Origin: Clostridia bacterium
Lineage (GTDB): Bacteria > Bacillota > Clostridia > Oscillospirales > Acutalibacteraceae
NCBI GenBank assembly: GCA_017399405.1
Contig: JAFQCT010000004.1
Coordinates: 1-64,000 of the forward strand
Direction: 5' to 3'
Length of the DNA stretch: 64,000 nucleotides
Shown: one piece after another, positions 1-64,000 of the stretch
Layout of the letters: each line of letters begins with the position of its first letter
Numbering within the stretch: the stretch's first letter is position 1
Translations under genes and position numbers: made by a program
Notes under the pieces: generated by a model
What the model was told of the DNA's origin: nothing
The model's input: the letters and a program-made list of their open reading frames with translations, nothing else
Databases searched by the model: none

Positions 1-106
1 GGTGGCAAAATCGAAGATTTTGACGGAGGGAGAGATAAAGTACTTAACGGCTCGTATCTCTCCCTCAGTCTCGCTAACGCTCGACAGCTCCCTCGTCAGA
101 GGGAGC
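1..106. repeat. Two-hairpin palindromic repeats, tail-to-tail pair
   Basis: A truncated forward copy (2-32, ending in CGGAGGGAG) is followed by a full reverse copy (58-106). The reverse copy has a CTCCCTC/GAGGGAG hairpin and a second GTC...GAC hairpin. The same family flanks both DUF559 genes at 11.7 kb and 42.7 kb. No coding sequence is seen in 1-292. Confidence 0.75.
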
Positions 107-180
107 AAAAAAACAAACACATAAAACAGTTCGACAAACTCAAATTTATCAAAAAAATCTTGTTACAAAAACTTTGAAAA

Positions 181-210
181 AACAGTCCATTTTCGTGGAC
201 TGTTTTTCCT
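181..210 (+). terminator. Rho-independent terminator
   Basis: AACAGTCCA pairs with TGGACTGTT around a short TTTTCG loop and is followed by a T-rich run. It probably ends a gene to the left of the window. Confidence 0.75.
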
Positions 211-219
211 TTGCCTTTA

Positions 220-272
220 TTGAAAATGGTCATATACTGTGATATTATACTTTCCGCACAGAACAAATGTTC
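220..272 (+). promoter_or_regulatory. Sigma-A promoter with LexA-type SOS box
   Basis: TTGAAA (220-225), a 17-nt spacer and TATTAT (243-248) form a good promoter. Just downstream is GAACAAATGTTC (261-272), which matches the Gram-positive LexA/DinR operator core and sits where a bound repressor would block transcription. The same 12-bp core recurs at 22685-22696. Confidence 0.75.
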
Positions 273-292
273 GGTACAGAAAGGAGGCAGAA

Positions 293-532
293 ATGACTTT
301 GTATGAGTTAGGTGAACAGTATTTAAGGCAGGCGGACGATTTGAAAGAGATTATTTCTTTGTTTTCTGCCCGTAAAAAAGAAATGAACGGGATTGAACTG
401 TATGAACTTAACAGCAAAATTACCATACTTCACGAAATGGAAAGAGATACACGAATAATCGGCAAACAGTTGACTGAGTATTATTCTCAACACATTACCC
501 GAAAAGTGTACCATTCGCATCACATCAATTGA
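293..532 (+). CDS. Small coiled protein behind a LexA box
   Basis: A 79-residue hydrophilic, probably helical protein with no known domain that I recognise. The ATG at 293 follows AAGGAGG at ideal spacing, so the longer upstream reading frame is not used. It resembles the 78-residue product at 23163-23399: both begin with an LG..Y...A pattern, carry a charged helical middle and end with L..YY. Both genes lie behind sigma-A promoters carrying the same LexA core, so co-regulation by DNA damage is inferred. Its stop codon overlaps the -35 box of the next gene. Function unknown. Confidence 0.75.
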   Translation: MTLYELGEQYLRQADDLKEIISLFSARKKEMNGIELYELNSKITILHEMERDTRIIGKQLTEYYSQHITRKVYHSHHIN

Positions 533-556
533 CTTTTTTCGTCAGTACTGTATAAT
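529..556 (+). promoter_or_regulatory. Promoter of the cohesin gene
   Basis: TTGACT (529-534), a 16-nt spacer and TATAAT (551-556) lie directly upstream of the cohesin-domain gene, with the -35 overlapping the previous stop codon. Confidence 0.75.
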
Positions 557-577
557 TGTTTGTATGAGGTGTGAACT

Positions 578-1489
578 ATGAAAAAAGTTTTAAGTATTTT
601 ATTTGCAATTATCATACTTTGCATGGGTGTAATCCCATCTTACGCAGCAAATCCCAAAATTTCAGTAAAAACGGTATCATCTGCATCAGTAGGCGATACA
701 ATTACAGTTTCAGTAAATCTTTCAGCAAATTCAAATCTTGGTGGAATTGAATTTATAGTGAAATATGATACAAGTGCGTTTCAGTATGTTTCAGGTTCTG
801 CGAAAACGGGAAATGTTTTCAGTGAGGCTATAATAAACAGCGATGTGGTAGGCCAACTTCATTATGGCGGTTATACTACCACTACAGTGAACTCAAGTGG
901 AACTTTTATGTCGTTCAAGCTAAAAGTCTTGAAGGTTAATGGAAAAATAACAGTTTCCGTAAGAGATGCTTTTAATGGCGAAGAAAAAGATATAACAAGC
1001 TTAGTTTCAGTTTCAGGTGCAACTGTTAAATGTTCACACGCTAATATGAAATGGACAATCACTAAAAAAGCAACCTGTACTGAAAAAGGCGAGAAAAAAG
1101 GCACTTGTGCTTGTGGTTACACTACAACCGAAATAATCGCAAAACTTGAGCACACATACGGTAAATGGACAGTTGAAAAAGAGGCTACCGAAACAGAAAA
1201 AGGTCTTAAGTGGGCAAAGTGTACGGTATGTGGAGACAAAAAGGAACAAGTAATCAACAAACTTAAACCTACAGAAACCACAACAGAAACAACTACCGAA
1301 ACTACAACATTTGTTGAAAATACAACAGAAAGCACAACAAATGAGCCTACAACTGCACCAACACCACAGATTGTAGAAAAAACTTCAACAGCCGAAATCG
1401 TAGCAAAAACAGTAGCAGTAGTTTTAGGTGTTGAAGCATTGGGGTTAGTAATTTTCTTAATCTGTAAAAAGAAAAAAGGGAATAAATAA
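578..1489 (+). CDS. Membrane-anchored cohesin-domain surface protein
   Basis: 303 residues. A signal peptide covers residues 1-24. A cohesin-like beta-sandwich (about 26-152) follows, with the family pattern VGDTITVSV, LGGIEF and YDTSAFQYV. Next come two Cys-containing repeats (about 153-230) of the kind seen in surface adhesins (TCTEKGEKKGTC and KGLKWAKCTVCG). A Thr/Glu-rich linker leads to one membrane helix and a KKKK tail. Cohesins bind dockerins in cellulosome-type assemblies, and a double-dockerin protein lies at 44057. A single cohesin on a membrane anchor would suit a cell-surface receptor for dockerin-bearing proteins. GAGGTG precedes the ATG. The binding partner is inferred only. 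Confidence 0.8.
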   Translation: MKKVLSILFAIIILCMGVIPSYAANPKISVKTVSSASVGDTITVSVNLSANSNLGGIEFIVKYDTSAFQYVSGSAKTGNVFSEAIINSDVVGQLHYGGYTTTTVNSSGTFMSFKLKVLKVNGKITVSVRDAFNGEEKDITSLVSVSGATVKCSHANMKWTITKKATCTEKGEKKGTCACGYTTTEIIAKLEHTYGKWTVEKEATETEKGLKWAKCTVCGDKKEQVINKLKPTETTTETTTETTTFVENTTESTTNEPTTAPTPQIVEKTSTAEIVAKTVAVVLGVEALGLVIFLICKKKKGNK

Positions 1490-1493
1490 CAAA

Positions 1494-1525
1494 AAAGAGC
1501 AGTTCGATGAACTGCTCTTTAATTT
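1494..1525. terminator. Bidirectional terminator
   Basis: AAAGAGCAGTTC pairs with GAACTGCTCTTT around GAT, with A-rich and T-rich flanks. It separates the convergent cohesin and uxaC genes. Confidence 0.85.
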
Positions 1526-1540
1526 TGTCTTAATCAACAA

Positions 1541-2944
1541 TCAATCTAAATTAAAATATTTCTTTGCGTTTGTAAACGAAATGCCTTCAACAACTTGTGA
1601 AAGGAATTCAATATCTTCTGGGTACTTGCCTTCTTCAACTAAATCGCCAATAATCTCGCAAAGTATTCTTCTGAAATACTCGTGACGAGGGTATGAAAGA
1701 AAACTACGGGAATCTGTAACCATACCAACAAATTTGCCAAGCACACCAAGGTTAGAGAGCGTTTTCATCTGTTCACGCATACCGTCATAGTTGTCGTTAA
1801 ACCACCAAGCAGAGCCAAACTGGATTTTTGACTGTGCTTCACTACTTTGGAAGTTGCCAAGCATTGTGCCAAGTACATAATTGTCTTTAGGATTAAGTGT
1901 GAAAAGAATAGTTTTTGGTAACTTGCCTTTAACATCAAGTGAGTCAAGGTAGCGTGAAAGTCCGTAGGCTAACTGATGGTCGTGAACAGAGTCAAAACCT
2001 GTGTCAGCACCAACTGAACGGAACATTCTTGCGTTGTTGTTTCTCATAGCACCAAAATGAAGTTCCATAGCCCAGCCGAGTTCTGCATACTTTTTACCAA
2101 AGAACTGTAAAAGTGCTGTTCTGTACTGGTCAAGTTCTTTTTGTGTGAACTTGTCACCTGCAAGGGCTTTCTCGAAGATTGCTTCTAATTCGTCTTCTGT
2201 TGCAAGTTCAAAAGGACAATATTCAAGTGCATGGTCACTTGCACGACATCCCATTTCGTTAAAGAATGCAATTCTCTTTTCAAGTGCTACAAGCAAATCT
2301 TTATATGACTTGATTTCCATTTCTGCCGCTTTTTCCATAGCCACAATCCATTCGCGGAATGCAGGAGTATCAATCAAAAATGACTTGTCAGGACGGAATG
2401 CAGGAAGCACCTTGCACTTAAAAGATTTATCTTCTTTAAGTAATTTGTGATATTCAAGTGTGTCAGCAGCATCGTCAGTAGTACAAACACAATATACATT
2501 CGACTTTTCAATAAGTGAGCGAGGAGTAAATCCGCCTGCTTTAATTTGTTTGTTACACTCTTCCCAAATCATATCAGCAGTTTTAGCACTTAATGGCTCA
2601 TAAATACCGAAATATCTCTGTAATTCAAGGTGAGTCCAATGGTAAAGTGGGTTGCCAATGCAATAAGGCAGACTCTCTGCCCATTTCATAAACTTCTCGT
2701 AATCAGAAGCGTCACCTGTAATGTATTTTTCTTCTACACCACAACCACGCATAGCACGCCATTTGTAGTGGTCACCACCAAGCCAGACCTGTGTAATATT
2801 CTCAAATGGCTTGTCCTCATAAATCTCTTTAGGAGAAAGATGACAATGCCAGTCAAAAATTGGTGTGTTTCGAGACCCTTTGTCAAAGATTTTCTGTGCA
2901 GTTTCTGTGCTGAGTAAAAAATCATCACCCATAAATTTTCTCAT
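1541..2944 (-). CDS. uxaC: Glucuronate/galacturonate isomerase
   Basis: 467 residues, full length for the family. It belongs to the amidohydrolase-fold uronate isomerases: FDWHCHLSP near the N terminus supplies metal-ligand histidines, and HFGAMRNNN is another family motif. The enzyme interconverts D-glucuronate with D-fructuronate and D-galacturonate with D-tagaturonate, the entry step of hexuronate catabolism. The later steps (uxuA, SDR reductase, kdgK, eda) are in a separate operon at 39.5-43.9 kb. The ATG at 2944 has AGGTG six bases upstream and is preferred over a GTG nine bases further up. A palindrome GTTTTATAAAAC (2971-2982) beside the probable -10 could be an operator. Confidence 0.95.
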   Translation of the reverse strand: MRKFMGDDFLLSTETAQKIFDKGSRNTPIFDWHCHLSPKEIYEDKPFENITQVWLGGDHYKWRAMRGCGVEEKYITGDASDYEKFMKWAESLPYCIGNPLYHWTHLELQRYFGIYEPLSAKTADMIWEECNKQIKAGGFTPRSLIEKSNVYCVCTTDDAADTLEYHKLLKEDKSFKCKVLPAFRPDKSFLIDTPAFREWIVAMEKAAEMEIKSYKDLLVALEKRIAFFNEMGCRASDHALEYCPFELATEDELEAIFEKALAGDKFTQKELDQYRTALLQFFGKKYAELGWAMELHFGAMRNNNARMFRSVGADTGFDSVHDHQLAYGLSRYLDSLDVKGKLPKTILFTLNPKDNYVLGTMLGNFQSSEAQSKIQFGSAWWFNDNYDGMREQMKTLSNLGVLGKFVGMVTDSRSFLSYPRHEYFRRILCEIIGDLVEEGKYPEDIEFLSQVVEGISFTNAKKYFNLD

Positions 2945-3043
2945 ATTTATCACCTACAAAATAGATTTCAGTTTTATAAAACAAGTATAGCATAAATAGG
3001 GAAAATAATAAATACTTTTTTATGTTTTTAGTGTTGATAACTG

Positions 3044-3072
3044 TTGAAAAATCAAGCATAATATGATACAAT
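3044..3072 (+). promoter_or_regulatory. Promoter of yebC
   Basis: TTGAAA (3044-3049), a 17-nt spacer and TACAAT (3067-3072), 45 bases upstream of the yebC start. Confidence 0.7.
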
Positions 3073-3116
3073 AAACTGATTTATTATAATATTTTAATAT
3101 CGAGAGGTATGTTTTT

Positions 3117-3857
3117 ATGTCAGGACATTCAAAATGGAGTACAATCAAAAGAAAAAAGGAAAAGACCGATAACGCCAGAGCAAAAGTTTTTACAAAAATC
3201 GGTCGTGAAATTGCAGTAGCGGTAAAAGCAGGCGGACCAGACCCTGCAGGTAACTCAAAACTTAAAGATGTTATTGCGAAAGCAAAAGCTGCAAATATGC
3301 CAAATGATAACATTGAAAGAGTTATCAAAAAGGCAGCAGGTGAGGGCAGTGGCGACAATTACGATGAAATCGTATATGAAGGCTATGGCCCATCAGGTAT
3401 TGCAATTATCGTTGAAACTCTTACAGACAACAGAAACAGAACTGCAGCAGATGTTCGTCATTATTTCGATAAATTCGGCGGCAATATGGGTATGAGCGGT
3501 TGCGTTTCATTTATGTTTAACCGTCAGGGTGTAATCCTTTTTGAAAAAGAGGGTATTGACGAAGACCAACTTATGGAAGATGCACTTGAAGCAGGTGCTG
3601 TTGACTTTATTGCAGAAGACGAAATTTATGATATTCGCACAGAGCCAAACGATATGGGTGCAGTTCGTGACGACCTTGAAGCAAAGGGTTATAAATTCGT
3701 TTCAGCAGAAGTTGAGTATGTTCCAAGCACATATACAACACTCACAAACCCAGACGACATTAAAAATATGGGCAGAATGCTTGAAATGTTTGAAGAAAAC
3801 GATGATGTTCAGAATGTATATCATAACTGGGAAAACGAAGACGACTATGAAGGATAA
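3117..3857 (+). CDS. yebC: YebC/PmpR family regulatory protein
   Basis: 246 residues, typical length. It begins with the hallmark SGHSKWSTIKRKK and contains the family segment VRHYFDKFGGNMG. Proteins of this family act as transcriptional regulators, and recent work on the family links them to relief of ribosome stalling at proline runs. The ATG follows GAGAGG at normal spacing. It stands alone behind its own promoter, and the downstream gap holds repeats rather than a partner gene. Family membership is clear; which role it plays here is not visible in the sequence. Confidence 0.95.
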   Translation: MSGHSKWSTIKRKKEKTDNARAKVFTKIGREIAVAVKAGGPDPAGNSKLKDVIAKAKAANMPNDNIERVIKKAAGEGSGDNYDEIVYEGYGPSGIAIIVETLTDNRNRTAADVRHYFDKFGGNMGMSGCVSFMFNRQGVILFEKEGIDEDQLMEDALEAGAVDFIAEDEIYDIRTEPNDMGAVRDDLEAKGYKFVSAEVEYVPSTYTTLTNPDDIKNMGRMLEMFEENDDVQNVYHNWENEDDYEG

Positions 3858-4153
3858 TTGCGTTAAAATAGCGTAGTTTCACTTTTTCGAACTCGAAATA
3901 CACTCGTATTCCTTCGTTCTCAAAAGCAAAACTACATCTATTTTACCTGCAATTCTCGGTGTAGGGCTCAAAAACAGAATTTCATCAAAAATACCTACAA
4001 TTCTCTGTTTATCTAAAAAGCGAAAATCCATCCAAATTCCAAGCAATTCTTCGTGGTGTAAAATAGGTGTATTGTTAATTGAAAAAAGCAAAACTACATC
4101 TATTTTACCTACAATTCTCAAATAATAATTACGAATTACAACTTTGGTGTTTT
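3858..4153. repeat. Intergenic region with ~36-bp direct repeats
   Basis: Two near-identical direct repeats (3922-3957 and 4084-4119) begin AAAAGCAAAACTACATC and end CAATTCTC, differing at one position. A third partial copy of the 3' part lies at 3991-4007. A minus-strand reading frame (3879-4121) across the gap only translates these repeats (RIVGKIDVVLL, RIVGIFDEILF, RIAGKIDVVLL) and lacks a convincing ribosome binding site, so I treat it as non-coding repeat DNA. No clear terminator was found. Confidence 0.6.
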
Positions 4154-5260
4154 ATGAAACAATATGATTATCTTATAGTGGGGGCAGGGCTTTTTGGGGC
4201 TGTGTTTGCTCACGAAATGAAAAAACAAGGCAAGCGTTGTCTTGTACTTGAAAAAAGAAATCATACGGGTGGTAATATCTACTGCGAAAAGGTGGAGGAT
4301 ATTACTGTTCACAAATACGGTGCACATATTTTTCATACAAGCAACGAGCGTGTGTGGAATTATGTTAATTCGTTTTGCGAGTTTAACAACTTTATAAACA
4401 CCCCTATGGCAAATTTTGAGGGCAAACTTTACAACTTGCCATTCAATATGAACACTTTTTCACAGATTTTTGGTGTTACTACACCTGAAGAAGCGAAAGC
4501 CATAATTGAAGAACAACGCAGTGAAATCAAAGGTGAGCCAAAAAATCTTGAAGAACAGGCAATAAGCCTTGTTGGTCGTGAGATTTACACAAAACTTGTA
4601 AAAGGCTACACCGAAAAACAATGGGGACGCGACTGCAAGGATTTACCTGCATTTATTATCAAGCGACTTCCTGTCCGTTACACTTATGACAACAACTATT
4701 TTAACGACACTTATCAGGGAATTCCCGTTAATAGTTATAACCAGTTGATTGATAAACTTTTAGATGGTGTGGAAGTCCGTCTTAATACAGATTTTCTTGC
4801 AGATAAAGATTATTATTTATCCCTTGCAGAAAAGTGTGTTTATACAGGTACAATTGACGGGTATTTTGATTACGCTCTTGGCAACCTTGATTATCGCAGT
4901 TTGCGATTTGAAACTGAAACTTTAGATATGCAAGAATTTCAGCCTGTTGCAGTTGTGAATTACAACGAGCGTCAAATTCCGTATACCCGAATTATTGAGC
5001 ACAAGCATTTTGAGTTTGGCAAACAAGAAAAAACCGTTATAACCCGTGAATACCCTGCAAATTGGGAGAAAGGCGACGAGCCTTATTATCCTGTAAATGA
5101 TGACCGTAACAACGCACTTTATGAGCAGTACAAAGCCCTTGCCGAAAATGAGAAAAATGTTATATTCGGTGGTCGTTTAGGTCAATATAAATATTTTGAT
5201 ATGGATAAGTGCATTGAATCTGCACTTGAGTTTTGCGAAAAGGAGTTAAGTAATGAGTAA
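4154..5260 (+). CDS. glf: UDP-galactopyranose mutase
   Basis: 368 residues, normal length. The N terminus carries the FAD-binding Rossmann motif YLIVGAGLFGAVFA with a following EKR acidic region, then the family segments HKYGAHIFHT and GYTEKQWG. The flavoenzyme converts UDP-galactopyranose to UDP-galactofuranose, the donor for galactofuranose in cell-surface polysaccharide. It overlaps the next gene, a family 2 glycosyltransferase, by 8 bases, so the two are translationally coupled and probably work on the same glycan. The ATG at 4154 gives the canonical N terminus; the extra upstream in-frame codons fall inside the repeat region. Confidence 0.95.
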   Translation: MKQYDYLIVGAGLFGAVFAHEMKKQGKRCLVLEKRNHTGGNIYCEKVEDITVHKYGAHIFHTSNERVWNYVNSFCEFNNFINTPMANFEGKLYNLPFNMNTFSQIFGVTTPEEAKAIIEEQRSEIKGEPKNLEEQAISLVGREIYTKLVKGYTEKQWGRDCKDLPAFIIKRLPVRYTYDNNYFNDTYQGIPVNSYNQLIDKLLDGVEVRLNTDFLADKDYYLSLAEKCVYTGTIDGYFDYALGNLDYRSLRFETETLDMQEFQPVAVVNYNERQIPYTRIIEHKHFEFGKQEKTVITREYPANWEKGDEPYYPVNDDRNNALYEQYKALAENEKNVIFGGRLGQYKYFDMDKCIESALEFCEKELSNE

Positions 5261-6311
5261 CATTAAAATCACCGCAATTATGCCGGTTTATAATGTTGAA
5301 AATTACATAGGCAAGTGCATTGAAAGTCTGCAAGCACAAACCCTTACTGAATGGGAACTTATTGCAGTTGATGACGGTAGCCCTGACAACAGCGGTGCAA
5401 TTTGTGACGCTTATGCACTTTTAGACAAGCGTATTACCGTAATCCATAAAGAAAATGGTGGTGCCCCAAGTGCCCGTAATACTGCAATACCAAAAGCCCG
5501 AGGTGAGTATCTTTATTTTGTGGACTCAGACGACTGGGCAGAACCAACAATGTTTGAAGATATGTATAAGGCAGCAAAAGAAAATGACGCTCAACTTGTT
5601 GTTGCAGGTTATTATATTGACACTTATTATTCTGACACCGAGTATTACACACAAGAGCAGTCACTTCCGTCAAAAGTGTTTGCAAGTCAGCGTGACTTCC
5701 GGGAATATGCTCATAAAATGTTTGACAAAAATCTTCTTTATACACCTTGGAACAAACTTTTTTCAAGAGAGTATATAATGGAGAATGATATAAGATTTAA
5801 GAACACATTTTGGGACGATTTTCCGTTTAATCTTGATGTTGTTCGTGATGTTCAGCGTGTGGTTTTAATGGAAGAAAAATACTATCACTTTATGCGAGCT
5901 CGTGCTGATAGCGAAACTGCAAAATACCGTAGCGATATGCTTGAAAAACGCGAAGAAGAACACGGTTGGATGCTTGATTTGTATAAATATTGGAATGTAA
6001 CAAGTGATGAAAGCCGTGAAATGATAAATCGTAGATATGTTGAGCGTGTTGTGGGTTGTATTGAAAATGTAACAAACTCTGCTTGTACGCTCACTGTAAA
6101 AGAGAAAAAAGAGCAGATAAACGCTATGATTACAAGTGAAAATGTGCGAACAGCGTTGAAATATGCAAAGCCAAACTCCCTTGTGATGAAAATAATGCTT
6201 ATACCAATTAAACTTAAATGGACTTGGCTTACCTACCTTGAGGGTGCTTTTATTTCAAAGGTAAAATCGGGTAATGTAAAATTATTTGCAAAACTCAAAG
6301 CAAACAGATAA
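5253..6311 (+). CDS. Family 2 glycosyltransferase
   Basis: 352 residues with a GT-A fold: AIMPVYNVENYIGKCIESL at the start, then DDGSPDNSG, and a metal-binding acidic motif in YFVDSDDW (about residue 90). The C-terminal part is basic with amphipathic helices, as in polymer-synthesising enzymes that sit at the membrane face. The start codon lies inside the end of glf. Coupling to glf suggests transfer of galactofuranose or assembly of a galactofuranose-containing glycan, but the acceptor and donor cannot be read from the sequence. Confidence 0.9.
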   Translation: MSNIKITAIMPVYNVENYIGKCIESLQAQTLTEWELIAVDDGSPDNSGAICDAYALLDKRITVIHKENGGAPSARNTAIPKARGEYLYFVDSDDWAEPTMFEDMYKAAKENDAQLVVAGYYIDTYYSDTEYYTQEQSLPSKVFASQRDFREYAHKMFDKNLLYTPWNKLFSREYIMENDIRFKNTFWDDFPFNLDVVRDVQRVVLMEEKYYHFMRARADSETAKYRSDMLEKREEEHGWMLDLYKYWNVTSDESREMINRRYVERVVGCIENVTNSACTLTVKEKKEQINAMITSENVRTALKYAKPNSLVMKIMLIPIKLKWTWLTYLEGAFISKVKSGNVKLFAKLKANR

Positions 6312-6323
6312 GGATTGATTATA

Positions 6324-7121
6324 GTGTCGCTTAAAGATAAACGACTTTTCTTACTTGATATGGACGGAACAATTTATGAGGGTGCAAGACTTTTCGAGTG
6401 TGTCAATGAGTTTTTGGCACATATTGAGTCTGTTGGTGGTCAATATGTGTTTATCACAAACAACTCATCCCGTTCAGTTAAAGATTATGTTATAAAACTT
6501 TCAAATATGGGAATTAAAGTTACAGAAGATAACTTTTTCACATCTTCACAGGCAACTGCACTTTATCTTAATAAGCATTTTCCTAATAAGAAGATTTATT
6601 GTATGGGTACAAAATCTATGATTGCCGAAATGGAAAAGTACGGTGTTAATATTACAACTGAGGCAGACGAAGATACTGATTGTATCTGCGTTGGTTATGA
6701 TACTGAACTTACATATAAAAAGTTGTGGGATGTTTCATATCTTTTACAAACCAAAAAGGACATTCCATATATCGCAACAAATCCTGACAGGGGTTGCCCA
6801 ACCGAGTTTGGTCTTGTGCCTGACTGCTTTGCAATGTGCGAGGCAATCAATTATGCAACTAATCGCAGACCGCTTTATATAGGTAAACCTGACGGATTTA
6901 TGATTGACTTTTCCGTTGAGCGTTCACCGTTCAGTAAAGAAGAAACCGTTGTAATTGGTGATAGACTTTATACTGATATTGCATCAGGCGTAAACGCAGG
7001 TGTTGACACAATTTGTGTGTTAAGCGGTGAAAGCACAATGGAAGATATTGAAAACAGCGAAATCAAACCAACTTATGTGCGACAAGATATTAAAGAAATA
7101 CTTAAAGAATTGCAGGTGTAA
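6324..7121 (+). CDS. HAD-IIA family sugar/nucleotide phosphatase
   Basis: 265 residues with all HAD motifs: LLDMDGTIYEG (nucleophile Asp), ITNNSS (motif II), GKPDGFM (motif III region) and VIGDRLYTDI (motif IV). This matches the NagD/p-nitrophenylphosphatase subfamily with a C2 cap. GTG at 6324 is chosen because AAGGA lies nine bases upstream; an in-frame TTG at 6315 touches that ribosome binding site. The gene follows the glycosyltransferase by 12 bases and precedes the DUF4364 gene by 3, so all four are probably co-transcribed. Substrate unknown. Confidence 0.9.
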   Translation: MSLKDKRLFLLDMDGTIYEGARLFECVNEFLAHIESVGGQYVFITNNSSRSVKDYVIKLSNMGIKVTEDNFFTSSQATALYLNKHFPNKKIYCMGTKSMIAEMEKYGVNITTEADEDTDCICVGYDTELTYKKLWDVSYLLQTKKDIPYIATNPDRGCPTEFGLVPDCFAMCEAINYATNRRPLYIGKPDGFMIDFSVERSPFSKEETVVIGDRLYTDIASGVNAGVDTICVLSGESTMEDIENSEIKPTYVRQDIKEILKELQV

Positions 7122-7124
7122 ACA

Positions 7125-7679
7125 ATGGAATTTGATGCATTTACAGGCGGAATTGAACTTGGCGGACTTCGTAATCGTGACGATATAAGACTTTTAATTT
7201 GCTACATTCTTAAAAGTGTTGATACACCTCTTACTCGTCAGATGCTCAATGACGCTATGCAAGAAGATGGTCTTGCAAACTTTTTTGAAGTGGGACAAGC
7301 CATTGAAGAACTCTTAAAAACAGGCAACATTACTGCTGATATTTTAGATGGCGAAGAAGTAATTTCAGTTACTGACCGCGGTCGCGAGGCTGCTGAACTT
7401 TTACAAACAAGTTTACCAAGAACAGTTCGTGAAAAAGCAGTAAACTCTGCAATTCGTCTTGTAACCCGTGCAAAAGTTGAGCGTGACAACAAAATTGAGG
7501 TAAAAAAAGAAGATGACGGTGGTTATACAATCACTTTCACACTTTTTGATAGAGATACTGAACTTATGAAACTTTCAATTTATGTGGTTGATAGTCTTCA
7601 GTTAGAAACAGTAAAACAAAATTTCATAAACGACCCTGTTAAAGTGTATTCAAGTATTATTACATCATTAACAGTATGA
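7125..7679 (+). CDS. DUF4364 family protein
   Basis: 184 residues. It matches the clostridial DUF4364 family, seen in the N-terminal DIRLLICYILKSVDTPLTR and the central VTDRGREAAELL. The N-terminal half reads like a winged-helix domain (PadR/MarR-like) with a second alpha/beta domain behind it. No function has been established that I know of. It is tightly linked to the HAD phosphatase gene upstream. A DNA-binding role is inferred only from predicted fold. Confidence 0.8.
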   Translation: MEFDAFTGGIELGGLRNRDDIRLLICYILKSVDTPLTRQMLNDAMQEDGLANFFEVGQAIEELLKTGNITADILDGEEVISVTDRGREAAELLQTSLPRTVREKAVNSAIRLVTRAKVERDNKIEVKKEDDGGYTITFTLFDRDTELMKLSIYVVDSLQLETVKQNFINDPVKVYSSIITSLTV

Positions 7680-7683
7680 TAAT

Positions 7684-7772
7684 GTAGGGGCGATTCACGG
7701 TGCGGGTGTCCAGTGGACACCTCTGCGAAGCAGAAGCACCGACCGAACCGGCAGGTGAGACTATCGCCCGTA
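7684..7772. repeat. GTAGGGG-type multi-hairpin intergenic repeat
   Basis: Outer arms GTAGGGGCGAT and ATCGCCCGTA enclose smaller hairpins (GGTGTCCA/TGGACACC and CTGC/GCAG). It is related to the units at 43905-43966 and 46327-46355. It could form a structured RNA end or be a non-autonomous mobile repeat. Confidence 0.65.
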
Positions 7773-7800
7773 TAAACTCAATAAAAAAGGTGATAAAATT

Positions 7801-8694
7801 ATGAAAAAGAGAATCACAAAAGTTTTTTCATTTGCACTTGCAATTTTAATGTTTATTGTAGTTTCTTCGGTAGGTGCATTTGCATATACAAGTGAATACA
7901 TAACGATTGATTGCCCTGAAAATTTTGATGAAGAAGATTATAGTGCAGATGACGGTTTTTATACCGATGTGTATTATAGTGAATATGCCTTGAATGAAAA
8001 CAATGAGGAATACTATACAGGCACTTCAGTTAATATTTATGCCGAGGCTTGCTGGAATGATACCGTTGAAACATATTATGATGAAGCAACTCTTGAAATG
8101 CTTGTAGAATTAAACGAAGACTATGGTGAAATCAAGTCACAGAATATGTATTATACAACTATTGGCGGTCTTAACGCAGTTGTATATGATGTTTATTATA
8201 CATACACAGGTGCTGACGAAAATGGTAAAAGAGTTGTTGAAGATTGGCTCTTTTCAGAGGTCATTATTGTTAAAGACAGAACTTGTATAACAATTGATTT
8301 AGATATCTGTAATGCAGACGATTTACTCCTTTGCAGAAATGAATTGACAGAACAGTTCTTAAAGGGTATTTCAATAAATACAGAAAAAGTTGCAGAGGCT
8401 GAAAAAAGCGAAAAAACAACACTGCTTATAGTTTTGATTGTACTTGTGGGTATAATTGTAGTTGTTATAGTTGCTATTTTCAAATCTTCTAAAAAGAAAA
8501 ATCAACCGGTTTATCCATATAATAATACAGGTGTTCCGCCACAGTATTATAATCCGTATGGTCAAATGCCTTATGGTCAAATGCCTTATGGCAATCAGCA
8601 AAGAAACGCACCTGCACAGACAACGCCATCTTATGTAGAGCCGCCTGTTGCAGAAGAAAATAATGAAAACAATCCAGAAAACCTTGACAATTGA
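7801..8694 (+). CDS. Secreted/membrane-anchored protein with Tyr/Pro/Gln-rich tail
   Basis: 297 residues. The signal peptide (about 1-29) ends near GAFAYT. An acidic extracellular domain rich in Tyr/Asp/Glu follows (about 30-200), then one membrane helix (about 204-224, TTLLIVLIVLVGIIVVVIVAIF) and a cytoplasmic tail with NPYGQMPYGQMPYG repeats. Domain order resembles surface sensors or anchored stress proteins of Clostridia, but I do not recognise the family. It starts seven bases after GGTGATAAA. The stop codon lies inside the spacer of the valS T-box promoter. Confidence 0.8.
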   Translation: MKKRITKVFSFALAILMFIVVSSVGAFAYTSEYITIDCPENFDEEDYSADDGFYTDVYYSEYALNENNEEYYTGTSVNIYAEACWNDTVETYYDEATLEMLVELNEDYGEIKSQNMYYTTIGGLNAVVYDVYYTYTGADENGKRVVEDWLFSEVIIVKDRTCITIDLDICNADDLLLCRNELTEQFLKGISINTEKVAEAEKSEKTTLLIVLIVLVGIIVVVIVAIFKSSKKKNQPVYPYNNTGVPPQYYNPYGQMPYGQMPYGNQQRNAPAQTTPSYVEPPVAEENNENNPENLDN

Positions 8695-8712
8695 TGGTTT
8701 TATTGTTAAAAT
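8684..8712 (+). promoter_or_regulatory. Promoter of the valS T-box transcript
   Basis: TTGACA (8684-8689), a 17-nt spacer and TAAAAT (8707-8712). The promoter overlaps the 3' end of the preceding gene. Confidence 0.8.
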
Positions 8713-8734
8713 CATTTGGAATTAAATAAAATAA

Positions 8735-8975
8735 ACACTATGACAAAGAGTAAGATTTATTGTGTTCGCTTTCAGAGAGTTGTCGTTTGGTGCAAGACAA
8801 TACAACCCTTAAATCGATATGTAGCTTTCGAGTGGTTTCGCCTAAAGTAGAAGTACCGTTAAGTGAAAACGCGTAATTCCCGTTAAGAATTTTAAGTGGC
8901 TGTGTAAAAACAGCAATTTGAGTGGTACCACGGAATTTTTCGTCTCATACATTTTGTATGGGACGATTTTTTATT
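8735..8975 (+). promoter_or_regulatory. T-box leader of valS
   Basis: The leader has the stem I apical motif CAGAGAGTTGTCG (about 8774), the T-box TGGTACCACGG (8923-8933), and a terminator CGTCTCATACA/TGTATGGGACG (8941-8965) followed by T's. By position relative to the apical motif, GTA at 8821-8823 is the best candidate valine specifier codon. Uncharged tRNA-Val should pair with it and favour the antiterminator, switching on valS when valine-tRNA is low. Confidence 0.92.
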
Positions 8976-9003
8976 TTATAATTAAACCGAAAGGAAGAAA
9001 TAT

Positions 9004-11706
9004 ATGTCTAAGGAACTTGAAAAACAGTATAATCCGAAAAATGTTGAAGACAGGATTTACAAAGACTGGCTCAGCAAAAAATATTTCCACGCAAAGCGTG
9101 AAGAGGGTAAAAAGACTTACACTATTGTAATTCCACCACCAAACATTACAGGTCAGTTGCACATGGGCCACGCTCTTGATAACACTTTACAGGATATTCT
9201 TATTCGTTATCATAGAATGGCTGGGTATGATACACTCTGGCTTCCAGGTACTGACCATGCATCTATTGCAACTGAGGCAAAAATCGTTGAAACAATGAGA
9301 AATGAGGGCATCACTAAAGAAGATTTAGGTCGTGATGGCTTCTTAGAGCGTGCTTGGGACTGGAAAAAACAATACGGTGGCAGAATTATTGAACAACTTA
9401 AAAAACTCGGTTCATCTTGTGACTGGGACAGAGAAAGATTCACTCTTGACGAAGGTTGCAGTAAGGCTGTTAACGAAGTTTTCTGTCGTCTTTATGACAA
9501 AGATTTGATTTATCGCGGTAACCGTATGGTTAACTGGTGTCCATACTGTAACACATCAATTTCTGATGCAGAAGTTGAGTATGAAGAACAGGACGGTAGC
9601 TTCTGGCATCTTCTTTACACAGTTAAAGAGACAGGCGAGCAGCTTGAACTTGCTACAACTCGTCCTGAAACAATGCTTGGCGATACTGCAGTTGCTATAA
9701 ATGTGGCTGACGAAAGATATAAGCATCTTCACGGTTGCCACGTAATTTTACCACTTCTTAATAAAGAAATTCCAATCGTTTGTGACGAGCACGCAGATAT
9801 GACAAAGGGTACAGGTGTTGTTAAAATCACTCCTGCTCACGACCCTAACGACTTTGAAGTTGGTCAGCGTAATAATCTTCCAATTGTTCGTACATTTACT
9901 TATGACGGTCACTTAACAGGTGCAGAAGATAAGAAAATTGCAGATGAGCTTATTGCAAGTGGTCGTGCTACTGAAAATGAGCCTGAAGTTCTTGACTGTG
10001 GTAAATACGCAGGTATGACAACAATGGAAGCAAGAAAAGCAATCCTTGAGGACCTTAAAGCAGGTGGATATCTTAAGGAAGTTGAACCTCGCAAACACGA
10101 AGTTGGTACTTGCTATCGTTGTCATAACAACATCGAGCCAATGGTTTCAAAACAGTGGTTTGTTCGTATGGTTCCTCTTGCAAAACCTGCTATTGAGGCA
10201 GTAGAAAAAGGCGAAACAAAGTTCATTCCTGAACGCTTTACAAAGAACTATCTTAACTGGATGAACGGTACTCGCGATTGGTGTATTTCTCGTCAGTTAT
10301 GGTGGGGTCACAGAATCCCTGCTTGGTACTGTGACGACTGCGGTGAAACAATCGTTTCAAAAACAGCGGTAACTACTTGTCCAAAATGTGGTAGCACAAA
10401 ACTCCGTCAGGATGAAGATACACTTGACACTTGGTTCTCATCAGCACTCTGGCCATTCTCAACTCTCGGTTGGCCTGAACAGACAGAAGACCTTAAACAC
10501 TATTACCCAACAAACACACTTGTAACAGGTTACGATATTATCGGTTTCTGGGTTTCTCGTATGATTTTCTCTGCTCTTGAATACACAGGACAAGTTCCAT
10601 TTGACACAGTTCTTATTCACGGTCTTGTTCGTGATGCTCAAGGTAGAAAAATGTCGAAATCATTGGGTAACGGTATTGACCCACTTGAGATTATCGACCA
10701 ATACGGTGCAGACGCATTAAGATTTACTCTTGCAACAGGTAATAGCCCCGGTAACGATATGCGTTTCTCTGACGAAAAGGTTGAAGCAAGTAGAAACTTT
10801 GCTAACAAGATTTGGAATGCTGCTCGTTTTATTTTAATGAATCTTGACGAAAACGAATATGCACCTTATGTTCCAAAGAATCTTGCAATCGAAGATAAAT
10901 GGATTTTAAGTAAGTATAATGACCTTGTAAAAGATGTTACAGATTCACTTGAAAAGTTTGAGCTTGGTATGGCAGTACAAAAGCTTTACGACTTCATCTG
11001 GGATGTATTCTGCGACTGGTATATTGAAATTGCAAAAATCCGTCTTAATGGTGAATGTGCAACTGCAAAAGCAACTGTTAAAGCAGTTCTCGTTTATGTA
11101 ATGTCAAATACTCTTAAACTTCTTCACCCATTTATGCCATTCATTACAGAAGAAATCTGGCAGACACTCCCACATGATGGTGACTCAATTATGATTTCAG
11201 AATGGCCTGTATTCAGCGAAGAACTTTCATTCAAAGCTGACGAAACAGAAATGGAAAGAGTTATGACTGCAATCAAGGCTGTTCGTAACCGTCGTGCAGA
11301 AATGAATGTTCCGCCATCAAAGAAAGCAAAGATTTTCATTGAAACTGCTTATGAAAAGACATTCTCAGAGGGTGCAAACTTCTTCGTAAGACTTGCTTCC
11401 GCTAGTGAAGTTGAAATTGTTAAGGGTTACGAAAACAATGAGGCAGTTGCTATTATCACAGAAGATGCAAGACTCTTTATTCCGCTTGATGAACTCGTTG
11501 ATTTCAAGGCAGAGCTTGAACGCCTCGAAAAAGAAAAAGCAGGCGTGCTTAAAGAAATCGCATTCGTTTCAGGCAAACTTAACAATGCTAACTTCGTTGC
11601 AAAAGCACCTGAAGCACTCGTAAACGAGCAACGCGAAAAACTTGCAAAATATAACGAGAAACTTGCAATGCTTGAAGAGAGTATAGCGAAAATCCAAAAT
11701 AAATAA
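9004..11706 (+). CDS. valS: Valyl-tRNA synthetase
   Basis: 900 residues, full length. It is a class I synthetase with the HIGH-type motif ([10 protein letters not shown], near residue 55), [13 protein letters not shown], a CP1 editing domain, zinc-knuckle cysteines (CDDCGE...CPKCGS), and KMSKSLGN at about 549. An anticodon-binding helical domain and the C-terminal valS coiled coil (about 830-900) end the protein. It charges tRNA-Val and hydrolyses mis-charged threonine. A T-box leader directly upstream controls it. GAAAGGAAG precedes the ATG. A DUF559/repeat unit follows immediately. Confidence 0.98.
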
Positions 11707-11720
11707 AATTGATACGGAAT

Positions 11721-11767
11721 GCCTTCCCCTTGAGGGGAAGGTGTCACCGTAGGTGACGGATGAGGTG
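11721..11767 (+). repeat. Two-hairpin repeat, left end of DUF559 unit 1
   Basis: Hairpin one is CCTTCCCC/GGGGAAGG; hairpin two is GTCACC/GGTGAC. The tail GGATGAGGTG follows, and its GAGGTG lies five bases before the DUF559 start, so the repeat itself supplies the ribosome binding site. Confidence 0.85.
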
Positions 11768-11772
11768 TTTAT

Positions 11773-12147
11773 ATGAATAAAACCAATAATCCAAAACTAA
11801 AAATAAATGCACAAGAATTACGAAAGAATATGACTAAAGAAGAACGACATCTTTGGTATGATTTCTTAAAAGAATTACCTATCACAATCAACAGACAAAA
11901 AGTGATAGGTAATTATATTGTGGACTTTTATTGTGCGGAAACAAAAACTGTAATTGAACTTGATGGTTCACAACATTTTGAGGATAAAGGCATTGAATAT
12001 GATGCTAAACGAGATGAATATCTAAAATCGTTAGGTTTAACTGTTTTGAGATATTCAAATTATGATGTGAATACAAATTTTTATGGTGTATGTACGGATA
12101 TAATGAAAAGGCTTCCCCTTGAGGGGAAGCTGTCACGAAGTGACTGA
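11773..12147 (+). CDS. DUF559 (Vsr/PD-(D/E)XK-like) endonuclease-domain protein
   Basis: 124 residues. It belongs to the DUF559 family, related in fold to very-short-patch-repair (Vsr) and restriction endonucleases. RKNMTKEERHLWYDFL is the family's N-terminal signature, and VDFYCAETKTVIELDGSQH carries the probable catalytic Asp and Glu-x-Asp. The C terminus (KRLPLEGKLSRSD) is encoded inside the downstream palindromic repeat, and the upstream repeat supplies the ribosome binding site. The gene therefore fits exactly between repeats. A second copy at 42773 has the same arrangement. Nuclease activity and a role in spreading the repeats are inference. Confidence 0.85.
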   Translation: MNKTNNPKLKINAQELRKNMTKEERHLWYDFLKELPITINRQKVIGNYIVDFYCAETKTVIELDGSQHFEDKGIEYDAKRDEYLKSLGLTVLRYSNYDVNTNFYGVCTDIMKRLPLEGKLSRSD

Positions 12148-12154
12148 TGAGGTG
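12111..12154 (+). repeat. Two-hairpin repeat, forward copy at the 3' end of DUF559 unit 1
   Basis: CTTCCCC/GGGGAAG hairpin, then GTCAC/GTGAC hairpin, then TGATGAGGTG, in the same orientation as 11721-11767. It contains the stop codon of the DUF559 gene. A further small hairpin (GGTTGC/GCAACC) follows at 12157-12172. Confidence 0.8.
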
Positions 12155-12199
12155 TAGGTTGCGAGAGCAACCGTTAATAAAATCTTGACTGACTTTGTT

Positions 12200-12245
12200 C
12201 ACCTCATCCACCGCAAGCGGTCCCCCTTCCCCTTAAGGGGAAGGC
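12200..12245 (-). repeat. Two-hairpin repeat, inverted right end of DUF559 unit 1
   Basis: Reverse-orientation copy: CACCTCATCC, then an ACCGC/GCGGT hairpin, then CCTTCCCC/GGGGAAGG. Together with 11721-11767 it bounds a 525-bp unit like terminal inverted repeats. Confidence 0.8.
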
Positions 12246-12252
12246 AAAAAAT

Positions 12253-12280
12253 AAGACCTCTCGTTTTGAGAGGTCTTTTC
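12253..12280. terminator. Bidirectional terminator
   Basis: AAGACCTCTC pairs with GAGAGGTCTT around GTTTT, with a T-rich flank. It lies between the DUF559 unit and the convergent alcohol dehydrogenase gene. Confidence 0.85.
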
Positions 12281-12294
12281 TTATGTGCTTTTGA

Positions 12295-13503
12295 TTATTC
12301 CTTAATCATAAGTGATTTAACAATTGCTGTCATTTCTGCTTCACCGTAGATTACAGGAACTGGGTAAAGCGGGTTGCCTTCTTTAAGTGCACGCTCTACG
12401 ATAATTGGAATATCTTCTTCCTTAATCTGTGCAAAGCCCTTTGGAATATTCATTCTTTCGTTCATTGCATAGATTTCAGCAATGAATTTCTTTGCCATTT
12501 CTTCTTCGCTTTCGCCACTAATACCAACGATATCAGCAAGTCTTGCGAGCGGTGCATAAACTGCTTCGCCATAGCTTTCAAGCATTACAGGAAGAATAAC
12601 TGCATTTGCAAGACCGTGAGGGATACCATACTGACCGCCAAGGTTGTGAGCAACTGCGTGAACATAACCAACATAAGCACGAGTAAATGCCATACCTGCA
12701 TAGTAAGATGCTAAAAGCATATTGTTTCTTGCTTCAATATTTTTACCGTCTGTGTATGCTGTTTCAAGGTTTTCAAAAATCATTTTTGTAGCCTTTTCAG
12801 CATACTGAGTTGTTGATTTAACATTTGATTTGCCAATGTATGCTTCAACTGCGTGAGTAAGAGCGTCCATACCTGTTGTTGATGTGATGTGTGGTGGAAG
12901 ACCTACTGTAAGTTCAGGGTCAAACACTGCAAATCTTGGACGAAGGAATGGGTCGTTACAAGCATTCTTTTCGTGTGTCTTTGAGTTAGAAACAACCGCT
13001 GCAAGTGTGCATTCTGAACCTGTACCTGCTGTTGTTGGAACTGCAAAGAATGGTGGGAGTGGACGAAGAATTTTCATAAGTCCACGCATTTTTTCAACCG
13101 GCTGATTTGGTTTAACAACTCTTGCTGCTGCAATTTTTGCACAGTCCATTGGTGAGCCACCACCAAATGCGATAATACCCTGACAACCGTTAGCTTTATA
13201 CATATCTTTTGCTTCTTCAATGTTTTCGATTGTTGGGTTTGGCTGAGTACCGTCATAAACTACATACTCTACTCCTGCTTTGTCCATTTCTTCGTAAAGC
13301 GAGTTGAGAAGTCCAAGAGAAGTCAGACCTTTATCTGTTACGATAAGTACTTTTTTAAGTCCCTTTTCTTTAATGAGATTAGGAAGTTTGCGAATACTAC
13401 CTGGGCCTGTAAGCATAAATGGCTCGCCCCAAGGTAAAAAGCATTCCATAACCATCATAACTTTCTGGAAAACTCGGCAATATGCCTTGTAAAATTGATT
13501 CAT
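12295..13503 (-). CDS. Iron-containing alcohol dehydrogenase
   Basis: 402 residues, typical of group III dehydrogenases. The NAD(P)-binding loop is FGGGSPMDCAK; TTAGTGSE follows. Metal ligands lie in GMDALTHAVEAY and in HAVAHNLGGQYGIPHG (Asp/His triad). It reduces aldehydes to alcohols or runs the reverse reaction during fermentation; the exact substrate (butanol, ethanol, lactaldehyde) cannot be told. It lies 35 bases downstream of ribF on the same strand with no obvious terminator between, so read-through from the rimP operon is possible, though its function is unrelated. Confidence 0.92.
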   Translation of the reverse strand: MNQFYKAYCRVFQKVMMVMECFLPWGEPFMLTGPGSIRKLPNLIKEKGLKKVLIVTDKGLTSLGLLNSLYEEMDKAGVEYVVYDGTQPNPTIENIEEAKDMYKANGCQGIIAFGGGSPMDCAKIAAARVVKPNQPVEKMRGLMKILRPLPPFFAVPTTAGTGSECTLAAVVSNSKTHEKNACNDPFLRPRFAVFDPELTVGLPPHITSTTGMDALTHAVEAYIGKSNVKSTTQYAEKATKMIFENLETAYTDGKNIEARNNMLLASYYAGMAFTRAYVGYVHAVAHNLGGQYGIPHGLANAVILPVMLESYGEAVYAPLARLADIVGISGESEEEMAKKFIAEIYAMNERMNIPKGFAQIKEEDIPIIVERALKEGNPLYPVPVIYGEAEMTAIVKSLMIKE

Positions 13504-13538
13504 AAAATAACCCCTTTTCTTTTATATGAATTTTTATT

Positions 13539-14423
13539 TTATTTTTTACTATTGAAAATCTCAATAGCTAATTTACTGTCTTTATCAATTTGTGCCTTTA
13601 ACTCGTCTTTAGAATTGAATTTCTTTTCGGCTCTTATAAAGTCAAGAAGTTCAACTTTGATTTTTCTGTAATAAAGATTACCGTCAAATCCTAAAATACA
13701 AGTTTCTGAAAGCACCTTGTCACCGCCTACCGTCGGGTGACAACCAAAATTTGTAACTGACGGGTAAATTTTACCGTCAACCGTTGACTGCGAAGCATAA
13801 ACACCGTGCTTTAAGTTTATAAAGCCTGTGGGGAAATGCTGGTTGATTGTGGGAAAACCAAAAATCTTTTTGCCGATTTTATTGCCCTCAACCACAAGAA
13901 AATCGTAAGAGAAATTACGCCCTAACATCTCGTTGGCGGTTTTAATATCGCCATTTGCCAAAGATTTGCGAATTCTTGTAGCACTAATCATTTCGCCTTT
14001 GTATTCAATGCTTCGTGCCATCTTGTAAATTATACCATACTTTTCGCATAATTCACATAATATTTTACTGTTTCCGCCACCATCTTTGCCAAAAAGAAAA
14101 TTTTCACCGCAGATTACCGCACCCACATTGTGCTTTTTAATGAGAATATCTCTCAAAAATTCTTCGGGGGATAAGTTGCGGATTTCTTCAAAACTTATAT
14201 GAACAGGTAAAACCTCAAGTTCTTTTGCTTTCTCTTCTTTGTCCTCACTTGTAATGAGAAGTGGTGGTGCAATACCTTTAAGTACCGCTTGCGGATGAAT
14301 ATCAAACATAAGCATTGCAGGGGTAAAACCATCTTCTGCAAAGGCTTTTGCTTCATTCAACACATTTAAGTGACCCCTGTGCAATCCGTCAAAGGTGCCA
14401 AGTGCCAATGCAAGTTTTTTCAT
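13539..14423 (-). CDS. ribF: Bifunctional riboflavin kinase / FAD synthetase
   Basis: 294 residues. The N-terminal FAD synthetase (nucleotidyltransferase) domain begins LGTFDGLHRGHLNVL, with the adenylyl-transferase HxGH-like motif, and ISATRIRK ends that half. The C-terminal riboflavin kinase domain (about 170-290) has the GFPTINQ motif. It makes FMN and then FAD from riboflavin. Its start overlaps the truB stop by 4 bases, the usual truB-ribF arrangement of Firmicutes. No FMN riboswitch precedes it. Confidence 0.96.
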   Translation of the reverse strand: MKKLALALGTFDGLHRGHLNVLNEAKAFAEDGFTPAMLMFDIHPQAVLKGIAPPLLITSEDKEEKAKELEVLPVHISFEEIRNLSPEEFLRDILIKKHNVGAVICGENFLFGKDGGGNSKILCELCEKYGIIYKMARSIEYKGEMISATRIRKSLANGDIKTANEMLGRNFSYDFLVVEGNKIGKKIFGFPTINQHFPTGFINLKHGVYASQSTVDGKIYPSVTNFGCHPTVGGDKVLSETCILGFDGNLYYRKIKVELLDFIRAEKKFNSKDELKAQIDKDSKLAIEIFNSKK

Positions 14424-15310
14424 TCGTCTATTAGCACCCTCCTTACACTCAGGTCGCTTTTTTCTTCTTTGATTTCTCCAAGACCTAAAAGTTTTCGCTG
14501 GGGGGAGTAAACACGGTAAATGCCAACAGGGTAGTCACCGTGAAGTCGTGCATAATCCAATGCACCACCGTTGTGAAAACGATTAGCTTGAGGATTTGTA
14601 ACTGTAATTTCAGGGTAACTCATAAGTGCAGTTTCAACTGATGTTATAACTTCGTCAGTTCTGTTTTCACTTACAAATTGTTCTAATTCTTCTAATGTAA
14701 CTGCATTTTCAATAGAAAATCCATTTGCACTTGTTCTGCGAAGTTCTGTCATAACCGCACCGCAACCAAGTTTTGCCCCAATATCATCACAAAGTGAACG
14801 GATATATGTACCTGCCGAGCAAGTGACATCCATTGAAAACTCGATACCGTTAAAATCATAAATTTCTAACTTTTCTATGGTAATTTTTCTTTGCTCACGC
14901 TCTATTTCAATTCCTTTACGAGCCAAATCATAAAGACGCTCACCGTCTTTTTTTAGAGCCGAATACATTGGGGGAGTCTGCAAAATCTCACCTTTGAAAT
15001 CTTCTGCAACACTTAATAGTTGTTCTTTTGTCACATTAACGGGACTTTCACTTAAAATCTTGCCCGTAATGTCAAGAGTATCAGTCGTAATACCAAGTTT
15101 TACCCTTGCAGTATAACTTTTTTTGTGTTCAGGCAACAACTCAATAAAGCGTGTTGAATAGCCAAGCATAACAACAAGAACACCGGTAGCCATAGGGTCC
15201 AGCGTGCCTGTATGCCCTGCTTTTTTGACACCTAAAAGTCGAGAGGCTTTTTTAACAGCCATAAAAGATGTCATATCGCGGGGTTTGTCAAGACAAATTA
15301 TGCCTGTCAT
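14420..15310 (-). CDS. truB: tRNA pseudouridine(55) synthase
   Basis: 296 residues. The catalytic region is KAGHTGTLDPMATGVLV, with the nucleophilic Asp in GTLDP; GIICLDKPRDMTS is the family N terminus and CSAGTYIRSL is motif III. It isomerises U55 in the T loop of tRNAs. It is coupled to nrnA upstream (1-base overlap) and ribF downstream (4-base overlap) in the nusA-infB operon. Nothing appears unusual. Confidence 0.97.
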   Translation of the reverse strand: MTGIICLDKPRDMTSFMAVKKASRLLGVKKAGHTGTLDPMATGVLVVMLGYSTRFIELLPEHKKSYTARVKLGITTDTLDITGKILSESPVNVTKEQLLSVAEDFKGEILQTPPMYSALKKDGERLYDLARKGIEIEREQRKITIEKLEIYDFNGIEFSMDVTCSAGTYIRSLCDDIGAKLGCGAVMTELRRTSANGFSIENAVTLEELEQFVSENRTDEVITSVETALMSYPEITVTNPQANRFHNGGALDYARLHGDYPVGIYRVYSPQRKLLGLGEIKEEKSDLSVRRVLIDE

Positions 15311-16257
15311 TAAAATTCCGCCTTTATAACTTCAAGTAATGTTGCTTTAACTTCGTCGAGTGAACATTCAAATTCACAGCCCGCAGCAGCGTGATGACCG
15401 CCACCGCCAAGTTTACCGCAGATTTTTGCCGCATCATAAGGCTCAACAGTACGAAGCGAAACTTTGTAACTGCCATTGTGACGCTCACGGATTGTAATAC
15501 CGATTTTTACACCCTCAATTTTGCGGGGGAGTGCAGCAATACCATCACACTCTGTTGAACTTGAACCGCTTTCCTCAAACATTTTGCGAGTTATTGTCAT
15601 AATTGCACATTTACCATCAAAATAACTTTCAATTGATGAAACTGCCATCTGTTCAAGTCTTAAATATGACAAAGATTTTGTTTCAAACATAAGACGGTTG
15701 ATGTTTACATAATCAGCACCTTTTTCCATAACATCTGCCGCAATTCTGTGAACAGTAGGTGTTGTGTTTGAAAACATAAAACAACCTGTGTCAGTTGCAA
15801 GTCCTGTATAAACGCAACTTGCAATTTCGGGAGTAATTTCTACACCTAATTCGCAAATAACTTCATAAATCACAACAGCAGCCGCAGCCTTATCCTCTAA
15901 AAGAAGGTTTTCTGCGTACTCCCGGTTTGAAAGGTGATGGTCAATGCATAACCATATATTATCGCCATACTCTTTTTCAAAACTTTCACCTAAAAGTTTT
16001 TTGTCGGCAACATCAACTGCAATTATTTTGTCAAATGTAAAGTCGTTATTGTCAACCCCATTCCACAAATAAGAATACTTGTGGTGCATAGGGTCAACAC
16101 ATTTTACAAACGATTTTTTACCCATCTTGTCAAGTGTACGCTTTAATGCAAAAGCACTGCCAAGTGTATCACCGTCAGGGTTACGATGTGTGAGAATAAG
16201 ATAATTATCAAATTCTTTTAAGAGTAATGCACACTCTTTAACATCTATCTTTTTCAT
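15310..16257 (-). CDS. nrnA: DHH/DHHA1 phosphoesterase (NrnA-type)
   Basis: 315 residues. DHH motifs are present: LTHRNPDGDTLGSAFAL (metal-binding DxD region), ICIDHHLSN (the DHH motif), and the DHHA1 glycine motif GGGGHHAAAG near the C terminus. Relatives degrade nanoRNAs/short oligonucleotides and dephosphorylate pAp. Its place between rbfA and truB is the standard Firmicutes order, consistent with RNA turnover coupled to translation functions. Confidence 0.94.
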   Translation of the reverse strand: MKKIDVKECALLLKEFDNYLILTHRNPDGDTLGSAFALKRTLDKMGKKSFVKCVDPMHHKYSYLWNGVDNNDFTFDKIIAVDVADKKLLGESFEKEYGDNIWLCIDHHLSNREYAENLLLEDKAAAAVVIYEVICELGVEITPEIASCVYTGLATDTGCFMFSNTTPTVHRIAADVMEKGADYVNINRLMFETKSLSYLRLEQMAVSSIESYFDGKCAIMTITRKMFEESGSSSTECDGIAALPRKIEGVKIGITIRERHNGSYKVSLRTVEPYDAAKICGKLGGGGHHAAAGCEFECSLDEVKATLLEVIKAEF

Positions 16258-16260
16258 AGA

Positions 16261-16623
16261 TTATTCCTCAGTATCGGAAGTAATAGTAGTACTTTCGATT
16301 TTCTTAAAGATTTCCATACCGTGTTCAATTGAATCATCGGCAATAAATTTAAGTTCAGGAGTTTTGCGAAGATGAAGTTTTGAGCCTACCTCACGACGAA
16401 TAAGACCTGTTGCAGATGTAAGTCCTTTAACTGCCTCTTTTGCGTCATCAATGCCACTCATTGAACTGACATATACCTTTGCAAAAGAAAGGTCAGAACT
16501 TACATCAACACGAACAACAGTTAAAATTTTATCTTTAACTCGTGGGTCTTTTAACTCGCGGATAATAGCCACAATTTCACGCTTAATATCTTCTGAAACT
16601 CTGCCTACTCTGTAACCTGCCAT
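16261..16623 (-). CDS. rbfA: Ribosome-binding factor A
   Basis: 120 residues, a single KH-like domain. Family segments are VSEDIKREIVAIIRELKDPRV near the start and FAKVYVSSM in the middle. It assists maturation of the 30S subunit, including 16S 5' end processing. Its start overlaps the infB stop by one base, so translation is coupled. Confidence 0.96.
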   Translation of the reverse strand: MAGYRVGRVSEDIKREIVAIIRELKDPRVKDKILTVVRVDVSSDLSFAKVYVSSMSGIDDAKEAVKGLTSATGLIRREVGSKLHLRKTPELKFIADDSIEHGMEIFKKIESTTITSDTEE

Positions 16624-18962
16624 TAGTCTCTGTATTCCTCCATAATAAAGGCTTCAAAAATGTCGCCTTCCTTAACATCGTTAAACTTGTTAAGACCAAT
16701 ACCACATTCGTAACCTGAAGCCACTTCCTTAACATCATCCTTAAATCTCTTAAGTGATGAAATTGAGTCTTCAGCAATAACAATACCGTCACGAACAACA
16801 CGGATTTGTGCATTTCTTGTTACCTTACCGTTTTGAACATAAGAACCTGCAACCATACCAACTGATGAAAGTTTGAAAACATTACGAACTTCAATTCGAC
16901 CAAGTAATACTTCACGGAATTTAGGAGCAAGCATACCTTTCATAGCGTCTTCAATTTCTTCAATACAGTCATAAATGATACGATACATTCTCATATCAAC
17001 ACCGTCACGCTCTGCAATTTCAGCAGCCACAGGGTCAGGACGAACATTGAAACCAACGATAATAGCGTTTGATGCGTTTGCAAGCATAATATCTGATTCG
17101 CTTACTGCACCAACACCGCCGTGAATAACTTTAACTTGAACTTCCTCATTAGAAAGTTTTTCAAGATTCTGCTTAACTGCTTCAACTGAACCCTGAACAT
17201 CGGCTTTAACGATAATGTTAAGAGTCTTGATTTTACCTGCATTGATTGATGAGAACAAGTTGTCAAGAGTAACTTTCTGATACTGGTTAAACTGTTCTTC
17301 TTTCTTTTCTTGTTTTCTCTTTTCAACAAGCTCACGGGCAAGTCTTTCGTCAGAAACTGCGTTGAATACATCACCTGACTGTGGAACTTCGTCAAGACCC
17401 ATAATTTCAACAGGAACTGACGGACCTGCTTCTTTAATTGAACGGTGTTTGTCGTCAACCATAACACGAACACGACCAACTGCAGTACCTGCAACAACAA
17501 TGTCACCTGAATGGAGTGTACCGTTCTGAACAAGAAGAGTAGCAACAGGACCCTTACCCTTATCAAGACGAGCTTCAATAACAATACCTTTAGCAGCTCT
17601 GTTAGGGTTAGCTTTGAGTTCTCTCATTTCTGCTGTGAGAAGAACATTTTCAAGAAGAGTATCAATGTTCATATGTGTTTTTGCTGAAACAGGAACGCAG
17701 ATAACATCACCGCCCCATTCTTCAGGAACAAGACCGTGTTCTGTAAGTTGTTGCATAATCTTATCAACTGTTGTGCCAGGCTTATCCATTTTATTGATAG
17801 CAACAATAATGTCAACCTCGGCAGCTTTAGCGTGGTTAATAGCCTCAATAGTCTGTGGCATAATACCGTCATCAGCAGCAACAACAAGAATTGCAACATC
17901 AGTAGCTTTAGCACCACGAGCACGCATTGATGTGAATGCTGCGTGACCAGGTGTGTCAAGGAATGTAATATACTGACCGTTAAGGTTTACTCTGTAAGCA
18001 CCGATGTGCTGAGTAATACCGCCTGCTTCAGTTGCAGTAACATTTGTATTTTTAATAGCGTCAAGAAGTGAAGTTTTACCGTGGTCAACATGGCCCATAA
18101 CAACTACAACTGGGTCGCGGGTTACAAGGTTTTCTTCGTCATCTTCACTGTCGTCAATAATTCTTTCTTCAATTGTAACAACAACTTCACGGTTAACCTT
18201 TGCACCAAGTTCAGTTGCAACAATTTCAGCTGTGTCGTAGTCAATAACTTCGTTTACAGTAGCCATCATACCAAGTGAGAAAAGCTTTTTGATAACTTCA
18301 GCAGCAGTCATTTTAAGACGAGATGCAAGTTCACCAACTGTGATTTCGTCGCCAACTGTGATTACAGGTGGTTTCTTTGCACGCTCTGCTGCAATTCTCT
18401 TGAGTCTTTCTGCTTCAGTTTCTTTTTTGCCACTTCTCATACCTTGTTTACGGTACTGCTGGCTCTTTTGTTTAAGCTTCTGCTTTTTAACCATATTGTC
18501 GCTCTGGTGTGCGTTAGCAGGAGCAATGTTTTCATATCTTTCGTTGTATTTTTCAGCGTCGAAAGAGTTTGCTCTTGTATCAATGTGACGCATTTCGCCC
18601 TTTGTACGAGCCTGCATTGGTTTTGAAGGGTCTTTCTCTTTCTTTTTAGGCTGTTCCTGTTTCTGCTGTGGCGCAGGAGTATTCTGCTTTTTGTTGTCAG
18701 CAGGTTTGTTTTCTTTCTTTGTTTCCTTTTTAGGTTCAGCTTTTGGCTTTTCCTGTGGAACAGCAGCAAAATATTCGTCAAAACTCTTTACTGAGTTTTC
18801 TTTTGTAATCAAATCAAAAAGAAAATCAAGTTCTTTTTCTTCAAGGGCAGTTTGAGATTTCTTTTCGCCTTCAAAATGTTTTGAAAGATTTTCTATAATA
18901 TACTTGCTCTGAATATTAAAATCTTTAGCAAGTTCGTGGATTTTATATTTTTTAATCGCCAT
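16623..18962 (-). CDS. infB: Translation initiation factor IF-2
   Basis: 779 residues. The N-terminal IF2_N domain ([17 protein letters not shown]) is followed by a long Lys/Glu/Gln/Pro-rich linker (about 70-200) and a second IF2_N. The G domain has [12 protein letters not shown] (G1), DTPGHAAF (G3) and NKMDKP (G4), then domains II-IV. It is the GTPase that brings initiator tRNA to the 30S subunit. ATG 18962 lies eight bases after GGGAGG; another ATG at 18968 is only two bases away from it, so the inner one is chosen. It overlaps ylxQ by 11 bases. Confidence 0.97.
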
Positions 18963-19281
18963 ATTCATAACCTCCCGTTATAATACTGTATAACTTGTTT
19001 GCAAAGCCTTCTTCGTCAATTGAAATAACTCCTGCTTTTTTACCGATTGCAAATCCTACTTCACTCATTGTGAATGGTGCTTCAACATATTTTATGTTGC
19101 GGTTATTAAAATTACACTCGTCAAGGATTTCTTTTTTAAGCCTTGGTGACGCGTCACAGCAGGTGATGGCAAGTTTTGATTTACCTTGTTTAATTGAGGT
19201 AATTACCGCGTCATGACCTATTGCCATTTTACACGCCTTTCTGCAAAGACCTAAAAGACCGTTAAGATTATTTGTTATCAT
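18952..19281 (-). CDS. ylxQ: L7Ae-family RNA-binding protein YlxQ
   Basis: 109 residues, an L7Ae/L30e/S12e/Gadd45 fold: [14 protein letters not shown], then [11 protein letters not shown] and the C-terminal GKKAGVISI. Relatives bind kink-turn RNAs. The gene overlaps ylxR upstream (14 bases) and infB downstream (11 bases), the conserved Firmicutes order. Its precise target is not known. Confidence 0.92.
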
Positions 19282-19543
19282 CTTTACTGATTTCTTCCTC
19301 CATCTGTTTGTAAACCTCGTCAGGAATTGTCATTTCAAAAGTTCTTTCAATTCGTTTTGATTTTCGGGCTTTTTTAAGACATTCAGCGTTGTTGCAGATG
19401 TAAGCACCTCTGCCGGATGCCTTGCCTGTAAGGTCAAGAAGTATTTCACCGTCGGGAGTTTTAACAACTCGCACAAGTTCTTTTTTTGGTTTTTGTTCAC
19501 CGCAACCTGTGCATTTTCGCAAAGGTATTTTTTTCTGTTTCAC
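19268..19543 (-). CDS. ylxR: YlxR/RnpM family RNA-binding protein
   Basis: 91 residues. The family signature is RKCTGCGEQKPKKELVRVV with GRGAYIC downstream. Proteins of this DUF448 family bind RNA, and the Bacillus member has been reported to bind RNase P RNA. It lies between nusA and ylxQ, overlapping ylxQ by 14 bases. Confidence 0.95.
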   Translation of the reverse strand: MKQKKIPLRKCTGCGEQKPKKELVRVVKTPDGEILLDLTGKASGRGAYICNNAECLKKARKSKRIERTFEMTIPDEVYKQMEEEISKDDNK

Positions 19544-19580
19544 GCTTTATGTCTCCTTTCAATAACTTCAAATAGAAAGA

Positions 19581-20630
19581 TTAGCCTTCATAGAAACCGC
19601 TTTCAGGCTTAATGTCGATTTTCCAACCTGTAAGCTTTGCTGCAAGTTTTGCGTTCAAGCCTTTGTTACCGATTGCAAGAGAAAGTTGGTGGTCAGGAAC
19701 AGTAGCCTGACATTTTTTCTCATCAGCATTAACAATTTCAACGCTAAGTACATTTGCAGGAGCAAGAGCAGCTGCAACAAACTCTGCAGGGTCTTCGCTG
19801 TATTTAACAATATCGATTTTCTCGCCGCCAAGAACTTCAACAATGTTGTTTACACGAGCACCACGCTGACCGATACAAGCACCGATTGGGTCAATATTTT
19901 CGTCAGAACTGCTTACAGCCATTTTTGTTCTGATACCTGCTTCACGAGAAATTGAGTGGATTGTAACAACACCATCATAAATTTCAGGAACTTCTTGCTC
20001 AAAAAGACGCTTAACAAGACCTTTGTGAGTTCTTGAAATCATAACTCTTGGTCCGCGTTCGGTATCTTTAACTTCGCTGATGTAAACTTTAATAAGTTCA
20101 CCCTCTGTAAATGTTTCGTCAGGCACTTGTTCACCCTTTGGAAGAACTGCTGTACCTTTACCGATTTCAAGTGTAACATTACCGTTGATTGGGTCAATTC
20201 TGCTTACTTTTGCAGTAACAAGGTCTTGAGTTTTTGACTGGAAGTCACGAATAACCTGACCGCGTTCTGCATCTTTAATACCCTGACGGATAACATGCTT
20301 TGCAGTCTGTGCTGCAATACGACCAAACTTCATTGTGTCAAGTTCAATTTCAAGAGTTTCGCCTGCTTTAGCATCTTCGCGATACTCTTTTGCGTCTTCA
20401 ACAAGAATGTCCATATTTTCATCTTCAATTTCTTCAACAATGTTAAGGTGAACATAAACTCTCATTGTCTGTGCTTCAGGGTCAATGTCACAAGCAACTA
20501 CATCTTTGTTGTTGTAATCTTTTCTAACTGCCTTTACAATTGCTTCGCCGATTTTGTCATAAAGGTAATCTGCCTGAATACCCTTTTCTTTTTCCATTAA
20601 AGCAACTGCTTCAAAAAATTCTTTATTCAT
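19581..20630 (-). CDS. nusA: Transcription termination/antitermination factor NusA
   Basis: 349 residues, the short Firmicutes form without the C-terminal acidic repeats of proteobacteria. An N-terminal RNA-polymerase-binding domain (1-130), an S1 domain (about 135-200, [19 protein letters not shown]), and two KH domains with [15 protein letters not shown] and [14 protein letters not shown] follow. It modulates pausing, termination and antitermination. It is the second gene of the rimP operon. Confidence 0.97.
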
Positions 20631-20651
20631 TTTCCAAAAACCTCCAATATC

Positions 20652-21131
20652 TTAGTCAATGTCGCCGATTCCGCCGAAATCGTCTGCTTTAATCCAAGAT
20701 GCTTCTTTTTTTAATATATTCATTTCGGTTTCTTCATCAATAGCAATTGTAACGCTTTCATTGTCGTAGTCAATAAGAATACCTTTGTATTCTCTCTTGC
20801 CCTCAAAAGCCTTGATAAGTCTAACCTGAATTTTTTCACCTAAATAGCATTCAAAGTGAAAATCCCTGCAAAGTTCACGCTCAATACCGGGGGATTGTAC
20901 CTGTAAATTGTACGCTTGTTCAATTGGGTCTGCTTCATCTAACGGACCGTCAATTGCGTGGTGCATTGTGACACAATCGTCAATACTTACACCGTCTTCT
21001 TTGTCAATAGTAATGCGAAGATACCAACGAGCACCCTCTTTAACGAATTTAACATCCCAAAGAATAAGACCTAATTCGTCTGCAATAGGCTTGGCAATAT
21101 CCCAAACCACTGAGGCAGTGTTTTTTTTCAT
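20652..21131 (-). CDS. rimP: Ribosome maturation factor RimP
   Basis: 159 residues. N-terminal alpha/beta domain with LGLILWDVKFVKEGARWYLRI and ITIDKEDGVSIDDC, then LQVQSPGIERELC and a C-terminal Sm-like barrel. It assists early 30S assembly. It is the first gene of the minus-strand translation operon and follows a leader with a strong hairpin. AGGAGG lies upstream of the ATG. Confidence 0.96.
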   Translation of the reverse strand: MKKNTASVVWDIAKPIADELGLILWDVKFVKEGARWYLRITIDKEDGVSIDDCVTMHHAIDGPLDEADPIEQAYNLQVQSPGIERELCRDFHFECYLGEKIQVRLIKAFEGKREYKGILIDYDNESVTIAIDEETEMNILKKEASWIKADDFGGIGDID

Positions 21132-21191
21132 AAAAACCTCCTGTTAATATTAAATTGTCATTGTTTTGAAAAAATACCCTAATAAACTCAA

Positions 21192-21213
21192 GAGAGCGGG
21201 TCGCCCCACTCTC
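21192..21213 (-). promoter_or_regulatory. Hairpin in the rimP operon leader
   Basis: Transcribed as GAGAGTGGG-gcga-CCCGCTCTC (one G-U pair). There is no T-run after it, so it is not a terminator. A similar hairpin before rimP occurs in other Firmicutes as far as I recall, suggesting a leader structure for feedback or stability. Confidence 0.6.
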
Positions 21214-21242
21214 TGTCAATACGGATATTCTTGCCATAACGA

Positions 21243-21271
21243 ATAATACCATATTTTTTTTCAAAAATCAA
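21243..21271 (-). promoter_or_regulatory. Promoter of the rimP-nusA-infB operon
   Basis: On the minus strand, TTGATT (21266-21271), a 17-nt spacer and TATTAT (21243-21248). Confidence 0.7.
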
Positions 21272-21337
21272 TAGTTTTTGCCAAAATTATATACAATAAT
21301 ATATAGTAATTGCGAATTGCGAATTCTACATTACGAA

Positions 21338-21523
21338 TTATAGGTCATCTGCATCTTGTACGGGAACTTGGAATCCGTCAGGGTTGCCTGTGTAACTTCC
21401 GTTTGTGTCAAATTGACCATCAGGGTCGTACGGAGACCAAATTTCTGAGATTTCTTCACTTAATTTATCAATTTTTTGTTTTGTTTCATAAACTTTGTCT
21501 TTTTTATTTTTCTTGAAAAACAT
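21338..21523 (-). CDS. Small hydrophilic protein ending in a PVQDADDL motif
   Basis: 61 residues. A basic start (MFFKKNKKDK), an amphipathic helix (KQKIDKLSEEI) and an Asp/Gly/Pro-rich C terminus with GSYTGNPDG and a final PVQDADDL. I recall this GSYTG...PVQDADDL tail from other clostridial small proteins of unknown function, but cannot search here. AGGAGG lies eight bases upstream of the ATG, which supports a real gene and this start over a GTG at 21532. Confidence 0.7.
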   Translation of the reverse strand: MFFKKNKKDKVYETKQKIDKLSEEISEIWSPYDPDGQFDTNGSYTGNPDGFQVPVQDADDL

Positions 21524-21601
21524 TTTTTGCACCTCCTGTAGTTATTTTTCCCCGATACGCTCATAAAATAAAAAAGAAAAGAAAAATATTAAAGAAAAAT
21601 G

Positions 21602-21630
21602 TTGACTTTTCATTTCGATTTGGTTATAAT
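21602..21630 (+). promoter_or_regulatory. Promoter of the acidic surface protein gene
   Basis: TTGACT (21602-21607), a 17-nt spacer and TATAAT (21625-21630). Confidence 0.75.
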
Positions 21631-21685
21631 GAACGAGAATAGAGGTGTAATACCCGATTTTTCACGCGAAAGGATAATGATTATT

Positions 21686-22378
21686 ATGAAAAAGACTCTT
21701 TCAATAGTTCTTGCATTGGCTATGGTTTTTGTTATGGGCTTCTCAGCTTTTGCTGAAGGTGAAGACCTTACTCCAGTTAAACCAACTGACCCTGCAGAAC
21801 TTGGTGTTTATTATGCAGACCTTCTTAATGCTGAAGATTCAGACCCAGCAGCAGTTGCTCAAATGGTTCTTGACGATTTGATTATTGCTGAAGGTGACGA
21901 AGGCATTTATACAGTAGAAGACCTTCCTGTAGTTTTGGAAGCTTTTGTTGAAAATTCAAATGATGCAGACAAACTTTTAGCAGCTGCTGAGCAGATTACA
22001 GCAGGTCTTGAAAGTATGGGCATTGTTCTTCCTGAGTTTGATGATATTCTTCCTCCTCCATCTGGTGAAGATGAAGAAAGCACTCTTCCTGAAGACGAAG
22101 AACCAACAGATGACACAGGTTTCCTTAACACAATCCTTGGCATCCTTGGTTCAATCGGCGATATGATTTTCGGTGGTGGCGATGACACTCCAACAGATGA
22201 CCCAGCAGGCGACAATGGTGACGACACTTGGGGTGACGGTGACGCTGATACTAACGGCGATGACGACGATTTAGTTTCTGATACAGGTGACACAACAGTT
22301 ATTTCTGTTGCAGCAGTAGCACTTGTAGCAGGTGCAGCTCTTGTTCTTACAAGAAAAAAGAGTGAAGACGCTGAATAA
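21686..22378 (+). CDS. Acidic surface protein with sortase-like C terminus
   Basis: 230 residues. Signal peptide 1-23 ending FSAFAE; a helical acidic domain (about 25-125); a low-complexity Asp/Glu/Pro/Gly stretch interrupted by a hydrophobic segment (TGFLNTILGILGSIGDMIFGG); then SDTGD, a hydrophobic helix and RKK. SDTGD plus helix plus basic tail resembles a relaxed sortase sorting signal, although a strict LPXTG is absent. The inner ATG at 21686 follows AAAGGATAA and gives a clean signal peptide. Function unknown. Confidence 0.75.
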   Translation: MKKTLSIVLALAMVFVMGFSAFAEGEDLTPVKPTDPAELGVYYADLLNAEDSDPAAVAQMVLDDLIIAEGDEGIYTVEDLPVVLEAFVENSNDADKLLAAAEQITAGLESMGIVLPEFDDILPPPSGEDEESTLPEDEEPTDDTGFLNTILGILGSIGDMIFGGGDDTPTDDPAGDNGDDTWGDGDADTNGDDDDLVSDTGDTTVISVAAVALVAGAALVLTRKKSEDAE

Positions 22379-22410
22379 GTCTTTTACATAATTTCATAGT
22401 TGATATTGCA

Positions 22411-22442
22411 GACGGAAATCTTAACGGTTTCCGTCTTTTTTA
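22411..22442 (+). terminator. Rho-independent terminator
   Basis: GACGGAAA pairs with TTTCCGTC, followed by a T-run, after the acidic surface protein gene. Confidence 0.85.
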
Positions 22443-22449
22443 TTTTGTT

Positions 22450-22610
22450 TAACCACTGATTTCAATCTTAGTCATAAGCATTGATGGATAATTTTTTGCC
22501 ATTTCGCCCTAAAATCTTCGGTAATACACAAAGTATTGCCTGCGGTTTTGAGACAAAATATCTAAAAATTTCTCTCACCAATTCTTATAACACGATTTTA
22601 TCAGTGGTTA
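22450..22610. mobile_element. MITE-like element with 11-bp terminal inverted repeats
   Basis: TAACCACTGAT (22450-22460) and ATCAGTGGTTA (22600-22610) are perfect inverted repeats bounding 161 bp without a plausible gene. The interior is A/T-rich with a TCGCCCTAAAATCTTCGG block. No flanking target duplication could be defined. No second copy was noticed in the window. Confidence 0.55.
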
Positions 22611-22641
22611 TTTTTCTTTTCGGAGAGTTGCGAAGATTTTC

Positions 22642-22697
22642 TTGACAAACCCATAATATGTTGCTACAATAATAAATGCAAGGCGAACAAATGTTCG
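22642..22697 (+). promoter_or_regulatory. Sigma-A promoter with LexA-type SOS box
   Basis: TTGACA (22642-22647), a 17-nt spacer and TACAAT (22665-22670) form a near-consensus promoter. CGAACAAATGTTCG (22684-22697), a LexA/DinR-type operator, covers the start of transcription. It drives the phage-derived lysis/adhesin cassette. Confidence 0.85.
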
Positions 22698-22703
22698 ATA
22701 GAT

Positions 22704-22740
22704 AAAACCGCGTTGATTTTTTAACGGGGTTTTTATTTTT
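22704..22740 (+). terminator. Leader terminator between SOS promoter and cassette
   Basis: AAAACCGCGTT (22704-22714) pairs with AACGGGGTTTT (22723-22733) with one mismatch, followed by TATTTTT. It lies between the LexA-box promoter and the first gene, so part of the transcripts should stop here unless antitermination occurs. Confidence 0.6.
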
Positions 22741-22771
22741 CTGAAAATAGTTCTTGAAAGGGGAGTTTTAT

Positions 22772-23188
22772 TTGTTACAAGACATCAAAATAAGAGAAAT
22801 GTCAAAAGAAGAATATTTTTTTCTTACTGAAAACTTAGAATTTGTTGATAAAAACTCAATCTGCAACGGTGTTCGTTATCTTGTTTACAACAAGAAAAAA
22901 CGATTGCTTGATGTGGTGCAAAAAGTAATGCAGAATGAGTTAACAGAAGACGAGCGTAATCTGGCAATCGATTATTGGAGTGGTGAATATTCATTAGGGG
23001 AGATTTCAAAGAGAAATAATATTACACGCTCTGCAATATACAGACATATTGATAGTATCAAAGAAAAAATTGAAACTTCACTAAAATATGTTCTTATTTA
23101 TGATGCCAACGCTTTGCCACAATCAACAAATGAGTTAATGAACTTTATCAAGGAGACACAAATTGAGCAAAGAAACAATGTCAGTTGA
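22772..23188 (+). CDS. HTH regulator of the SOS-linked phage-like cassette
   Basis: 138 residues. The middle (about 55-110) contains a sigma-region-4-like helix-turn-helix, LTEDERNLAIDYWSGEYSLGEISKRNNITRSAIYRHIDSI in character, where a conserved acidic first helix precedes the recognition helix. It lacks sigma region 2, so it is not a complete sigma factor; phage late regulators and RNA-polymerase sigma-70-like proteins have this form. The TTG at 22772 follows AAAGGGGAG at good spacing. It is the first gene after the LexA-box promoter and leader terminator, so it may activate or antiterminate the cassette; that is inference. Confidence 0.75.
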   Translation: MLQDIKIREMSKEEYFFLTENLEFVDKNSICNGVRYLVYNKKKRLLDVVQKVMQNELTEDERNLAIDYWSGEYSLGEISKRNNITRSAIYRHIDSIKEKIETSLKYVLIYDANALPQSTNELMNFIKETQIEQRNNVS

Positions 23189-23399
23189 AGATTTAGGAAA
23201 AGAATATGAAAAGCACGCTGAAATACAGCAACATTTCATTGATAAATGCAAGGCAGAAATCAAAAAAGCAAAACAATCGGGGGATACGGATACGGTTACA
23301 AAACTTCAATCAGATTTACGAAAATTTTACGAAATCAAAAAAGAACTTGAAGAAACCGCAATCCACTTAAAAAACTATTATAAAAAAGGAGATTTTTAA
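23163..23399 (+). CDS. Small coiled protein of the cassette
   Basis: 78 residues, charged and probably helical. The TTG at 23163 follows AAGGAG with seven bases between and overlaps the regulator gene by 26 bases. It is a weak paralogue of the 79-residue protein at 293-532 (shared LG..Y, charged helical middle, L..YY end), which also sits behind a LexA box. Its stop overlaps the start of the next gene. Function unknown; a chaperone-like or structural partner of the baseplate/adhesin is one possibility. Confidence 0.8.
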   Translation: MSKETMSVEDLGKEYEKHAEIQQHFIDKCKAEIKKAKQSGDTDTVTKLQSDLRKFYEIKKELEETAIHLKNYYKKGDF

Positions 23400-25159
23400 T
23401 GGAAACAAAAATTATTTCTATTGACATATCACCCGAAATAACCGAAACGCAAACTGAAAATGCAGGCGTAATGTGGGAACATAACGCAACAACACTTGTG
23501 TTTAATATTCATAAGGCATATATGGGCGATTACAGATATTATCTTGAATACCGTTCACTTCTCGGTACAAAAGTCAGAACAGAATATCTTGAACCTGACC
23601 TTGAAACTAATACGGTTACATATAACATTCCTGTAACAATGAGTTCTCTCAAAGGGGTTGAGTGCTATTTCAATATTGTGTCAATTGACGGTGACGGTAA
23701 TACAGTTCAGGTAATCAAACCTCATAAGTTCTGTTTGCAGTTTGATTATTCCCCTGACACCGATAACTCACTTGCAAAAGTCAACGATTTTTCAATCAAC
23801 GCATTACTTGAAGCAATCCGTCTTGGCACTTTTAAGGGGGATAAAGGTGATAAAGGCGACATAGGTGCAAAAGGTGACAAGGGCGATAAAGGTGACACAG
23901 GCGAAGTTTCAATGGATTACGCAACAGACAACTTTGCGAATGCAATAAAGAAAACTGTAACGGGTAATCCTATAAACCTTGATGACGCGTCAACAATCCC
24001 ACACACTCTTAATATAAAAACTATTGCAGATACAAAAGTGCATATAAGAGGTAAAAACCTTATTCCTTTTACAGATAAAAAGTATAACGGTAAATATCAG
24101 GCAGGGCAAACTTATGAATTGAACGGTGTCAACTTTACATTCAATGATGATGGGTCTGTATATGCCAAAGGCACCGCAACAAATGCGGTAGTTTTACCAT
24201 TAGTATATTGTTCAACATATACCAAAGGTATTCATACTGTAACATTGAGCGGTAGTCCACAGGGTGCGTCTGCTACAACATACTGTTTAAGACTTAAAAA
24301 CGGTACAGAAGCAACAGCAAACTATGAAGACTACGGTAACGGTAAAACCGTCAACAATGTGGATTTGTCAGGTTGTTCAGTCTATATCATTGTTATTGGC
24401 GGGCAAACGGTAGATGCTACATTTTACCCTATGCTTGAATTCGGCAATACTGCAAGTGATTTTGTTTCACCTTGCGAAAGTGTTTTAGCAACAGCAGACG
24501 AAAACGGAGTTGTAAGCGGTGTTAAATCCGTTGCAACAGAAATGAGCATTTTCACAAACACAACCCATATTATTGAATGTACTTATAACTGTGACACTTC
24601 AAAAGTAATTGAAAAAGCAAAAGAAGATGCAACAAAAGAGTTGAACAAAGTGAAAGAAGATATTGCAAATCTTGGGTATCGTTTAATAAACACCATAACA
24701 ATTGACAATGATGCTCAACTTGTTGCCTTTTCAACTGATATTGACAACAACACCCTTGAAAGCCAGAAATTAAGCAGATTCTTTATTTTGTTTACTGGCA
24801 GTTTTGTGAATACTACTCAGTCTCAACCATTATGCGTATTGCTTAATAGTGGTGGGGTATATCAAATGTATAAAACTTTCAACATTACAGCAAATAACTA
24901 CTGCGGATTATGGCTTGAATGTGAAAAGATTATCTCGCTTGCTGACAGAAGTGTGTATAAAAGCACATATCCGTCAACGCTTTTGGGCAATTTTAATGCG
25001 GATACGGGTATGGCACAAGGTCTTAACGCTAACAATTCACCTTTGTATTCAGATTTAAGCGTAGTAAATACAGATAAAATTCAAAAAATAACATTTGGTT
25101 GTTTTAACAGTAATAATCTTATGAAATCGGGCAGTAAAATCTATTTGTTCGGAGTATAA
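23399..25159 (+). CDS. Phage baseplate-type/collagen-like adhesin
   Basis: 586 residues. The N terminus (about 1-130) resembles phage baseplate upper proteins (BppU-like). Residues about 142-165 are a collagen-like Gly-x-y run built on GDKGDKGDIGAKGDKGD units, a trimerisation stalk common in tail fibres. A carbohydrate-binding-like beta region and a short coiled coil (VIEKAKEDATKELNKVKED) follow, then a C-terminal receptor-like domain. In phages such proteins adsorb to host glycans. Here there are no head, tail tube or tape-measure genes, so the protein may act as a host adhesin or a released particle component. Start overlaps the previous stop. Confidence 0.75.
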   Translation: METKIISIDISPEITETQTENAGVMWEHNATTLVFNIHKAYMGDYRYYLEYRSLLGTKVRTEYLEPDLETNTVTYNIPVTMSSLKGVECYFNIVSIDGDGNTVQVIKPHKFCLQFDYSPDTDNSLAKVNDFSINALLEAIRLGTFKGDKGDKGDIGAKGDKGDKGDTGEVSMDYATDNFANAIKKTVTGNPINLDDASTIPHTLNIKTIADTKVHIRGKNLIPFTDKKYNGKYQAGQTYELNGVNFTFNDDGSVYAKGTATNAVVLPLVYCSTYTKGIHTVTLSGSPQGASATTYCLRLKNGTEATANYEDYGNGKTVNNVDLSGCSVYIIVIGGQTVDATFYPMLEFGNTASDFVSPCESVLATADENGVVSGVKSVATEMSIFTNTTHIIECTYNCDTSKVIEKAKEDATKELNKVKEDIANLGYRLINTITIDNDAQLVAFSTDIDNNTLESQKLSRFFILFTGSFVNTTQSQPLCVLLNSGGVYQMYKTFNITANNYCGLWLECEKIISLADRSVYKSTYPSTLLGNFNADTGMAQGLNANNSPLYSDLSVVNTDKIQKITFGCFNSNNLMKSGSKIYLFGV

Positions 25160-25174
25160 AAAGGAGTTGACAAA

Positions 25175-26056
25175 ATGGCAGTTTATAAAGGTATAGATGT
25201 TTCAAAATGGCAAGGCGAAATCAATTGGAGTCTTGTAAGAAATGCAGGGATTCAGTTTGCTATGATTCGTGCAAGTTTCGGTTGGGGTAAGGGCCAAAAA
25301 GATAGGTTTTTCAATACAAATTACACGGGTGCTAAAAAGGTTGGTATTCCTGTGGGTGCTTATCATTACTCTTATGCTACAACCGTTGAAGATGCAGTTA
25401 AAGAGGCTGAACTTTGCTATTCAATTATTAAGGGGAAAAAGTTTGAATACCCTATCGCTTATGATATGGAAGAAAATCGCGTTGCCGCATTAGGTAAAGA
25501 AAAAGTATCAGCAATTGCAAAGGCTTTTTGCGAAAAAATGGAAAGTTACGGGTATTATGTTTGCATTTACGCTAACAAACATTGGCTTGACAACTATTTT
25601 ACAGATGAGATTTTCAAAAAGTACGATATTTGGCTTGCTCAATGGAGCGAAAAGCCAACTTTTGAGCGTACTTACGGTATGTGGCAGAAAACCTCAAAAG
25701 GTAAGGTGAACGGAATTGAAGGTAATGTGGATTTAGATGAATCTTACAAAAACTACCCTGCAATTATGAAATATAACGGGCTTAACGGATTTGGTGCACC
25801 AATCGAGGCAAAACCACCAAAACGCGGATTTACAGCAGGGCAAAAAGTAGTGCTTAAAAATGCAAAACTTTATTCATCTGCATGGAGTGATGTTGTAAAA
25901 AATCATTTAAGCGGTACTTATTATATTTACGATGGTATCTATTTTGAGGGCAGATACAGGGTTACAAACTCACTTTCAAATGTAGAGCGTAAGCCAATCG
26001 GCAAATATGTAACGGGTTTTGTTCACCGTGACGATATGAGGGATAAAAATGCTTGA
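25175..26056 (+). CDS. GH25 family lysozyme (endolysin)
   Basis: 293 residues. The GH25 muramidase domain (about 1-195) begins YKGIDVSKWQGEINW and carries the catalytic Asp-x-Glu in YDMEEN, then WLAQWSEK and VDLDESY. A C-terminal SH3-like wall-binding domain follows (about 210-290, GFTAGQKVVLKNAKLYSS). It cuts N-acetylmuramic acid to N-acetylglucosamine bonds in peptidoglycan. There is no signal peptide, so release would depend on the holin gene two genes downstream. GGAG precedes the ATG. Confidence 0.92.
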   Translation: MAVYKGIDVSKWQGEINWSLVRNAGIQFAMIRASFGWGKGQKDRFFNTNYTGAKKVGIPVGAYHYSYATTVEDAVKEAELCYSIIKGKKFEYPIAYDMEENRVAALGKEKVSAIAKAFCEKMESYGYYVCIYANKHWLDNYFTDEIFKKYDIWLAQWSEKPTFERTYGMWQKTSKGKVNGIEGNVDLDESYKNYPAIMKYNGLNGFGAPIEAKPPKRGFTAGQKVVLKNAKLYSSAWSDVVKNHLSGTYYIYDGIYFEGRYRVTNSLSNVERKPIGKYVTGFVHRDDMRDKNA

Positions 26057-26303
26057 AAACGAGATGCTTAACCATCGTCTTGACAAAGTTGAATCCGATA
26101 TACAAATCTTATACAAAAAAGTCAATGATGTAACACTTACACAAGTCCAAAGTGTCACAAAACTTGACAGTATGCTTGTAACTCTCGGCGAACTGAAAGA
26201 GAGTATAGAGGCACTAAAAAAGCGACCAAGTTGGTTGTGGGATAAAGTTATAATCGCATTGATAAGTGCTCTTTGCGGTGTAGTGGTAAGTCACATTTTT
26301 TAG
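26049..26303 (+). CDS. XhlA-like membrane protein
   Basis: 84 residues. A coiled-coil N terminus (NHRLDKVESDIQILYKKVND) precedes one membrane helix at the C terminus (WDKVIIALISALCGVVVSHIF). This is the architecture of XhlA/hemolysin-type proteins that work with a holin in PBSX-like lysis. It overlaps the lysozyme gene by 8 bases. Confidence 0.8.
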   Translation: MLENEMLNHRLDKVESDIQILYKKVNDVTLTQVQSVTKLDSMLVTLGELKESIEALKKRPSWLWDKVIIALISALCGVVVSHIF

Positions 26304-26311
26304 GAGGAAAG

Positions 26312-26554
26312 ATGATAGAATATATTGTAGAAAACGCACTTGTGTTAGTGCCGGTGCTTAATATAATTGGTATGATAGTAAAGAATACCGAGAAAATCAA
26401 TAACAAATACATACCGTTAATTTTACTGTTTTTCGGTATTGCGGGAACAGTTGCAATATTGGGATTAAGTCCCCATAGCGTTGTGCAAGGTGTTTTAGTT
26501 ACAGGCACAGCAGTTTATGGAAATCAAGTTGCAAAACAATTAAAAAGTGAATAG
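26312..26554 (+). CDS. Phage-type holin
   Basis: 80 residues with two or three membrane helices (IVENALVLVPVLNIIGMIV, YIPLILLFFGIAGTVAILGL, and the VVQGVLVTGTAVYG segment) and a short charged tail, like holins of superfamily V. The ATG at 26312 has AGGAGG upstream; the in-frame ATG at 26273 does not. It is the last gene of the cassette and would open the membrane for the GH25 lysozyme. Confidence 0.8.
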   Translation: MIEYIVENALVLVPVLNIIGMIVKNTEKINNKYIPLILLFFGIAGTVAILGLSPHSVVQGVLVTGTAVYGNQVAKQLKSE

Positions 26555-26564
26555 AATATTATAA

Positions 26565-26591
26565 GGCGGGGTCAACACCCCGCCATTTTTT
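26565..26591 (+). terminator. Terminator of the lysis cassette
   Basis: GGCGGGGT-caac-ACCCCGCC then a T-run directly after the holin gene. It closes the SOS-promoter transcription unit. Confidence 0.92.
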
Positions 26592-26618
26592 GTATAACTG
26601 TTTCTTTTTATATTCTTA

Positions 26619-26647
26619 TTGACTTTAACTCCCATAGATTTTATAAT
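26619..26647 (+). promoter_or_regulatory. Promoter of the RING-like protein/murT/gatD unit
   Basis: TTGACT (26619-26624), a 17-nt spacer and TATAAT (26642-26647). Confidence 0.8.
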
Positions 26648-26671
26648 ATTTTACAGAAAGGTGAGATGTTT

Positions 26672-27211
26672 ATGGCAAACCTTATATGTGCAAAATGCAA
26701 TCAGCCAATCGATGAAGAAAATGCGGTTGAATGTCCTTTTTGCTGGGAAATATATCATAAAGAGTGTTGGGAAGATACCGAAAACTGTGTGACCTGTAAA
26801 AAGTATAACCCTATTTACGAAATGGCACAGGCACAAAAAGAAGTTGAAGCACAAAATCAACAAAACGAAGAAAATGAACTTAAAGATAAAGAAAACACTG
26901 TCGATGATGATTTTTCACAGTTCAATAATATAGAAACACCATCTTCACATATCGCAAATTCCGTACTTATTGTTTCAAATGTAGCACTTGTATTGGGCGT
27001 AGTGCTTGGTGTTGCACTTGCTGTTTATTATTTTATTCTTGGCGGATTTACAACCGGAATAGTTGGTGCTGTAATGGGTGCTATTATAGCGGCTATAGGT
27101 TGGGTTATATCGGTGCTTATTAAAGGATTTGCCGAACTTATAAACAACTCTCAAAAAAACGCTTATTACTTATCAAAATTAGTTGAAAAGCAGAAAGAAA
27201 AGGACGAATAA
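26672..27211 (+). CDS. RING-finger-like zinc-binding membrane protein
   Basis: 179 residues. The N terminus (ICAKCNQ...CPFCWEIYHKECW...CVTC) has a Cys/His pattern of prokaryotic RING-like zinc fingers. An acidic Gln/Glu linker follows, then two hydrophobic helices (about 95-155). The ATG at 26672 is preferred over one at 26666, which touches the ribosome binding site AAAGGTGAG. It is one base from murT, so they share a transcript, but its role in cell wall work is not known. Confidence 0.75.
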   Translation: MANLICAKCNQPIDEENAVECPFCWEIYHKECWEDTENCVTCKKYNPIYEMAQAQKEVEAQNQQNEENELKDKENTVDDDFSQFNNIETPSSHIANSVLIVSNVALVLGVVLGVALAVYYFILGGFTTGIVGAVMGAIIAAIGWVISVLIKGFAELINNSQKNAYYLSKLVEKQKEKDE

Positions 27212-27212
27212 A

Positions 27213-28589
27213 ATGGGTAAATTAAGATTTTTAATTGCTTTGATTGTGGGCAAGGTGTCAATTTTCTTGCTTGATAAAATTTTTAAGAGAGGTACAAATC
27301 TTCCGGGCGAGATTATGCTTAAAATCTGCCCTGATGCACTCTCTCGTTTCACTATGCCTAAAACCACTGTTTGCGTAACAGGTACAAACGGTAAAACAGG
27401 CACATCAAATTTGCTTACACACATAATCCGTAATAGCGGTAAAACTGTTGTAAACAACTCAAAAGGCTCAAATATGGCACCCGGTCTTGTAACTGCACTT
27501 GCTTCTGATTGCACATTAGGTGGCAAAGTAAATTCTGATGTTGCGGTGCTTGAGGTTGATGAGCGTTCATCACAGTTTATCTATACAAAATTTGTGCCGG
27601 ACTACATTCTTTGCACAAACCTTTTCCGCGATTCAATTATGCGTAACGGTCATAGTGGATTTATTTTTGACAAAATCAACGATTATCTTGACGAAAAAAC
27701 TACACTCGTTCTCAATGGTAATGACGGTATTTCAGGACTTTTAGGTGAGAATAAGTGTAATCGTGTATTCTTTTCTGTAGACAAAACAGAAAGAAGTACA
27801 GATGTTTGTGAAGACACAGTTTGCGACCTTATTGCTTGCCCAAAATGTAATCATAAGTTAGACTATGAGTTTTATCACTACAATCATATTGGTGTACCAA
27901 AGTGTAATTATTGCGGATTTTCTATGCCACAAAGCACATATTTTGCAAGTGATGTGGATTTTGAGAATGGTACTTTTGTATTTAATGGTGACAAGGGCGA
28001 AAGTCTTGTTTTACCGTATCAAAAGGGCAATTTCTTCAATGTTTTCAACATTACAGGGGCTTGTGCAATATGCAGACTTATGGGAATTGATATTGATATA
28101 ATCGCAAACAGTATTGAAGATTTATCATCAAAAACAGGTCGCTTTCAAGAGAATAAATTTGGCGGAGTAGAGGTTGTTTCAATGCTCTCAAAAAACCAAA
28201 ATCCAATCTCTTGTTCACAAAGTCTAAAATTCCTTGATAGCACAGAAAATGACAAAGATGTAGTGCTTTTAATTACTGACAGTAATGATAAAGTTCACGG
28301 TCACGAAGATATTTCATGGCTTTATGACACCGATTTTGCACCGCTCACAAGTGATAAAATCAAGAATATTTACATTGGTGGTTCTCGTTGTTACGATTTG
28401 GCACAGTGCCTTGAAATTAAAGGCCTTGACACCGAGAAGTTCATTCTTTTTGAAAACTATGACGAGTTGGCAAAAGAGGTCAGCAACAATGCAATCAGTG
28501 ACAGAAATATTGTGATTTATTTTGAACTTTATGCCACAAGCGTAGTTGCAAAAATTAAAAATGCGTTAAAAGAAAAGGGGGAGAACTGA
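27213..28589 (+). CDS. murT: Lipid II isoglutaminyl synthase subunit MurT
   Basis: 458 residues. Mur-ligase middle domain with the ATP loop VTGTNGKTGTSN; a Cys4 zinc-ribbon insert CPKC...CNYC typical of MurT; and a C-terminal MurT domain (DUF1727). With GatD it amidates D-glutamate of lipid II to D-isoglutamine. It is followed by gatD after two bases. The ATG at 27213 has AAAAGGA nearby and gives the canonical N terminus. Confidence 0.94.
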   Translation: MGKLRFLIALIVGKVSIFLLDKIFKRGTNLPGEIMLKICPDALSRFTMPKTTVCVTGTNGKTGTSNLLTHIIRNSGKTVVNNSKGSNMAPGLVTALASDCTLGGKVNSDVAVLEVDERSSQFIYTKFVPDYILCTNLFRDSIMRNGHSGFIFDKINDYLDEKTTLVLNGNDGISGLLGENKCNRVFFSVDKTERSTDVCEDTVCDLIACPKCNHKLDYEFYHYNHIGVPKCNYCGFSMPQSTYFASDVDFENGTFVFNGDKGESLVLPYQKGNFFNVFNITGACAICRLMGIDIDIIANSIEDLSSKTGRFQENKFGGVEVVSMLSKNQNPISCSQSLKFLDSTENDKDVVLLITDSNDKVHGHEDISWLYDTDFAPLTSDKIKNIYIGGSRCYDLAQCLEIKGLDTEKFILFENYDELAKEVSNNAISDRNIVIYFELYATSVVAKIKNALKEKGEN

Positions 28590-28591
28590 TT

Positions 28592-29299
28592 ATGAAAAAA
28601 TTTGTAATTGAAGTGCTTTACCCTGAATATAATAACCTTTACGGTGACCGCGGAAATGCAGAATATTTGCAGAAAAAACTAACCCTTGCAGGCTATGAGG
28701 TTGAAATTTGCGAAACTTCACTCTTTGACGAGCCAAAATTTATAAGTGAAAATGTTGACCTTTTGCTTATTGGCCCTTGTCAGGAAAAACATCAGCTTGT
28801 TGAAATTGAAACTCTTAAAAAGTATCGTGAGCAAATAGAAAATCGCATTGAAAACGGTGGGGTAATCCTTGCAACGGGTAATGCTTTTGAGATTTTTGGT
28901 GATTATATTGAAGATGCTAAAGGTGAAAAACACGAATGTCTTAAATTCTTCCCATACTACGCAAAACAGTTCTCACGACTTCGCTATAACGATTGTAGCG
29001 TAGGCGAATTTGAGGGTATGCAGATTACTGGATTCAAAAACCTTTTAAGCCATTCTTACGGTGATAATCCATACCCATTTTTAACAATGAAAACGGGTGC
29101 AGGTATGAATAAGGAAACTAAAACTGAGGGTGTTCATAAAAACAACCTTTTCGCAACATATCATACAGGGCCAATTTTATCACTTAACCCGCAATTTACA
29201 GATTATCTTATAAAACTTGTTGATAATGAATATGTGGGAGCAGAACTTAAATACGAAACAAAAGCATACGAAAATCGTATAAAAGAATTGCTGAAATGA
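28592..29299 (+). CDS. gatD: GatD-like glutamine amidotransferase without the usual catalytic residues
   Basis: 235 residues, homologous to GatD (CobB/CobQ-like class I glutaminase). The nucleophile elbow, normally CGGYQ-x-LG near residue 94, is here TGNAFEIFG (about 94-102) with no Cys. The usual YLHGP near residue 189 is YHTGP, so the His is displaced by one and replaced by Thr. The GGGxDxEQ segment is GPCQEKHQ. In Staphylococcus aureus GatD, Cys94 and His189 do the glutamine hydrolysis. The pair with MurT is intact in position, so it may still be a structural subunit, with ammonia used directly, or use another nucleophile (inference). Confidence 0.88.
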   Translation: MKKFVIEVLYPEYNNLYGDRGNAEYLQKKLTLAGYEVEICETSLFDEPKFISENVDLLLIGPCQEKHQLVEIETLKKYREQIENRIENGGVILATGNAFEIFGDYIEDAKGEKHECLKFFPYYAKQFSRLRYNDCSVGEFEGMQITGFKNLLSHSYGDNPYPFLTMKTGAGMNKETKTEGVHKNNLFATYHTGPILSLNPQFTDYLIKLVDNEYVGAELKYETKAYENRIKELLK

Positions 29300-29309
29300 T
29301 AATCAATGT

Positions 29310-29340
29310 ACGAGACGCTGACCACAGCGTCTCGTTTTTT
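29310..29340 (+). terminator. Terminator after gatD
   Basis: ACGAGACGCTG pairs with CAGCGTCTCGT around ACCA, then T's. Confidence 0.9.
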
Positions 29341-29362
29341 GTTGCCAAATTGCATAAAACAC

Positions 29363-29414
29363 TTGACAAAATTGTCTACACAGTGTAGACTATAGTTGAC
29401 GACAGGATGTAGAC
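29363..29414 (+). promoter_or_regulatory. Promoter and BlaI-type operator
   Basis: TTGACA (29363-29368), a 17-nt spacer and TAGACT (29386-29391). A perfect palindrome GTCTACACAGTGTAGAC (29374-29390) fills the spacer and the -10, and a further TGTAGAC half-site lies at 29408-29414. TACA/TGTA arms are the core of BlaI/MecI operators, so the next gene's product probably represses its own operon here. Confidence 0.85.
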
Positions 29415-29431
29415 AAAGGGAGGCGTTCTAT

Positions 29432-29794
29432 ATGAATGAAATAAAATTAGGTGTGGTTGAGTCTCGTTTTGCTGATATTATTTGGAATAATGCTCCAATT
29501 TCAACAGCAAATTTAGTGAAAATCTGCGAAAAAGAGTTGAAGTGGAAACGCACTACCACATATACCGTGCTTAAAAGACTATCTGAACGAGGACTTTTCA
29601 AATACGATAATTCTGTGGTTATTCCTTTGATTTCTCGTAATGAGTTTTATTCTATGCAAAGCGAAAAATTTGTTGAAGAAACTTTTAGCGGCTCGTTACC
29701 TGCATTTCTTGCTGCGTTTACATCAAGAAAAAGCTTGAAACCGGAGGAAATTGCAGAACTTCGCCGTATTGTAGATGAATACGAGGAGGGTTGA
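29432..29794 (+). CDS. BlaI/MecI-family transcriptional repressor
   Basis: 120 residues. Winged-helix domain with VESRFADIIWNNAPIST and KWKRTTTYTVLKRLSERGLF (recognition helix and wing), then a dimerisation helix. Such repressors bind TACA/TGTA palindromes and are cleaved when a partner M56-peptidase sensor is triggered; that partner follows two bases downstream. The palindrome at 29374-29390 is the likely operator. The ATG at 29432 follows AGGGAGG. Confidence 0.93.
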   Translation: MNEIKLGVVESRFADIIWNNAPISTANLVKICEKELKWKRTTTYTVLKRLSERGLFKYDNSVVIPLISRNEFYSMQSEKFVEETFSGSLPAFLAAFTSRKSLKPEEIAELRRIVDEYEEG

Positions 29795-29796
29795 TT

Positions 29797-31941
29797 ATGG
29801 AAAATGTATTTCTTGAGCTTTTTAATATGAGTACAACTGCTTCTTGGCTCGTGCTTGCAGTTTTGATTTTCAGATTCGTTTTCAAAAAAGCATCAAAATC
29901 ACTTCGTGTAGTTGTGTGGGGATTAGTGGCATTTCGCCTTGTGTGTCCATTCTCAATTGAAAGTGTATTGAGCATGATTCCAAGCACCGAAACTGTACCC
30001 CAAACAATAATGACCGAAAATACTTTTAGAATATCTTCAGGAATAGAAATGGTTGATAATTCTATAAACGAATATCTCGGTGACCATTATTACGAAGGTG
30101 TAACAGTTCCTACAGATGCTGGTAGTAGTTTTATGAGTATAGTTACAATGGCTTGGATAATTGGTATGGCAGTAATGCTTTTATATACCGCTATCAGTTA
30201 TTTGCGAATTGTTAAAAAAGTGAAAGAGGCAACACCTCTTAAAGAAAATATATGGATTTGCGATAACATTTCAACACCATTTATTTTAGGTGTTGTTAAG
30301 CCTAGAATTTTTATACCATCATCAATAAATGATGAAGATTTGAAATTTGTAATTGCACACGAAAAAGCACATATCAAACGAGGTGACCATTTGTGGAAAC
30401 CATTGGGCTTTATGCTTTTAACAATCTATTGGTTTAATCCTTTGCTTTGGGTCGCATATATTCTTCTTTGTCGCGATATTGAACTTGCTTGTGATGAAAA
30501 GGTAATTAAGCAAATGGGTGCAGAAATTAAAAAATCATATTCTGAAGCACTCATAAATTGCAGTTTGTCGCGAAAAATGGTTTCTGCTTGTCCTTTGGCA
30601 TTTAGTGAAACAGGTGTAAAAGGCAGAATAAAATCTGTACTTAATTACAAAAAACCTGCTTTCTGGGTAATTGTTGTTGCAATTATTTCGGCTATTGCAA
30701 TTACAATTTGCTTTATGACGAATCCTAAGACTAATGATGGTACTGTTGAATTGTTACCAAAAGAATATGTCAAAAATCAATATGGCATAAAAAATGTAAC
30801 AACCGGCTCTGAATATGAGGGGGTTTCAATAGAACCTATAACAATATCCATGGTGGGAGATACAAGATATATCGATTTGCTTTGGGAAAATCAAACTGAC
30901 AAACCGGCACTTTTTGGTGAACCTAGTTTTATTTACCGAAAAGACGGTAACGAGTGGGTTGAATACAAACTGCCTGAAAATTATGCTTGGAATAGTATTG
31001 GATATCTGCTGAATCCAAAAGATACAACAACCCATAAATACAATTACAACGGTTATGAAGAGTTTGAAACAGGTGAATACCGATTTGTGACAGATTTTAG
31101 TTTTGATGAAAAGCCTCATGAAAACTATAAAGTTTGGATTGAGTTTGAGTTGGTAGGTATCAACGCAGATAGTGACGCTTACATACCACTTGACCTTGTT
31201 TGTGATAGCGGTGTGTTCTCTTTCGTTCAGACTGCTGACATTGCCCCAACATTTTATGTAACAAAAGAGATGGAACTCACCACCGTTTATGGTAATGGGT
31301 TGCTTTTTGAAAGAGGAACACTCGAGAAAATCACTCTTAATGTTGAAAATTGGGATTCAAGATTTGCTTCAGCAGATTGGAGTGAGGGCTACTCTTGTAC
31401 TCAAATCAGAAACAACAATAAGAATGCTTGGCAATTAAAGGTAGATAACGGTGAAGATGATATTTCCATTCTTTTTATGTTGCTGGAGCAAAATGATGGC
31501 ACATATTTTATGGCACAAGGAATGTATAATTATAACAACATCAATTCTGCCAACAAAGATGACTCTTTAATAAGGTGGTTATATCTTGTTGGTAAAAATG
31601 CCACAGCGAGTGAGTTGGGTGGAGCAAATCCTTACATTGAAATACTTGAATATTCTCATCAAGGAAGCAATGATTTTGCTAAAATTTCATTAAATACCAC
31701 AACAAAAAGATTTTCGTTTTCATATTCATTGTTCAGTAGTTATTTGGCAAGTGGAACTTATGAAGAATATGACGAATACATTATTATGAAAACTGATGAT
31801 GGTAAAAATACATATACATTCAAGAAAGATGATGACAAACTGATTCTTGATGCGTTCCAATCTTCTCCACTACCATCATATAAGTATTCAACTGGTGGGG
31901 AAGAAGAGCCTTGTCTTACCAATGGTGCAGTATTTCAATAA
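29797..31941 (+). CDS. BlaR1-type M56-family sensor peptidase with non-PBP C terminus
   Basis: 714 residues. The N-terminal M56 membrane-peptidase domain (1-310) has four predicted helices and the zinc motif HEKAH (about 188-192), with a downstream CDEKV. The C-terminal 400 residues are extracellular beta-rich sequence and lack the STxK/SxN/KTG motifs of BlaR1's penicillin-binding sensor. So the stimulus is probably not a beta-lactam through acylation. It follows the BlaI-type repressor by two bases; the ATG at 29797 has GAGGAGGG six bases upstream. No beta-lactamase gene is near. The signal is unknown. Confidence 0.85.
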   Translation: MENVFLELFNMSTTASWLVLAVLIFRFVFKKASKSLRVVVWGLVAFRLVCPFSIESVLSMIPSTETVPQTIMTENTFRISSGIEMVDNSINEYLGDHYYEGVTVPTDAGSSFMSIVTMAWIIGMAVMLLYTAISYLRIVKKVKEATPLKENIWICDNISTPFILGVVKPRIFIPSSINDEDLKFVIAHEKAHIKRGDHLWKPLGFMLLTIYWFNPLLWVAYILLCRDIELACDEKVIKQMGAEIKKSYSEALINCSLSRKMVSACPLAFSETGVKGRIKSVLNYKKPAFWVIVVAIISAIAITICFMTNPKTNDGTVELLPKEYVKNQYGIKNVTTGSEYEGVSIEPITISMVGDTRYIDLLWENQTDKPALFGEPSFIYRKDGNEWVEYKLPENYAWNSIGYLLNPKDTTTHKYNYNGYEEFETGEYRFVTDFSFDEKPHENYKVWIEFELVGINADSDAYIPLDLVCDSGVFSFVQTADIAPTFYVTKEMELTTVYGNGLLFERGTLEKITLNVENWDSRFASADWSEGYSCTQIRNNNKNAWQLKVDNGEDDISILFMLLEQNDGTYFMAQGMYNYNNINSANKDDSLIRWLYLVGKNATASELGGANPYIEILEYSHQGSNDFAKISLNTTTKRFSFSYSLFSSYLASGTYEEYDEYIIMKTDDGKNTYTFKKDDDKLILDAFQSSPLPSYKYSTGGEEEPCLTNGAVFQ

Positions 31942-32017
31942 TTGATATAAATTTACAAACTCCAATTAGTTGAAATATCCTTATAAATACAAAATACAAC
32001 AAAATTTTTACTGAAAT

Positions 32018-32063
32018 ACACAAGATATTGTAATTTTTATATTGTAATATCTTGTGTTTTTTG
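32018..32063 (+). terminator. Terminator after the BlaR1-type gene
   Basis: ACACAAGATATT (32018-32029) pairs with AATATCTTGTGT (32046-32057) and is followed by a T-run. The right arm lies within the -35/-10 span of the likely rlmB promoter (TATAAT 32064-32069). Confidence 0.75.
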
Positions 32064-32118
32064 TTATAATAAGGTGTTAAAAATATTATGTGTAACTATG
32101 CCCGAACGGAGTAGGAAA

Positions 32119-32880
32119 ATGGATAATAAAATTGATAAATTCAATGAAGAAAGACAAAAGGATTTAATTATCGGCAGAAACGCTGTAACTGAGCTTATCA
32201 AATCAGGTCGTGAGATTGATACTCTCTTTGTTTTGCGTGGTGAAAAAGGCGGTTCAGTCGGTAAAATTATTGGTCAATGTCGTGATAAAGGTGCGGTTAT
32301 AAAGGAAGTTGACAAGAAAAAACTCGACTTTATGTGCGGTCACGCTAATCATCAAGGTGTTGTGGCAATTTGTGCTGCACACGACTATTCAACGGTTGAA
32401 GAAATTTTGGCAGTTGCCGAAGAGCGAGGCGAAGCACCATTCATTGTGGCTTGTGACGGTATTGAGGACCCACACAATTTAGGTGCGATTATCCGTACTG
32501 CCGAGGCTGCGGGTGTTCACGGTATTATTATTCCAAAACGCAGAAGTGCGTCACTTAACTATACAGTAGGCAAAACAAGTGCAGGTGCTTTGGAATATAT
32601 GAAAGTTGCTAGAGTTTCCAATCTTGCATCAACTCTTGACGAGCTTAAAGAAAAAGGCTTGTGGGTATATGGTGCTGATATGGATGGTGAAGATGTGCGA
32701 AAAGTCAACCTTGATGGTGCGGCGGTGCTTGTAATCGGTTCAGAGGGTGACGGTATGAGCAGAATAATCCGTGAAAAGTGTGACTTTATTGTGTCTCTTA
32801 AAATGAAAGGGCAAATCAACTCACTTAATGCTTCCGTAGCAGGTGGCGTGCTAATGTATGAATTTGCATATAAAAGATAA
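32119..32880 (+). CDS. rlmB: 23S rRNA (guanosine-2'-O-)-methyltransferase RlmB
   Basis: 253 residues, a SPOUT/TrmH-type enzyme: LIIGRNAVTELIKSG at the start (substrate-binding domain), then DGIEDPHNLGAIIRTAEAAGVHG, GSEGDGMS and LNASVAGGVLMYE (knot motifs 1-3). It methylates a guanosine of 23S rRNA (G2251 in Escherichia coli). The ATG at 32119 follows GGAGTAGG. The larger in-frame extension upstream lacks homology to the family. Confidence 0.93.
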   Translation: MDNKIDKFNEERQKDLIIGRNAVTELIKSGREIDTLFVLRGEKGGSVGKIIGQCRDKGAVIKEVDKKKLDFMCGHANHQGVVAICAAHDYSTVEEILAVAEERGEAPFIVACDGIEDPHNLGAIIRTAEAAGVHGIIIPKRRSASLNYTVGKTSAGALEYMKVARVSNLASTLDELKEKGLWVYGADMDGEDVRKVNLDGAAVLVIGSEGDGMSRIIREKCDFIVSLKMKGQINSLNASVAGGVLMYEFAYKR

Positions 32881-32919
32881 AAATTAACTAAACTATAATA
32901 ATTTTCGGGGGAATTTATT

Positions 32920-35649
32920 ATGGCAGAAAGAATACCAGATTCATTGATTGATGAAATTCTTGCGTCAGCAAAGAATTACATGGTTGAAGAAACAGAAACT
33001 GAATACTCAGCCGACAAAATCGACGCTCTTGTAGCCGATATTGCCGAGACTGAAGCACAGGAGCCTATTGTTACTGAAAAAACAGTTGTTGTACCCACTT
33101 TCAAGAAAGAGAAAAGGGAGTTTTCGCTTAATATAAGCGAAGTAACTTTTGCAGAGGAAGAACAACCTGATGAGGTAACCGAAAAAACAGGTGATGTGGG
33201 TGTTCTTATAGCTGATGACGGACAGATAGGACTTATGTCAGACGGTGTTGAAATCGGTTCCGAAACTGAAGAAGTTGCAGAAGAAACTGAAGAAAAAGAA
33301 GAACTTAAATCTGTAAGCGGACAGATTTCAATAGAAAAAACAAGAATGTTCAACGAAGTAGAAATTCGTGGGGCATATAATCCGAATATTTCTCATAATT
33401 TAGGAAATAAGGTTGCAAGAACAACAACGGGTGAGGCACAACCTCTTTCAAGTTCTGCCATAGGTGAAGAAAAATACAGAAAACACTTTATGAACAAACC
33501 CGTTCAAAATCTTGAAAAAACACAGGAGCACAGAGATTTAATAGCATCATTACCACAAAAAACAATTGAGACCCCCGGTGTTGTGGTAAAGAAAAATAAG
33601 CAAGCGTCAACTAATACTGACGGTATTGAGCCAATGCCAACTATTGTCCCTGCCGAGTATGAGTTAGAGCAAGAAAAAACAAGATTTATTCCAACTGAAA
33701 CTGAAGAAAATGTTTCTGATAATCAAATTATGCTTGACGGTTTTGGTGATGATAACGAGCCTGTAAATATTCAGTCAGAAGAACAGGCAGAAGAAGAACT
33801 TCGCATAAAGCGACAAGATAAAGTCAAAGAATTTATGTCAGACGGTGTTCTTTTTCAGCAAGAAGTTGAAGAACCATCATCTGCACCTAAAAAACGATTT
33901 GACCGTCAAAAACGCACTCTTGTGTGTGAATATTACGGACCAAAAGAAAAAGTTCATGTTGAAGAAGAGTTACTTAAAGAAAAATCTTCACTTACCGTTA
34001 AAACAGTTGTACTTTCAATAATCTGCTTTGTTATGGCAATTCTTGCAGGCGTTGCAGGTGCAGAAAACGGTAACTTTGAAATTTACGGTAACAACGAATT
34101 CGTTTATGTAGCAGTTCAGTTGTTGTTGCTTTTAGTGGCTTGCGGACTTAATTTCCGTAGTTTTACAAACACAGTAAAAAATCTTAAAAACAAAGTAGTG
34201 GATATGGATACTGTTATTTCTGTATCGGCACTTGCGGGTGTGCTTCAATGCGTTTTTGGTTTTGTGTTTACTGATAGTGTTGAGTCTGTTGCCCGTCTTT
34301 TGTCAGGTGCGGTACTTGTTCCTATGATTATGAAAAGTGTAGGCGAACTTATCCGTTGTAAGAATGACATTGATAATTTCGACATAGTGTCCGACGAAGA
34401 ATTTGAATGTTTCAGCGTTCAAAATATTCCAGATGAAGATACTGCAAACGAAATAGCCCGCGGTCTTATGCTTGGTGACCCTGACATTAAATACTCTGCA
34501 AAAATTAACTTCCCTGCACGATTTGTGGAGCTTTCACGCTCTGCAGAGGTTACAGGACCACTTTTCAAAATTGCAGTTCCGGTAATCTGCCTTGTTGCAT
34601 TAGTTATTGGTCTTATTTACGGTGTTATTTCAAAGAATTTCTTTGCAGGGGTAAGCACTCTTGCAGGTGTTATTCTTATGGGACTTCCCGTTGCCGCAAG
34701 TCTTATTTCGGCAGTAAACCTTAGTGCTGCAAATAAAAAACTCAATGCAGAGGGCACAGCAATCAACGGTTACAGTGCAGTTGAAGACGCAGTAAACTCA
34801 AACGGTGTTATGATTGACGCTTGTGATGCTTTTGTAAGCGGTGGTTGTAATATTGAGGGTATGAAACTTTACCACAAAATGCGTATTGATGAGGCAATCC
34901 TTTATACAGCGTCTGTAATTATCGCGTCAGGCGGTGTTCTTGCAGATGTGTTTGAGGGTGTAATAATCGGTAAGCGTGAACTTCTTTTCCCTGTTGAGTC
35001 ACTTTCTTATGAAGAAAAACTTGGTTGCTCTTGTTGGATTCACAACCACAGAGTTTTAGTTGGTAACCGTGAACTTTTAGTTCATCATAATGTTGAAACA
35101 CCGGATAAAGAACTTGAAGAAAAATATAAATCAAATGGTAAAAATGTAATTTACCTTGCAATTGAGGGTAAAATTTCTGCAATGTTTGTTGTAGTGTATA
35201 AAGCCAACGAAGAAACTGCAAGATATATGCGTGAACTTGAAAAAGACGGTCTTACAATTTTCTTTAGAACTTCTGACGCAAATATTACTGAAAGTTTTAT
35301 TGAGCGTGAGTTCGGGCTTCCTTCAAATGTTGTTAAGATTATTAACCCTGTTGCAGGTGAAATGTTTACAAAAGTAAAGAATACAGAAATTGACCGTGCC
35401 GATGCAAAAATTATTCACGATGGTAAAGTTCAGACAATGCTTTCTGCACTTCACAGTGCTTTTGCAATCAGTTCTTATGTAACCATATCAAGAACAGTAC
35501 AGTTAGTTGCATCGTTTATCGGTGTTGTTATTGTTGCACTTCTTGCATTCCTTTCAGGACTTGCACAAATCGGCGTATGGCAGATTATTATATATCAGGC
35601 AGTTTGGGCAGTTGTCCTTTCTGTTTTACCTAATTTTAGAAAAATATAA
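32920..35649 (+). CDS. P-type-ATPase-like membrane protein without catalytic Asp motif
   Basis: 909 residues. Residues 1-345 are acidic and probably disordered. The rest has P-type ATPase topology: helices about 361-450, 545-600 and a final pair about 845-905. The position of DKTGT reads MIDACDAFVSGGC (about 630-642). The TGD-type loop reads RTSDA (about 779-783), while VLVGNRELL and VFEG-like segments of a nucleotide-binding domain are recognisable. Without the phosphorylated Asp of DKTGT it cannot run a normal transport cycle. It may be a regulatory or scaffold relative. A GGGG ribosome binding site lies upstream. Confidence 0.75.
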   Translation: MAERIPDSLIDEILASAKNYMVEETETEYSADKIDALVADIAETEAQEPIVTEKTVVVPTFKKEKREFSLNISEVTFAEEEQPDEVTEKTGDVGVLIADDGQIGLMSDGVEIGSETEEVAEETEEKEELKSVSGQISIEKTRMFNEVEIRGAYNPNISHNLGNKVARTTTGEAQPLSSSAIGEEKYRKHFMNKPVQNLEKTQEHRDLIASLPQKTIETPGVVVKKNKQASTNTDGIEPMPTIVPAEYELEQEKTRFIPTETEENVSDNQIMLDGFGDDNEPVNIQSEEQAEEELRIKRQDKVKEFMSDGVLFQQEVEEPSSAPKKRFDRQKRTLVCEYYGPKEKVHVEEELLKEKSSLTVKTVVLSIICFVMAILAGVAGAENGNFEIYGNNEFVYVAVQLLLLLVACGLNFRSFTNTVKNLKNKVVDMDTVISVSALAGVLQCVFGFVFTDSVESVARLLSGAVLVPMIMKSVGELIRCKNDIDNFDIVSDEEFECFSVQNIPDEDTANEIARGLMLGDPDIKYSAKINFPARFVELSRSAEVTGPLFKIAVPVICLVALVIGLIYGVISKNFFAGVSTLAGVILMGLPVAASLISAVNLSAANKKLNAEGTAINGYSAVEDAVNSNGVMIDACDAFVSGGCNIEGMKLYHKMRIDEAILYTASVIIASGGVLADVFEGVIIGKRELLFPVESLSYEEKLGCSCWIHNHRVLVGNRELLVHHNVETPDKELEEKYKSNGKNVIYLAIEGKISAMFVVVYKANEETARYMRELEKDGLTIFFRTSDANITESFIEREFGLPSNVVKIINPVAGEMFTKVKNTEIDRADAKIIHDGKVQTMLSALHSAFAISSYVTISRTVQLVASFIGVVIVALLAFLSGLAQIGVWQIIIYQAVWAVVLSVLPNFRKI

Positions 35650-35665
35650 ATTGGAGATGAGTTAA

Positions 35666-36400
35666 TTGGCAGAGTTTTTGGAATCTGTTAAAGAAATTGC
35701 ATTATGGGTGTGGAGTTTTGACCAAATCCGTTTTCTTGTTGATGCCTTTGTAAAAATCGGTTTTGCCGCACTTTTCAGCGGATTTATCGGTTATGAGCGT
35801 GAGCATTCACACCGCCCCGCAGGTTTTAGAACACATATTCTTGTGGCAGTAGGCTCTGCCCTTGTAATGCTCACATCTGTATATATTGCAAAAGAGCAAG
35901 GACTTACTACTGATGTTACACGAATGAGTGCACAAGTATTAAGTGGTATCGGTTTCTTGGGTGCAGGTACTATTCTTCGTGAGGGCTTTTCGGTTAAAGG
36001 CCTTACAACTGCTGCATCTCTTTGGGCAGTTGCTTGTATCGGTATTGCGGTAGGTTCAGGCTTTTACGCAGGTGCATTTGTTGCAACATTCGTAATTTAC
36101 CTTACTCTTAACTCACTTAAAAGATTTATTGTGCGTGGTTCTGCAGGTAAACTTCTTTTTATTGAAATTAAAGATGTTGGCACACAAATCCCGCTTATTA
36201 CAAAAACAATCAAACAATGTGGCGGTACAATTCATTCAATGGAAGTTGTTTATACCGAAACAAAAGATTTGAAATTCAAGCGTCGTAAAGATACTTCCGT
36301 AATCAAAGTGCTTGTTTTCCCTAAAAATGATGATGCACTTGCTCTTATGATTACAACTGTTCGCAGTATGGAAGATGTTGAGGACATTTATGTTGACTGA
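35666..36400 (+). CDS. MgtC/SapB family membrane protein
   Basis: 244 residues. Several helices, with the family segment ALFSGFIGYEREHSHRPAGFRTHILVAVGSALVMLTS in character and GIGFLGAGTI; a soluble C-terminal domain (about 160-244) follows. Members are linked to Mg2+ limitation and acid survival, and some bind and regulate ATPases. The TTG at 35666 follows GGAG. It lies 16 bases after the P-type ATPase-like gene, so a functional pair is conceivable. Confidence 0.9.
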   Translation: MAEFLESVKEIALWVWSFDQIRFLVDAFVKIGFAALFSGFIGYEREHSHRPAGFRTHILVAVGSALVMLTSVYIAKEQGLTTDVTRMSAQVLSGIGFLGAGTILREGFSVKGLTTAASLWAVACIGIAVGSGFYAGAFVATFVIYLTLNSLKRFIVRGSAGKLLFIEIKDVGTQIPLITKTIKQCGGTIHSMEVVYTETKDLKFKRRKDTSVIKVLVFPKNDDALALMITTVRSMEDVEDIYVD

Positions 36401-37139
36401 TAACATTTCTCTTTTAGAAAATGAACATATTGAAGATTTGGGCGAGGGCGTAGGCGTTGTTGTGTCAAAACAACATACATTCGGAACAGATGCAATGCTT
36501 TTAGCATCTTTTGCAAATCCACGACCAACTGAAATTGCCTGCGATTTTGGTACAGGTTGTGGCATTATTCCTTTTTTGTGGCTTCGCGATAAAAAGTGTA
36601 GCGAGATTTCAGCCATAGAAATACAAGAAAATGCCTGCAATCAGGTTGAGCGTTCAATAGTACTTAATAATACAGAAAAAATCAAAATATATAACAGAAA
36701 TTTGAAGAATATTGACGATTTCAAAGCAGGTAGTTTTGATTTGGTAACTATGAATCCCCCATACAAAATCGAAAATGGCGGAATAAAAAATGATGATGAC
36801 AGTTCAACTATTGCCCGTCACGAAACTTTCTGTAATATGGAAGATATTGCAAAAAGTGCATCACGACTTTTGCGTTTTGGGGGCAAATTCTGTATTTGTC
36901 ATCGTCCCGAAAGAGTGTTTGACGCAATGGTGGCGATGCGTAATAACGGTATTGAGCCTAAAAGACTTCGATTTGTGTCAAAAAAAGGCGATACTCAACC
37001 TTGGCTTGTGTTGATAGAGGGCAAACGCGGTGCTAAAAATGGCTTAAAAGTTGAAGCCCCTTTAATTGCATATAACAATGACGGTAGTTTAAGTGAAGAA
37101 ATGCTTAATATTACCGCAAAATACAGAAAGGAGAATTAA
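36390..37139 (+). CDS. tRNA1(Val) (adenine-N6)-methyltransferase-type protein
   Basis: 249 residues. Rossmann methyltransferase with the AdoMet loop DFGTGCGIIPF and catalytic NPPY. This is the TrmN6/YfiC-like group that methylates the N6 of A37 in tRNA-Val; the family assignment rests on VSKQHTFGTDAMLLA and NPPY. The ATG at 36390 overlaps the mgtC stop; GAGGA lies upstream. It is one base from rsmI. Confidence 0.88.
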   Translation: MLTDNISLLENEHIEDLGEGVGVVVSKQHTFGTDAMLLASFANPRPTEIACDFGTGCGIIPFLWLRDKKCSEISAIEIQENACNQVERSIVLNNTEKIKIYNRNLKNIDDFKAGSFDLVTMNPPYKIENGGIKNDDDSSTIARHETFCNMEDIAKSASRLLRFGGKFCICHRPERVFDAMVAMRNNGIEPKRLRFVSKKGDTQPWLVLIEGKRGAKNGLKVEAPLIAYNNDGSLSEEMLNITAKYRKEN

Positions 37140-37140
37140 A

Positions 37141-37965
37141 ATGATAGGCAAACTTTATGTGGTAGGCACACCAATCGGCAACTTATCAGATTTTTCTCCA
37201 AGAGCTCGCGAAACATTGGCTACTGTTGATTTTATTGCAGCAGAAGACACTCGCGTTACACAAAAATTACTTAACTTTTTTGACATAAAAAAACCACTTG
37301 TAAGTTATTATGAGCATAATCGTCGTGAACGGGGCGAAATGATTATTTCCCGTATTCTCAATGGCGAAGTTTGTGCAATTGTAACTGACGCAGGTATGCC
37401 TTGCATATCTGACCCGGGACAAGATTTGGTTTATCTTTGTCACGAAAATAATATTCCCGTTGAGTCTGTGCCGGGGCCAACTGCCTTTGCAACTGCTTTG
37501 GCCATTAGTGGAATGGAAAGTGGCAGATTTACTTTTGAGGGCTTTTTAAGTACAAACAAACCAAGTCGTAAAGAGCATTTAGAAGAACTTAAAAACGAAA
37601 CCCGTACAATGATTTTCTACGAAGCACCTCATAAGTTAAAGGCAACCCTTCGCGATATGTATGCGTATTTCGGTGACCGTGAAATCGCAATCGTGAAAGA
37701 ACTTACAAAAATTCACGAAACAGTAATGCGGACAAGCCTTAAAGGTGCAATAGACTATTTTGAAGTTGAAAATCCAAGAGGGGAATATGTTCTCATTCTT
37801 GCAGGTCAAGAAAAAACAAAAGAAAAACAGCCCGTCACACTTGAACAGGCTGTAGAATTAGCAAAAGAATTAGTAGAAAAAGGTGTCAGCGTAAATGAGG
37901 CATCAAAAACCGTTGCCGCTGATACGGGAATTAAAAAGAGTTTAATCTACAAAGAATTACTTTGA
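37141..37965 (+). CDS. rsmI: 16S rRNA (cytidine(1402)-2'-O)-methyltransferase
   Basis: 274 residues, a tetrapyrrole-methylase-fold enzyme: YVVGTPIGNLSDFSPRA at the N terminus, AEDTRVTQKLLNFF and VTDAGMPCISDPG. It modifies C1402 of 16S rRNA near the decoding site. It is adjacent to the tRNA methyltransferase gene, as in many Firmicutes. AAAGGAGAA precedes the ATG. It ends convergently with the XRE gene, overlapping it by 9 bases. Confidence 0.96.
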   Translation: MIGKLYVVGTPIGNLSDFSPRARETLATVDFIAAEDTRVTQKLLNFFDIKKPLVSYYEHNRRERGEMIISRILNGEVCAIVTDAGMPCISDPGQDLVYLCHENNIPVESVPGPTAFATALAISGMESGRFTFEGFLSTNKPSRKEHLEELKNETRTMIFYEAPHKLKATLRDMYAYFGDREIAIVKELTKIHETVMRTSLKGAIDYFEVENPRGEYVLILAGQEKTKEKQPVTLEQAVELAKELVEKGVSVNEASKTVAADTGIKKSLIYKELL

Positions 37966-38571
37966 TGAATATTTATACATTCTTGCAATTTCTCTTTCAA
38001 TAATTCGTGTTGCTTCGTTGATGATTGTATCCATAGATTTTGGCAACTGTTCACTTCGTTTAGGCTTGTTATCACCCTCAAAAACAAGTGACTCAATAAT
38101 GTGGTCAATCATATTTGTTGTAATAAACGGTGCTAATTCTTTTTTAGCGTTTTCGTGGTTGGGAACAGCACCTTTAACCAATGCAGAAAGATAAAGCTTG
38201 TAAATTGTAAGTATGTAAATACTTCTGATTTTTGACGAGTGATTTCTGCCATATACACCAAGTCGTTCTTGCATATAAACTGATGAACGGAAAACCGTAC
38301 TCATTCTTACTTCACTGTCTTGTGGGATTTCGTCCGGCACAAAAAGTGCGTCAGACATCATTTTATTGTCAGTAAGACCTAAAAGGTAGTCAGTACTCAC
38401 ATCATAAAAGGTAGAAACTCGGCATAAAAAGTCAAGCCCACATTCTCTTATACCCTTTTCGTAGTGAGAAAGCAAAGCCTGTGAAACACCAAGATACTGT
38501 GCGGCTTCTTTCTGACTCAAATTTTTTTCTTTTCTTAAACTCACTAAACGAGTTGAAACTGATGTACTCAT
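37957..38571 (-). CDS. XRE-family transcriptional regulator
   Basis: 204 residues. N-terminal helix-turn-helix domain (about 8-62: LRKEKNLSQKEAAQYLGVSQALLSHYEKG) followed by the DYLLGLT end of the domain. The C-terminal part is helical without a known domain. A perfect palindrome TATACTAAAAGTATA (38585-38599) lies just upstream and is a good candidate operator for autoregulation. It faces a divergent histidine-phosphatase gene. Confidence 0.9.
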   Translation of the reverse strand: MSTSVSTRLVSLRKEKNLSQKEAAQYLGVSQALLSHYEKGIRECGLDFLCRVSTFYDVSTDYLLGLTDNKMMSDALFVPDEIPQDSEVRMSTVFRSSVYMQERLGVYGRNHSSKIRSIYILTIYKLYLSALVKGAVPNHENAKKELAPFITTNMIDHIIESLVFEGDNKPKRSEQLPKSMDTIINEATRIIEREIARMYKYSSK

Positions 38572-38584
38572 TTTATCACCAAAC

Positions 38585-38599
38585 TATACTAAAAGTATA
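38585..38599. promoter_or_regulatory. Palindromic candidate operator of the XRE gene
   Basis: TATACT-AAA-AGTATA lies 14 bases upstream of the XRE gene start, in the intergenic region shared with the divergent phosphatase gene. A role in control is inferred from symmetry and position. Confidence 0.6.
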
Positions 38600-38665
38600 A
38601 AAATTATACATCAAATTAAACAATTTGTATATTGTAGCATTTTACAAATTTTCAGGAGACATAAT

Positions 38666-39388
38666 ATGAAAACTTACCAAATTCACTTAATCCGCCACGC
38701 TCTTACACAAGGTACTATTGATGGCAAATACATAGGTCATACTGACGAGCCTTTGTGCGATGAGGGTAAAGCACAACTTAAAGATATTATGGAAAATTAT
38801 GGCAACTACCCTGAGGTTGACGCAGTATTTTGTAGTCCCTTAAAGCGTTGTATTGAAACAGCACAAACAATTTATCCCGACAGAAATCCAATAATTCTTG
38901 ACGACCTTCGCGAATACGATTTCGGTGAATTTGAGGGTAAAACTGCCGAAGAGTTGCAAGATGACGAAGACTTTGCAGAGTGGCTTTCAGGCACTAATCT
39001 AAATAAAGCCGCACCTTTTGGTGATAGTCAGGTGCGTTTTAATTACAGGATTTGTGACTGCTTTGAAAAAATTGTTGAAGGTGTAATTAAAGCAGGTGTT
39101 AAAAATACCGCAGTTATTACTCACGGTGGTGTTATTATGTCACTTATGCAGACCTATGCTCTGCCGGAAGCACCAATGCACGAATGGCTCACACCATCTT
39201 GTTGCGGTTATACAGTTCGCATTGACCCGTCAATCTGGTCAAGGGGAATGAAGGTTGAGGCAATCTCGGAATGTCCTGCACCGCAAAAAGAAGAAATCCA
39301 CGAATTGTGGGATGTTTATGACCCTGATAACGACCCTTATGATGTTGCGTATTGGGAGAATGATGACAATTTTAAGGACGAGCAATAA
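38666..39388 (+). CDS. Histidine phosphatase (phosphoglycerate-mutase-like) protein
   Basis: 240 residues. The catalytic loop is LIRHALTQG (RHA rather than the more common RHG), with FCSPLKRCIETAQTI, REYDFGEFEG and the second His in VITHGGVI. Its C terminus (about 200-240) is acidic and unusual for the family. It removes phosphate from small molecules or acts as a mutase; substrate unknown. AGGAG precedes the ATG. Confidence 0.88.
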   Translation: MKTYQIHLIRHALTQGTIDGKYIGHTDEPLCDEGKAQLKDIMENYGNYPEVDAVFCSPLKRCIETAQTIYPDRNPIILDDLREYDFGEFEGKTAEELQDDEDFAEWLSGTNLNKAAPFGDSQVRFNYRICDCFEKIVEGVIKAGVKNTAVITHGGVIMSLMQTYALPEAPMHEWLTPSCCGYTVRIDPSIWSRGMKVEAISECPAPQKEEIHELWDVYDPDNDPYDVAYWENDDNFKDEQ

Positions 39389-39418
39389 AAATTTTCTAAA
39401 TTAGCAATAAATAATACA

Positions 39419-39447
39419 TTGAAATAGATTTTTTATAGTGATAAAAT
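39419..39447 (+). promoter_or_regulatory. Promoter of the uronate operon
   Basis: TTGAAA (39419-39424), a 17-nt spacer and TAAAAT (39442-39447). Inverted repeats TTAAGTTG (39465-39472) and CAACTTAA (39494-39501) between it and the uxuA ribosome binding site could be an operator or a leader hairpin. Confidence 0.65.
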
Positions 39448-39517
39448 TATTTTGTAAAAATAGATTAAGTTGGTAAAAATATCCAATCACAAACAACTTA
39501 ACTTGGAGGGAAAATTT

Positions 39518-40564
39518 ATGAAAATGTCATTCCGTTGGTATGGCGAAAGTGACCCGATATCATTGCAATACATTCGTCAAATTCCAAATATGAAAAGCAT
39601 TGTTAGTGCTGTTTATGACGTAAAACCAGGTGAAGTCTGGCCGAAAGAGTCAATCGAGAAAATGGTAAAACAGTGTGAAGAAAATGGTCTTATCTTTGAC
39701 GTTGTTGAATCAATTCCTGTTCACGAAAATATTAAACTTGGTAGAGATAATGTGGACGAGCTTTTAGAGGTTTATTGTGAAAATATCCGTCGTTGTGCAA
39801 AATATGGCGTTAAATGTGTAACATATAACTTTATGCCTGTTTTTGACTGGACTCGTACACAACTTGATAAAGAGGCAGAAGATGGCTCAACAAGTCTTGT
39901 TATGTATTGGGAACAAATGAAAGGCCTTGACCCACTTAAAGATGACATTCATCTTCCTGGTTGGGATTCAAGTTATAGTCAAGAAGAAGTCAGAGAATTG
40001 ATTTCAGCTTATGGTGAACTCGGTGAAGAAGGACTTTGGAAAAACCTTGAAAAATTCCTTAAAAAAGTTATTCCTGTGGCAGAAGAATGTGGCGTAAAAA
40101 TGGCAATTCATCCCGATGACCCACCATACCCAATTTTTGGTATTCCAAGAATTATCACTTGTGAAGAAAACATTGACAGAATGTTAAGTATTGTTGATAG
40201 TGAGGCAAACAGTCTTTGCCTTTGCACAGGCTCATTAGGTTGTGCAAAATCAAACGATGTGGTAAAAATGATTAGAAAATATAGTGCAATGAACAGAATT
40301 GCATTTATGCATATCAGAAACATTTTGATTATGGAAGACGGAAGTTTTGAAGAAAGTGGTCATCTTTCAGATTGTGGTAGTCTTGATATGTATGAGGTTG
40401 TTAAAGCACTTGTAGATACAGGTTTTGATGGCTATGTTCGTCCTGACCACGGTAGAATGATTTGGGGCGAAACAGGAAAGCCCGGTTATGGTCTTTTTGA
40501 CCGTGCCCTTGGTGCTACATACATAAACGGTTTATTTGAAGCTGTTGAGAAAGGAAACAAATAA
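39518..40564 (+). CDS. uxuA: Mannonate dehydratase
   Basis: 348 residues, a TIM-barrel of the UxuA family: MSFRWYGESDPISLQYIRQI, AIHPDDPP and CLCTGSLG, then VRPDHGRMIWGE. It dehydrates D-mannonate to 2-keto-3-deoxygluconate. First gene of the operon, followed after one base by the SDR reductase. GGAGGG lies upstream of ATG 39518; the in-frame stretch upstream is untranslated leader. Confidence 0.94.
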   Translation: MKMSFRWYGESDPISLQYIRQIPNMKSIVSAVYDVKPGEVWPKESIEKMVKQCEENGLIFDVVESIPVHENIKLGRDNVDELLEVYCENIRRCAKYGVKCVTYNFMPVFDWTRTQLDKEAEDGSTSLVMYWEQMKGLDPLKDDIHLPGWDSSYSQEEVRELISAYGELGEEGLWKNLEKFLKKVIPVAEECGVKMAIHPDDPPYPIFGIPRIITCEENIDRMLSIVDSEANSLCLCTGSLGCAKSNDVVKMIRKYSAMNRIAFMHIRNILIMEDGSFEESGHLSDCGSLDMYEVVKALVDTGFDGYVRPDHGRMIWGETGKPGYGLFDRALGATYINGLFEAVEKGNK

Positions 40565-40565
40565 T

Positions 40566-41414
40566 ATGGTACACGAAAACTTAAAAGGCAGAGTTGCAGT
40601 TGTTACAGGCGGTGGCGGTGTGCTTTGCGGTGATTTTGCAAAAACTCTTGCAAAACAAGGTGTTAAAGTTGCAGTTCTTGACTTGAACGAAGCAGCAGCA
40701 CAGAAAGTTGCTGACGAAATCGTTGCTGACGGTGGTGTTGCAATCGCAGTTGGTTGTAATGTTCTTGAAAAAGAAAGTATGGAAAAAGCAAGAGAAATTA
40801 TCAACGAAAAACTTGGTACTTGCGACATTCTTCTCAACGGTGCAGGTGGTAACAACCCAAAAGGCACAACTACAAAAGAAACTCTTGAAAAGATTGACCT
40901 TATAGAAAAGAATGACGATATTAAAACATTCTTTGACCTTGATGCAAATGGTATTTCATTTGTTTTCAACCTTAACTTTTTAGGTACTCTTATTCCTACA
41001 CAGGTTTTTGCTCGTGATATGGCAGAAAAAGAGAATACTTGTATTGTTATGGTAACATCAATGAATGCTTACCGTCCACTTACAAAAATTCCTGCATATT
41101 CAGCAGCAAAAGCAGCGGTTAAGAACTTTACTGAATTTATGGCAGTTCACTTTGCTGATGTTGGTATCCGTGTAAATGCTATTGCACCGGGTTTCTTCTC
41201 AACAAACCAGAATAAAACACTTCTCTGGAATGCAGATGGCACACCAACAGACAGAACAAAGAAAATTCTCAATGCAACACCAATGAAGAGATTTGGTGAA
41301 TCAGAAGAACTTACAGGTGCATTGTTGTTCCTTTGTGATGAAGCATATTCAAGCTTTATTACAGGTACAAGCATTTGTGTTGATGGTGGTTTCTCAGCTT
41401 ACTCAGGCGTATAA
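40566..41414 (+). CDS. SDR-family fructuronate reductase/D-mannonate oxidoreductase
   Basis: 282 residues. Short-chain dehydrogenase with VVTGGGGVLCGDFA (cofactor loop), a NAG-type region (LNGAGGNN), the catalytic YSAAK and the DGGFSAYSG end. By context between mannonate dehydratase and KDG kinase it should reduce D-fructuronate to D-mannonate, replacing the unrelated UxuB. Inference from position and family; the exact substrate could also be a keto-gluconate. Confidence 0.85.
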   Translation: MVHENLKGRVAVVTGGGGVLCGDFAKTLAKQGVKVAVLDLNEAAAQKVADEIVADGGVAIAVGCNVLEKESMEKAREIINEKLGTCDILLNGAGGNNPKGTTTKETLEKIDLIEKNDDIKTFFDLDANGISFVFNLNFLGTLIPTQVFARDMAEKENTCIVMVTSMNAYRPLTKIPAYSAAKAAVKNFTEFMAVHFADVGIRVNAIAPGFFSTNQNKTLLWNADGTPTDRTKKILNATPMKRFGESEELTGALLFLCDEAYSSFITGTSICVDGGFSAYSGV

Positions 41415-41567
41415 TTGGTGGTTCTTTTTCCGTTATAGCTCGTCTGAAATGCTCGTTAATACACGCAAGTATGAACTCCGCTTTCATACGGCTCTAACAA
41501 AAAAATAACTCACCACTTATGTTGGTTTTATCAGCATAAGTTGTAACAAAAATTTGGAGGTATAAAT
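41415..41567. other. Intergenic spacer with hairpin before kdgK
   Basis: Contains ACTTATGTTGG and AGCATAAGT that can pair (with one G-U pair), and a GC-richer block (41445-41505) unlike nearby spacers. No T-run or gene was seen. Confidence 0.4.
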
Positions 41568-42665
41568 ATGAACTTAAATCTTAGAAAAAAAGAAGATTGT
41601 ATGTTTGATATGATTTCACTTGGTGAAATTATGCTTCGTCTTGACCCGGGCGAGGGCAGAATTAAAACTGCTCGTAATTTCCGTGCTTGGGAAGGTGGCG
41701 GCGAATATAATGTTGCCCGCGGACTTCGTCGTTGTTTTGGTATGAAAACAGCAGTTGTAACTGCATTTGCAGATAACGAAGTTGGTCGTCTTCTTGAAGA
41801 TTTCATTCTTCAGGGTGGTGTTGATACATCACTTATCAAGTGGGTAAAATATGACGGTATCGGCAGAACAGTAAGAAACGGTCTTAACTTTACAGAACGC
41901 GGTTATGGTATTCGTGGTGCAGTTGGTGTTTCTGACCGTGGTAATACAGCAGTTGCACAACTTAAAGCAGGCGATATTGATTGGGACTACATTTTCGGTA
42001 CACTTGGTGTCCGTTGGCTTCATACAGGCGGTATCTTCGCAGCACTTTCAGAGTCAACTGCAGAAGTTGCTATTGAAGCAGTTAAAACTGCAAAGAAATA
42101 TGGCACAATCGTTTCTTATGACTTGAATTACCGTCCATCACTCTGGAACGATATCGGCGGTAAAGCAAAGGCACAAGAAGTTAATAAAGAAATCGCAAAA
42201 TATATTGATGTTATGATTGGTAACGAAGAAGATTTCACAGCTTGCCTTGGTTTTGAAATCGAAGGCAATGACGAAAATCTTAAAGAACTCAATATTGAGG
42301 GCTATTACAAAATGCTTGAAGAGGTTGTTAAAGTTTACCCTAACTTTAAGGTTATTGCAACAACACTTCGTACAGTTAAAACTGCAACAGTAAATGACTG
42401 GTCAGCAATCTGCTATGCAGACGGTAAAGTGCATAAAGGACTTGAACTTCCGGGTCTTGAAATCCTTGACCGTGTTGGCGGTGGCGACTCATTCGCATCA
42501 GGCCTTATCTATGGTCTTATGACAACAGAAGACGCACAGACAGCAGTAAACTATGGTGTTGCTCACGGTGCACTTGCAATGACAACTCCGGGTGACACAT
42601 CAATGGCATCACTTAAAGAAGTTGAAAACATTGTCGGCGGTGCAGGTGCAAGAGTACAGAGATAA
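41568..42665 (+). CDS. kdgK: 2-keto-3-deoxygluconate kinase (PfkB family)
   Basis: 365 residues. PfkB sugar kinase with WEGGGEYNVARGL near the start and the anion-hole motif DRVGGGDSFASGL near the end (catalytic Asp). It phosphorylates KDG to KDPG. GGAGG precedes ATG 41568; an internal ATG at 41601 lacks a good site. A long insert (about 205-260) is unusual within PfkB members but is seen in clostridial KDG kinases. Confidence 0.92.
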   Translation: MNLNLRKKEDCMFDMISLGEIMLRLDPGEGRIKTARNFRAWEGGGEYNVARGLRRCFGMKTAVVTAFADNEVGRLLEDFILQGGVDTSLIKWVKYDGIGRTVRNGLNFTERGYGIRGAVGVSDRGNTAVAQLKAGDIDWDYIFGTLGVRWLHTGGIFAALSESTAEVAIEAVKTAKKYGTIVSYDLNYRPSLWNDIGGKAKAQEVNKEIAKYIDVMIGNEEDFTACLGFEIEGNDENLKELNIEGYYKMLEEVVKVYPNFKVIATTLRTVKTATVNDWSAICYADGKVHKGLELPGLEILDRVGGGDSFASGLIYGLMTTEDAQTAVNYGVAHGALAMTTPGDTSMASLKEVENIVGGAGARVQR

Positions 42666-42674
42666 TATCAATCC

Positions 42675-42766
42675 GCTCCCTCTTTGAGGGAGCTGTCTGC
42701 GAAGCAGACTGAAGGAGTTTACGCTCCCTCTTTGAGGGAGCTGTCACCGTAAGGTGACTGAGGGAG
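42675..42766 (+). repeat. Tandem two-hairpin repeats, left end of DUF559 unit 2
   Basis: Two forward copies (42675-42717, 42723-42766), each a GCTCCCTC/GAGGGAGC hairpin and then a GTCTGC/GCAGAC or GTCACC/GGTGAC hairpin. The GAGGGAG of the second copy lies six bases before the DUF559 start and provides its ribosome binding site. Confidence 0.85.
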
Positions 42767-42772
42767 TAAAAT

Positions 42773-43138
42773 ATGTCATTACCATATAACGGAAAATTAA
42801 TTCCTTATGCTAAAGAACTTCGTAAAAATGCAACTCCTTGGGAGAAGAAGTTATGGTTTTATTTCTTGAAGGATTATGAAATTCGATTTCAACGACAAAA
42901 GGTAATTGACAATTTTATAGTTGATTTTTATTGTCATAAAGCAAAGTTAATTATCGAACTTGATGGTGGCGGTCATTTTATTGAAAAACAAATGAATTAT
43001 GACTGCAAAAGGACTGAAATTTTAGAAGAAAATAATCTCAAGGTATTAAGATTTACAAATCTGGATATTGATGAGAATTTTTATAATGTTTGTACTGTTA
43101 TTGATAATGAAGTGAAAATGAGAACAGATAACAAATAA
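42773..43138 (+). CDS. DUF559 (Vsr/PD-(D/E)XK-like) endonuclease-domain protein
   Basis: 121 residues, homologous to the product at 11773: RKNATPWEKKLWFYFLKDYE, then RQKVIDNFIVDFYCHKAKLIIELDGGGHF with the probable catalytic Asp and Glu-x-Asp. It lies between kdgK and eda on the operon strand without its own promoter, so it is probably co-transcribed but unrelated in function. Both flanks are palindromic repeats: forward copies upstream, an inverted copy starting right after the stop. Activity is inferred. Confidence 0.85.
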   Translation: MSLPYNGKLIPYAKELRKNATPWEKKLWFYFLKDYEIRFQRQKVIDNFIVDFYCHKAKLIIELDGGGHFIEKQMNYDCKRTEILEENNLKVLRFTNLDIDENFYNVCTVIDNEVKMRTDNK

Positions 43139-43187
43139 CTCCCTCCGTCAACGCAAGGGCGTTGACACCTCCCTCAAAGAGGGAGGG
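43139..43187 (-). repeat. Two-hairpin repeat, inverted right end of DUF559 unit 2
   Basis: Reverse-orientation copy: CTCCCTCC, then GTCAACGC/GCGTTGAC hairpin, then CCTCCCTC/GAGGGAGG hairpin. It abuts the DUF559 stop codon. Confidence 0.85.
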
Positions 43188-43223
43188 AAAATACATTGAA
43201 TTTTTATATTTGGAGATGTAATT

Positions 43224-43880
43224 ATGGATAAAGAAAAAATCATTACCCGAATTCAGGACTGTGGTATCGTAGCAGTTGTTCGTGCAGAAACAGTTGACCA
43301 AGCAATTCGTATTACTGATGCTTGTATCGAAGGTGGCGTTGCTGCAATCGAACTTACTTTCACAGTTCCACATGCAGACAAGGTTATCGAAGAGCTTGCA
43401 AAGAGATATACACCAGAAGAAATTATTCTCGGTGCCGGCACAGTTCTTGATGCAGCAACAGCAAGAATTGCTATGCTTTCAGGTGCAGAGTACATTGTTA
43501 GCCCTGCTCTTGACCTTGAAACACTTAAACTTTGTAACCGTTACAGAGTTCCAATGATGCCCGGTATTATGACGGTTCGTGAAGGTTTACTTGCTATGGA
43601 AAACGGTGCAGATATTCTTAAAGTTTTCCCTGCTGACCTTTTCGGACCAAAGATTATTAAAGATATTAAAGGCCCAATTCCATATGCTAAAATGATGCCA
43701 ACAGGTGGCGTTGACGCTGACAATGTTGGCGAATGGATTAAAGCAGGTGCTGTGGCAGTTGGTGCTGGTTCATCACTTACTGCAGGTGCAAAAACAGGCG
43801 ACTACAAGAAGATTACAGAAACAGGTAAGCGTTTTGTAGAAAATATCAAGCTTGCTCGTGCAGAGTTAGCAAATAAATAA
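43224..43880 (+). CDS. eda: KDPG/KHG aldolase
   Basis: 218 residues. TIM-barrel with the Schiff-base Lys in ILKVFPAD, GGVAAIELTFTVP near the N terminus, ILGAGTVLD and MPTGGV. It cleaves KDPG to pyruvate and glyceraldehyde 3-phosphate. It is the last step of the uronate operon. GGAG precedes the ATG at 43224. Confidence 0.96.
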   Translation: MDKEKIITRIQDCGIVAVVRAETVDQAIRITDACIEGGVAAIELTFTVPHADKVIEELAKRYTPEEIILGAGTVLDAATARIAMLSGAEYIVSPALDLETLKLCNRYRVPMMPGIMTVREGLLAMENGADILKVFPADLFGPKIIKDIKGPIPYAKMMPTGGVDADNVGEWIKAGAVAVGAGSSLTAGAKTGDYKKITETGKRFVENIKLARAELANK

Positions 43881-43904
43881 TTGCCTTGCAAAAAAATAAG
43901 AAAT

Positions 43905-43966
43905 GTAGGGGTCGATGCCCACATCGACCCGCATGATAACGGGACGGTGTAGGCACCGTCCCCTAC
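43905..43966. repeat. GTAGGGG-type double-hairpin repeat
   Basis: GTAGGGGTCGATG/CATCGACCCG and CGGGACGGTG/CACCGTCCCCTAC form two adjacent hairpins with mirror-image ends. T's follow, so it may also terminate the uronate operon. Confidence 0.75.
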
Positions 43967-43997
43967 TTTTTCTGTTGATTTTAGTTATTGGTTTATA

Positions 43998-44026
43998 TTG
44001 CAATAAATATTATTTAATGGTACAAT
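43998..44026 (+). promoter_or_regulatory. Promoter of the dockerin protein gene
   Basis: TTGCAA (43998-44003), a 17-nt spacer and TACAAT (44021-44026). Confidence 0.65.
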
Positions 44027-44056
44027 ACTTACATATCAACGAAAGGCGGTGCAAAA

Positions 44057-45451
44057 ATGAAAAAATCAATATCAATATTGTTATCAATTGTTATGCTTTT
44101 GTGCGTATTTTCATTTAATTTACCGTCTTTTGCACTCTCTTATAACGGATTTTCTTATGAAATCCAAAACGAAAAAGTTGTGATTATGGGTTATACGGGT
44201 AGTGACAAAAATCTTACAATCCCCGCTGAAATCGATGGTAAATCTGTTATAAAAATTGAAGATAATGCGTTGAAAGATAACGAAAATCTTACAAGTGTTA
44301 CAATAAGCGAAGGCGTTGAAGATATAGGGGATAGTGCATTTGAAAATTGTACTTCACTCGCAACAATCACTTTGCCAAAAACCATTACTCATATTGGCAA
44401 AAACGCGATTTTCAACACAGCATACTATAATGACAAAGCCAATTGGAAATTAAAAAGAGAAACAGTAGATACAAATATAAATATCGGCTCAGGTACGCAA
44501 GAAACAATCCCGTGGGAAGATATCGTGGCTCCTACATTACAGTATCTTTACTTAGGCACAGCACTTATTGAATGTGAATATAGTGGCAGATACAGAATTA
44601 AACAAGGTACAACTGTTATAGCCAATTACGCTTTTGTAGCATCAACAGAAGCAAAAAGCATTGAATTCCCGCAATCCTTATTGGCTATTGGTAAACACGC
44701 TTTTGATGGTTGTGTTTCTCTTGAAACTTTTAATATTCCGGAAAGTGTAGAAATAGACGCAACTTTATTTTATAATACGGGATTTTATAATAATGCTGAA
44801 AATTGGGAAAACAACGCACTTTATCTTGGCACTCGTCTTATAAGCACAAATAGTGAAGAAATCATTATAAAAGACGGTACAACTCAGATTGTAAGCGGTG
44901 CGGTAAGCGGTAAAAATGTGGTAATTCCCGAAACCGTTACAGATATTCATAAAAATGCATTTACAAGCACAGAAAATGTTATAATTTTCGGTTATGCAGA
45001 TACTTGTGCAGAATCCTTTGCAAACGAAAACAACATAAAATTCATAAATCTTGAAAACCTTACAAAAGGTGATGTAAATTTTAATGGTAAACTTGATACA
45101 GAAGATTATAAAATCCTTTGCAAAATTTCAACTTTACAGCAAGTACCGTCATTTATGGTTACTCTTGCAGGTGATATGAATGAAGATGGAACTATTGACG
45201 GACTTGATGTGATTATTCTTGATTTGTTTATCAATGATATTGGCCCATCAACCATAAAAGGTGACGCAGACGGTAATGGTAAAGTCAATGAAGATGACTA
45301 TGCATTACTTGTAAAAATCGCAACATTAAATACAGAAATTACAGATGTTTATATGTTTGACCGTTGTGATTTGAATTATGATGGTGCAGTTGATAGTTTT
45401 GATGCAGTATATTTAGACCTAGCTCTTAATGGTTTGGTGGCAATCATATAA
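44057..45451 (+). CDS. Leucine-rich-repeat surface protein with two dockerin modules
   Basis: 464 residues. Signal peptide 1-27; BspA-type leucine-rich repeats (about 50-325), each with a pattern like LTSVTISEGVEDIGDSAFENC. Then two type I dockerin-like modules (about 336-395 and 400-460), each with duplicated calcium-loop repeats (GDVNFNGKLD..., GDMNEDGTID...; GDADGNGKVN..., CDLNYDGAVD...). Dockerins bind cohesins; a cohesin surface protein is at 578. LRR-dockerin proteins could attach to cellulosome-type scaffolds or bind the extracellular matrix. GAAAGG precedes the ATG. Confidence 0.9.
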   Translation: MKKSISILLSIVMLLCVFSFNLPSFALSYNGFSYEIQNEKVVIMGYTGSDKNLTIPAEIDGKSVIKIEDNALKDNENLTSVTISEGVEDIGDSAFENCTSLATITLPKTITHIGKNAIFNTAYYNDKANWKLKRETVDTNINIGSGTQETIPWEDIVAPTLQYLYLGTALIECEYSGRYRIKQGTTVIANYAFVASTEAKSIEFPQSLLAIGKHAFDGCVSLETFNIPESVEIDATLFYNTGFYNNAENWENNALYLGTRLISTNSEEIIIKDGTTQIVSGAVSGKNVVIPETVTDIHKNAFTSTENVIIFGYADTCAESFANENNIKFINLENLTKGDVNFNGKLDTEDYKILCKISTLQQVPSFMVTLAGDMNEDGTIDGLDVIILDLFINDIGPSTIKGDADGNGKVNEDDYALLVKIATLNTEITDVYMFDRCDLNYDGAVDSFDAVYLDLALNGLVAII

Positions 45452-45464
45452 AAGAACAAAAAAT

Positions 45465-45497
45465 AACGCTTAGGTTAAGTCCTAAGCGTTTTCTTTT
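45465..45497. terminator. Bidirectional terminator
   Basis: AACGCTTAGG pairs with CCTAAGCGTT, with T-rich and A-rich flanks. It lies between the convergent dockerin and HAD genes and contains the HAD stop. Confidence 0.85.
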
Positions 45498-46312
45498 TCT
45501 ATAATGTATTTCACAACACTGTCGTCCGTATTTGTGCCGATTATTACATCTGCAATTTCTTTTACTTGTGGCACAGCGTTTTCTACTGCAACTGCTGTGT
45601 CAGCCCCTTGTAGCATTACCAAATCGTTAAGATTGTCACCGAAAGCGGTAATAGTTTCTGCACCAACAATTTCGGCTACCTCTTTTGCACCATTCGCCTT
45701 TGATGCAGTGTTTGCATAAATTTCAACAAGCCAATCATCAGAATATGAGTCTTTATAATATGCAAAATCAATCTGTGGGATTGATTTAAGTTTTTCAACA
45801 ACTTCATCAAGATATTGAGGTAACGCATAGTAGTTTACATACACGGGGTGTTGCCCTTTTTCTATGTTGGTCAAATCGTCGGTTTGTGTAAATCTACCCT
45901 CCAACATATCAACTCGCATATTGTAAAAATCTTTCATACCCTCGTTGTCAAACTCGGTGTATTTGATTGACAGCTTGTAATCATCACCATATAAAAACAT
46001 AAATGGGTGAAGATTTTTCTCATAAAAGCAATCAAGAATTTTTTGTAATGCAGAATGTTTTATTTCGTGGTATTTTACCGCCTTTTTTGTTTCAGTATCA
46101 TATACAAAAACACCGTTCATAAGCACAATTGGGGCGGCAAAATGAACACCCTCTAAAAGCGGTGTGGCACTCACCATACTTCGTGCAGTAGCCACAGAAA
46201 AGGGGATACCTTTTTTATAAAAATCATTCAGTTTTTCTTTTGTGAACTCACTCATTTTACCGTTATTCTGTAAAAGAGTACCGTCCATATCGCTAATATA
46301 AAGTGTTTTCAT
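45482..46312 (-). CDS. Cof-type HAD-IIB phosphatase
   Basis: 276 residues. HAD motifs YISDMDGTLLQNNGK (I), SVATARS (II region), K and GDNLNDLVML (IV), with a C2B cap. It dephosphorylates sugar phosphates or similar compounds (substrate unknown). It stands alone between terminators and a GTAGGGG repeat. Confidence 0.92.
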   Translation of the reverse strand: MKTLYISDMDGTLLQNNGKMSEFTKEKLNDFYKKGIPFSVATARSMVSATPLLEGVHFAAPIVLMNGVFVYDTETKKAVKYHEIKHSALQKILDCFYEKNLHPFMFLYGDDYKLSIKYTEFDNEGMKDFYNMRVDMLEGRFTQTDDLTNIEKGQHPVYVNYYALPQYLDEVVEKLKSIPQIDFAYYKDSYSDDWLVEIYANTASKANGAKEVAEIVGAETITAFGDNLNDLVMLQGADTAVAVENAVPQVKEIADVIIGTNTDDSVVKYIIEKENA

Positions 46313-46326
46313 AATTCACCTAAAAA

Positions 46327-46355
46327 GTAGGGGACGATGCCTACATCGTCCCGTA
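46327..46355. repeat. GTAGGGG-type single hairpin repeat
   Basis: GGGACGATG-ccta-CATCGTCCC with flanking GTA/GTA. It is a single unit of the family at 43905. It may serve as a terminator for leuB. Confidence 0.7.
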
Positions 46356-46361
46356 TTATTT

Positions 46362-47435
46362 TTATTTAAGTAATGACACTACAAGGTCACCCATTTCACT
46401 TGTTGTAACTTTCTTGAATCCCTCTTCATAAATATCAGGTGTGCGAGCTTGTCTTAAAGCCTCGTCAACTGCATCTTCAATTGCTTTTGCAGCCTGCTTT
46501 TCATCAAATGAATACTGTAACATCATAGCAGCTGAAAGGATTGTTGCAAGTGGGTTTGCCTTTTGCTGTCCTGCAATGTCAGGTGCAGAACCGTGAATTG
46601 GCTCATAAAGTCCCATTTTGCCTGTTGCCAAAGATGCACTTGCCAACATACCGATTGAACCTGAAATCATAGATGCCTCGTCAGAAAGAATATCACCAAA
46701 AATGTTTGAAGTAACAATAACATCAAACTGACCCGGATTACGAACTAACTGCATAGCACAGTTGTCAACATACATGTGTGAAAGTTCAACTTCAGGGTAT
46801 TCTGCAGACATCTTGATAACAGTTTCTCTCCAAAGACGAGAACTTTCAAGCACATTTGCCTTGTCAACGCTTGTAAGTTTCTTATTTCTCTTCATAGCCA
46901 TTTCGTATGCAGTTCTTGCGATTCTTTCGATTTCAGGAACTGAATACATTTCTGTATCATAAGCTGCAGGATTACCGTCAACCTCTTTGCGACCACGCTC
47001 ACCAAAATAAATACCGCCTGTAAGTTCACGGACAATCATAATATCAAGTCCGTCACCAATGATGCTGTCTTTGATAGGTGATGCAGATTTAAGTGGCTCA
47101 AAAATTTTTGCAGGACGAAGATTTGCATAAAGTCCTAACGCACCACGAATACCTAAAAGACCCTTTTCTGGACGCTGATTACCGGGGAGAACATCCCACT
47201 TAGGACCGCCAACAGCACCTAAAAATACGCAATCTGCCTTTTTGCAAGCATCAATAGTTGCTTGTGGTAATGGCTCACCGGTTTCGTCAATAGCCGCACC
47301 ACCGATTAACTGATAATCATAGTTAAACTTAAATCCGTACTTTTCGCCTGTTGCGTCAAGCACTTTAAGTGCCTCGTCAACGATTTCCGGACCAATTCCG
47401 TCACCTTTTAATACTACAATATTATATTCTTTCAT
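46362..47435 (-). CDS. leuB: 3-isopropylmalate dehydrogenase
   Basis: 357 residues. [20 protein letters not shown] near the start, the metal/substrate segment [11 protein letters not shown], and [14 protein letters not shown] plus [13 protein letters not shown]. It oxidises and decarboxylates 3-isopropylmalate in leucine synthesis, using NAD. It follows leuA after one base; no leuCD is visible here. Confidence 0.97.
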
Positions 47436-47436
47436 A

Positions 47437-49143
47437 TTACTTTTCCTCTCTAACTACATTTGGCATACAACGGTTAACTGCACAAAGAATACCTTTGATA
47501 GATGCATAGTTGATGTTGTGTGAAATGCCAATACCGAAAACATCCTTGCCCTGTGGGTCTGTGATATGGATATAGCTGACAGCCTTTGAGTCTGAGCCCA
47601 ATGAAATAGCGTGTTCAGAGTAGTCAATGAACTTATATTCACCAAGACCGATTGTGTTCATAGCCTGACAGAATGCACTGATAGGACCTGAAGCAATACC
47701 TTCAATCTGTTGTGGCTCGTTGCCATTATACTGAACAGTACCAACAAAGTGTACTCGTGATTGGTCTTCACCGTGTTCGCGTTCTTCATAGAACTTGTAA
47801 CTAAGCAACTTGTAAGGCCCTGCAACATTGAGATATTCCTGTTGGAAAAGAGTGTAAACCTCTTCTTTTGCTAGTTCCTTGCCCTTTTCGTCGCAGACTT
47901 TTTGAACAATCTTTGAGAATTCAGGATGCATAGCCTTTGGCATTTTGTAACCGTACTCTGCCATAATGTATGCAACGCCACCCTTACCGGACTGGCTATT
48001 GATACGGATAATCGGCTCATATTCACGACCAACATCGGCAGGGTCAATAGGCAAATATGGAACTTCCCAAAACTCTGTACCGCTTGTACGCATATATTCC
48101 TTACCCTTGTTGATAGCGTCTTGGTGAGAGCCTGAGAATGCAGTAAATACAAGTTCGCCACCGTAAGGCTTTCTTGGGTCAACAGGCATTTTTGTTGTTC
48201 TTTCAAACATTTCCTTGATTTCATTCATATGTGAGAAATCAAGTTGCGGGTCAATACCCTGTGTGTACATATTAAGAGCGAGCGTTACAATATCAACATT
48301 ACCTGTTCGCTCACCGTTACCGAAAAGAGTACCCTCAATTCTGTCAGCACCTGCTAAAAGACCTAACTCAGCTGCTGCAACTGCAGTACCACGGTCGTTA
48401 TGAGGATGCAAACTGATAATAGCATTTTCACGGTTTTTAAGTTTTCTGCAGAAATATTCAATTTGGTCAGCATAACCGTTAGGTGTGCTACCCTCAACAG
48501 TTGCAGGAAGATTAAGAATAATCTTGTTGTTTTCGTCAATGTCAAGTGCTTCCATAACTTTTTCACAGATAAGCACCGCGTTGTCCATTTCTGTACCTGA
48601 GAAGCTTTCAGGTGAGTACTCATAACGAATATTTACATCTTTTTCTGCTTTCAATTCGTCTGTAAGTTCTTTAATGAGTTTTGCACCCTGAACAGCAATG
48701 TCAATAACACCATCCATATCTTTCTTGAAAACTACTTTTCTCTGTAAAGTTGAAGTTGAGTTATAGAAATGAATAATTACATTTTTAGCACCGTCAATAG
48801 CTTCAAATGTTTTACGGATTAAATGTTCACGACTTTGCACAAGTACTTGAATTGTAACATCATCAGGGATTAAATCTTTTTCAATAAGAGTTCTTAAAAT
48901 TTCGTATTCTGTTTCAGATGCAGATGGGAAACCAACTTCAATTTCCTTAAATCCGATATTTATAAGAGTCTTGAAATACTCAATTTTTTCCTGTAAGTTC
49001 ATTGGGTCAATAAGTGCCTGATTACCATCACGCAAGTCAACTGAACACCAAACAGGTGGCTTTTCTATTGACTTTGTCGGCCACTGTCTGTCAGGAATGT
49101 TAATAGGTGTGAAAGGAATGTACTTTTCGCAACCGTTTTTCAT
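47437..49143 (-). CDS. leuA: 2-isopropylmalate synthase
   Basis: 568 residues, the long form (actinobacterial-like LeuA type). The HMGL-like TIM barrel has [14 protein letters not shown] and [11 protein letters not shown]. The C-terminal LeuA dimer/regulatory domain (about 430-560) is where leucine feedback binds. It condenses acetyl-CoA with 2-oxoisovalerate. Expression is controlled by a T-box leader. The start follows GGAGGAAAAAA. Confidence 0.96.
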
Positions 49144-49166
49144 AATTTTTTCCTCCTAAAACTGAA

Positions 49167-49206
49167 AATCGCCCACTATCAATATACAAATTGATAGGGA
49201 CGATGG
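49167..49206 (-). terminator. T-box terminator before leuA
   Basis: On the minus strand ATCGTCCCTATCAA pairs with TTGATAGTGGGCGAT (minor mismatch) and is followed by T's. It is the regulated terminator of the leu leader. Confidence 0.85.
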
Positions 49207-49440
49207 AAAAATCTACCGTGGTACCACCCTAATTTATTGGCTTTTGCCAACCTCTGCGACCTCCAACAAGGCCTGACTTTGTAACGGGGTCAACCGTCAT
49301 AAGCTATGATTTCACTTATGCAACTCCGAAATGAGTTATACACACAAACACTGTGTTGCCTTGCACCAACCGACAACTCTCTGAAAGCGAGTAATTTATG
49401 TCTTGTTTTCTTCACTGTTTTTGATAGTGGTGATTTAATT
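49207..49440 (-). promoter_or_regulatory. T-box leader of leuAB
   Basis: Minus-strand leader with the apical CAGAGAGTTGTCGG (complement of 49369-49382), the T-box TGGTACCACGG (complement of 49216-49226) and a terminator (49167-49206). CTC (complement of 49333-49335) lies where a leucine specifier codon is expected, by alignment with the valS leader. Uncharged tRNA-Leu should allow leuA transcription. Confidence 0.92.
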
Positions 49441-49447
49441 TTCTAAT

Positions 49448-49476
49448 ATTATATTGTATTTAAGTAAATTTGTCAA
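49448..49476 (-). promoter_or_regulatory. Promoter of the leu T-box transcript
   Basis: On the minus strand TTGACA (49471-49476), a 17-nt spacer and TATAAT (49448-49453). Confidence 0.85.
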
Positions 49477-49555
49477 CATTCTTTTTATTTACTTATTGAT
49501 TTTCTTTCAAAAAAATGTTTTAATATACCCATAAAATTTTTAGGAGATGAAAGAT

Positions 49556-50377
49556 ATGGACTTCAAAGAAGACATTGGTTTGTATTTGATTGCCGGTGGC
49601 GTAATCCTTTTCGTTCTTGCACAGTCTGTTTTCTTCCTTGTTAAAGCGTGGAAACAAGGTCAAAAATTAGGCATTGACAAGAAAAAGTTACGCGATGCTG
49701 TTACATCAAGTGCAGTTTTCACAATTCCATCAGCATTATCAGTTTTGGCTACAGTTATTGTTTTAGCCCCATCATTAGGTCTTGTAATTCCTTGGGTAAG
49801 ATTATCAGTTCTCGGTAATCTCCTCTATGAAACAAAGGCAGCAGGTGACGCTATGACCGCATTCGGTCAAGAGGGTGGTATTTCATCAGTAATTACTGAC
49901 CCTGAAATTTTTGCAGGTGTTGCTTGGGTTATGACTCTTGGTATTTGCTTCTCACTTGTATTATTACCATTTGTTGCAAAGCCTTTACATAAGAAAGTTC
50001 TTAGCTTAGGCAAAAAAGACGAGAACGCAGACGACTCGACAGAAAAGAAAGAAAAGAAATCAGGCGGTATTGGAGGATTTATTGACCTTTTAACTCCTGC
50101 AGTTTTCATAGGTCTTATCGGTGCATTCGTTGCTCGTGCAATTGCAGGTAAAGGTAAGCCTGAAACATTCGGTGACGGTGCAGGTGTGTTGTCAGTAATC
50201 ACACTTGTTGTTGCGGTTGCGGCTTCATTGATTCTTGAAAAAATTGCAACAAAATTCAAACTTACTTGGCTTGAACCGTTTGTTATGCCTATTGGTATGA
50301 TTCTTGCAATGATAGTTGCGGTTATTATGTATAATGTATTGCCACCAGAAATTGCTATCTTTGAATGGAGGGGTTAA
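49556..50377 (+). CDS. DUF5058 family membrane protein
   Basis: 273 residues with about seven predicted helices and a charged cytoplasmic segment (about 158-178, KKDENADDSTEKKEKK). It matches the DUF5058 family, whose members are usually beside a second membrane protein, as here (two bases to the next gene). The arrangement suggests a two-subunit transporter or channel; the substrate is unknown. ATG 49556 is eight to nine bases after GGAG, and the ATG at 49547 touches the site. Confidence 0.75.
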   Translation: MDFKEDIGLYLIAGGVILFVLAQSVFFLVKAWKQGQKLGIDKKKLRDAVTSSAVFTIPSALSVLATVIVLAPSLGLVIPWVRLSVLGNLLYETKAAGDAMTAFGQEGGISSVITDPEIFAGVAWVMTLGICFSLVLLPFVAKPLHKKVLSLGKKDENADDSTEKKEKKSGGIGGFIDLLTPAVFIGLIGAFVARAIAGKGKPETFGDGAGVLSVITLVVAVAASLILEKIATKFKLTWLEPFVMPIGMILAMIVAVIMYNVLPPEIAIFEWRG

Positions 50378-50379
50378 AA

Positions 50380-51054
50380 ATGAGTAAAAAGAATAAAACA
50401 GAAAAATCATATTTTGACCGCGTTCATGCTTGGGGTAGAGTTTCAAGTATTACAGCACTTTGTGTGCTTATTATGTTTCCGCTTTCAATTTGTTTATATC
50501 TTAATGTATGGCCATCTTTAAGTGGTGTTATGAATGGCCTTATGAAACTTATTCCGCTTTATTGGTCACTTGCAGTTATTGAAGTGCTTATTTATACACC
50601 AATGCTTGGTGCGGGTGGCACATATCTTTCATTCGTAACAGGTAATATCACAAACCTTAAACTTCCTTGTGCAATTAGTGCTATGGAAAATGCAAAAGTT
50701 AAGGCAAATTCTGAAGAAGGCGAAGTAATTTCAACAATTGCTATTGCAACATCTTCAATTGTTACAACAATTATTATTGCAATTGGTGTTTTAGTATTCA
50801 AACCATTCCTTCCTGCATTCACAAACAGTGAACTTTTAATGCCTGCATTCAAACAAGTTCAGCCGGCACTTTTCGGTGCATTGGCAGCAGGTTATTTCTC
50901 AAAGCATTGGAAGATTTCAATCTTCCCAATTCTTGTAATGCTTGGTGTATTACTCGTTGCACCGGGTCTTGACGCAGGCACACTTCTCTTCCCTGGTATT
51001 ATCGCATCAGTTCTTGGTGCATTTGCTATGTGGAAACTTAAGTGGGTAAAATAA
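50380..51054 (+). CDS. Membrane protein partnered with DUF5058 protein
   Basis: 224 residues with about six helices. It shares topology with small permease subunits but I do not recognise a named family. It starts two bases after the DUF5058 gene with GGAGGGG upstream, so the two are co-translated. It lies just upstream of the inositol operon, separated by a terminator-like hairpin, so an inositol link is only a possibility. Confidence 0.75.
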   Translation: MSKKNKTEKSYFDRVHAWGRVSSITALCVLIMFPLSICLYLNVWPSLSGVMNGLMKLIPLYWSLAVIEVLIYTPMLGAGGTYLSFVTGNITNLKLPCAISAMENAKVKANSEEGEVISTIAIATSSIVTTIIIAIGVLVFKPFLPAFTNSELLMPAFKQVQPALFGALAAGYFSKHWKISIFPILVMLGVLLVAPGLDAGTLLFPGIIASVLGAFAMWKLKWVK

Positions 51055-51069
51055 TTTAAGTTAATCAAC

Positions 51070-51106
51070 AGTCCGTTGACTCTTGTAGTTGGCGGACTAT
51101 TTTTTG
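51070..51106 (+). terminator. Probable terminator after the DUF5058 pair
   Basis: AGTCCG (51070-51075) pairs with CGGACT (51093-51098) across a longer loop, followed by ATTTTTTG. A weaker hairpin than others here. Confidence 0.6.
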
Positions 51107-51120
51107 TAATTTTACACAGA

Positions 51121-51179
51121 AAAATAATGTTATTTTTTACCTATAAAACATTGATTTTATAAGGTTTTAGTGATACAAT
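51121..51179 (+). promoter_or_regulatory. Promoter of the inositol operon
   Basis: TTGATT (51151-51156), a 17-nt spacer and TACAAT (51174-51179). A palindrome AAAATAATGTTATTTT (51121-51136) lies upstream and could bind a regulator. Confidence 0.65.
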
Positions 51180-51215
51180 AAATTGATTATATAGAATGGA
51201 TTGGAGTGTGCTGTT

Positions 51216-52058
51216 ATGGCGTTAGTTCCAATGAAAAAACTTCTCGAAAATGCCGAGAAAAACAATATTGCAGTAGGTGCTTTCAGCGTTGGCAATATGG
51301 AAATGGTTATGGGTGCAGTTTGGGCAGCTGAAGAACTTAATACACCTATAATTTTACAGATTGCTGAGTGCAGACTTAAAAACTCACCGCTTGAGCTTAT
51401 GGGGCCTATGATGATTTCAGCTGCAAAGAATTCAAAAGTAGATATAGCAGTCCACCTTGACCACGGTCTTCGCATTGAAACTGTGCAAAAGGCTCTCGAA
51501 ATAGGATTTACTTCTGTAATGTTTGATGGCTCAACCTTATCACTTGAAGAGAACATCAAAGCAGTAAAAACTGTTCGCGAAATGGCAGATAAATATGGTG
51601 CAACAGTTGAGGCTGAACTTGGTGTTGTAGGTGGTAATGAAGGTGACGGAGCATCTCACGAAATCCTTTGCACAAATCCTGACGATGCAAAACTTTTCTG
51701 TGATGAAACGGGAGTTGACGCGTTGGCAGTTGCAATTGGCAACGCTCACGGTAATTACCCGGTACTTCCAAATCTTCGTTTCGATGTGCTTGACGATATT
51801 AACAAAATGGTTGATACTCCACTTGTTCTTCACGGTGGCACAGGCATTACTGACGAAATGTTCCAGCAAGCAATAATGCTTGGAGTTCGCAAAGTCAATA
51901 TTGCAACAGCAAGCTTTGATAATCTTGCAAAATATGCTCTTGAATACTGCAAACCAATCGAAAAAGCAAACTATTTTGAGTTAAGCAGACAAGAAGCACT
52001 TGGCGTTTATGAAAATGTTAAAAGACATATAAAAGTTTTTAGTTTTATGGAGAGATAA
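51216..52058 (+). CDS. iolJ: Class II aldolase, IolJ-type
   Basis: 280 residues. Class II fructose-bisphosphate-aldolase fold with zinc ligands in VHLDHGL, GNAHGN and LHGGTG. First gene of the iol operon; IolJ cleaves 2-deoxy-5-keto-gluconate 6-phosphate to malonate semialdehyde and dihydroxyacetone phosphate, which fits the context, though fructose-bisphosphate or tagatose-bisphosphate aldolase cannot be excluded. GGAG lies upstream of ATG 51216. Confidence 0.85.
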   Translation: MALVPMKKLLENAEKNNIAVGAFSVGNMEMVMGAVWAAEELNTPIILQIAECRLKNSPLELMGPMMISAAKNSKVDIAVHLDHGLRIETVQKALEIGFTSVMFDGSTLSLEENIKAVKTVREMADKYGATVEAELGVVGGNEGDGASHEILCTNPDDAKLFCDETGVDALAVAIGNAHGNYPVLPNLRFDVLDDINKMVDTPLVLHGGTGITDEMFQQAIMLGVRKVNIATASFDNLAKYALEYCKPIEKANYFELSRQEALGVYENVKRHIKVFSFMER

Positions 52059-52061
52059 ATT

Positions 52062-53078
52062 ATGAAATACATTGAATTTGATAACAGCAAAGAATTTGAT
52101 TTAATCCTTTTAGGTCGTGTGGCAGTTGACTTAAACCCTGTTGATTACTATTGCCCACTTAATGAAAGTACAACATTTAAGAGATATTTAGGTGGCTCAC
52201 CTGCAAATATTGCAGTTGGTCTTGCTCGTCTTGGCAAAAAATGTGGTTTCTTTGCCCGCGTTTCTGACGACCAACTCGGTACTTTCGTAACCGACTATTT
52301 TGATAACGAGGGTATTGATACTTCTCATATCAAGCGTTGCCAGAATGGTGAAAAAATCGGTCTTACATTTACTGAAATTAAGTCAGAAACTGAAAGTTCA
52401 ATCGTTATGTATCGTAACGAGGCTGCTGACCTTAAATTAGATGTAGAAGATATTGATGAAGACTATATCAACCGTGCAAAAGCAATTCTTATTTCCGGTA
52501 CAGCACTTGCAGAAAGCCCATCAAGAGAAGCGGCACTTAAAGCAGTGGCACTTGCTAAAAAGAACGGTGTGCCAATTATTTTTGATATTGACTACCGTGC
52601 ATATAACTGGAAGAATAGTGACGAAATCGCAATTTACTATTCTTCAGTTGCTCGTGAGGCTGATATTATTCTCGGCTCTCGTGAAGAATATGACCTTACA
52701 GAGAAATTTATCAAAGTAGGTATGACAGATAAAGAAACTGCAGCATACTGGCACTCACAGAATGCTAAAATCGTAATTATTAAACACGGTAAAGAAGGCT
52801 CAACTGCTTATACAAATGACGGTGAAAGTTATTCAATTAAACCATTCCCTGTAAAACTTCTTAAATCATTCGGTGGCGGTGACGGTTACGCCAGTGCTTT
52901 CCTTTACGGTATTTTTGAAGGTTGGGAAATTATTGACGCTCTTGAATTCGGCTCTGCATCTGCAGCTATGCTTGTAGCTTCTCACGCTTGCTCACAAGAT
53001 ATGCCAACAGTCGATGCAGTTAAGAAATTTATTGCAGACGAAAAAGCAGAGTACGGAGATATGATTGCTCGCGTATAA
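52062..53078 (+). CDS. iolC: 5-dehydro-2-deoxygluconokinase
   Basis: 338 residues. PfkB kinase with LGGSPANIAVGLARLG and SFGGGDGYASAFLYG near the C terminus (catalytic Asp in the GGGD loop). It phosphorylates 5-keto-2-deoxygluconate in inositol catabolism. It lies three bases after the aldolase gene; translation is closely coupled. Confidence 0.93.
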   Translation: MKYIEFDNSKEFDLILLGRVAVDLNPVDYYCPLNESTTFKRYLGGSPANIAVGLARLGKKCGFFARVSDDQLGTFVTDYFDNEGIDTSHIKRCQNGEKIGLTFTEIKSETESSIVMYRNEAADLKLDVEDIDEDYINRAKAILISGTALAESPSREAALKAVALAKKNGVPIIFDIDYRAYNWKNSDEIAIYYSSVAREADIILGSREEYDLTEKFIKVGMTDKETAAYWHSQNAKIVIIKHGKEGSTAYTNDGESYSIKPFPVKLLKSFGGGDGYASAFLYGIFEGWEIIDALEFGSASAAMLVASHACSQDMPTVDAVKKFIADEKAEYGDMIARV

Positions 53079-53092
53079 AATCGGTGATTAAA

Positions 53093-53782
53093 ATGTTGAA
53101 GAAGTTAAAAAAGAACAAAATCTTCAAACGAATAATAGCCACGGTGCTTTGCATAATCCTTTTAGTCGGAATTGTGGTTGCAGGCATAAATATTTATATG
53201 GTGTCTTATGTGGATGAGTATATTCTCACAATGGATGAAGTGGGTGAATACGATTTTGACTGTGTAATGATTATGGGTGCAGGTATCTGGGGTACAGAGC
53301 CGTCACCAATGCTACAAGAAAGACTTGATTTCGGTATTGATGTGTATTTTACAGGTTGTACTGACCGTATTCTTATGACAGGCGACCATGCCCGCGAAGA
53401 ATATGACGAAGTAAACATTATGAAAGACTGTGCTATTGAAGAAGGTGTGCCTGCTGATAATGTGTTTATGGACCACGCAGGACTTTCAACTTACGAGTCA
53501 ATGTATCGTGCCCGTGATGTTTTTCAGGTAGAAAAAATGGTAATTGTTACTCAAAAATATCATTTGTACCGTTCAATTTATAATGCACGCAAATTGGGTA
53601 TAGATGCTTACGGAGTGGCTGCCGACAAAATGCAATACGGATTTTATAACAATATGCGAGAATGGTTGGCAAGAGTAAAAGATTTTTTCTATTGTGAAAT
53701 CCAACCTGAACCAACATATTTAGGGGACCCAATCTCAATTCACGCAAGTGGTTCATTAACAGATGACAAAGAACGAATATAA
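53093..53782 (+). CDS. SanA/YdcF-type DUF218 membrane-anchored protein
   Basis: 229 residues. One N-terminal helix (about 14-36) and a DUF218 domain (about 57-205) with VMIMGAGIWG, RILMTGDHARE and VIVTQKYHLYRS. SanA-like proteins influence envelope barrier function, for instance vancomycin sensitivity. Its placement inside an inositol operon is unexpected. The ATG at 53093 is preferred; a GTG at 53084 is the alternative. It overlaps nothing, but is 14 bases after iolC and 10 before iolB. Confidence 0.82.
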   Translation: MLKKLKKNKIFKRIIATVLCIILLVGIVVAGINIYMVSYVDEYILTMDEVGEYDFDCVMIMGAGIWGTEPSPMLQERLDFGIDVYFTGCTDRILMTGDHAREEYDEVNIMKDCAIEEGVPADNVFMDHAGLSTYESMYRARDVFQVEKMVIVTQKYHLYRSIYNARKLGIDAYGVAADKMQYGFYNNMREWLARVKDFFYCEIQPEPTYLGDPISIHASGSLTDDKERI

Positions 53783-53792
53783 AGGTGATACT

Positions 53793-54560
53793 ATGTACGA
53801 AAATCCAAATTTTAATTCAAACAACGAAAAAATCCTTTGTGAAATGAATGGCAAAAATGCAGATATGCTTATGAACATCAAAACAAAGGTGTTAAAAGCA
53901 GGCGAAAGTGTTACAATCTGTGACGCAAATAACGAAACTGCAATACTTTTGCTTTCAGGTGATGTAGAATATTCATTTGACGGTAAAACAGAAAACGCAA
54001 AGCGTGAAAATCAGTTTATCGACAGACCATACTGTGTTCATTTTTCAAGAAAAAATGAAGTAACAGTTACTGCAAATGCCGATTCAAGAATTTTAGTTCA
54101 GCAAACAGATAACGAAAATGATTTCGGTTTTATTTGGTATAGCCCTGAAAATGTAATTTTACAGGAATTCGGCAAAGACCAATGGAATGGTACTGCACAC
54201 AGACAAGTGCTTACACTTTTTGATTACGAAAATGCACCATATTCAAATATGGTTTTAGGTGAGGTAATTCATAAACCTGGTTGCTGGTCAAGTTACCCAC
54301 CACATTACCACCCACAGCCTGAAGTATATTACTATGAATTCGATAAGCCACAAGGCTTTGGCGTAGGTTTCAATGGTGATGATTGTTATAAAGTAGAAGA
54401 CCAAGGAGTTCTTTGTATTACACCAATGAAAACACATCAGCAGGTGGCTGCCCCTGGTTACTCAATGTGCTATGTATGGATGATTAGACATTTAGAAAAT
54501 GACCCTTGGATTAAAACACGAATAGACGACCCAGACCACAAATGGCTCTTGGATTTATAA
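53793..54560 (+). CDS. iolB: 5-deoxy-glucuronate isomerase
   Basis: 255 residues, a bicupin. SSYPPHYHPQPEVYYYEFDKPQGFG supplies metal-binding His/Glu, with TPMKTHQQVAAPGY further on. It isomerises 5-deoxy-glucuronate to 5-keto-2-deoxygluconate. GGTGATACT precedes the ATG at 53793. Confidence 0.93.
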   Translation: MYENPNFNSNNEKILCEMNGKNADMLMNIKTKVLKAGESVTICDANNETAILLLSGDVEYSFDGKTENAKRENQFIDRPYCVHFSRKNEVTVTANADSRILVQQTDNENDFGFIWYSPENVILQEFGKDQWNGTAHRQVLTLFDYENAPYSNMVLGEVIHKPGCWSSYPPHYHPQPEVYYYEFDKPQGFGVGFNGDDCYKVEDQGVLCITPMKTHQQVAAPGYSMCYVWMIRHLENDPWIKTRIDDPDHKWLLDL

Positions 54561-54587
54561 ACAAACCTTTTAATAGGAGATGATATT

Positions 54588-56507
54588 ATGGCAAAAATGA
54601 CAATGGCTCAGGCACTTGTTAAGTTCCTTGACAATCAGTATGTGTCTTTTGACGGAGTTGAAACAAAGTTCGTTGACGGTATTTTTACAGTATTCGGTCA
54701 CGGTATTGTTCTCGGTCTTGGTGAGGCACTTGACTCTGATAAAGGCGAACTTAAAGTTTATCAGGGCAAAAACGAGCAAGGAATGGCTCATGTTGCAACA
54801 GCCTTTGCAAAGATGAACAACAGACGAAAAATTATCGCTTGTGCATCTTCAATCGGTCCCGGTGCTGCTAATATGATTACAGCAGCCGCTACTGCAACAG
54901 TTAATAATGTGCCACTTCTTTTATTCCCTGCTGACACATTCTCAACTCGTCAGCCTGACCCTGTACTTCAACAGTTTGAACAAGAAAACTCACTTGCTAC
55001 AACAACAAATGATGCTTATAAAGCAGTTACAAGATATTGGGATAGAATTCAGCGTCCCGAACAGTTAATGTCTGCAATGATAAATGCAATGCGTGTACTT
55101 ACTGATACTGCAAACGCAGGTGCCGTTGCAATTTGTCTTTGTCAGGATGTTGAGGGTGAAAGTTATGATTACCCTGACTCATTCTTTGCAAAAAGAGTAC
55201 ATAAAATTGTTCGTATGCCGGTAGCAACAGAAGAACTTGAAGATGTAGTTAATGTTGTTAAGAATGCTAAAAAACCGCTTGTAATCTGCGGTGGCGGTGT
55301 TCGTTATTCAGAAGCAGGCGAAGCACTTGAAAAATTCTGTGCAGAGTTCAATATTCCTTTTGCAGAAACTCAAAGCGGTAAAACTGCTTGCCTTTCATCA
55401 GATAAATACAATCTTGGCGGTCTTGGTGTTACAGGTAATTCAGCAGGTAATGTAATGGCAAAAGATGCAGATGTAGTTATCGGTATCGGTACTCGTTTCT
55501 CTGACTTTACAACTGCTTCAAAGTCACTTTTCAAAGACGATGTTAAGATGGTTACAATCAACACATCTCGTTTTGACGCATACAAACTTGACGCAGTTAA
55601 AATGGTTGCTGATGCTAAACTCGGTATTCTCGCTCTTGGCGATGAACTTCGCAAAGCAGGTTACAAATCAGCATATACAACTGAAATCCAAGACGCAAAA
55701 GCAGATTGGGACAAAGAAATGGAATTCCTCAGCAATTATAATTATGACGAGAATTTCAAACCACTTATCGCTGCTCGTGATGAAAAAACAATCCCTGAAT
55801 TTGTTCAGAAAATCGGCGGTGTAATTACACAGACTGCAGCACTTGCTATGATTAGAAAACTCATTCCTGCAAATGCTCTTTGCACAGGTGCAGCAGGCTC
55901 ACTCCCCGGTTGTTTACAGAGAATGTGGACTTCTGACGAGCGTTATTCATACAATATGGAATATGGTTATTCTTGTATGGGTTACGAAATCGCAGGTGCA
56001 TTAGGCTCAAAGATGGCTCACCCTGAATGTGAAAGCTATGCTATGTGCGGTGACGGTAGTTACTTAATGCTTCACAGCGAACTTGTAACAAGTATTCAGG
56101 AAAATAAGAAAATCAATGTTCTTCTTTTCGATAATAGCGGTTTTGGTTGTATCAACAACCTCCAGATGTCAAACGGTATCGGCAATCTTGCAACAGAGTT
56201 CCGTTATCGTGATGACAATGGCGATTTGCTCGGTGACCTTATTCCAATCGACTTTGCTATGGCTGCTGCCGCATACGGTTGTAAGACATACACAGCAAAA
56301 ACAATGGAAGAACTTGAATTCGCACTTATTGATTCACAAAAACAGACAGTTTCAACACTTATTGACATTAAAGTACTTCCAAAGTCAATGACTGACGGTT
56401 ACGGTGCTTGGTGGCATACAGGTGTTCCATCTGTTTCAACAAATGAAAAAGTAAATAATGCCTTCTTGGAGAAGGAAGAAAATAAAAACAAAGCAAGGAG
56501 ATATTGA
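54588..56507 (+). CDS. iolD: 3D-(3,5/4)-trihydroxycyclohexane-1,2-dione hydrolase
   Basis: 639 residues. Thiamine-diphosphate enzyme of the acetolactate-synthase group: a pyrimidine-binding N-terminal domain with [15 protein letters not shown], a central domain, and the TPP site [14 protein letters not shown]...NSGFGCINN. It hydrolyses the cyclic dione of inositol breakdown, opening the ring. Follows iolB after 27 bases; AGGAGATG precedes the ATG. Confidence 0.95.
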
Positions 56508-56508
56508 T

Positions 56509-57402
56509 ATGCTTGATAAAAACAAAGTAAAACTCGGTATTGCACCTATCGCTTGGACAAATGACGATATGCCTGACCTTGGTGCTGAAAACACATTTGA
56601 ACAGTGCATTTCTGAAATGGCACTTGCAGGTTTCACAGGTTGTGAGGTTGGTAACAAGTATCCAAGAGATACAAAAGTTCTTAAAAAAGCACTTGAACTT
56701 CGCGGTATGCAAATCTGCAACGCTTGGTTCTCAAGTTTTCTTATTACAAAACCTTACGAAGAAGTTGAAAAAGACTTTATCGAGCACATCACATTCCTTA
56801 AAGAAATGGGTGCAAAAGTTGTCGGCATTTCTGAGCAAGGCCACTCAATTCAGGGCACAGACCTTTCAATTTTTGATGATAAATATGTTATGAATGACGA
56901 AGAATGGGATATGCTCTGCACAGGTATCAACAAACTTGGTAAAGTTGCAAAAGATATGGGTATAGCTCTTTGCTTCCATCATCATATGGGCACAGTTGTT
57001 CAAACAACTGCTGAAATTGACAGAATGATGGAAAATACAGACCCTGAACTTTTCGGTCTTCTTTTTGATACAGGTCACTTGGCATATTGTGGTGAAGATT
57101 ATATGGCAGTTCTTAAGAAATACGCAAAGAGAATCCGTCATGTGCACCTTAAAGATATCCGTCCTGATGTTGTAGCAAAAGTTAAAGCAGAAAAAATGAG
57201 TTTCTTACAGGGTGTTCGTGCAGGTGCTTTCACAGTTCCTGGTGACGGCGTAATCGATTTCAAACCTGTATTCGATGTTCTTGAAGAAACAGGTTACGAG
57301 GGATATGTTCTTGTTGAGGCCGAGCAGGACCCTGCAATCGCAAATCCATTTGAGTACGCTTTGAAAGCTCGTAAATACATTTCTGAGGTATCAGGACTTT
57401 AA
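56509..57402 (+). CDS. iolE: myo-Inosose-2 dehydratase
   Basis: 297 residues, a sugar-isomerase/endonuclease-IV-like TIM barrel. [26 protein letters not shown] is the IolE N-terminal signature; [11 protein letters not shown] and [11 protein letters not shown] carry metal ligands. It dehydrates 2-keto-myo-inositol. AAGGAG lies eight bases before ATG 56509, one base past the iolD stop. Confidence 0.95.
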
Positions 57403-57434
57403 TTTATAAATAATCCTAAAAGGAGAAAATAAAA

Positions 57435-58943
57435 ATGGCAGTAGAAAAATTACAATATTTTGTGAACGGTCAGTTCAAAGATTCAAAAACTGATGTTTGG
57501 TATGACCTTCACAATCCAAGTACAGGCGAAGTAGTAGGTCAAGCACCTTGCTGTACAAATGACGAAGTTCTCGAAGCAATCGAGGCAGCAAAGAAAGCAT
57601 ATCCGGGTTGGAGAGCAACTCCTGCAATCAAGAGAGCACAGATTCTTTACAAAATCCGCGAACTTATTATTCGCGATATGGAAGAACTTACAATGTGTGT
57701 TGCTTGTGAAAACGGTAAAGTTTGGGGCGAAGCAGAGGGCGATGTTCTCAAAGCAAAAGAAGGTACAGAACTTGCAACTCAGGTTCCATCTCTTATGATG
57801 GGTGAAAGCCTTATGGACGCATCTTCAGGTTATGATACAGTTAAATACCGTGAACCTCTCGGCGTTTTTGCAGGTATCGTTCCTGTAAACTTCCCTGCAA
57901 TGATTCCATTCGGTTGGATGGCTCCTACTTGTATTGCAACAGGTAATACAATGGTGCTTAAAGCAGCATCTCTTACACCAAAAACAGCAATGAAATTTGC
58001 TGCAATTTATAAAGAAGCAGGTGTTCCTGACGGTGTTATCAATGTTATCACTTGCTCAAGAAACGAAGTAAACACAATTCTTGACCACCCAGATGTTAAG
58101 GGTATTACATTTGTAGGCTCAACTCCGGTAGGTCTTAAAGTTTATTCTCGTGCAGCTGCTGCAGGCAAGCGTTGTCAGGCTCTTACTCAGGCTAAGAACC
58201 ACGCTCTTGTTATGTCAGACTGTGCACTTGAAAGAACAGTAGCAGGTGTTATCAACTCTGCTTATGGTTGTGCAGGTCAGCGTTGTATGGCTCTTACTTG
58301 CTGTGTTGTTGAAGAAGCAATCGCAGATAAGTTTGTTGCAGAACTTGTTAAACAAGCAAAGAATATTAAAGTTGGTCCATCTTGGGAAAAGACATCAAAA
58401 CTCGGACCTATTACATATAAAAAGCATTACGAAGAAGTTCTCGCTGACATTCAAAAAGGTATTGACGAGGGTGCAGAACTTGTTCTTGACGGTCGTGATG
58501 TTAAGGTTGAGGGTTACGAAAACGGTTACTTTATCGGACCTACAATCTTTGACAAGGTTACAGCTGATATGACAATCGGTGATGAAGAAGTGTTCGGACC
58601 TGTTCTTTGCATTAAGCGTTGCAAGAATTTTGAAGAAGGCCTTAAGATTATGAACGACAACCCTTATGCAAACGGTTCTGTTATCTATACACAGAGTGGC
58701 TATTTTGCTCGTCAGTTTGCTCGCTACACAGATGGCGGTCAGGTTGGTATCAATGTTGGTATTCCTGTTCCTGTTGGTTTCTTCCCATTCTCAGGTCACA
58801 AGCAGTCATTCTTTGGTGATTTACACTGCTTAGGTAAAGATGCATATCGCTTCTACACAGAATCAAAAGCAGTTACACAGCACTGGTTTGATGAGGAAGA
58901 AAAATCAACCACTACCGTAAGCACATGGGACGGAACAATATAA
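57435..58943 (+). CDS. iolA: CoA-acylating methylmalonate-semialdehyde dehydrogenase
   Basis: 502 residues. Aldehyde dehydrogenase fold with the catalytic Cys in GCAGQRCMALT, MVLKAASLTPKTAM and PFSGHKQSFFGDLH, typical of MmsA/IolA. It turns malonate semialdehyde into acetyl-CoA plus CO2, or methylmalonate semialdehyde into propionyl-CoA, ending the pathway. AAGGAGAA precedes the ATG at 57435. Confidence 0.95.
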   Translation: MAVEKLQYFVNGQFKDSKTDVWYDLHNPSTGEVVGQAPCCTNDEVLEAIEAAKKAYPGWRATPAIKRAQILYKIRELIIRDMEELTMCVACENGKVWGEAEGDVLKAKEGTELATQVPSLMMGESLMDASSGYDTVKYREPLGVFAGIVPVNFPAMIPFGWMAPTCIATGNTMVLKAASLTPKTAMKFAAIYKEAGVPDGVINVITCSRNEVNTILDHPDVKGITFVGSTPVGLKVYSRAAAAGKRCQALTQAKNHALVMSDCALERTVAGVINSAYGCAGQRCMALTCCVVEEAIADKFVAELVKQAKNIKVGPSWEKTSKLGPITYKKHYEEVLADIQKGIDEGAELVLDGRDVKVEGYENGYFIGPTIFDKVTADMTIGDEEVFGPVLCIKRCKNFEEGLKIMNDNPYANGSVIYTQSGYFARQFARYTDGGQVGINVGIPVPVGFFPFSGHKQSFFGDLHCLGKDAYRFYTESKAVTQHWFDEEEKSTTTVSTWDGTI

Positions 58944-58963
58944 AAATATAAGGAGAATTTATT

Positions 58964-59971
58964 ATGCTTAAAATCGGTATTATCGGTGCCGGCCGTATTG
59001 GTAAAGTGCATCTTGAATCAATTTCATATCATGTAAAGGGTGCTGAAGTTGTTGCTATTGCAGACCCATTTATGAATGACGAAACTCGTGCTTTCTGCGA
59101 AGGTTTTGGCGTTGAAAAAATCTACACAGATTACACAAAAATCATTGAAGACGCTGACATTGACGCAGTTCTTGTATGTTCATCAACTGACACTCACGCT
59201 CCAATTTCTATTGAAGCAATCAATGCAGGTAAACATGTTTTCTGTGAAAAACCACTTGCAAATACAGTTGATAAAATTCTTGAAATTGCTGACGCTCTCA
59301 AGGCTCATCCTGACTGCAAATTCCAAGTAGGCTTCAACCGTCGTTTTGACCACAACTTTGCAGCAGTTCGTAAAGCATATGATGAAGGCAAAATCGGTGA
59401 AGCACAGATTCTTAAAATCACATCTCGTGACCCACAGGCACCACCTGTTGGCTACTGTGCAGCAAGCATTTTCCTTGATATGACAATTCATGATTTTGAT
59501 ATGGCTTGCTTCCTTACAAACAGCGATGTTGAAGAACTTTATGTTTACGCAGATGCTCTTATCAATCCATCAATCCGTGAATATGGCGATTTTGATACAG
59601 CAATTATCTCAATGAAAATGGCTAACGGTGCTCTTGCAGTTATCGACAACTCTCGTCAGGCTATGTATGGCTATGACCAGAGAGCAGAGCTTTTCGGCTC
59701 AAAGGGTATGGTTGCAACAACTAATGATACACTTTCAACTGCTGTAGTTTCAGATGCAAACGGTGTAACAGGCGAAAAACCACTTTATTTCTTCCTTGAA
59801 AGATATATGGGTAGCTTTGCAGAAGAAGTTAGACAGTTTGTTGATTGCTGTGTAAACAACAAAGAAACTCCTGTTGGTATTCACGCAGGTTTACAGTCAG
59901 TTAAGATTGCCCTTGCTGCTGAAAAATCAGCAAATGAAGGCAGACCAGTAAAACTTTCAGAAATTAACTAA
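58964..59971 (+). CDS. iolG: myo-Inositol 2-dehydrogenase
   Basis: 335 residues. Gfo/Idh/MocA family: the NAD loop GIIGAGRIGKVH, the catalytic EKPLA, and DMTIHDFDMACF. It starts inositol catabolism by oxidising myo-inositol to scyllo-inosose. It is last in the operon, before a strong terminator. AAGGAGAA precedes the ATG. Confidence 0.95.
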   Translation: MLKIGIIGAGRIGKVHLESISYHVKGAEVVAIADPFMNDETRAFCEGFGVEKIYTDYTKIIEDADIDAVLVCSSTDTHAPISIEAINAGKHVFCEKPLANTVDKILEIADALKAHPDCKFQVGFNRRFDHNFAAVRKAYDEGKIGEAQILKITSRDPQAPPVGYCAASIFLDMTIHDFDMACFLTNSDVEELYVYADALINPSIREYGDFDTAIISMKMANGALAVIDNSRQAMYGYDQRAELFGSKGMVATTNDTLSTAVVSDANGVTGEKPLYFFLERYMGSFAEEVRQFVDCCVNNKETPVGIHAGLQSVKIALAAEKSANEGRPVKLSEIN

Positions 59972-59983
59972 TAAAATAAATTG

Positions 59984-60008
59984 GGCGAGTTCAACTCGCC
60001 TATATTTT
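59984..60008 (+). terminator. Terminator of the inositol operon
   Basis: GGCGAGTT-c-AACTCGCC then TATATTTTT, 13 bases after iolG. Confidence 0.85.
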
Positions 60009-60024
60009 TAAGGAATGATTAAAA

Positions 60025-60495
60025 ATGTCTATTGAAAAAGGCAGAGAGTACTTCCGCCAGTTTGGAATGGAAGACAGAGTGCAGGAATTCGAGGTTTCAA
60101 GTGCTACTGTTGAACTTGCAGCACAGGCATTAGGCGTTGAGGGTGCAAGAATTGCAAAAACTCTTTCATTTATGGTAGGTGAACAGCCAATCCTTATACT
60201 TATGGCAGGGGATGTTAAGGTTGATAATTCAAAATACAAAGGATTTTTCCACACAAAAGCAAAGATGATGTCACCTGAACAGTTAGAAGAATATGTTGGT
60301 CATCAAATCGGTGGTGTTTGCCCATTCGGTATTAAAGACGGTGTAGATGTTTACCTTGATACATCAATGAAACGCTTTGAGACTGTATTCCCTGCAGTTG
60401 GTGGCAGTAACAGTGCTATTGAACTCACAATCGCAGAACTCGAAAAATACTCAAACTACAAAGAATGGGTTGAAGTTTCAAAACCAATTGAATAA
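60025..60495 (+). CDS. YbaK/EbsC-type aminoacyl-tRNA deacylase-like protein
   Basis: 156 residues. Family segments are FEVSSATVELAAQALGVEGARIAKTLSF, KYKGFFHTKAKMM and GGVCPFGIKDGV (the INS-type deacylase fold). Members hydrolyse mis-charged aminoacyl-tRNAs (Cys-tRNA-Pro or Ala-tRNA-Pro) or free relatives. It has its own ribosome binding site after the iol terminator, so it may be read through or use a weak promoter. Confidence 0.9.
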   Translation: MSIEKGREYFRQFGMEDRVQEFEVSSATVELAAQALGVEGARIAKTLSFMVGEQPILILMAGDVKVDNSKYKGFFHTKAKMMSPEQLEEYVGHQIGGVCPFGIKDGVDVYLDTSMKRFETVFPAVGGSNSAIELTIAELEKYSNYKEWVEVSKPIE

Positions 60496-60528
60496 GTGCA
60501 AAATGCAAAACGCAAAGTGCAAAATTAT

Positions 60529-60558
60529 AGGACGATTCAACACGAATCGTCCTTTTTG
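60529..60558. terminator. Terminator between YbaK and the DUF4352-like gene
   Basis: AGGACGATT (60529-60537) pairs with AATCGTCCT (60545-60553), with T's after it. Direct repeats of TGCAAAA lie just upstream (60497-60525). Confidence 0.8.
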
Positions 60559-60579
60559 TTAGAATATATACTATTTTAA

Positions 60580-61104
60580 TTATTCAACAACAAAAATCGC
60601 TTTGTTGCTTGTCCAGTAATCTGTTTCATATTCTACTTCTATTTTTTCAGCATCTTTTGGAACTTCAAAATACATGTAACCACTCATTTTTCTACCTGAA
60701 GAAATTGCATCTGATGAGAATAAGTTGTCTCCGTAGATGTATTCATCCATTGCAACATCGTCGGCATAGCATGAAAATTCAAACATTGAAAGATATGTAT
60801 CTGTGCTACCAATGTTTTCTGCTTCAAGCTTAAGATACACTATTTTATTTCCTTTTTCTGGTCCCATATACTCATTGTAGTCAGTATAAACACCACAATC
60901 AGCGTAGATGATTTTAAGAGAATCAGTAGTAAGCACATCACCAACTTTTACTGTAAGTGGTTTGCTTTCTTCTGTTTTATTGCCATCTGTTACACCTTCA
61001 CCTTGTGAAACGGTAGCTGAGCTATCATCACTACTACCAACTGCAAAAAATGCAAATGTAGCAAGAACGATAACTGCTAAAAGAACTGATAAGATTTTTT
61101 TCAT
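60580..61104 (-). CDS. Secreted DUF4352-like immunoglobulin-fold protein
   Basis: 174 residues. Signal peptide 1-27; a polar Ser/Thr-rich linker; then a beta-sandwich with VKVGDVLTTDSLKIIYADCGVY, NKIVYLKLEAENIGS and a final VEYETDYW. This resembles DUF4352/telokin-like proteins. No lipobox Cys is present. It is overlapped by four bases by the VanZ-like gene, so both are one operon. GGAGAAAAAA precedes the ATG at 61104. Function unknown. Confidence 0.75.
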   Translation of the reverse strand: MKKILSVLLAVIVLATFAFFAVGSSDDSSATVSQGEGVTDGNKTEESKPLTVKVGDVLTTDSLKIIYADCGVYTDYNEYMGPEKGNKIVYLKLEAENIGSTDTYLSMFEFSCYADDVAMDEYIYGDNLFSSDAISSGRKMSGYMYFEVPKDAEKIEVEYETDYWTSNKAIFVVE

Positions 61105-61514
61105 GATTTTTTCTCCTTTTTTATTATAATTACAGCAATAATAATTGCTGAAAATTCCATAACAATATCCCATATATCGAATGTTCCGTTTATTATGCCT
61201 ACCAATTGCAACAATTCGATAACGAGTGAAAATAAAACCGATAAAATGCAAGTAATTAGCCAGGATTTATTAAAACTTTTGAAACAAAAGAACAATGCAA
61301 AAGTCAAAGAGTAAGCCCATAAAATATCACAAGCCCAACAAGTTAAAAATCTATGAAAAGCATTGTCAAAGTAAAAATATGGTAGAGAAAAGCCTAAAAT
61401 ATTTTCAATAGTTGTGTTTATATAGGTGTTTTGGTAGCAAAATACATATATTGCTAATCCAATTGAAAGCGGAAAGGATATATTAAAAAATAAAAACAGA
61501 TTTTTTCTTTTCAA
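61101..61514 (-). CDS. VanZ-like membrane protein
   Basis: 137 residues with four helices: NLFLFFNISFPLSIGLAIYVF, the CWACDILWAYSLTFALFF region, SWLITCILSVLFSLVIELLQL and IVMEFSAIIIAVIII. The ELLQ and FDIWDI pattern is characteristic of VanZ-like proteins, some of which confer low-level glycopeptide resistance. The TTG at 61514 follows AAAGGAC at good spacing; an in-frame extension to 61601 would run into the operator. Probably repressed by the divergent XRE protein. Confidence 0.8.
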   Translation of the reverse strand: MKRKNLFLFFNISFPLSIGLAIYVFCYQNTYINTTIENILGFSLPYFYFDNAFHRFLTCWACDILWAYSLTFALFFCFKSFNKSWLITCILSVLFSLVIELLQLVGIINGTFDIWDIVMEFSAIIIAVIIIKKEKKS

Positions 61515-61551
61515 AATTAAAGTCCTTTGTCGGATTTGGTATCTTATAGCA

Positions 61552-61592
61552 ATTTTACCGCAAAATGCAGTAAAAGTCAATACTGCATTTTG
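61552..61592. promoter_or_regulatory. Divergent promoter with perfect 12-bp inverted-repeat operator
   Basis: CAAAATGCAGTA (61561-61572) and TACTGCATTTTG (61581-61592) are perfect inverted repeats eight bases apart. The minus-strand promoter for the VanZ-like operon, TTGACT (61575-61580), 17-nt spacer and TAAAAT (61552-61557), overlaps the operator. The plus-strand TATACT (61601-61606) serves the XRE gene. Confidence 0.8.
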
Positions 61593-61622
61593 TTGTAGCA
61601 TATACTATTATTGGTGATAATA

Positions 61623-61823
61623 ATGTATAGACGGATTCGTGATTTACGAGAAGATGCGGATTTAACACAAAAACAAATGGCAGATGCACTTCATTGTTCA
61701 CAACAGGTTTACAGTAACTATGAGTTAGGACAAAGAGACATTCCAACTTCAATACTGATTGCACTTGCAAAATACCATAAAACCACAACAGATTATATTT
61801 TAGGTTTAACCAACAGAAAATAA
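61623..61823 (+). CDS. Small XRE-family helix-turn-helix repressor
   Basis: 66 residues, a single helix-turn-helix domain: IRDLREDADLTQKQMADALHC, SQQVYSNYELGQRDIP and DYILGLTNRK. It is one whole domain without an effector part. The perfect inverted repeat upstream is the likely target for autoregulation and control of the divergent VanZ-like operon. GGTGATAAT precedes ATG 61623. Confidence 0.92.
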   Translation: MYRRIRDLREDADLTQKQMADALHCSQQVYSNYELGQRDIPTSILIALAKYHKTTTDYILGLTNRK

Positions 61824-61855
61824 CCTCTCAAGTTTTAACTTGGGAGGTTTCTTTT
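61822..61855 (+). terminator. Terminator after the small XRE gene
   Basis: AACCTCTCAAGTT pairs with AACTTGGGAGGTT (one mismatch), then T's. Confidence 0.85.
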
Positions 61856-61971
61856 GTATATCTTTAATAACTAATCAAACAATTATTTTTCACTTTATAC
61901 AATAGAAAAAATGATTAAAAAATATTATAATTATAATGTATAATTACAACTTATTTTTGGGAGTGAAAAAA

Positions 61972-63285
61972 TTGTACGGACTTATAGAACATACCGATGA
62001 AATTAACCGACTTTTAGCACGATATGGTGTTAAATTTGGTATTTACAAAAATAATGTATTCAACGAGCGTCTTTTCCCATTTGATGCAGTACCTCGTATC
62101 ATCTCAAAAGACGAGTTCGACTATCTTGAACGCGGTCTTAAACAGCGTGTTAAAGCACTCAATATTTTCCTTAAAGACATATACACCAAAAAGCAGATTA
62201 TAAAGGACAAAATTATTCCTGAAGAGTTTGTTTACGGTGCGGCAGGGTATATGATGGAATGTGAGGGTGCAGTACCGCCTAAAGATGTTTTCAGCCACAT
62301 TTCAGGTATTGACCTTGTGCAAGGTAATGATATGCGTTGGTATGTGCTTGAAGATAATCTTCGCATACCGTCAGGTGCCTCATATCCTATGATTGCAAGG
62401 GAACTTTGTCGCAGAGCAAGTCCTGACACATTCCGTGCAAATGGTGTTATTGATAACCGTAATTATGGTGATTTACTTCGAAATACTCTCGATTATGTGA
62501 ACACAGGCGGAATAAATGTAGTGCTTACTCCCGGTCGATTTAACTCTGCGTTCTTTGAACATTCTTACCTTGCTGAAAAAACAGGTTCAGTTTTTGCTAT
62601 GCCACAAGATTTGTTTGTTGAGGGCAATGTTCTTTATTATAGTGAGTATTCGGGCAAGCGTCAGCGTGTTGGTGCTGTTTACCGCAGAATAGGTGACGAT
62701 TTCATTGACCCTATGACTTTCCGTGCAGACTCACTTTTAGGTGTGCCTCATATTATGGATGCATATAGGGCGGGTAATGTGGCACTTGTAAATGCACCGG
62801 GTAACTCCGTTGCAGATGATAAGGGCATTTATTACTATGTACCCGCTATGATTAAATATTATTTAGGCGAAGAGCCAATACTTTCAAATGCACCTACATA
62901 TTTACCATTCTATGAAGAAGATATGAAATATGTGCTTGAAAATGTGCATAAGTTAGTAGTTAAAGATGTTGCAGAATCGGGAGGTTACGGTGTTGTATTC
63001 GGCAATGAATTATCACTTGAACGCCTTTATGAACTTAAAAAGGCAATTCAAAAAGAACCACGCCGATTTATAGCACAAGAAATTATAAAATTCAATGACT
63101 TAAAAGTAGTTGAACACGGTGTTGCAACTGAAAGAAAAGCAGATTTGCGAGCATTTGTACTTATGGGTGAAGAACCTGTTGTGTGGAAATCAGGACTTAC
63201 CCGTTTTGCAAAAGATGCTAACTCTTTCGTTGTAAATTCATCTCAGGGAGGAGGCTTTAAGGACACATGGGTATTATCTCGATAA
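61972..63285 (+). CDS. Circularly permuted ATP-grasp protein
   Basis: 437 residues. It matches the CP_ATPgrasp family (former DUF404/407): FNERLFPFDAVPRIIS, KQRVKALNIFLKDIY, VYGAAGYM, YVLEDNLRIPSGASYPM and VVKDVAESGGYGVVFGN. These proteins are peptide-ligase-like and are genetically linked with alpha-E and transglutaminase-like genes, as here. The TTG at 61972 follows GGGAG eight bases upstream; an ATG further up at 61936 has no site. The ligation substrate is not known. Confidence 0.92.
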   Translation: MYGLIEHTDEINRLLARYGVKFGIYKNNVFNERLFPFDAVPRIISKDEFDYLERGLKQRVKALNIFLKDIYTKKQIIKDKIIPEEFVYGAAGYMMECEGAVPPKDVFSHISGIDLVQGNDMRWYVLEDNLRIPSGASYPMIARELCRRASPDTFRANGVIDNRNYGDLLRNTLDYVNTGGINVVLTPGRFNSAFFEHSYLAEKTGSVFAMPQDLFVEGNVLYYSEYSGKRQRVGAVYRRIGDDFIDPMTFRADSLLGVPHIMDAYRAGNVALVNAPGNSVADDKGIYYYVPAMIKYYLGEEPILSNAPTYLPFYEEDMKYVLENVHKLVVKDVAESGGYGVVFGNELSLERLYELKKAIQKEPRRFIAQEIIKFNDLKVVEHGVATERKADLRAFVLMGEEPVVWKSGLTRFAKDANSFVVNSSQGGGFKDTWVLSR

Positions 63286-63953
63286 AATCAAGTGATAATC
63301 TTTTCTGGTTAGGTCGTTATGTTGAGCGTGTGTTCACAACGCTTAAAGCCTTTACCGAATGTTATGACATTATGATTGATATAAATGACGAAGAATACAT
63401 AAATTTCTGTCGCAGACTTGGTATTGCAAATAATTATTCTTGTCGTCAGGAATTTATCAGTTCATTTTTGTTTGATGCAAACGACCCTGCGTCAATCTAT
63501 TCAAGCCTTTTACACGCTTATGACAATGCGGTTGAAATGCGAAATGTAATTTCTTCCGATACTTTGTCATACTTGCAACTTGCAGTTGATATTATGGAAA
63601 AAAGCAGTAGCAGTAATGCTCCACTTCTTAAAGTGCAAGAAGTTACTGACTGGATTTTCGCATTCTGGGGCAGTGCTGACGATAATATAGAGGCAGAGGC
63701 ATCAAGAAACATTCTCAAATTCGGCAGAAGTATTGAGCGACTTGACCTTTACACTCGTCTTGATTACCCTCACGAATTGCTTAAAAAAGAGTTTTCAATA
63801 ATGTTAAACCGACTTTATAAAGTGGGCATTGATTTTAATACTCATTCTATTGAACGACTTACCCGTATGATTTTAGAAGAAGAGGACTATAGTCCTTACA
63901 AATTCTCAATTCAAAACGAGTTGTCTCAATTATTTGTGACGGGAGTGATGTAA
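63267..63953 (+). CDS. Alpha-E domain protein
   Basis: 228 residues, all-helical, DUF403-type. SSDNLFWLGRYVERVFTTLKA at the start is the alpha-E signature, with SERVERL-like helices later. It overlaps the ATP-grasp gene by 19 bases and is two bases from a transglutaminase-type gene, so the three form one operon. Its biochemical role in peptide or amide synthesis is unproven. Confidence 0.92.
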   Translation: MGIISIKSSDNLFWLGRYVERVFTTLKAFTECYDIMIDINDEEYINFCRRLGIANNYSCRQEFISSFLFDANDPASIYSSLLHAYDNAVEMRNVISSDTLSYLQLAVDIMEKSSSSNAPLLKVQEVTDWIFAFWGSADDNIEAEASRNILKFGRSIERLDLYTRLDYPHELLKKEFSIMLNRLYKVGIDFNTHSIERLTRMILEEEDYSPYKFSIQNELSQLFVTGVM

Positions 63954-63955
63954 AA

Positions 63956-64000
63956 TGGCAGTTTTAGATTTTTCTTACAATATGTCAATTAAATTTTCAA
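63956..64000 (+). CDS. Transglutaminase-like protein, 5' end only
   Basis: Fifteen codons are visible, starting MAVLDFSYNMSIKFS, and the gene runs off the window. The start is two bases after the alpha-E stop, with GGGAG upstream. The N terminus and its position as third gene after ATP-grasp and alpha-E genes fit the bacterial transglutaminase-like N-terminal region family. Call rests mainly on context. Confidence 0.6.

Follow-up and report, generated by a model that had tools for sequence, protein, structure and literature searches.

Organization of the regulator/lysis cassette

The window, that is, the whole 64,000-nucleotide stretch of contig JAFQCT010000004.1 of a Clostridia bacterium that was analyzed, carries a compact cassette of six genes with the following features:

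22642..22670, plus strand: sigma-70-type promoter, TTGACA-17-TACAAT with a TG extension; 11/12 matches
22684..22697, plus strand: predicted LexA operator CGAACAAATGTTCG, about 14 nt past the -10 hexamer; called from box conservation
22704..22733, plus strand: terminator-like leader hairpin, AAAACCGCGTTG..AACGGGGTTTT plus a U-rich run; -13.3 kcal/mol
22772..23188, plus strand: REG, a 138-aa regulator with a sigma-region-4/YlxM-like HTH; Pfam UPF0122/YlxM-like, 2.6e-7, above the cut-off
23163..23399, plus strand: c5, a small coiled protein of 78 aa; no convincing family
23399..25159, plus strand: fiber-like adhesin; weak collagen match only in Pfam; in 29/39 loci
25175..26056, plus strand: GH25 lysozyme (endolysin); Pfam 9.1e-33, PHROG endolysin 6e-52
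26049..26303, plus strand: XhlA-like membrane protein; PHROG hemolysin 5.1e-6, Pfam below cut-off
26312..26554, plus strand: holin of the Hol44 family; Pfam 7.3e-20
26565..26584, plus strand: intrinsic terminator of the operon, from a terminator scan

The promoter, a strong one, combines the hexamers TTGACA (22642-22647) and TACAAT (22665-22670) across a 17-nt spacer, with TG before the second hexamer. It is the joint best of the 16 promoter-like sites in the scanned region, where such sites are not enriched (16, against 15.2 on average in shuffled sequence, sd 3.4), and an equivalent arrangement is readable 5' of REG in other loci of the genus. Between the operator and the first ribosome-binding site lies the leader hairpin. 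At a threshold of -8 kcal/mol, which we set ourselves, such a hairpin is present in 39/39 leaders versus 18/156 dinucleotide shuffles; a stricter scan did not list the one at 22704..22733, and Rfam gave zero matches across 21000-28000. A preliminary description of this DNA had proposed a near-consensus promoter with a LexA-type box, the six genes in this order, and a terminator, all of which are found.

REG begins with a TTG codon preceded by GGGGAG. A sigma-like PHROG is matched by 20 of its 32 relatives, and the ArpU NCBIfam model is absent from the lists of families matched by REG and by two relatives (for one of these, the best 25 of 54). The adhesin is laid out as a beta-rich N-terminal domain, a helix, a collagen-like stretch, and a variable C-terminal part. 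In its structural model, which is poor overall (mean pLDDT 57), the first ~118 residues are beta-rich with fair to good confidence, followed by a helix at 121-142 and then the collagen-like stretch; over the latter region there is a weak PDB match to the phage upper-fiber protein 6v8i (E 0.0024). The C-terminal domains among 25 adhesin relatives include GDSL lipase (two), phosphodiester glycosidase (one), and YadA head (one). The gene identities first proposed hold for the HTH regulator, GH25 lysozyme, and holin by Pfam and for the XhlA-like protein by PHROG, but for the adhesin the BppU-like label comes from its architecture, no BppU model being among the Pfam models matched by those 25 relatives.

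Conservation in the genus and predicted control by LexA

REG is present in 39/40 genomes of the genus (second, weaker matches in G000 and G015 were excluded from the counts). With models built from the same 39 loci, GH25 was found in all of them and the holin in 37, whereas the XhlA-like protein was found in 30. In the other nine its place is taken by c9, a small membrane protein not related to it, and the two are exactly mutually exclusive. The c5 gene occurs in 17/39 loci and is also seen 3' of REG in other genera. The adhesin is missing from 10/39 loci, indicating that lysis is the constant function of the cassette and that the adhesin, probably a receptor-binding part, is accessory.

The cassette is single in 39/40 genomes, although its chromosomal sites differ. 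Its dN/dS values, like those of the head locus described below, lie mostly between 0.02 and 0.3, which indicates purifying selection; one holin pair with a dN/dS of 1.94 at a dS of 0.017 is uninformative. Distances correlate with those of LexA (30 sequences) at r values of 0.60 for REG, 0.77 for GH25, 0.71 for the holin, and 0.45 for the major capsid protein (MCP) of the head locus, and REG and MCP distances correlate with each other at 0.60. A gene-transfer agent (GTA) would be expected to be inherited vertically, at roughly one copy in each genome, and to be under purifying selection, and this is the pattern seen here.

Upstream of REG, within 200 nt, the pattern [CAG]GAAC[AG]NN[TC]GTTC[GT] is found in 32/39 loci, 25 of them with the exact CGAACAWWTGTTCG, against a single match in the remaining 657,247 bases of these loci. 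The exact CGAACANNTGTTCG occurs in only one place in the 1,958,783-base genome, the cassette operator. With one mismatch allowed, there are six places versus eight for a reversed-pattern control, so that sequence alone proves nothing at that level; the operator call is carried by the conservation of the box upstream of REG across loci. The lexA and recA genes of the source genome have boxes near-identical to that of the cassette. The operator expected of a LexA regulon is thus seen at the promoter, with 7/39 loci lacking the box; these share one promoter type, TTGACAAGTAACA, and the lexA promoters fetched from this boxless group do have such boxes. Direct, SOS-type control of the cassette by LexA, the form of control proposed initially, is a supported prediction from the operator.

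The spread of REG, the retention of GH25 and holin, the persistence of the operator, and the purifying selection indicate that the cassette is no relic. The origin of its parts in phages and their domestication, both suggested in the preliminary description, are supported, the latter by this presence in 39 genomes under selection, and the cassette does recur in related genomes away from any prophage, as the fetched flanks of the 39 loci contain no phage structural genes.

A separate head module and its co-occurrence with REG

The initial label of the cassette as one "without a phage" was correct for its surroundings, in that neither a head gene nor a tail seed was found among the six-frame ORFs of the window (capsid, terminase, and tail genes had been reported as lacking nearby), but it proved too narrow: a second contig of the source genome bears a complete, stand-alone head and packaging module. 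This consists of the small and large terminases, portal, a protease-like protein, MCP, and three connector-like proteins, and holds nothing else that is phage-like. All eight genes were called in 13/21 loci of the genus, the other eight loci being broken by contig ends or mis-called by a simple ORF caller, and MCP is found in 37/40 genomes. Throughout the genus the two loci are found together, intact and in essentially one copy each; G005, G009, and G029 have the cassette with MCP not found, and G028 is the opposite case.

Outside the genus, MCP was found in 20/20 genomes with a good REG match versus 6/20 with poor matches (Fisher p 3e-6, kinship uncorrected). The former were hand-picked from the 29 best-scoring non-genus genomes, with nine left out, and the latter, also hand-picked and neither random nor genus-matched, were those with the poorest REG scores. 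Across the order, MCP is present in 101/395 genomes and in 52/172 sampled genera, including 12/12 genomes with a REG match above 60 bits; REG matches in other families at E values of 1e-4 to 1e-15 are to the HTH only and were excluded from the counts. MCP also occurs without a good REG match, in the 6/20 controls and in most of the 101 genomes of the order. Capsid and packaging genes are thus retained in the host chromosome, as expected of a GTA. In ten loci of other genera, the last connector protein carries a fused tail-fiber-type domain.

A LexA box was found only once among 41 head loci, where it fronts a different gene. As for a motif bound by REG, a CTATWTATGG-like stretch precedes terS in only part of 18 loci. 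In an unbiased count before the head locus, the best 9-mers were T-rich (10/18 versus 5/18 in three simple shuffles); as these are mostly U-runs, we claim no REG motif there. A leader hairpin reached the threshold in only 8/14 head loci, which is a hint only that a leader mechanism is common to both loci.

These observations bear on two readings of the cassette that dispense with a particle. In the first, it is a stand-alone SOS lysis device: the DNA, enzymes, membrane vesicles, or adhesin set free when damaged cells burst would serve as public goods, and the head module would be a domesticated element with no link to it. Such a device would need only the regulator, adhesin, and lysis genes that the cassette contains; it could spare the adhesin, as ten loci do, and would be independent of head loci that generally lack a LexA box of their own. 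Nevertheless, cassette and head module occur together both within the genus and in other genera, the divergence patterns of both loci are alike, and there is a precedent in FpGTA, whose capsid and lysis loci lie apart and yet both contribute particle proteins according to the available text of its report (PMC12946183). We consider such a device unlikely. In the second, SOS-timed lysis kills the host before an induced prophage matures. LexA control would act at just the time of prophage induction, and a conserved, host-owned cassette suits such a suicide system. However, PADLOC returned a single weak match for the cassette, between REG and a CARF-type profile (2.6e-4), and no other defense family was matched; moreover, this reading accounts for neither the adhesin nor the joint occurrence of cassette and head module, making it quite improbable.

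Searches for tails, prophages, and phages

Tail families are scarce in the genus: Sipho_tail is found in 1/40 genomes, PhageMin_Tail in 5/40, and Baseplate_J in 2/40, with all three absent from the source genome. Among 18 head loci from other genera, tail genes lie beside the head genes in one (G045). A tailocin or PBSX-like killing particle, to which the cassette would supply a baseplate adhesin and lysis, could account for a fiber-like adhesin with varied C-terminal domains and for SOS-type control as in PBSX. Given the near absence of tail families from the genus and of tail genes adjacent to the head loci, we hold this to be very improbable, and we reject it because the three families are rare, whereas a tailocin would need tail-tube, baseplate, and tape-measure genes.

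The gene types and their order also resemble those at the distal end of late operons in phages, as would be expected if the cassette were what is left of a prophage, one of its ends, or a helper-dependent phage satellite. Reading of the flanks (in the window, the ORFs listed for 12-36 kb) recognized no genes for integration, excision, or replication, and no phage structural genes were seen flanking the 39 loci within at most ~8-9 kb per side, some limited by contig ends; the comparison of flanks among loci took in 7 kb downstream. Structural, replication, and integrase genes, which a temperate prophage would hold together, were never found in one block, and there are instead two separate loci. 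In tblastn searches of 50,697 phage records with REG and the adhesin, the sole record matched was MT835647, where the cassette is surrounded by genes that look, on reading, like those of a bacterial chromosome, so that this match is probably chromosomal; pattern-limited scans of IMG/VR did not confirm REG. The single loci, their differing sites, and the lack of structural genes in the fetched flanks lead us to reject the prophage reading, which purifying selection, the correlation with LexA divergence, and the near absence from phage records also render highly improbable. At one locus, L172, a REG relative directly precedes the packaging genes of what appears, from gene identities read by eye, to be a real prophage.

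Comparison with known systems

PBSX of Bacillus subtilis is host-owned, packages host DNA, and is released by a holin and endolysin after SOS induction. The system described here, known from its genes, resembles it in host ownership, predicted SOS-type control, and the holin/endolysin pair, and would likewise package host DNA. However, PBSX forms one continuous prophage-like block and has a full contractile tail, whereas here there are two small loci with hardly any tail genes. In the phage lambda late operon, a promoter is followed by an early terminator and then the lysis genes. The cassette has the same succession of promoter, terminator-like leader, and lysis genes, but its leader is terminator-like by sequence and no Q-like protein was identified for it.

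The closest parallel in description is with FpGTA I and II of Faecalibacterium, a two-locus element reported in Nat Commun in 2026 (PMC12946183); the statements that follow reflect the available text of that article, which also names PBSX. Both systems have separate chromosomal loci, one with terminase, portal, and capsid, and the other, ~5 kb in FpGTA, with a tail-fiber/receptor-binding protein, holin, and endolysin. FpGTA, for which Faecalibacterium prausnitzii ATCC 27766 is the producer strain in the literature, makes DNA-filled capsids, with transfer not shown, and its particles contain proteins from both the capsid and lysis loci; no replication genes are reported and the particles lack visible tails, a probable feature of the present element too. 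FpGTA I has some tail components, whereas the head module described here ends at the connectors, and FpGTA II was undetected in seven strains, in contrast to the wide distribution of the cassette (39/40 genomes). The same text names SOS a single time, as something that GTAs in general probably share, and gives no LexA operator or regulator ("lexa" and "promoter" each occur 0 times). We found no paper in the literature on the LexA operator, regulator, or tail loss of the two-locus element.

RcGTA, in the available portion of its description (PMC6363796), is controlled by CtrA and quorum sensing, and LexA acts on it via CckA. Like the present system as proposed, RcGTA with GafA combines GTA genes, a direct activator of the HTH type, and a lysis cassette as a separate regulatory target. 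Here, in contrast, the regulator-lysis operon itself bears the predicted LexA operator, and REG resembles sigma region 4.

Proposed mechanism and implications

Taken together, we consider it likely that a host-owned GTA-like element is split over two loci and that the cassette is the one serving regulation, receptor binding, and lysis; the particle would probably be tailless. The adhesin or cell contents had originally been suggested as what is released, but the head module and the DNA-filled capsids of FpGTA (PMC12946183, in its available text) point elsewhere, and a DNA-containing particle is the more likely product. From the sigma-like PHROG matches and the REG relative before the packaging genes at L172, we infer that REG is a late activator. 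In the proposed sequence of events, DNA damage would clear LexA from the predicted operator, and the cassette transcript would also have to get past the terminator-like leader. REG, with its DNA-binding domain like sigma region 4, would then turn on the head locus, and the terminase would pack host DNA into small capsids. For receptor binding, the adhesin, or a domain equivalent to it, may dock at the neck, and the holin, XhlA-like protein, and lysozyme would burst the cell to let the particles out.

Tentatively, and somewhat short of an even chance in our estimation, SOS-triggered, tailless gene-transfer particles might form a class of their own in gut Clostridia, spread across the family or more widely. 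In these, LexA would directly control a dedicated sigma-like activator, co-transcribed with lysis genes behind a terminator-like leader, that acts on a distant capsid locus, and the tail would have been shed, with host recognition moved to the neck in other genera or to the lysis locus in this genus. The predicted operator and activator would provide a regulatory handle on a class of GTAs reported only in 2026, and the genetic signature, in the form of the capsid gene, would be widened from Faecalibacterium to 52/172 sampled genera of the order. If true, this would also explain, in a way that can be tested, how such a particle can lose its tail. More generally, DNA damage, for instance by antibiotics, would directly trigger lysis in abundant gut anaerobes and set free capsids filled with bacterial DNA; this damage-triggered release would be lineage-wide and inherited, and, if the GTA-like reading holds, the released particles may carry bacterial DNA between cells.

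Cassette organization and chromosomal setting

All the elements named in the preliminary description are present in the window as a compact operon:

22642-22670, promoter
22684-22697, palindromic LexA-type box
six close-packed genes: REG (a 138-aa sigma-region-4/YlxM-like regulator), small coiled protein, adhesin, GH25, XhlA-like protein, holin
26565-26584, terminator

The window is the beginning of a 174,967-base contig from a 1.96-Mb genome that is 97.5% complete, and the neighbors of the cassette are chromosomal genes: nusA, rimP, and the rest of their operon (judged by eye) on one side and MurT/GatD-type genes on the other. The preliminary description had proposed a search for the same gene order in prophage-free relatives; a REG match is found in 39 of 40 genus genomes (28 of 28 among the good-quality ones). 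Cassette regions fetched for 38 of these and compared with the window (39 loci) occupy different chromosomal sites, and no phage structural genes were seen in the fetched flanks. REG relatives in named assemblies (16 loci), several of them of animal-gut origin, come from metagenome-assembled "Clostridia," "Oscillospiraceae," and "Ruminococcaceae" bacteria.

The cassette is a trait of the host. A six-frame search of the 39 loci, with models built from those same loci, recovered REG and GH25 in 39, the holin in 37, XhlA in 30, the adhesin in 29, the small coiled protein in 17, and c9, a small membrane protein unrelated to XhlA, in 9. Since XhlA and c9 never co-occur and are never both absent, they seem, from this distribution, to do an equivalent job. 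In close pairs, dN/dS is 0.08-0.28 for REG (11 pairs), 0.02-0.10 for GH25 (12 pairs), 0.02-0.08 for XhlA (6 pairs), and 0.03-0.13 for the holin (8 of 9 pairs; the remaining pair gives 1.94 at a dS of 0.017). Divergence correlates with that of LexA (r of 0.60 for REG, 0.77 for GH25, and 0.71 for the holin).

LexA-type operators and the leader hairpin

The exact operator sequence, CGAACANNTGTTCG, occurs once in the window's genome, in the cassette. With one mismatch allowed it occurs at 6 places versus 8 for a reversed-pattern control, and thus the genome-wide count is no evidence for the operator. One of these six, CGAACATTTGTGCG, lies directly upstream of recA; CGAACAAATGTTTAC is found in the upstream region of lexA, and LexA itself (TIGR00498) is present in 37 of 40 genus genomes. 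A box lies within 200 nt upstream of REG in 32 of 39 loci, the rest of those loci holding one in 657,247 bases. A boxless REG promoter starting TTGACAAGTAACA is common to the other seven (G022, G008, G029, G036, G035, G010, and G007; L078, L080, L084, L088, L091, L094, and L095), and LexA-like boxes are present upstream of lexA in all six of these genomes for which that region was covered (all but G035); another regulator may have taken over the REG promoter here. Because the box precedes REG in most loci but is missing from these seven despite the boxes at lexA, the predicted SOS control of the cassette is ancestral or dominant rather than universal.

LexA-like boxes were also seen elsewhere. 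One, AGAACAAATGTTCG, at 260-273 of the window, immediately precedes a free-standing relative of the small coiled protein (open reading frame ~294-532; profile E value of 1.3e-9), and AGAACATTTGTTCT accompanies a gene of this type close to the head module in a different genus (L371, 864-). A further one-mismatch box (L006, 1501-1514; C16:3835 of the window's genome) lies just upstream of a small four-cysteine frame that, by eye, resembles zinc-binding phage proteins of the Com type.

In the leader, which spans from the box (or the corresponding position) to the first ribosome-binding site, 39 of 39 loci can form a terminator-like hairpin with a U-run after it (-8 kcal/mol or lower) versus 18 of 156 dinucleotide shuffles; this threshold was of our choosing, and the window's own hairpin is absent from a stricter terminator scan. 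The stem sequences vary among clades while the pairing is preserved, which suggests that the leader functions as RNA. Rfam gave no match to it.

A separate head module in the same genome

The preliminary description had the cassette standing without a phage. This holds for the fetched cassette flanks but not for the genome, which carries a head module on another contig, C10. In a phage portal search of the genus, 22 of 40 genomes showed one weak match each, three of these above the cut-off; the match in the window's genome is a stand-alone block, with MarR and ABC-exporter genes to its left and a transporter to its right.

Genes within C10:158446-164453
small terminase (terS), Pfam 1.7e-13
large terminase, 2.2e-15 (357 of 420 residues used as query)
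portal, PHROG 2.9e-129
protease-like protein, phrog_16951, 2.1e-85 (no function named in PHROG)
major capsid, Pfam 1.2e-18, PHROG 4.2e-98
head-tail adaptor, 2.9e-4
two further small proteins

The block is also found in G006, G036, and 18 more genus loci, all eight genes being called in 13 of 21. A capsid profile (A4), built from 28 sequences, detects the gene in 37 of the 40 genomes of the genus. Upstream of terS, part of the head loci show a hairpin and U-run followed by a CTATWTATGG-like stretch (e.g., L184, ~12300-12446); hairpins reach the threshold in 8 of 14, and the motif is seen in part of 18 loci. A GenBank record filed as "Bacteriophage sp." (MT835647, 237-3503; L190) holds the cassette amid genes that read as bacterial chromosome. 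Host DNA may also be what several MT83xxxx records and ~10-kb IMG/VR contigs with the head module represent.

When genomes of other genera were chosen by the quality of their REG match, the capsid was found in 20 of 20 with a good match versus 6 of 20 with a poor one (Fisher P = 3e-6, uncorrected for kinship). Across 395 genomes of the order at least 90% complete, the capsid occurs in 101, which span 52 of the 172 genera and five or more families. A REG match above 60 bits occurs in 12, ten of them of the window's genus, and all 12 have the capsid. The relation from capsid to REG fails: most capsid-bearing genomes are without such a match, and hence either REG has diverged in them or other regulators serve.

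A regulator predicted to act at a distance

The C-terminal half of REG matches YlxM, region 4 of sigma-70, and phage families of sigma-like or activator proteins; in several other genera the protein is ~200-220 aa, with an apparent added XRE-type domain (by eye). In genus g4 (G042, G258, and G176; L163, L167, and L168), a LexA box precedes REG and the small coiled protein, or REG alone (G176/L167), and no same-strand lysis genes adjoin, an arrangement consistent with regulation of distant targets. A REG relative in G228 (2e-21) directly precedes apparent prophage terminase and portal genes (by eye), the usual position of a late-gene activator. Forty-one head loci (589,619 bases) contain a single LexA-type box, which fronts a different gene; the head locus, if damage-controlled, must therefore need a trans-acting factor, for which REG would be the obvious candidate. 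The functional parallel for REG as a predicted activator would be GafA (PMC6363796).

Apparent loss of the tail

Tail families are rare in the genus (Sipho_tail in 1, PhageMin_Tail in 5, and Baseplate_J in 2 of 40 genomes); some of the matches fall in apparent prophages, and one comes from a genome that is 9% contaminated. In IMG/VR contigs with a related capsid (48 loci), the connectors often continue, by eye, into baseplate-type genes, and in L231 and L265 also into sheath-like and tube-like genes. Among 18 head loci of other genera, tail seeds lie beside the head in one (G045), and the last connector is ~275-281 aa rather than ~143 in ten (L358, L359, L360, L361, L365, L366, L367, L368, L369, and L374). 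As the extra C-terminal part of these long connectors matches the fibre-like gene that comes last in each of three tailed versions (6e-22, 2e-19, and 3e-16), the simplest account would be that deletion of the tail joined neck and fibre. The window's genus has the short connector, and its fibre-like adhesin sits in the lysis locus (29 of 39). The C-terminal parts of the adhesin vary by species (GDSL lipase in 2, phosphodiester glycosidase in 1, and YadA-head in 1 of 25) and resemble receptor-binding or depolymerase parts.

Relation to gene transfer agents

A two-locus class of gene transfer agent (GTA) is already known from the Faecalibacterium FpGTA (PMC12946183). In the available portions of that report, a 10.5-kb locus comprises packaging and capsid genes, and a separate 5.5-kb locus, ~125 kb away in one genome, comprises tail-fibre, receptor-binding, holin, and endolysin genes; the particles are 40 nm, hold ~9 kb of host DNA, and have no visible tails. 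The words "LexA" and "promoter" are absent from that text, and SOS appears once, in a general remark. No further paper on this two-locus system was listed in literature searches on GTAs or on LexA-linked domesticated holin/endolysin genes in clostridia, which covered mostly open-access journal papers. The cassette is confirmed as initially described, and LexA-type control stands at the level of sequence, but the reading of a system without a phage gives way: the cassette most likely represents locus II of a GTA-like element divided between two loci. The version in the window's genus would most likely be one with direct LexA control, a dedicated regulator, and hardly any tail.
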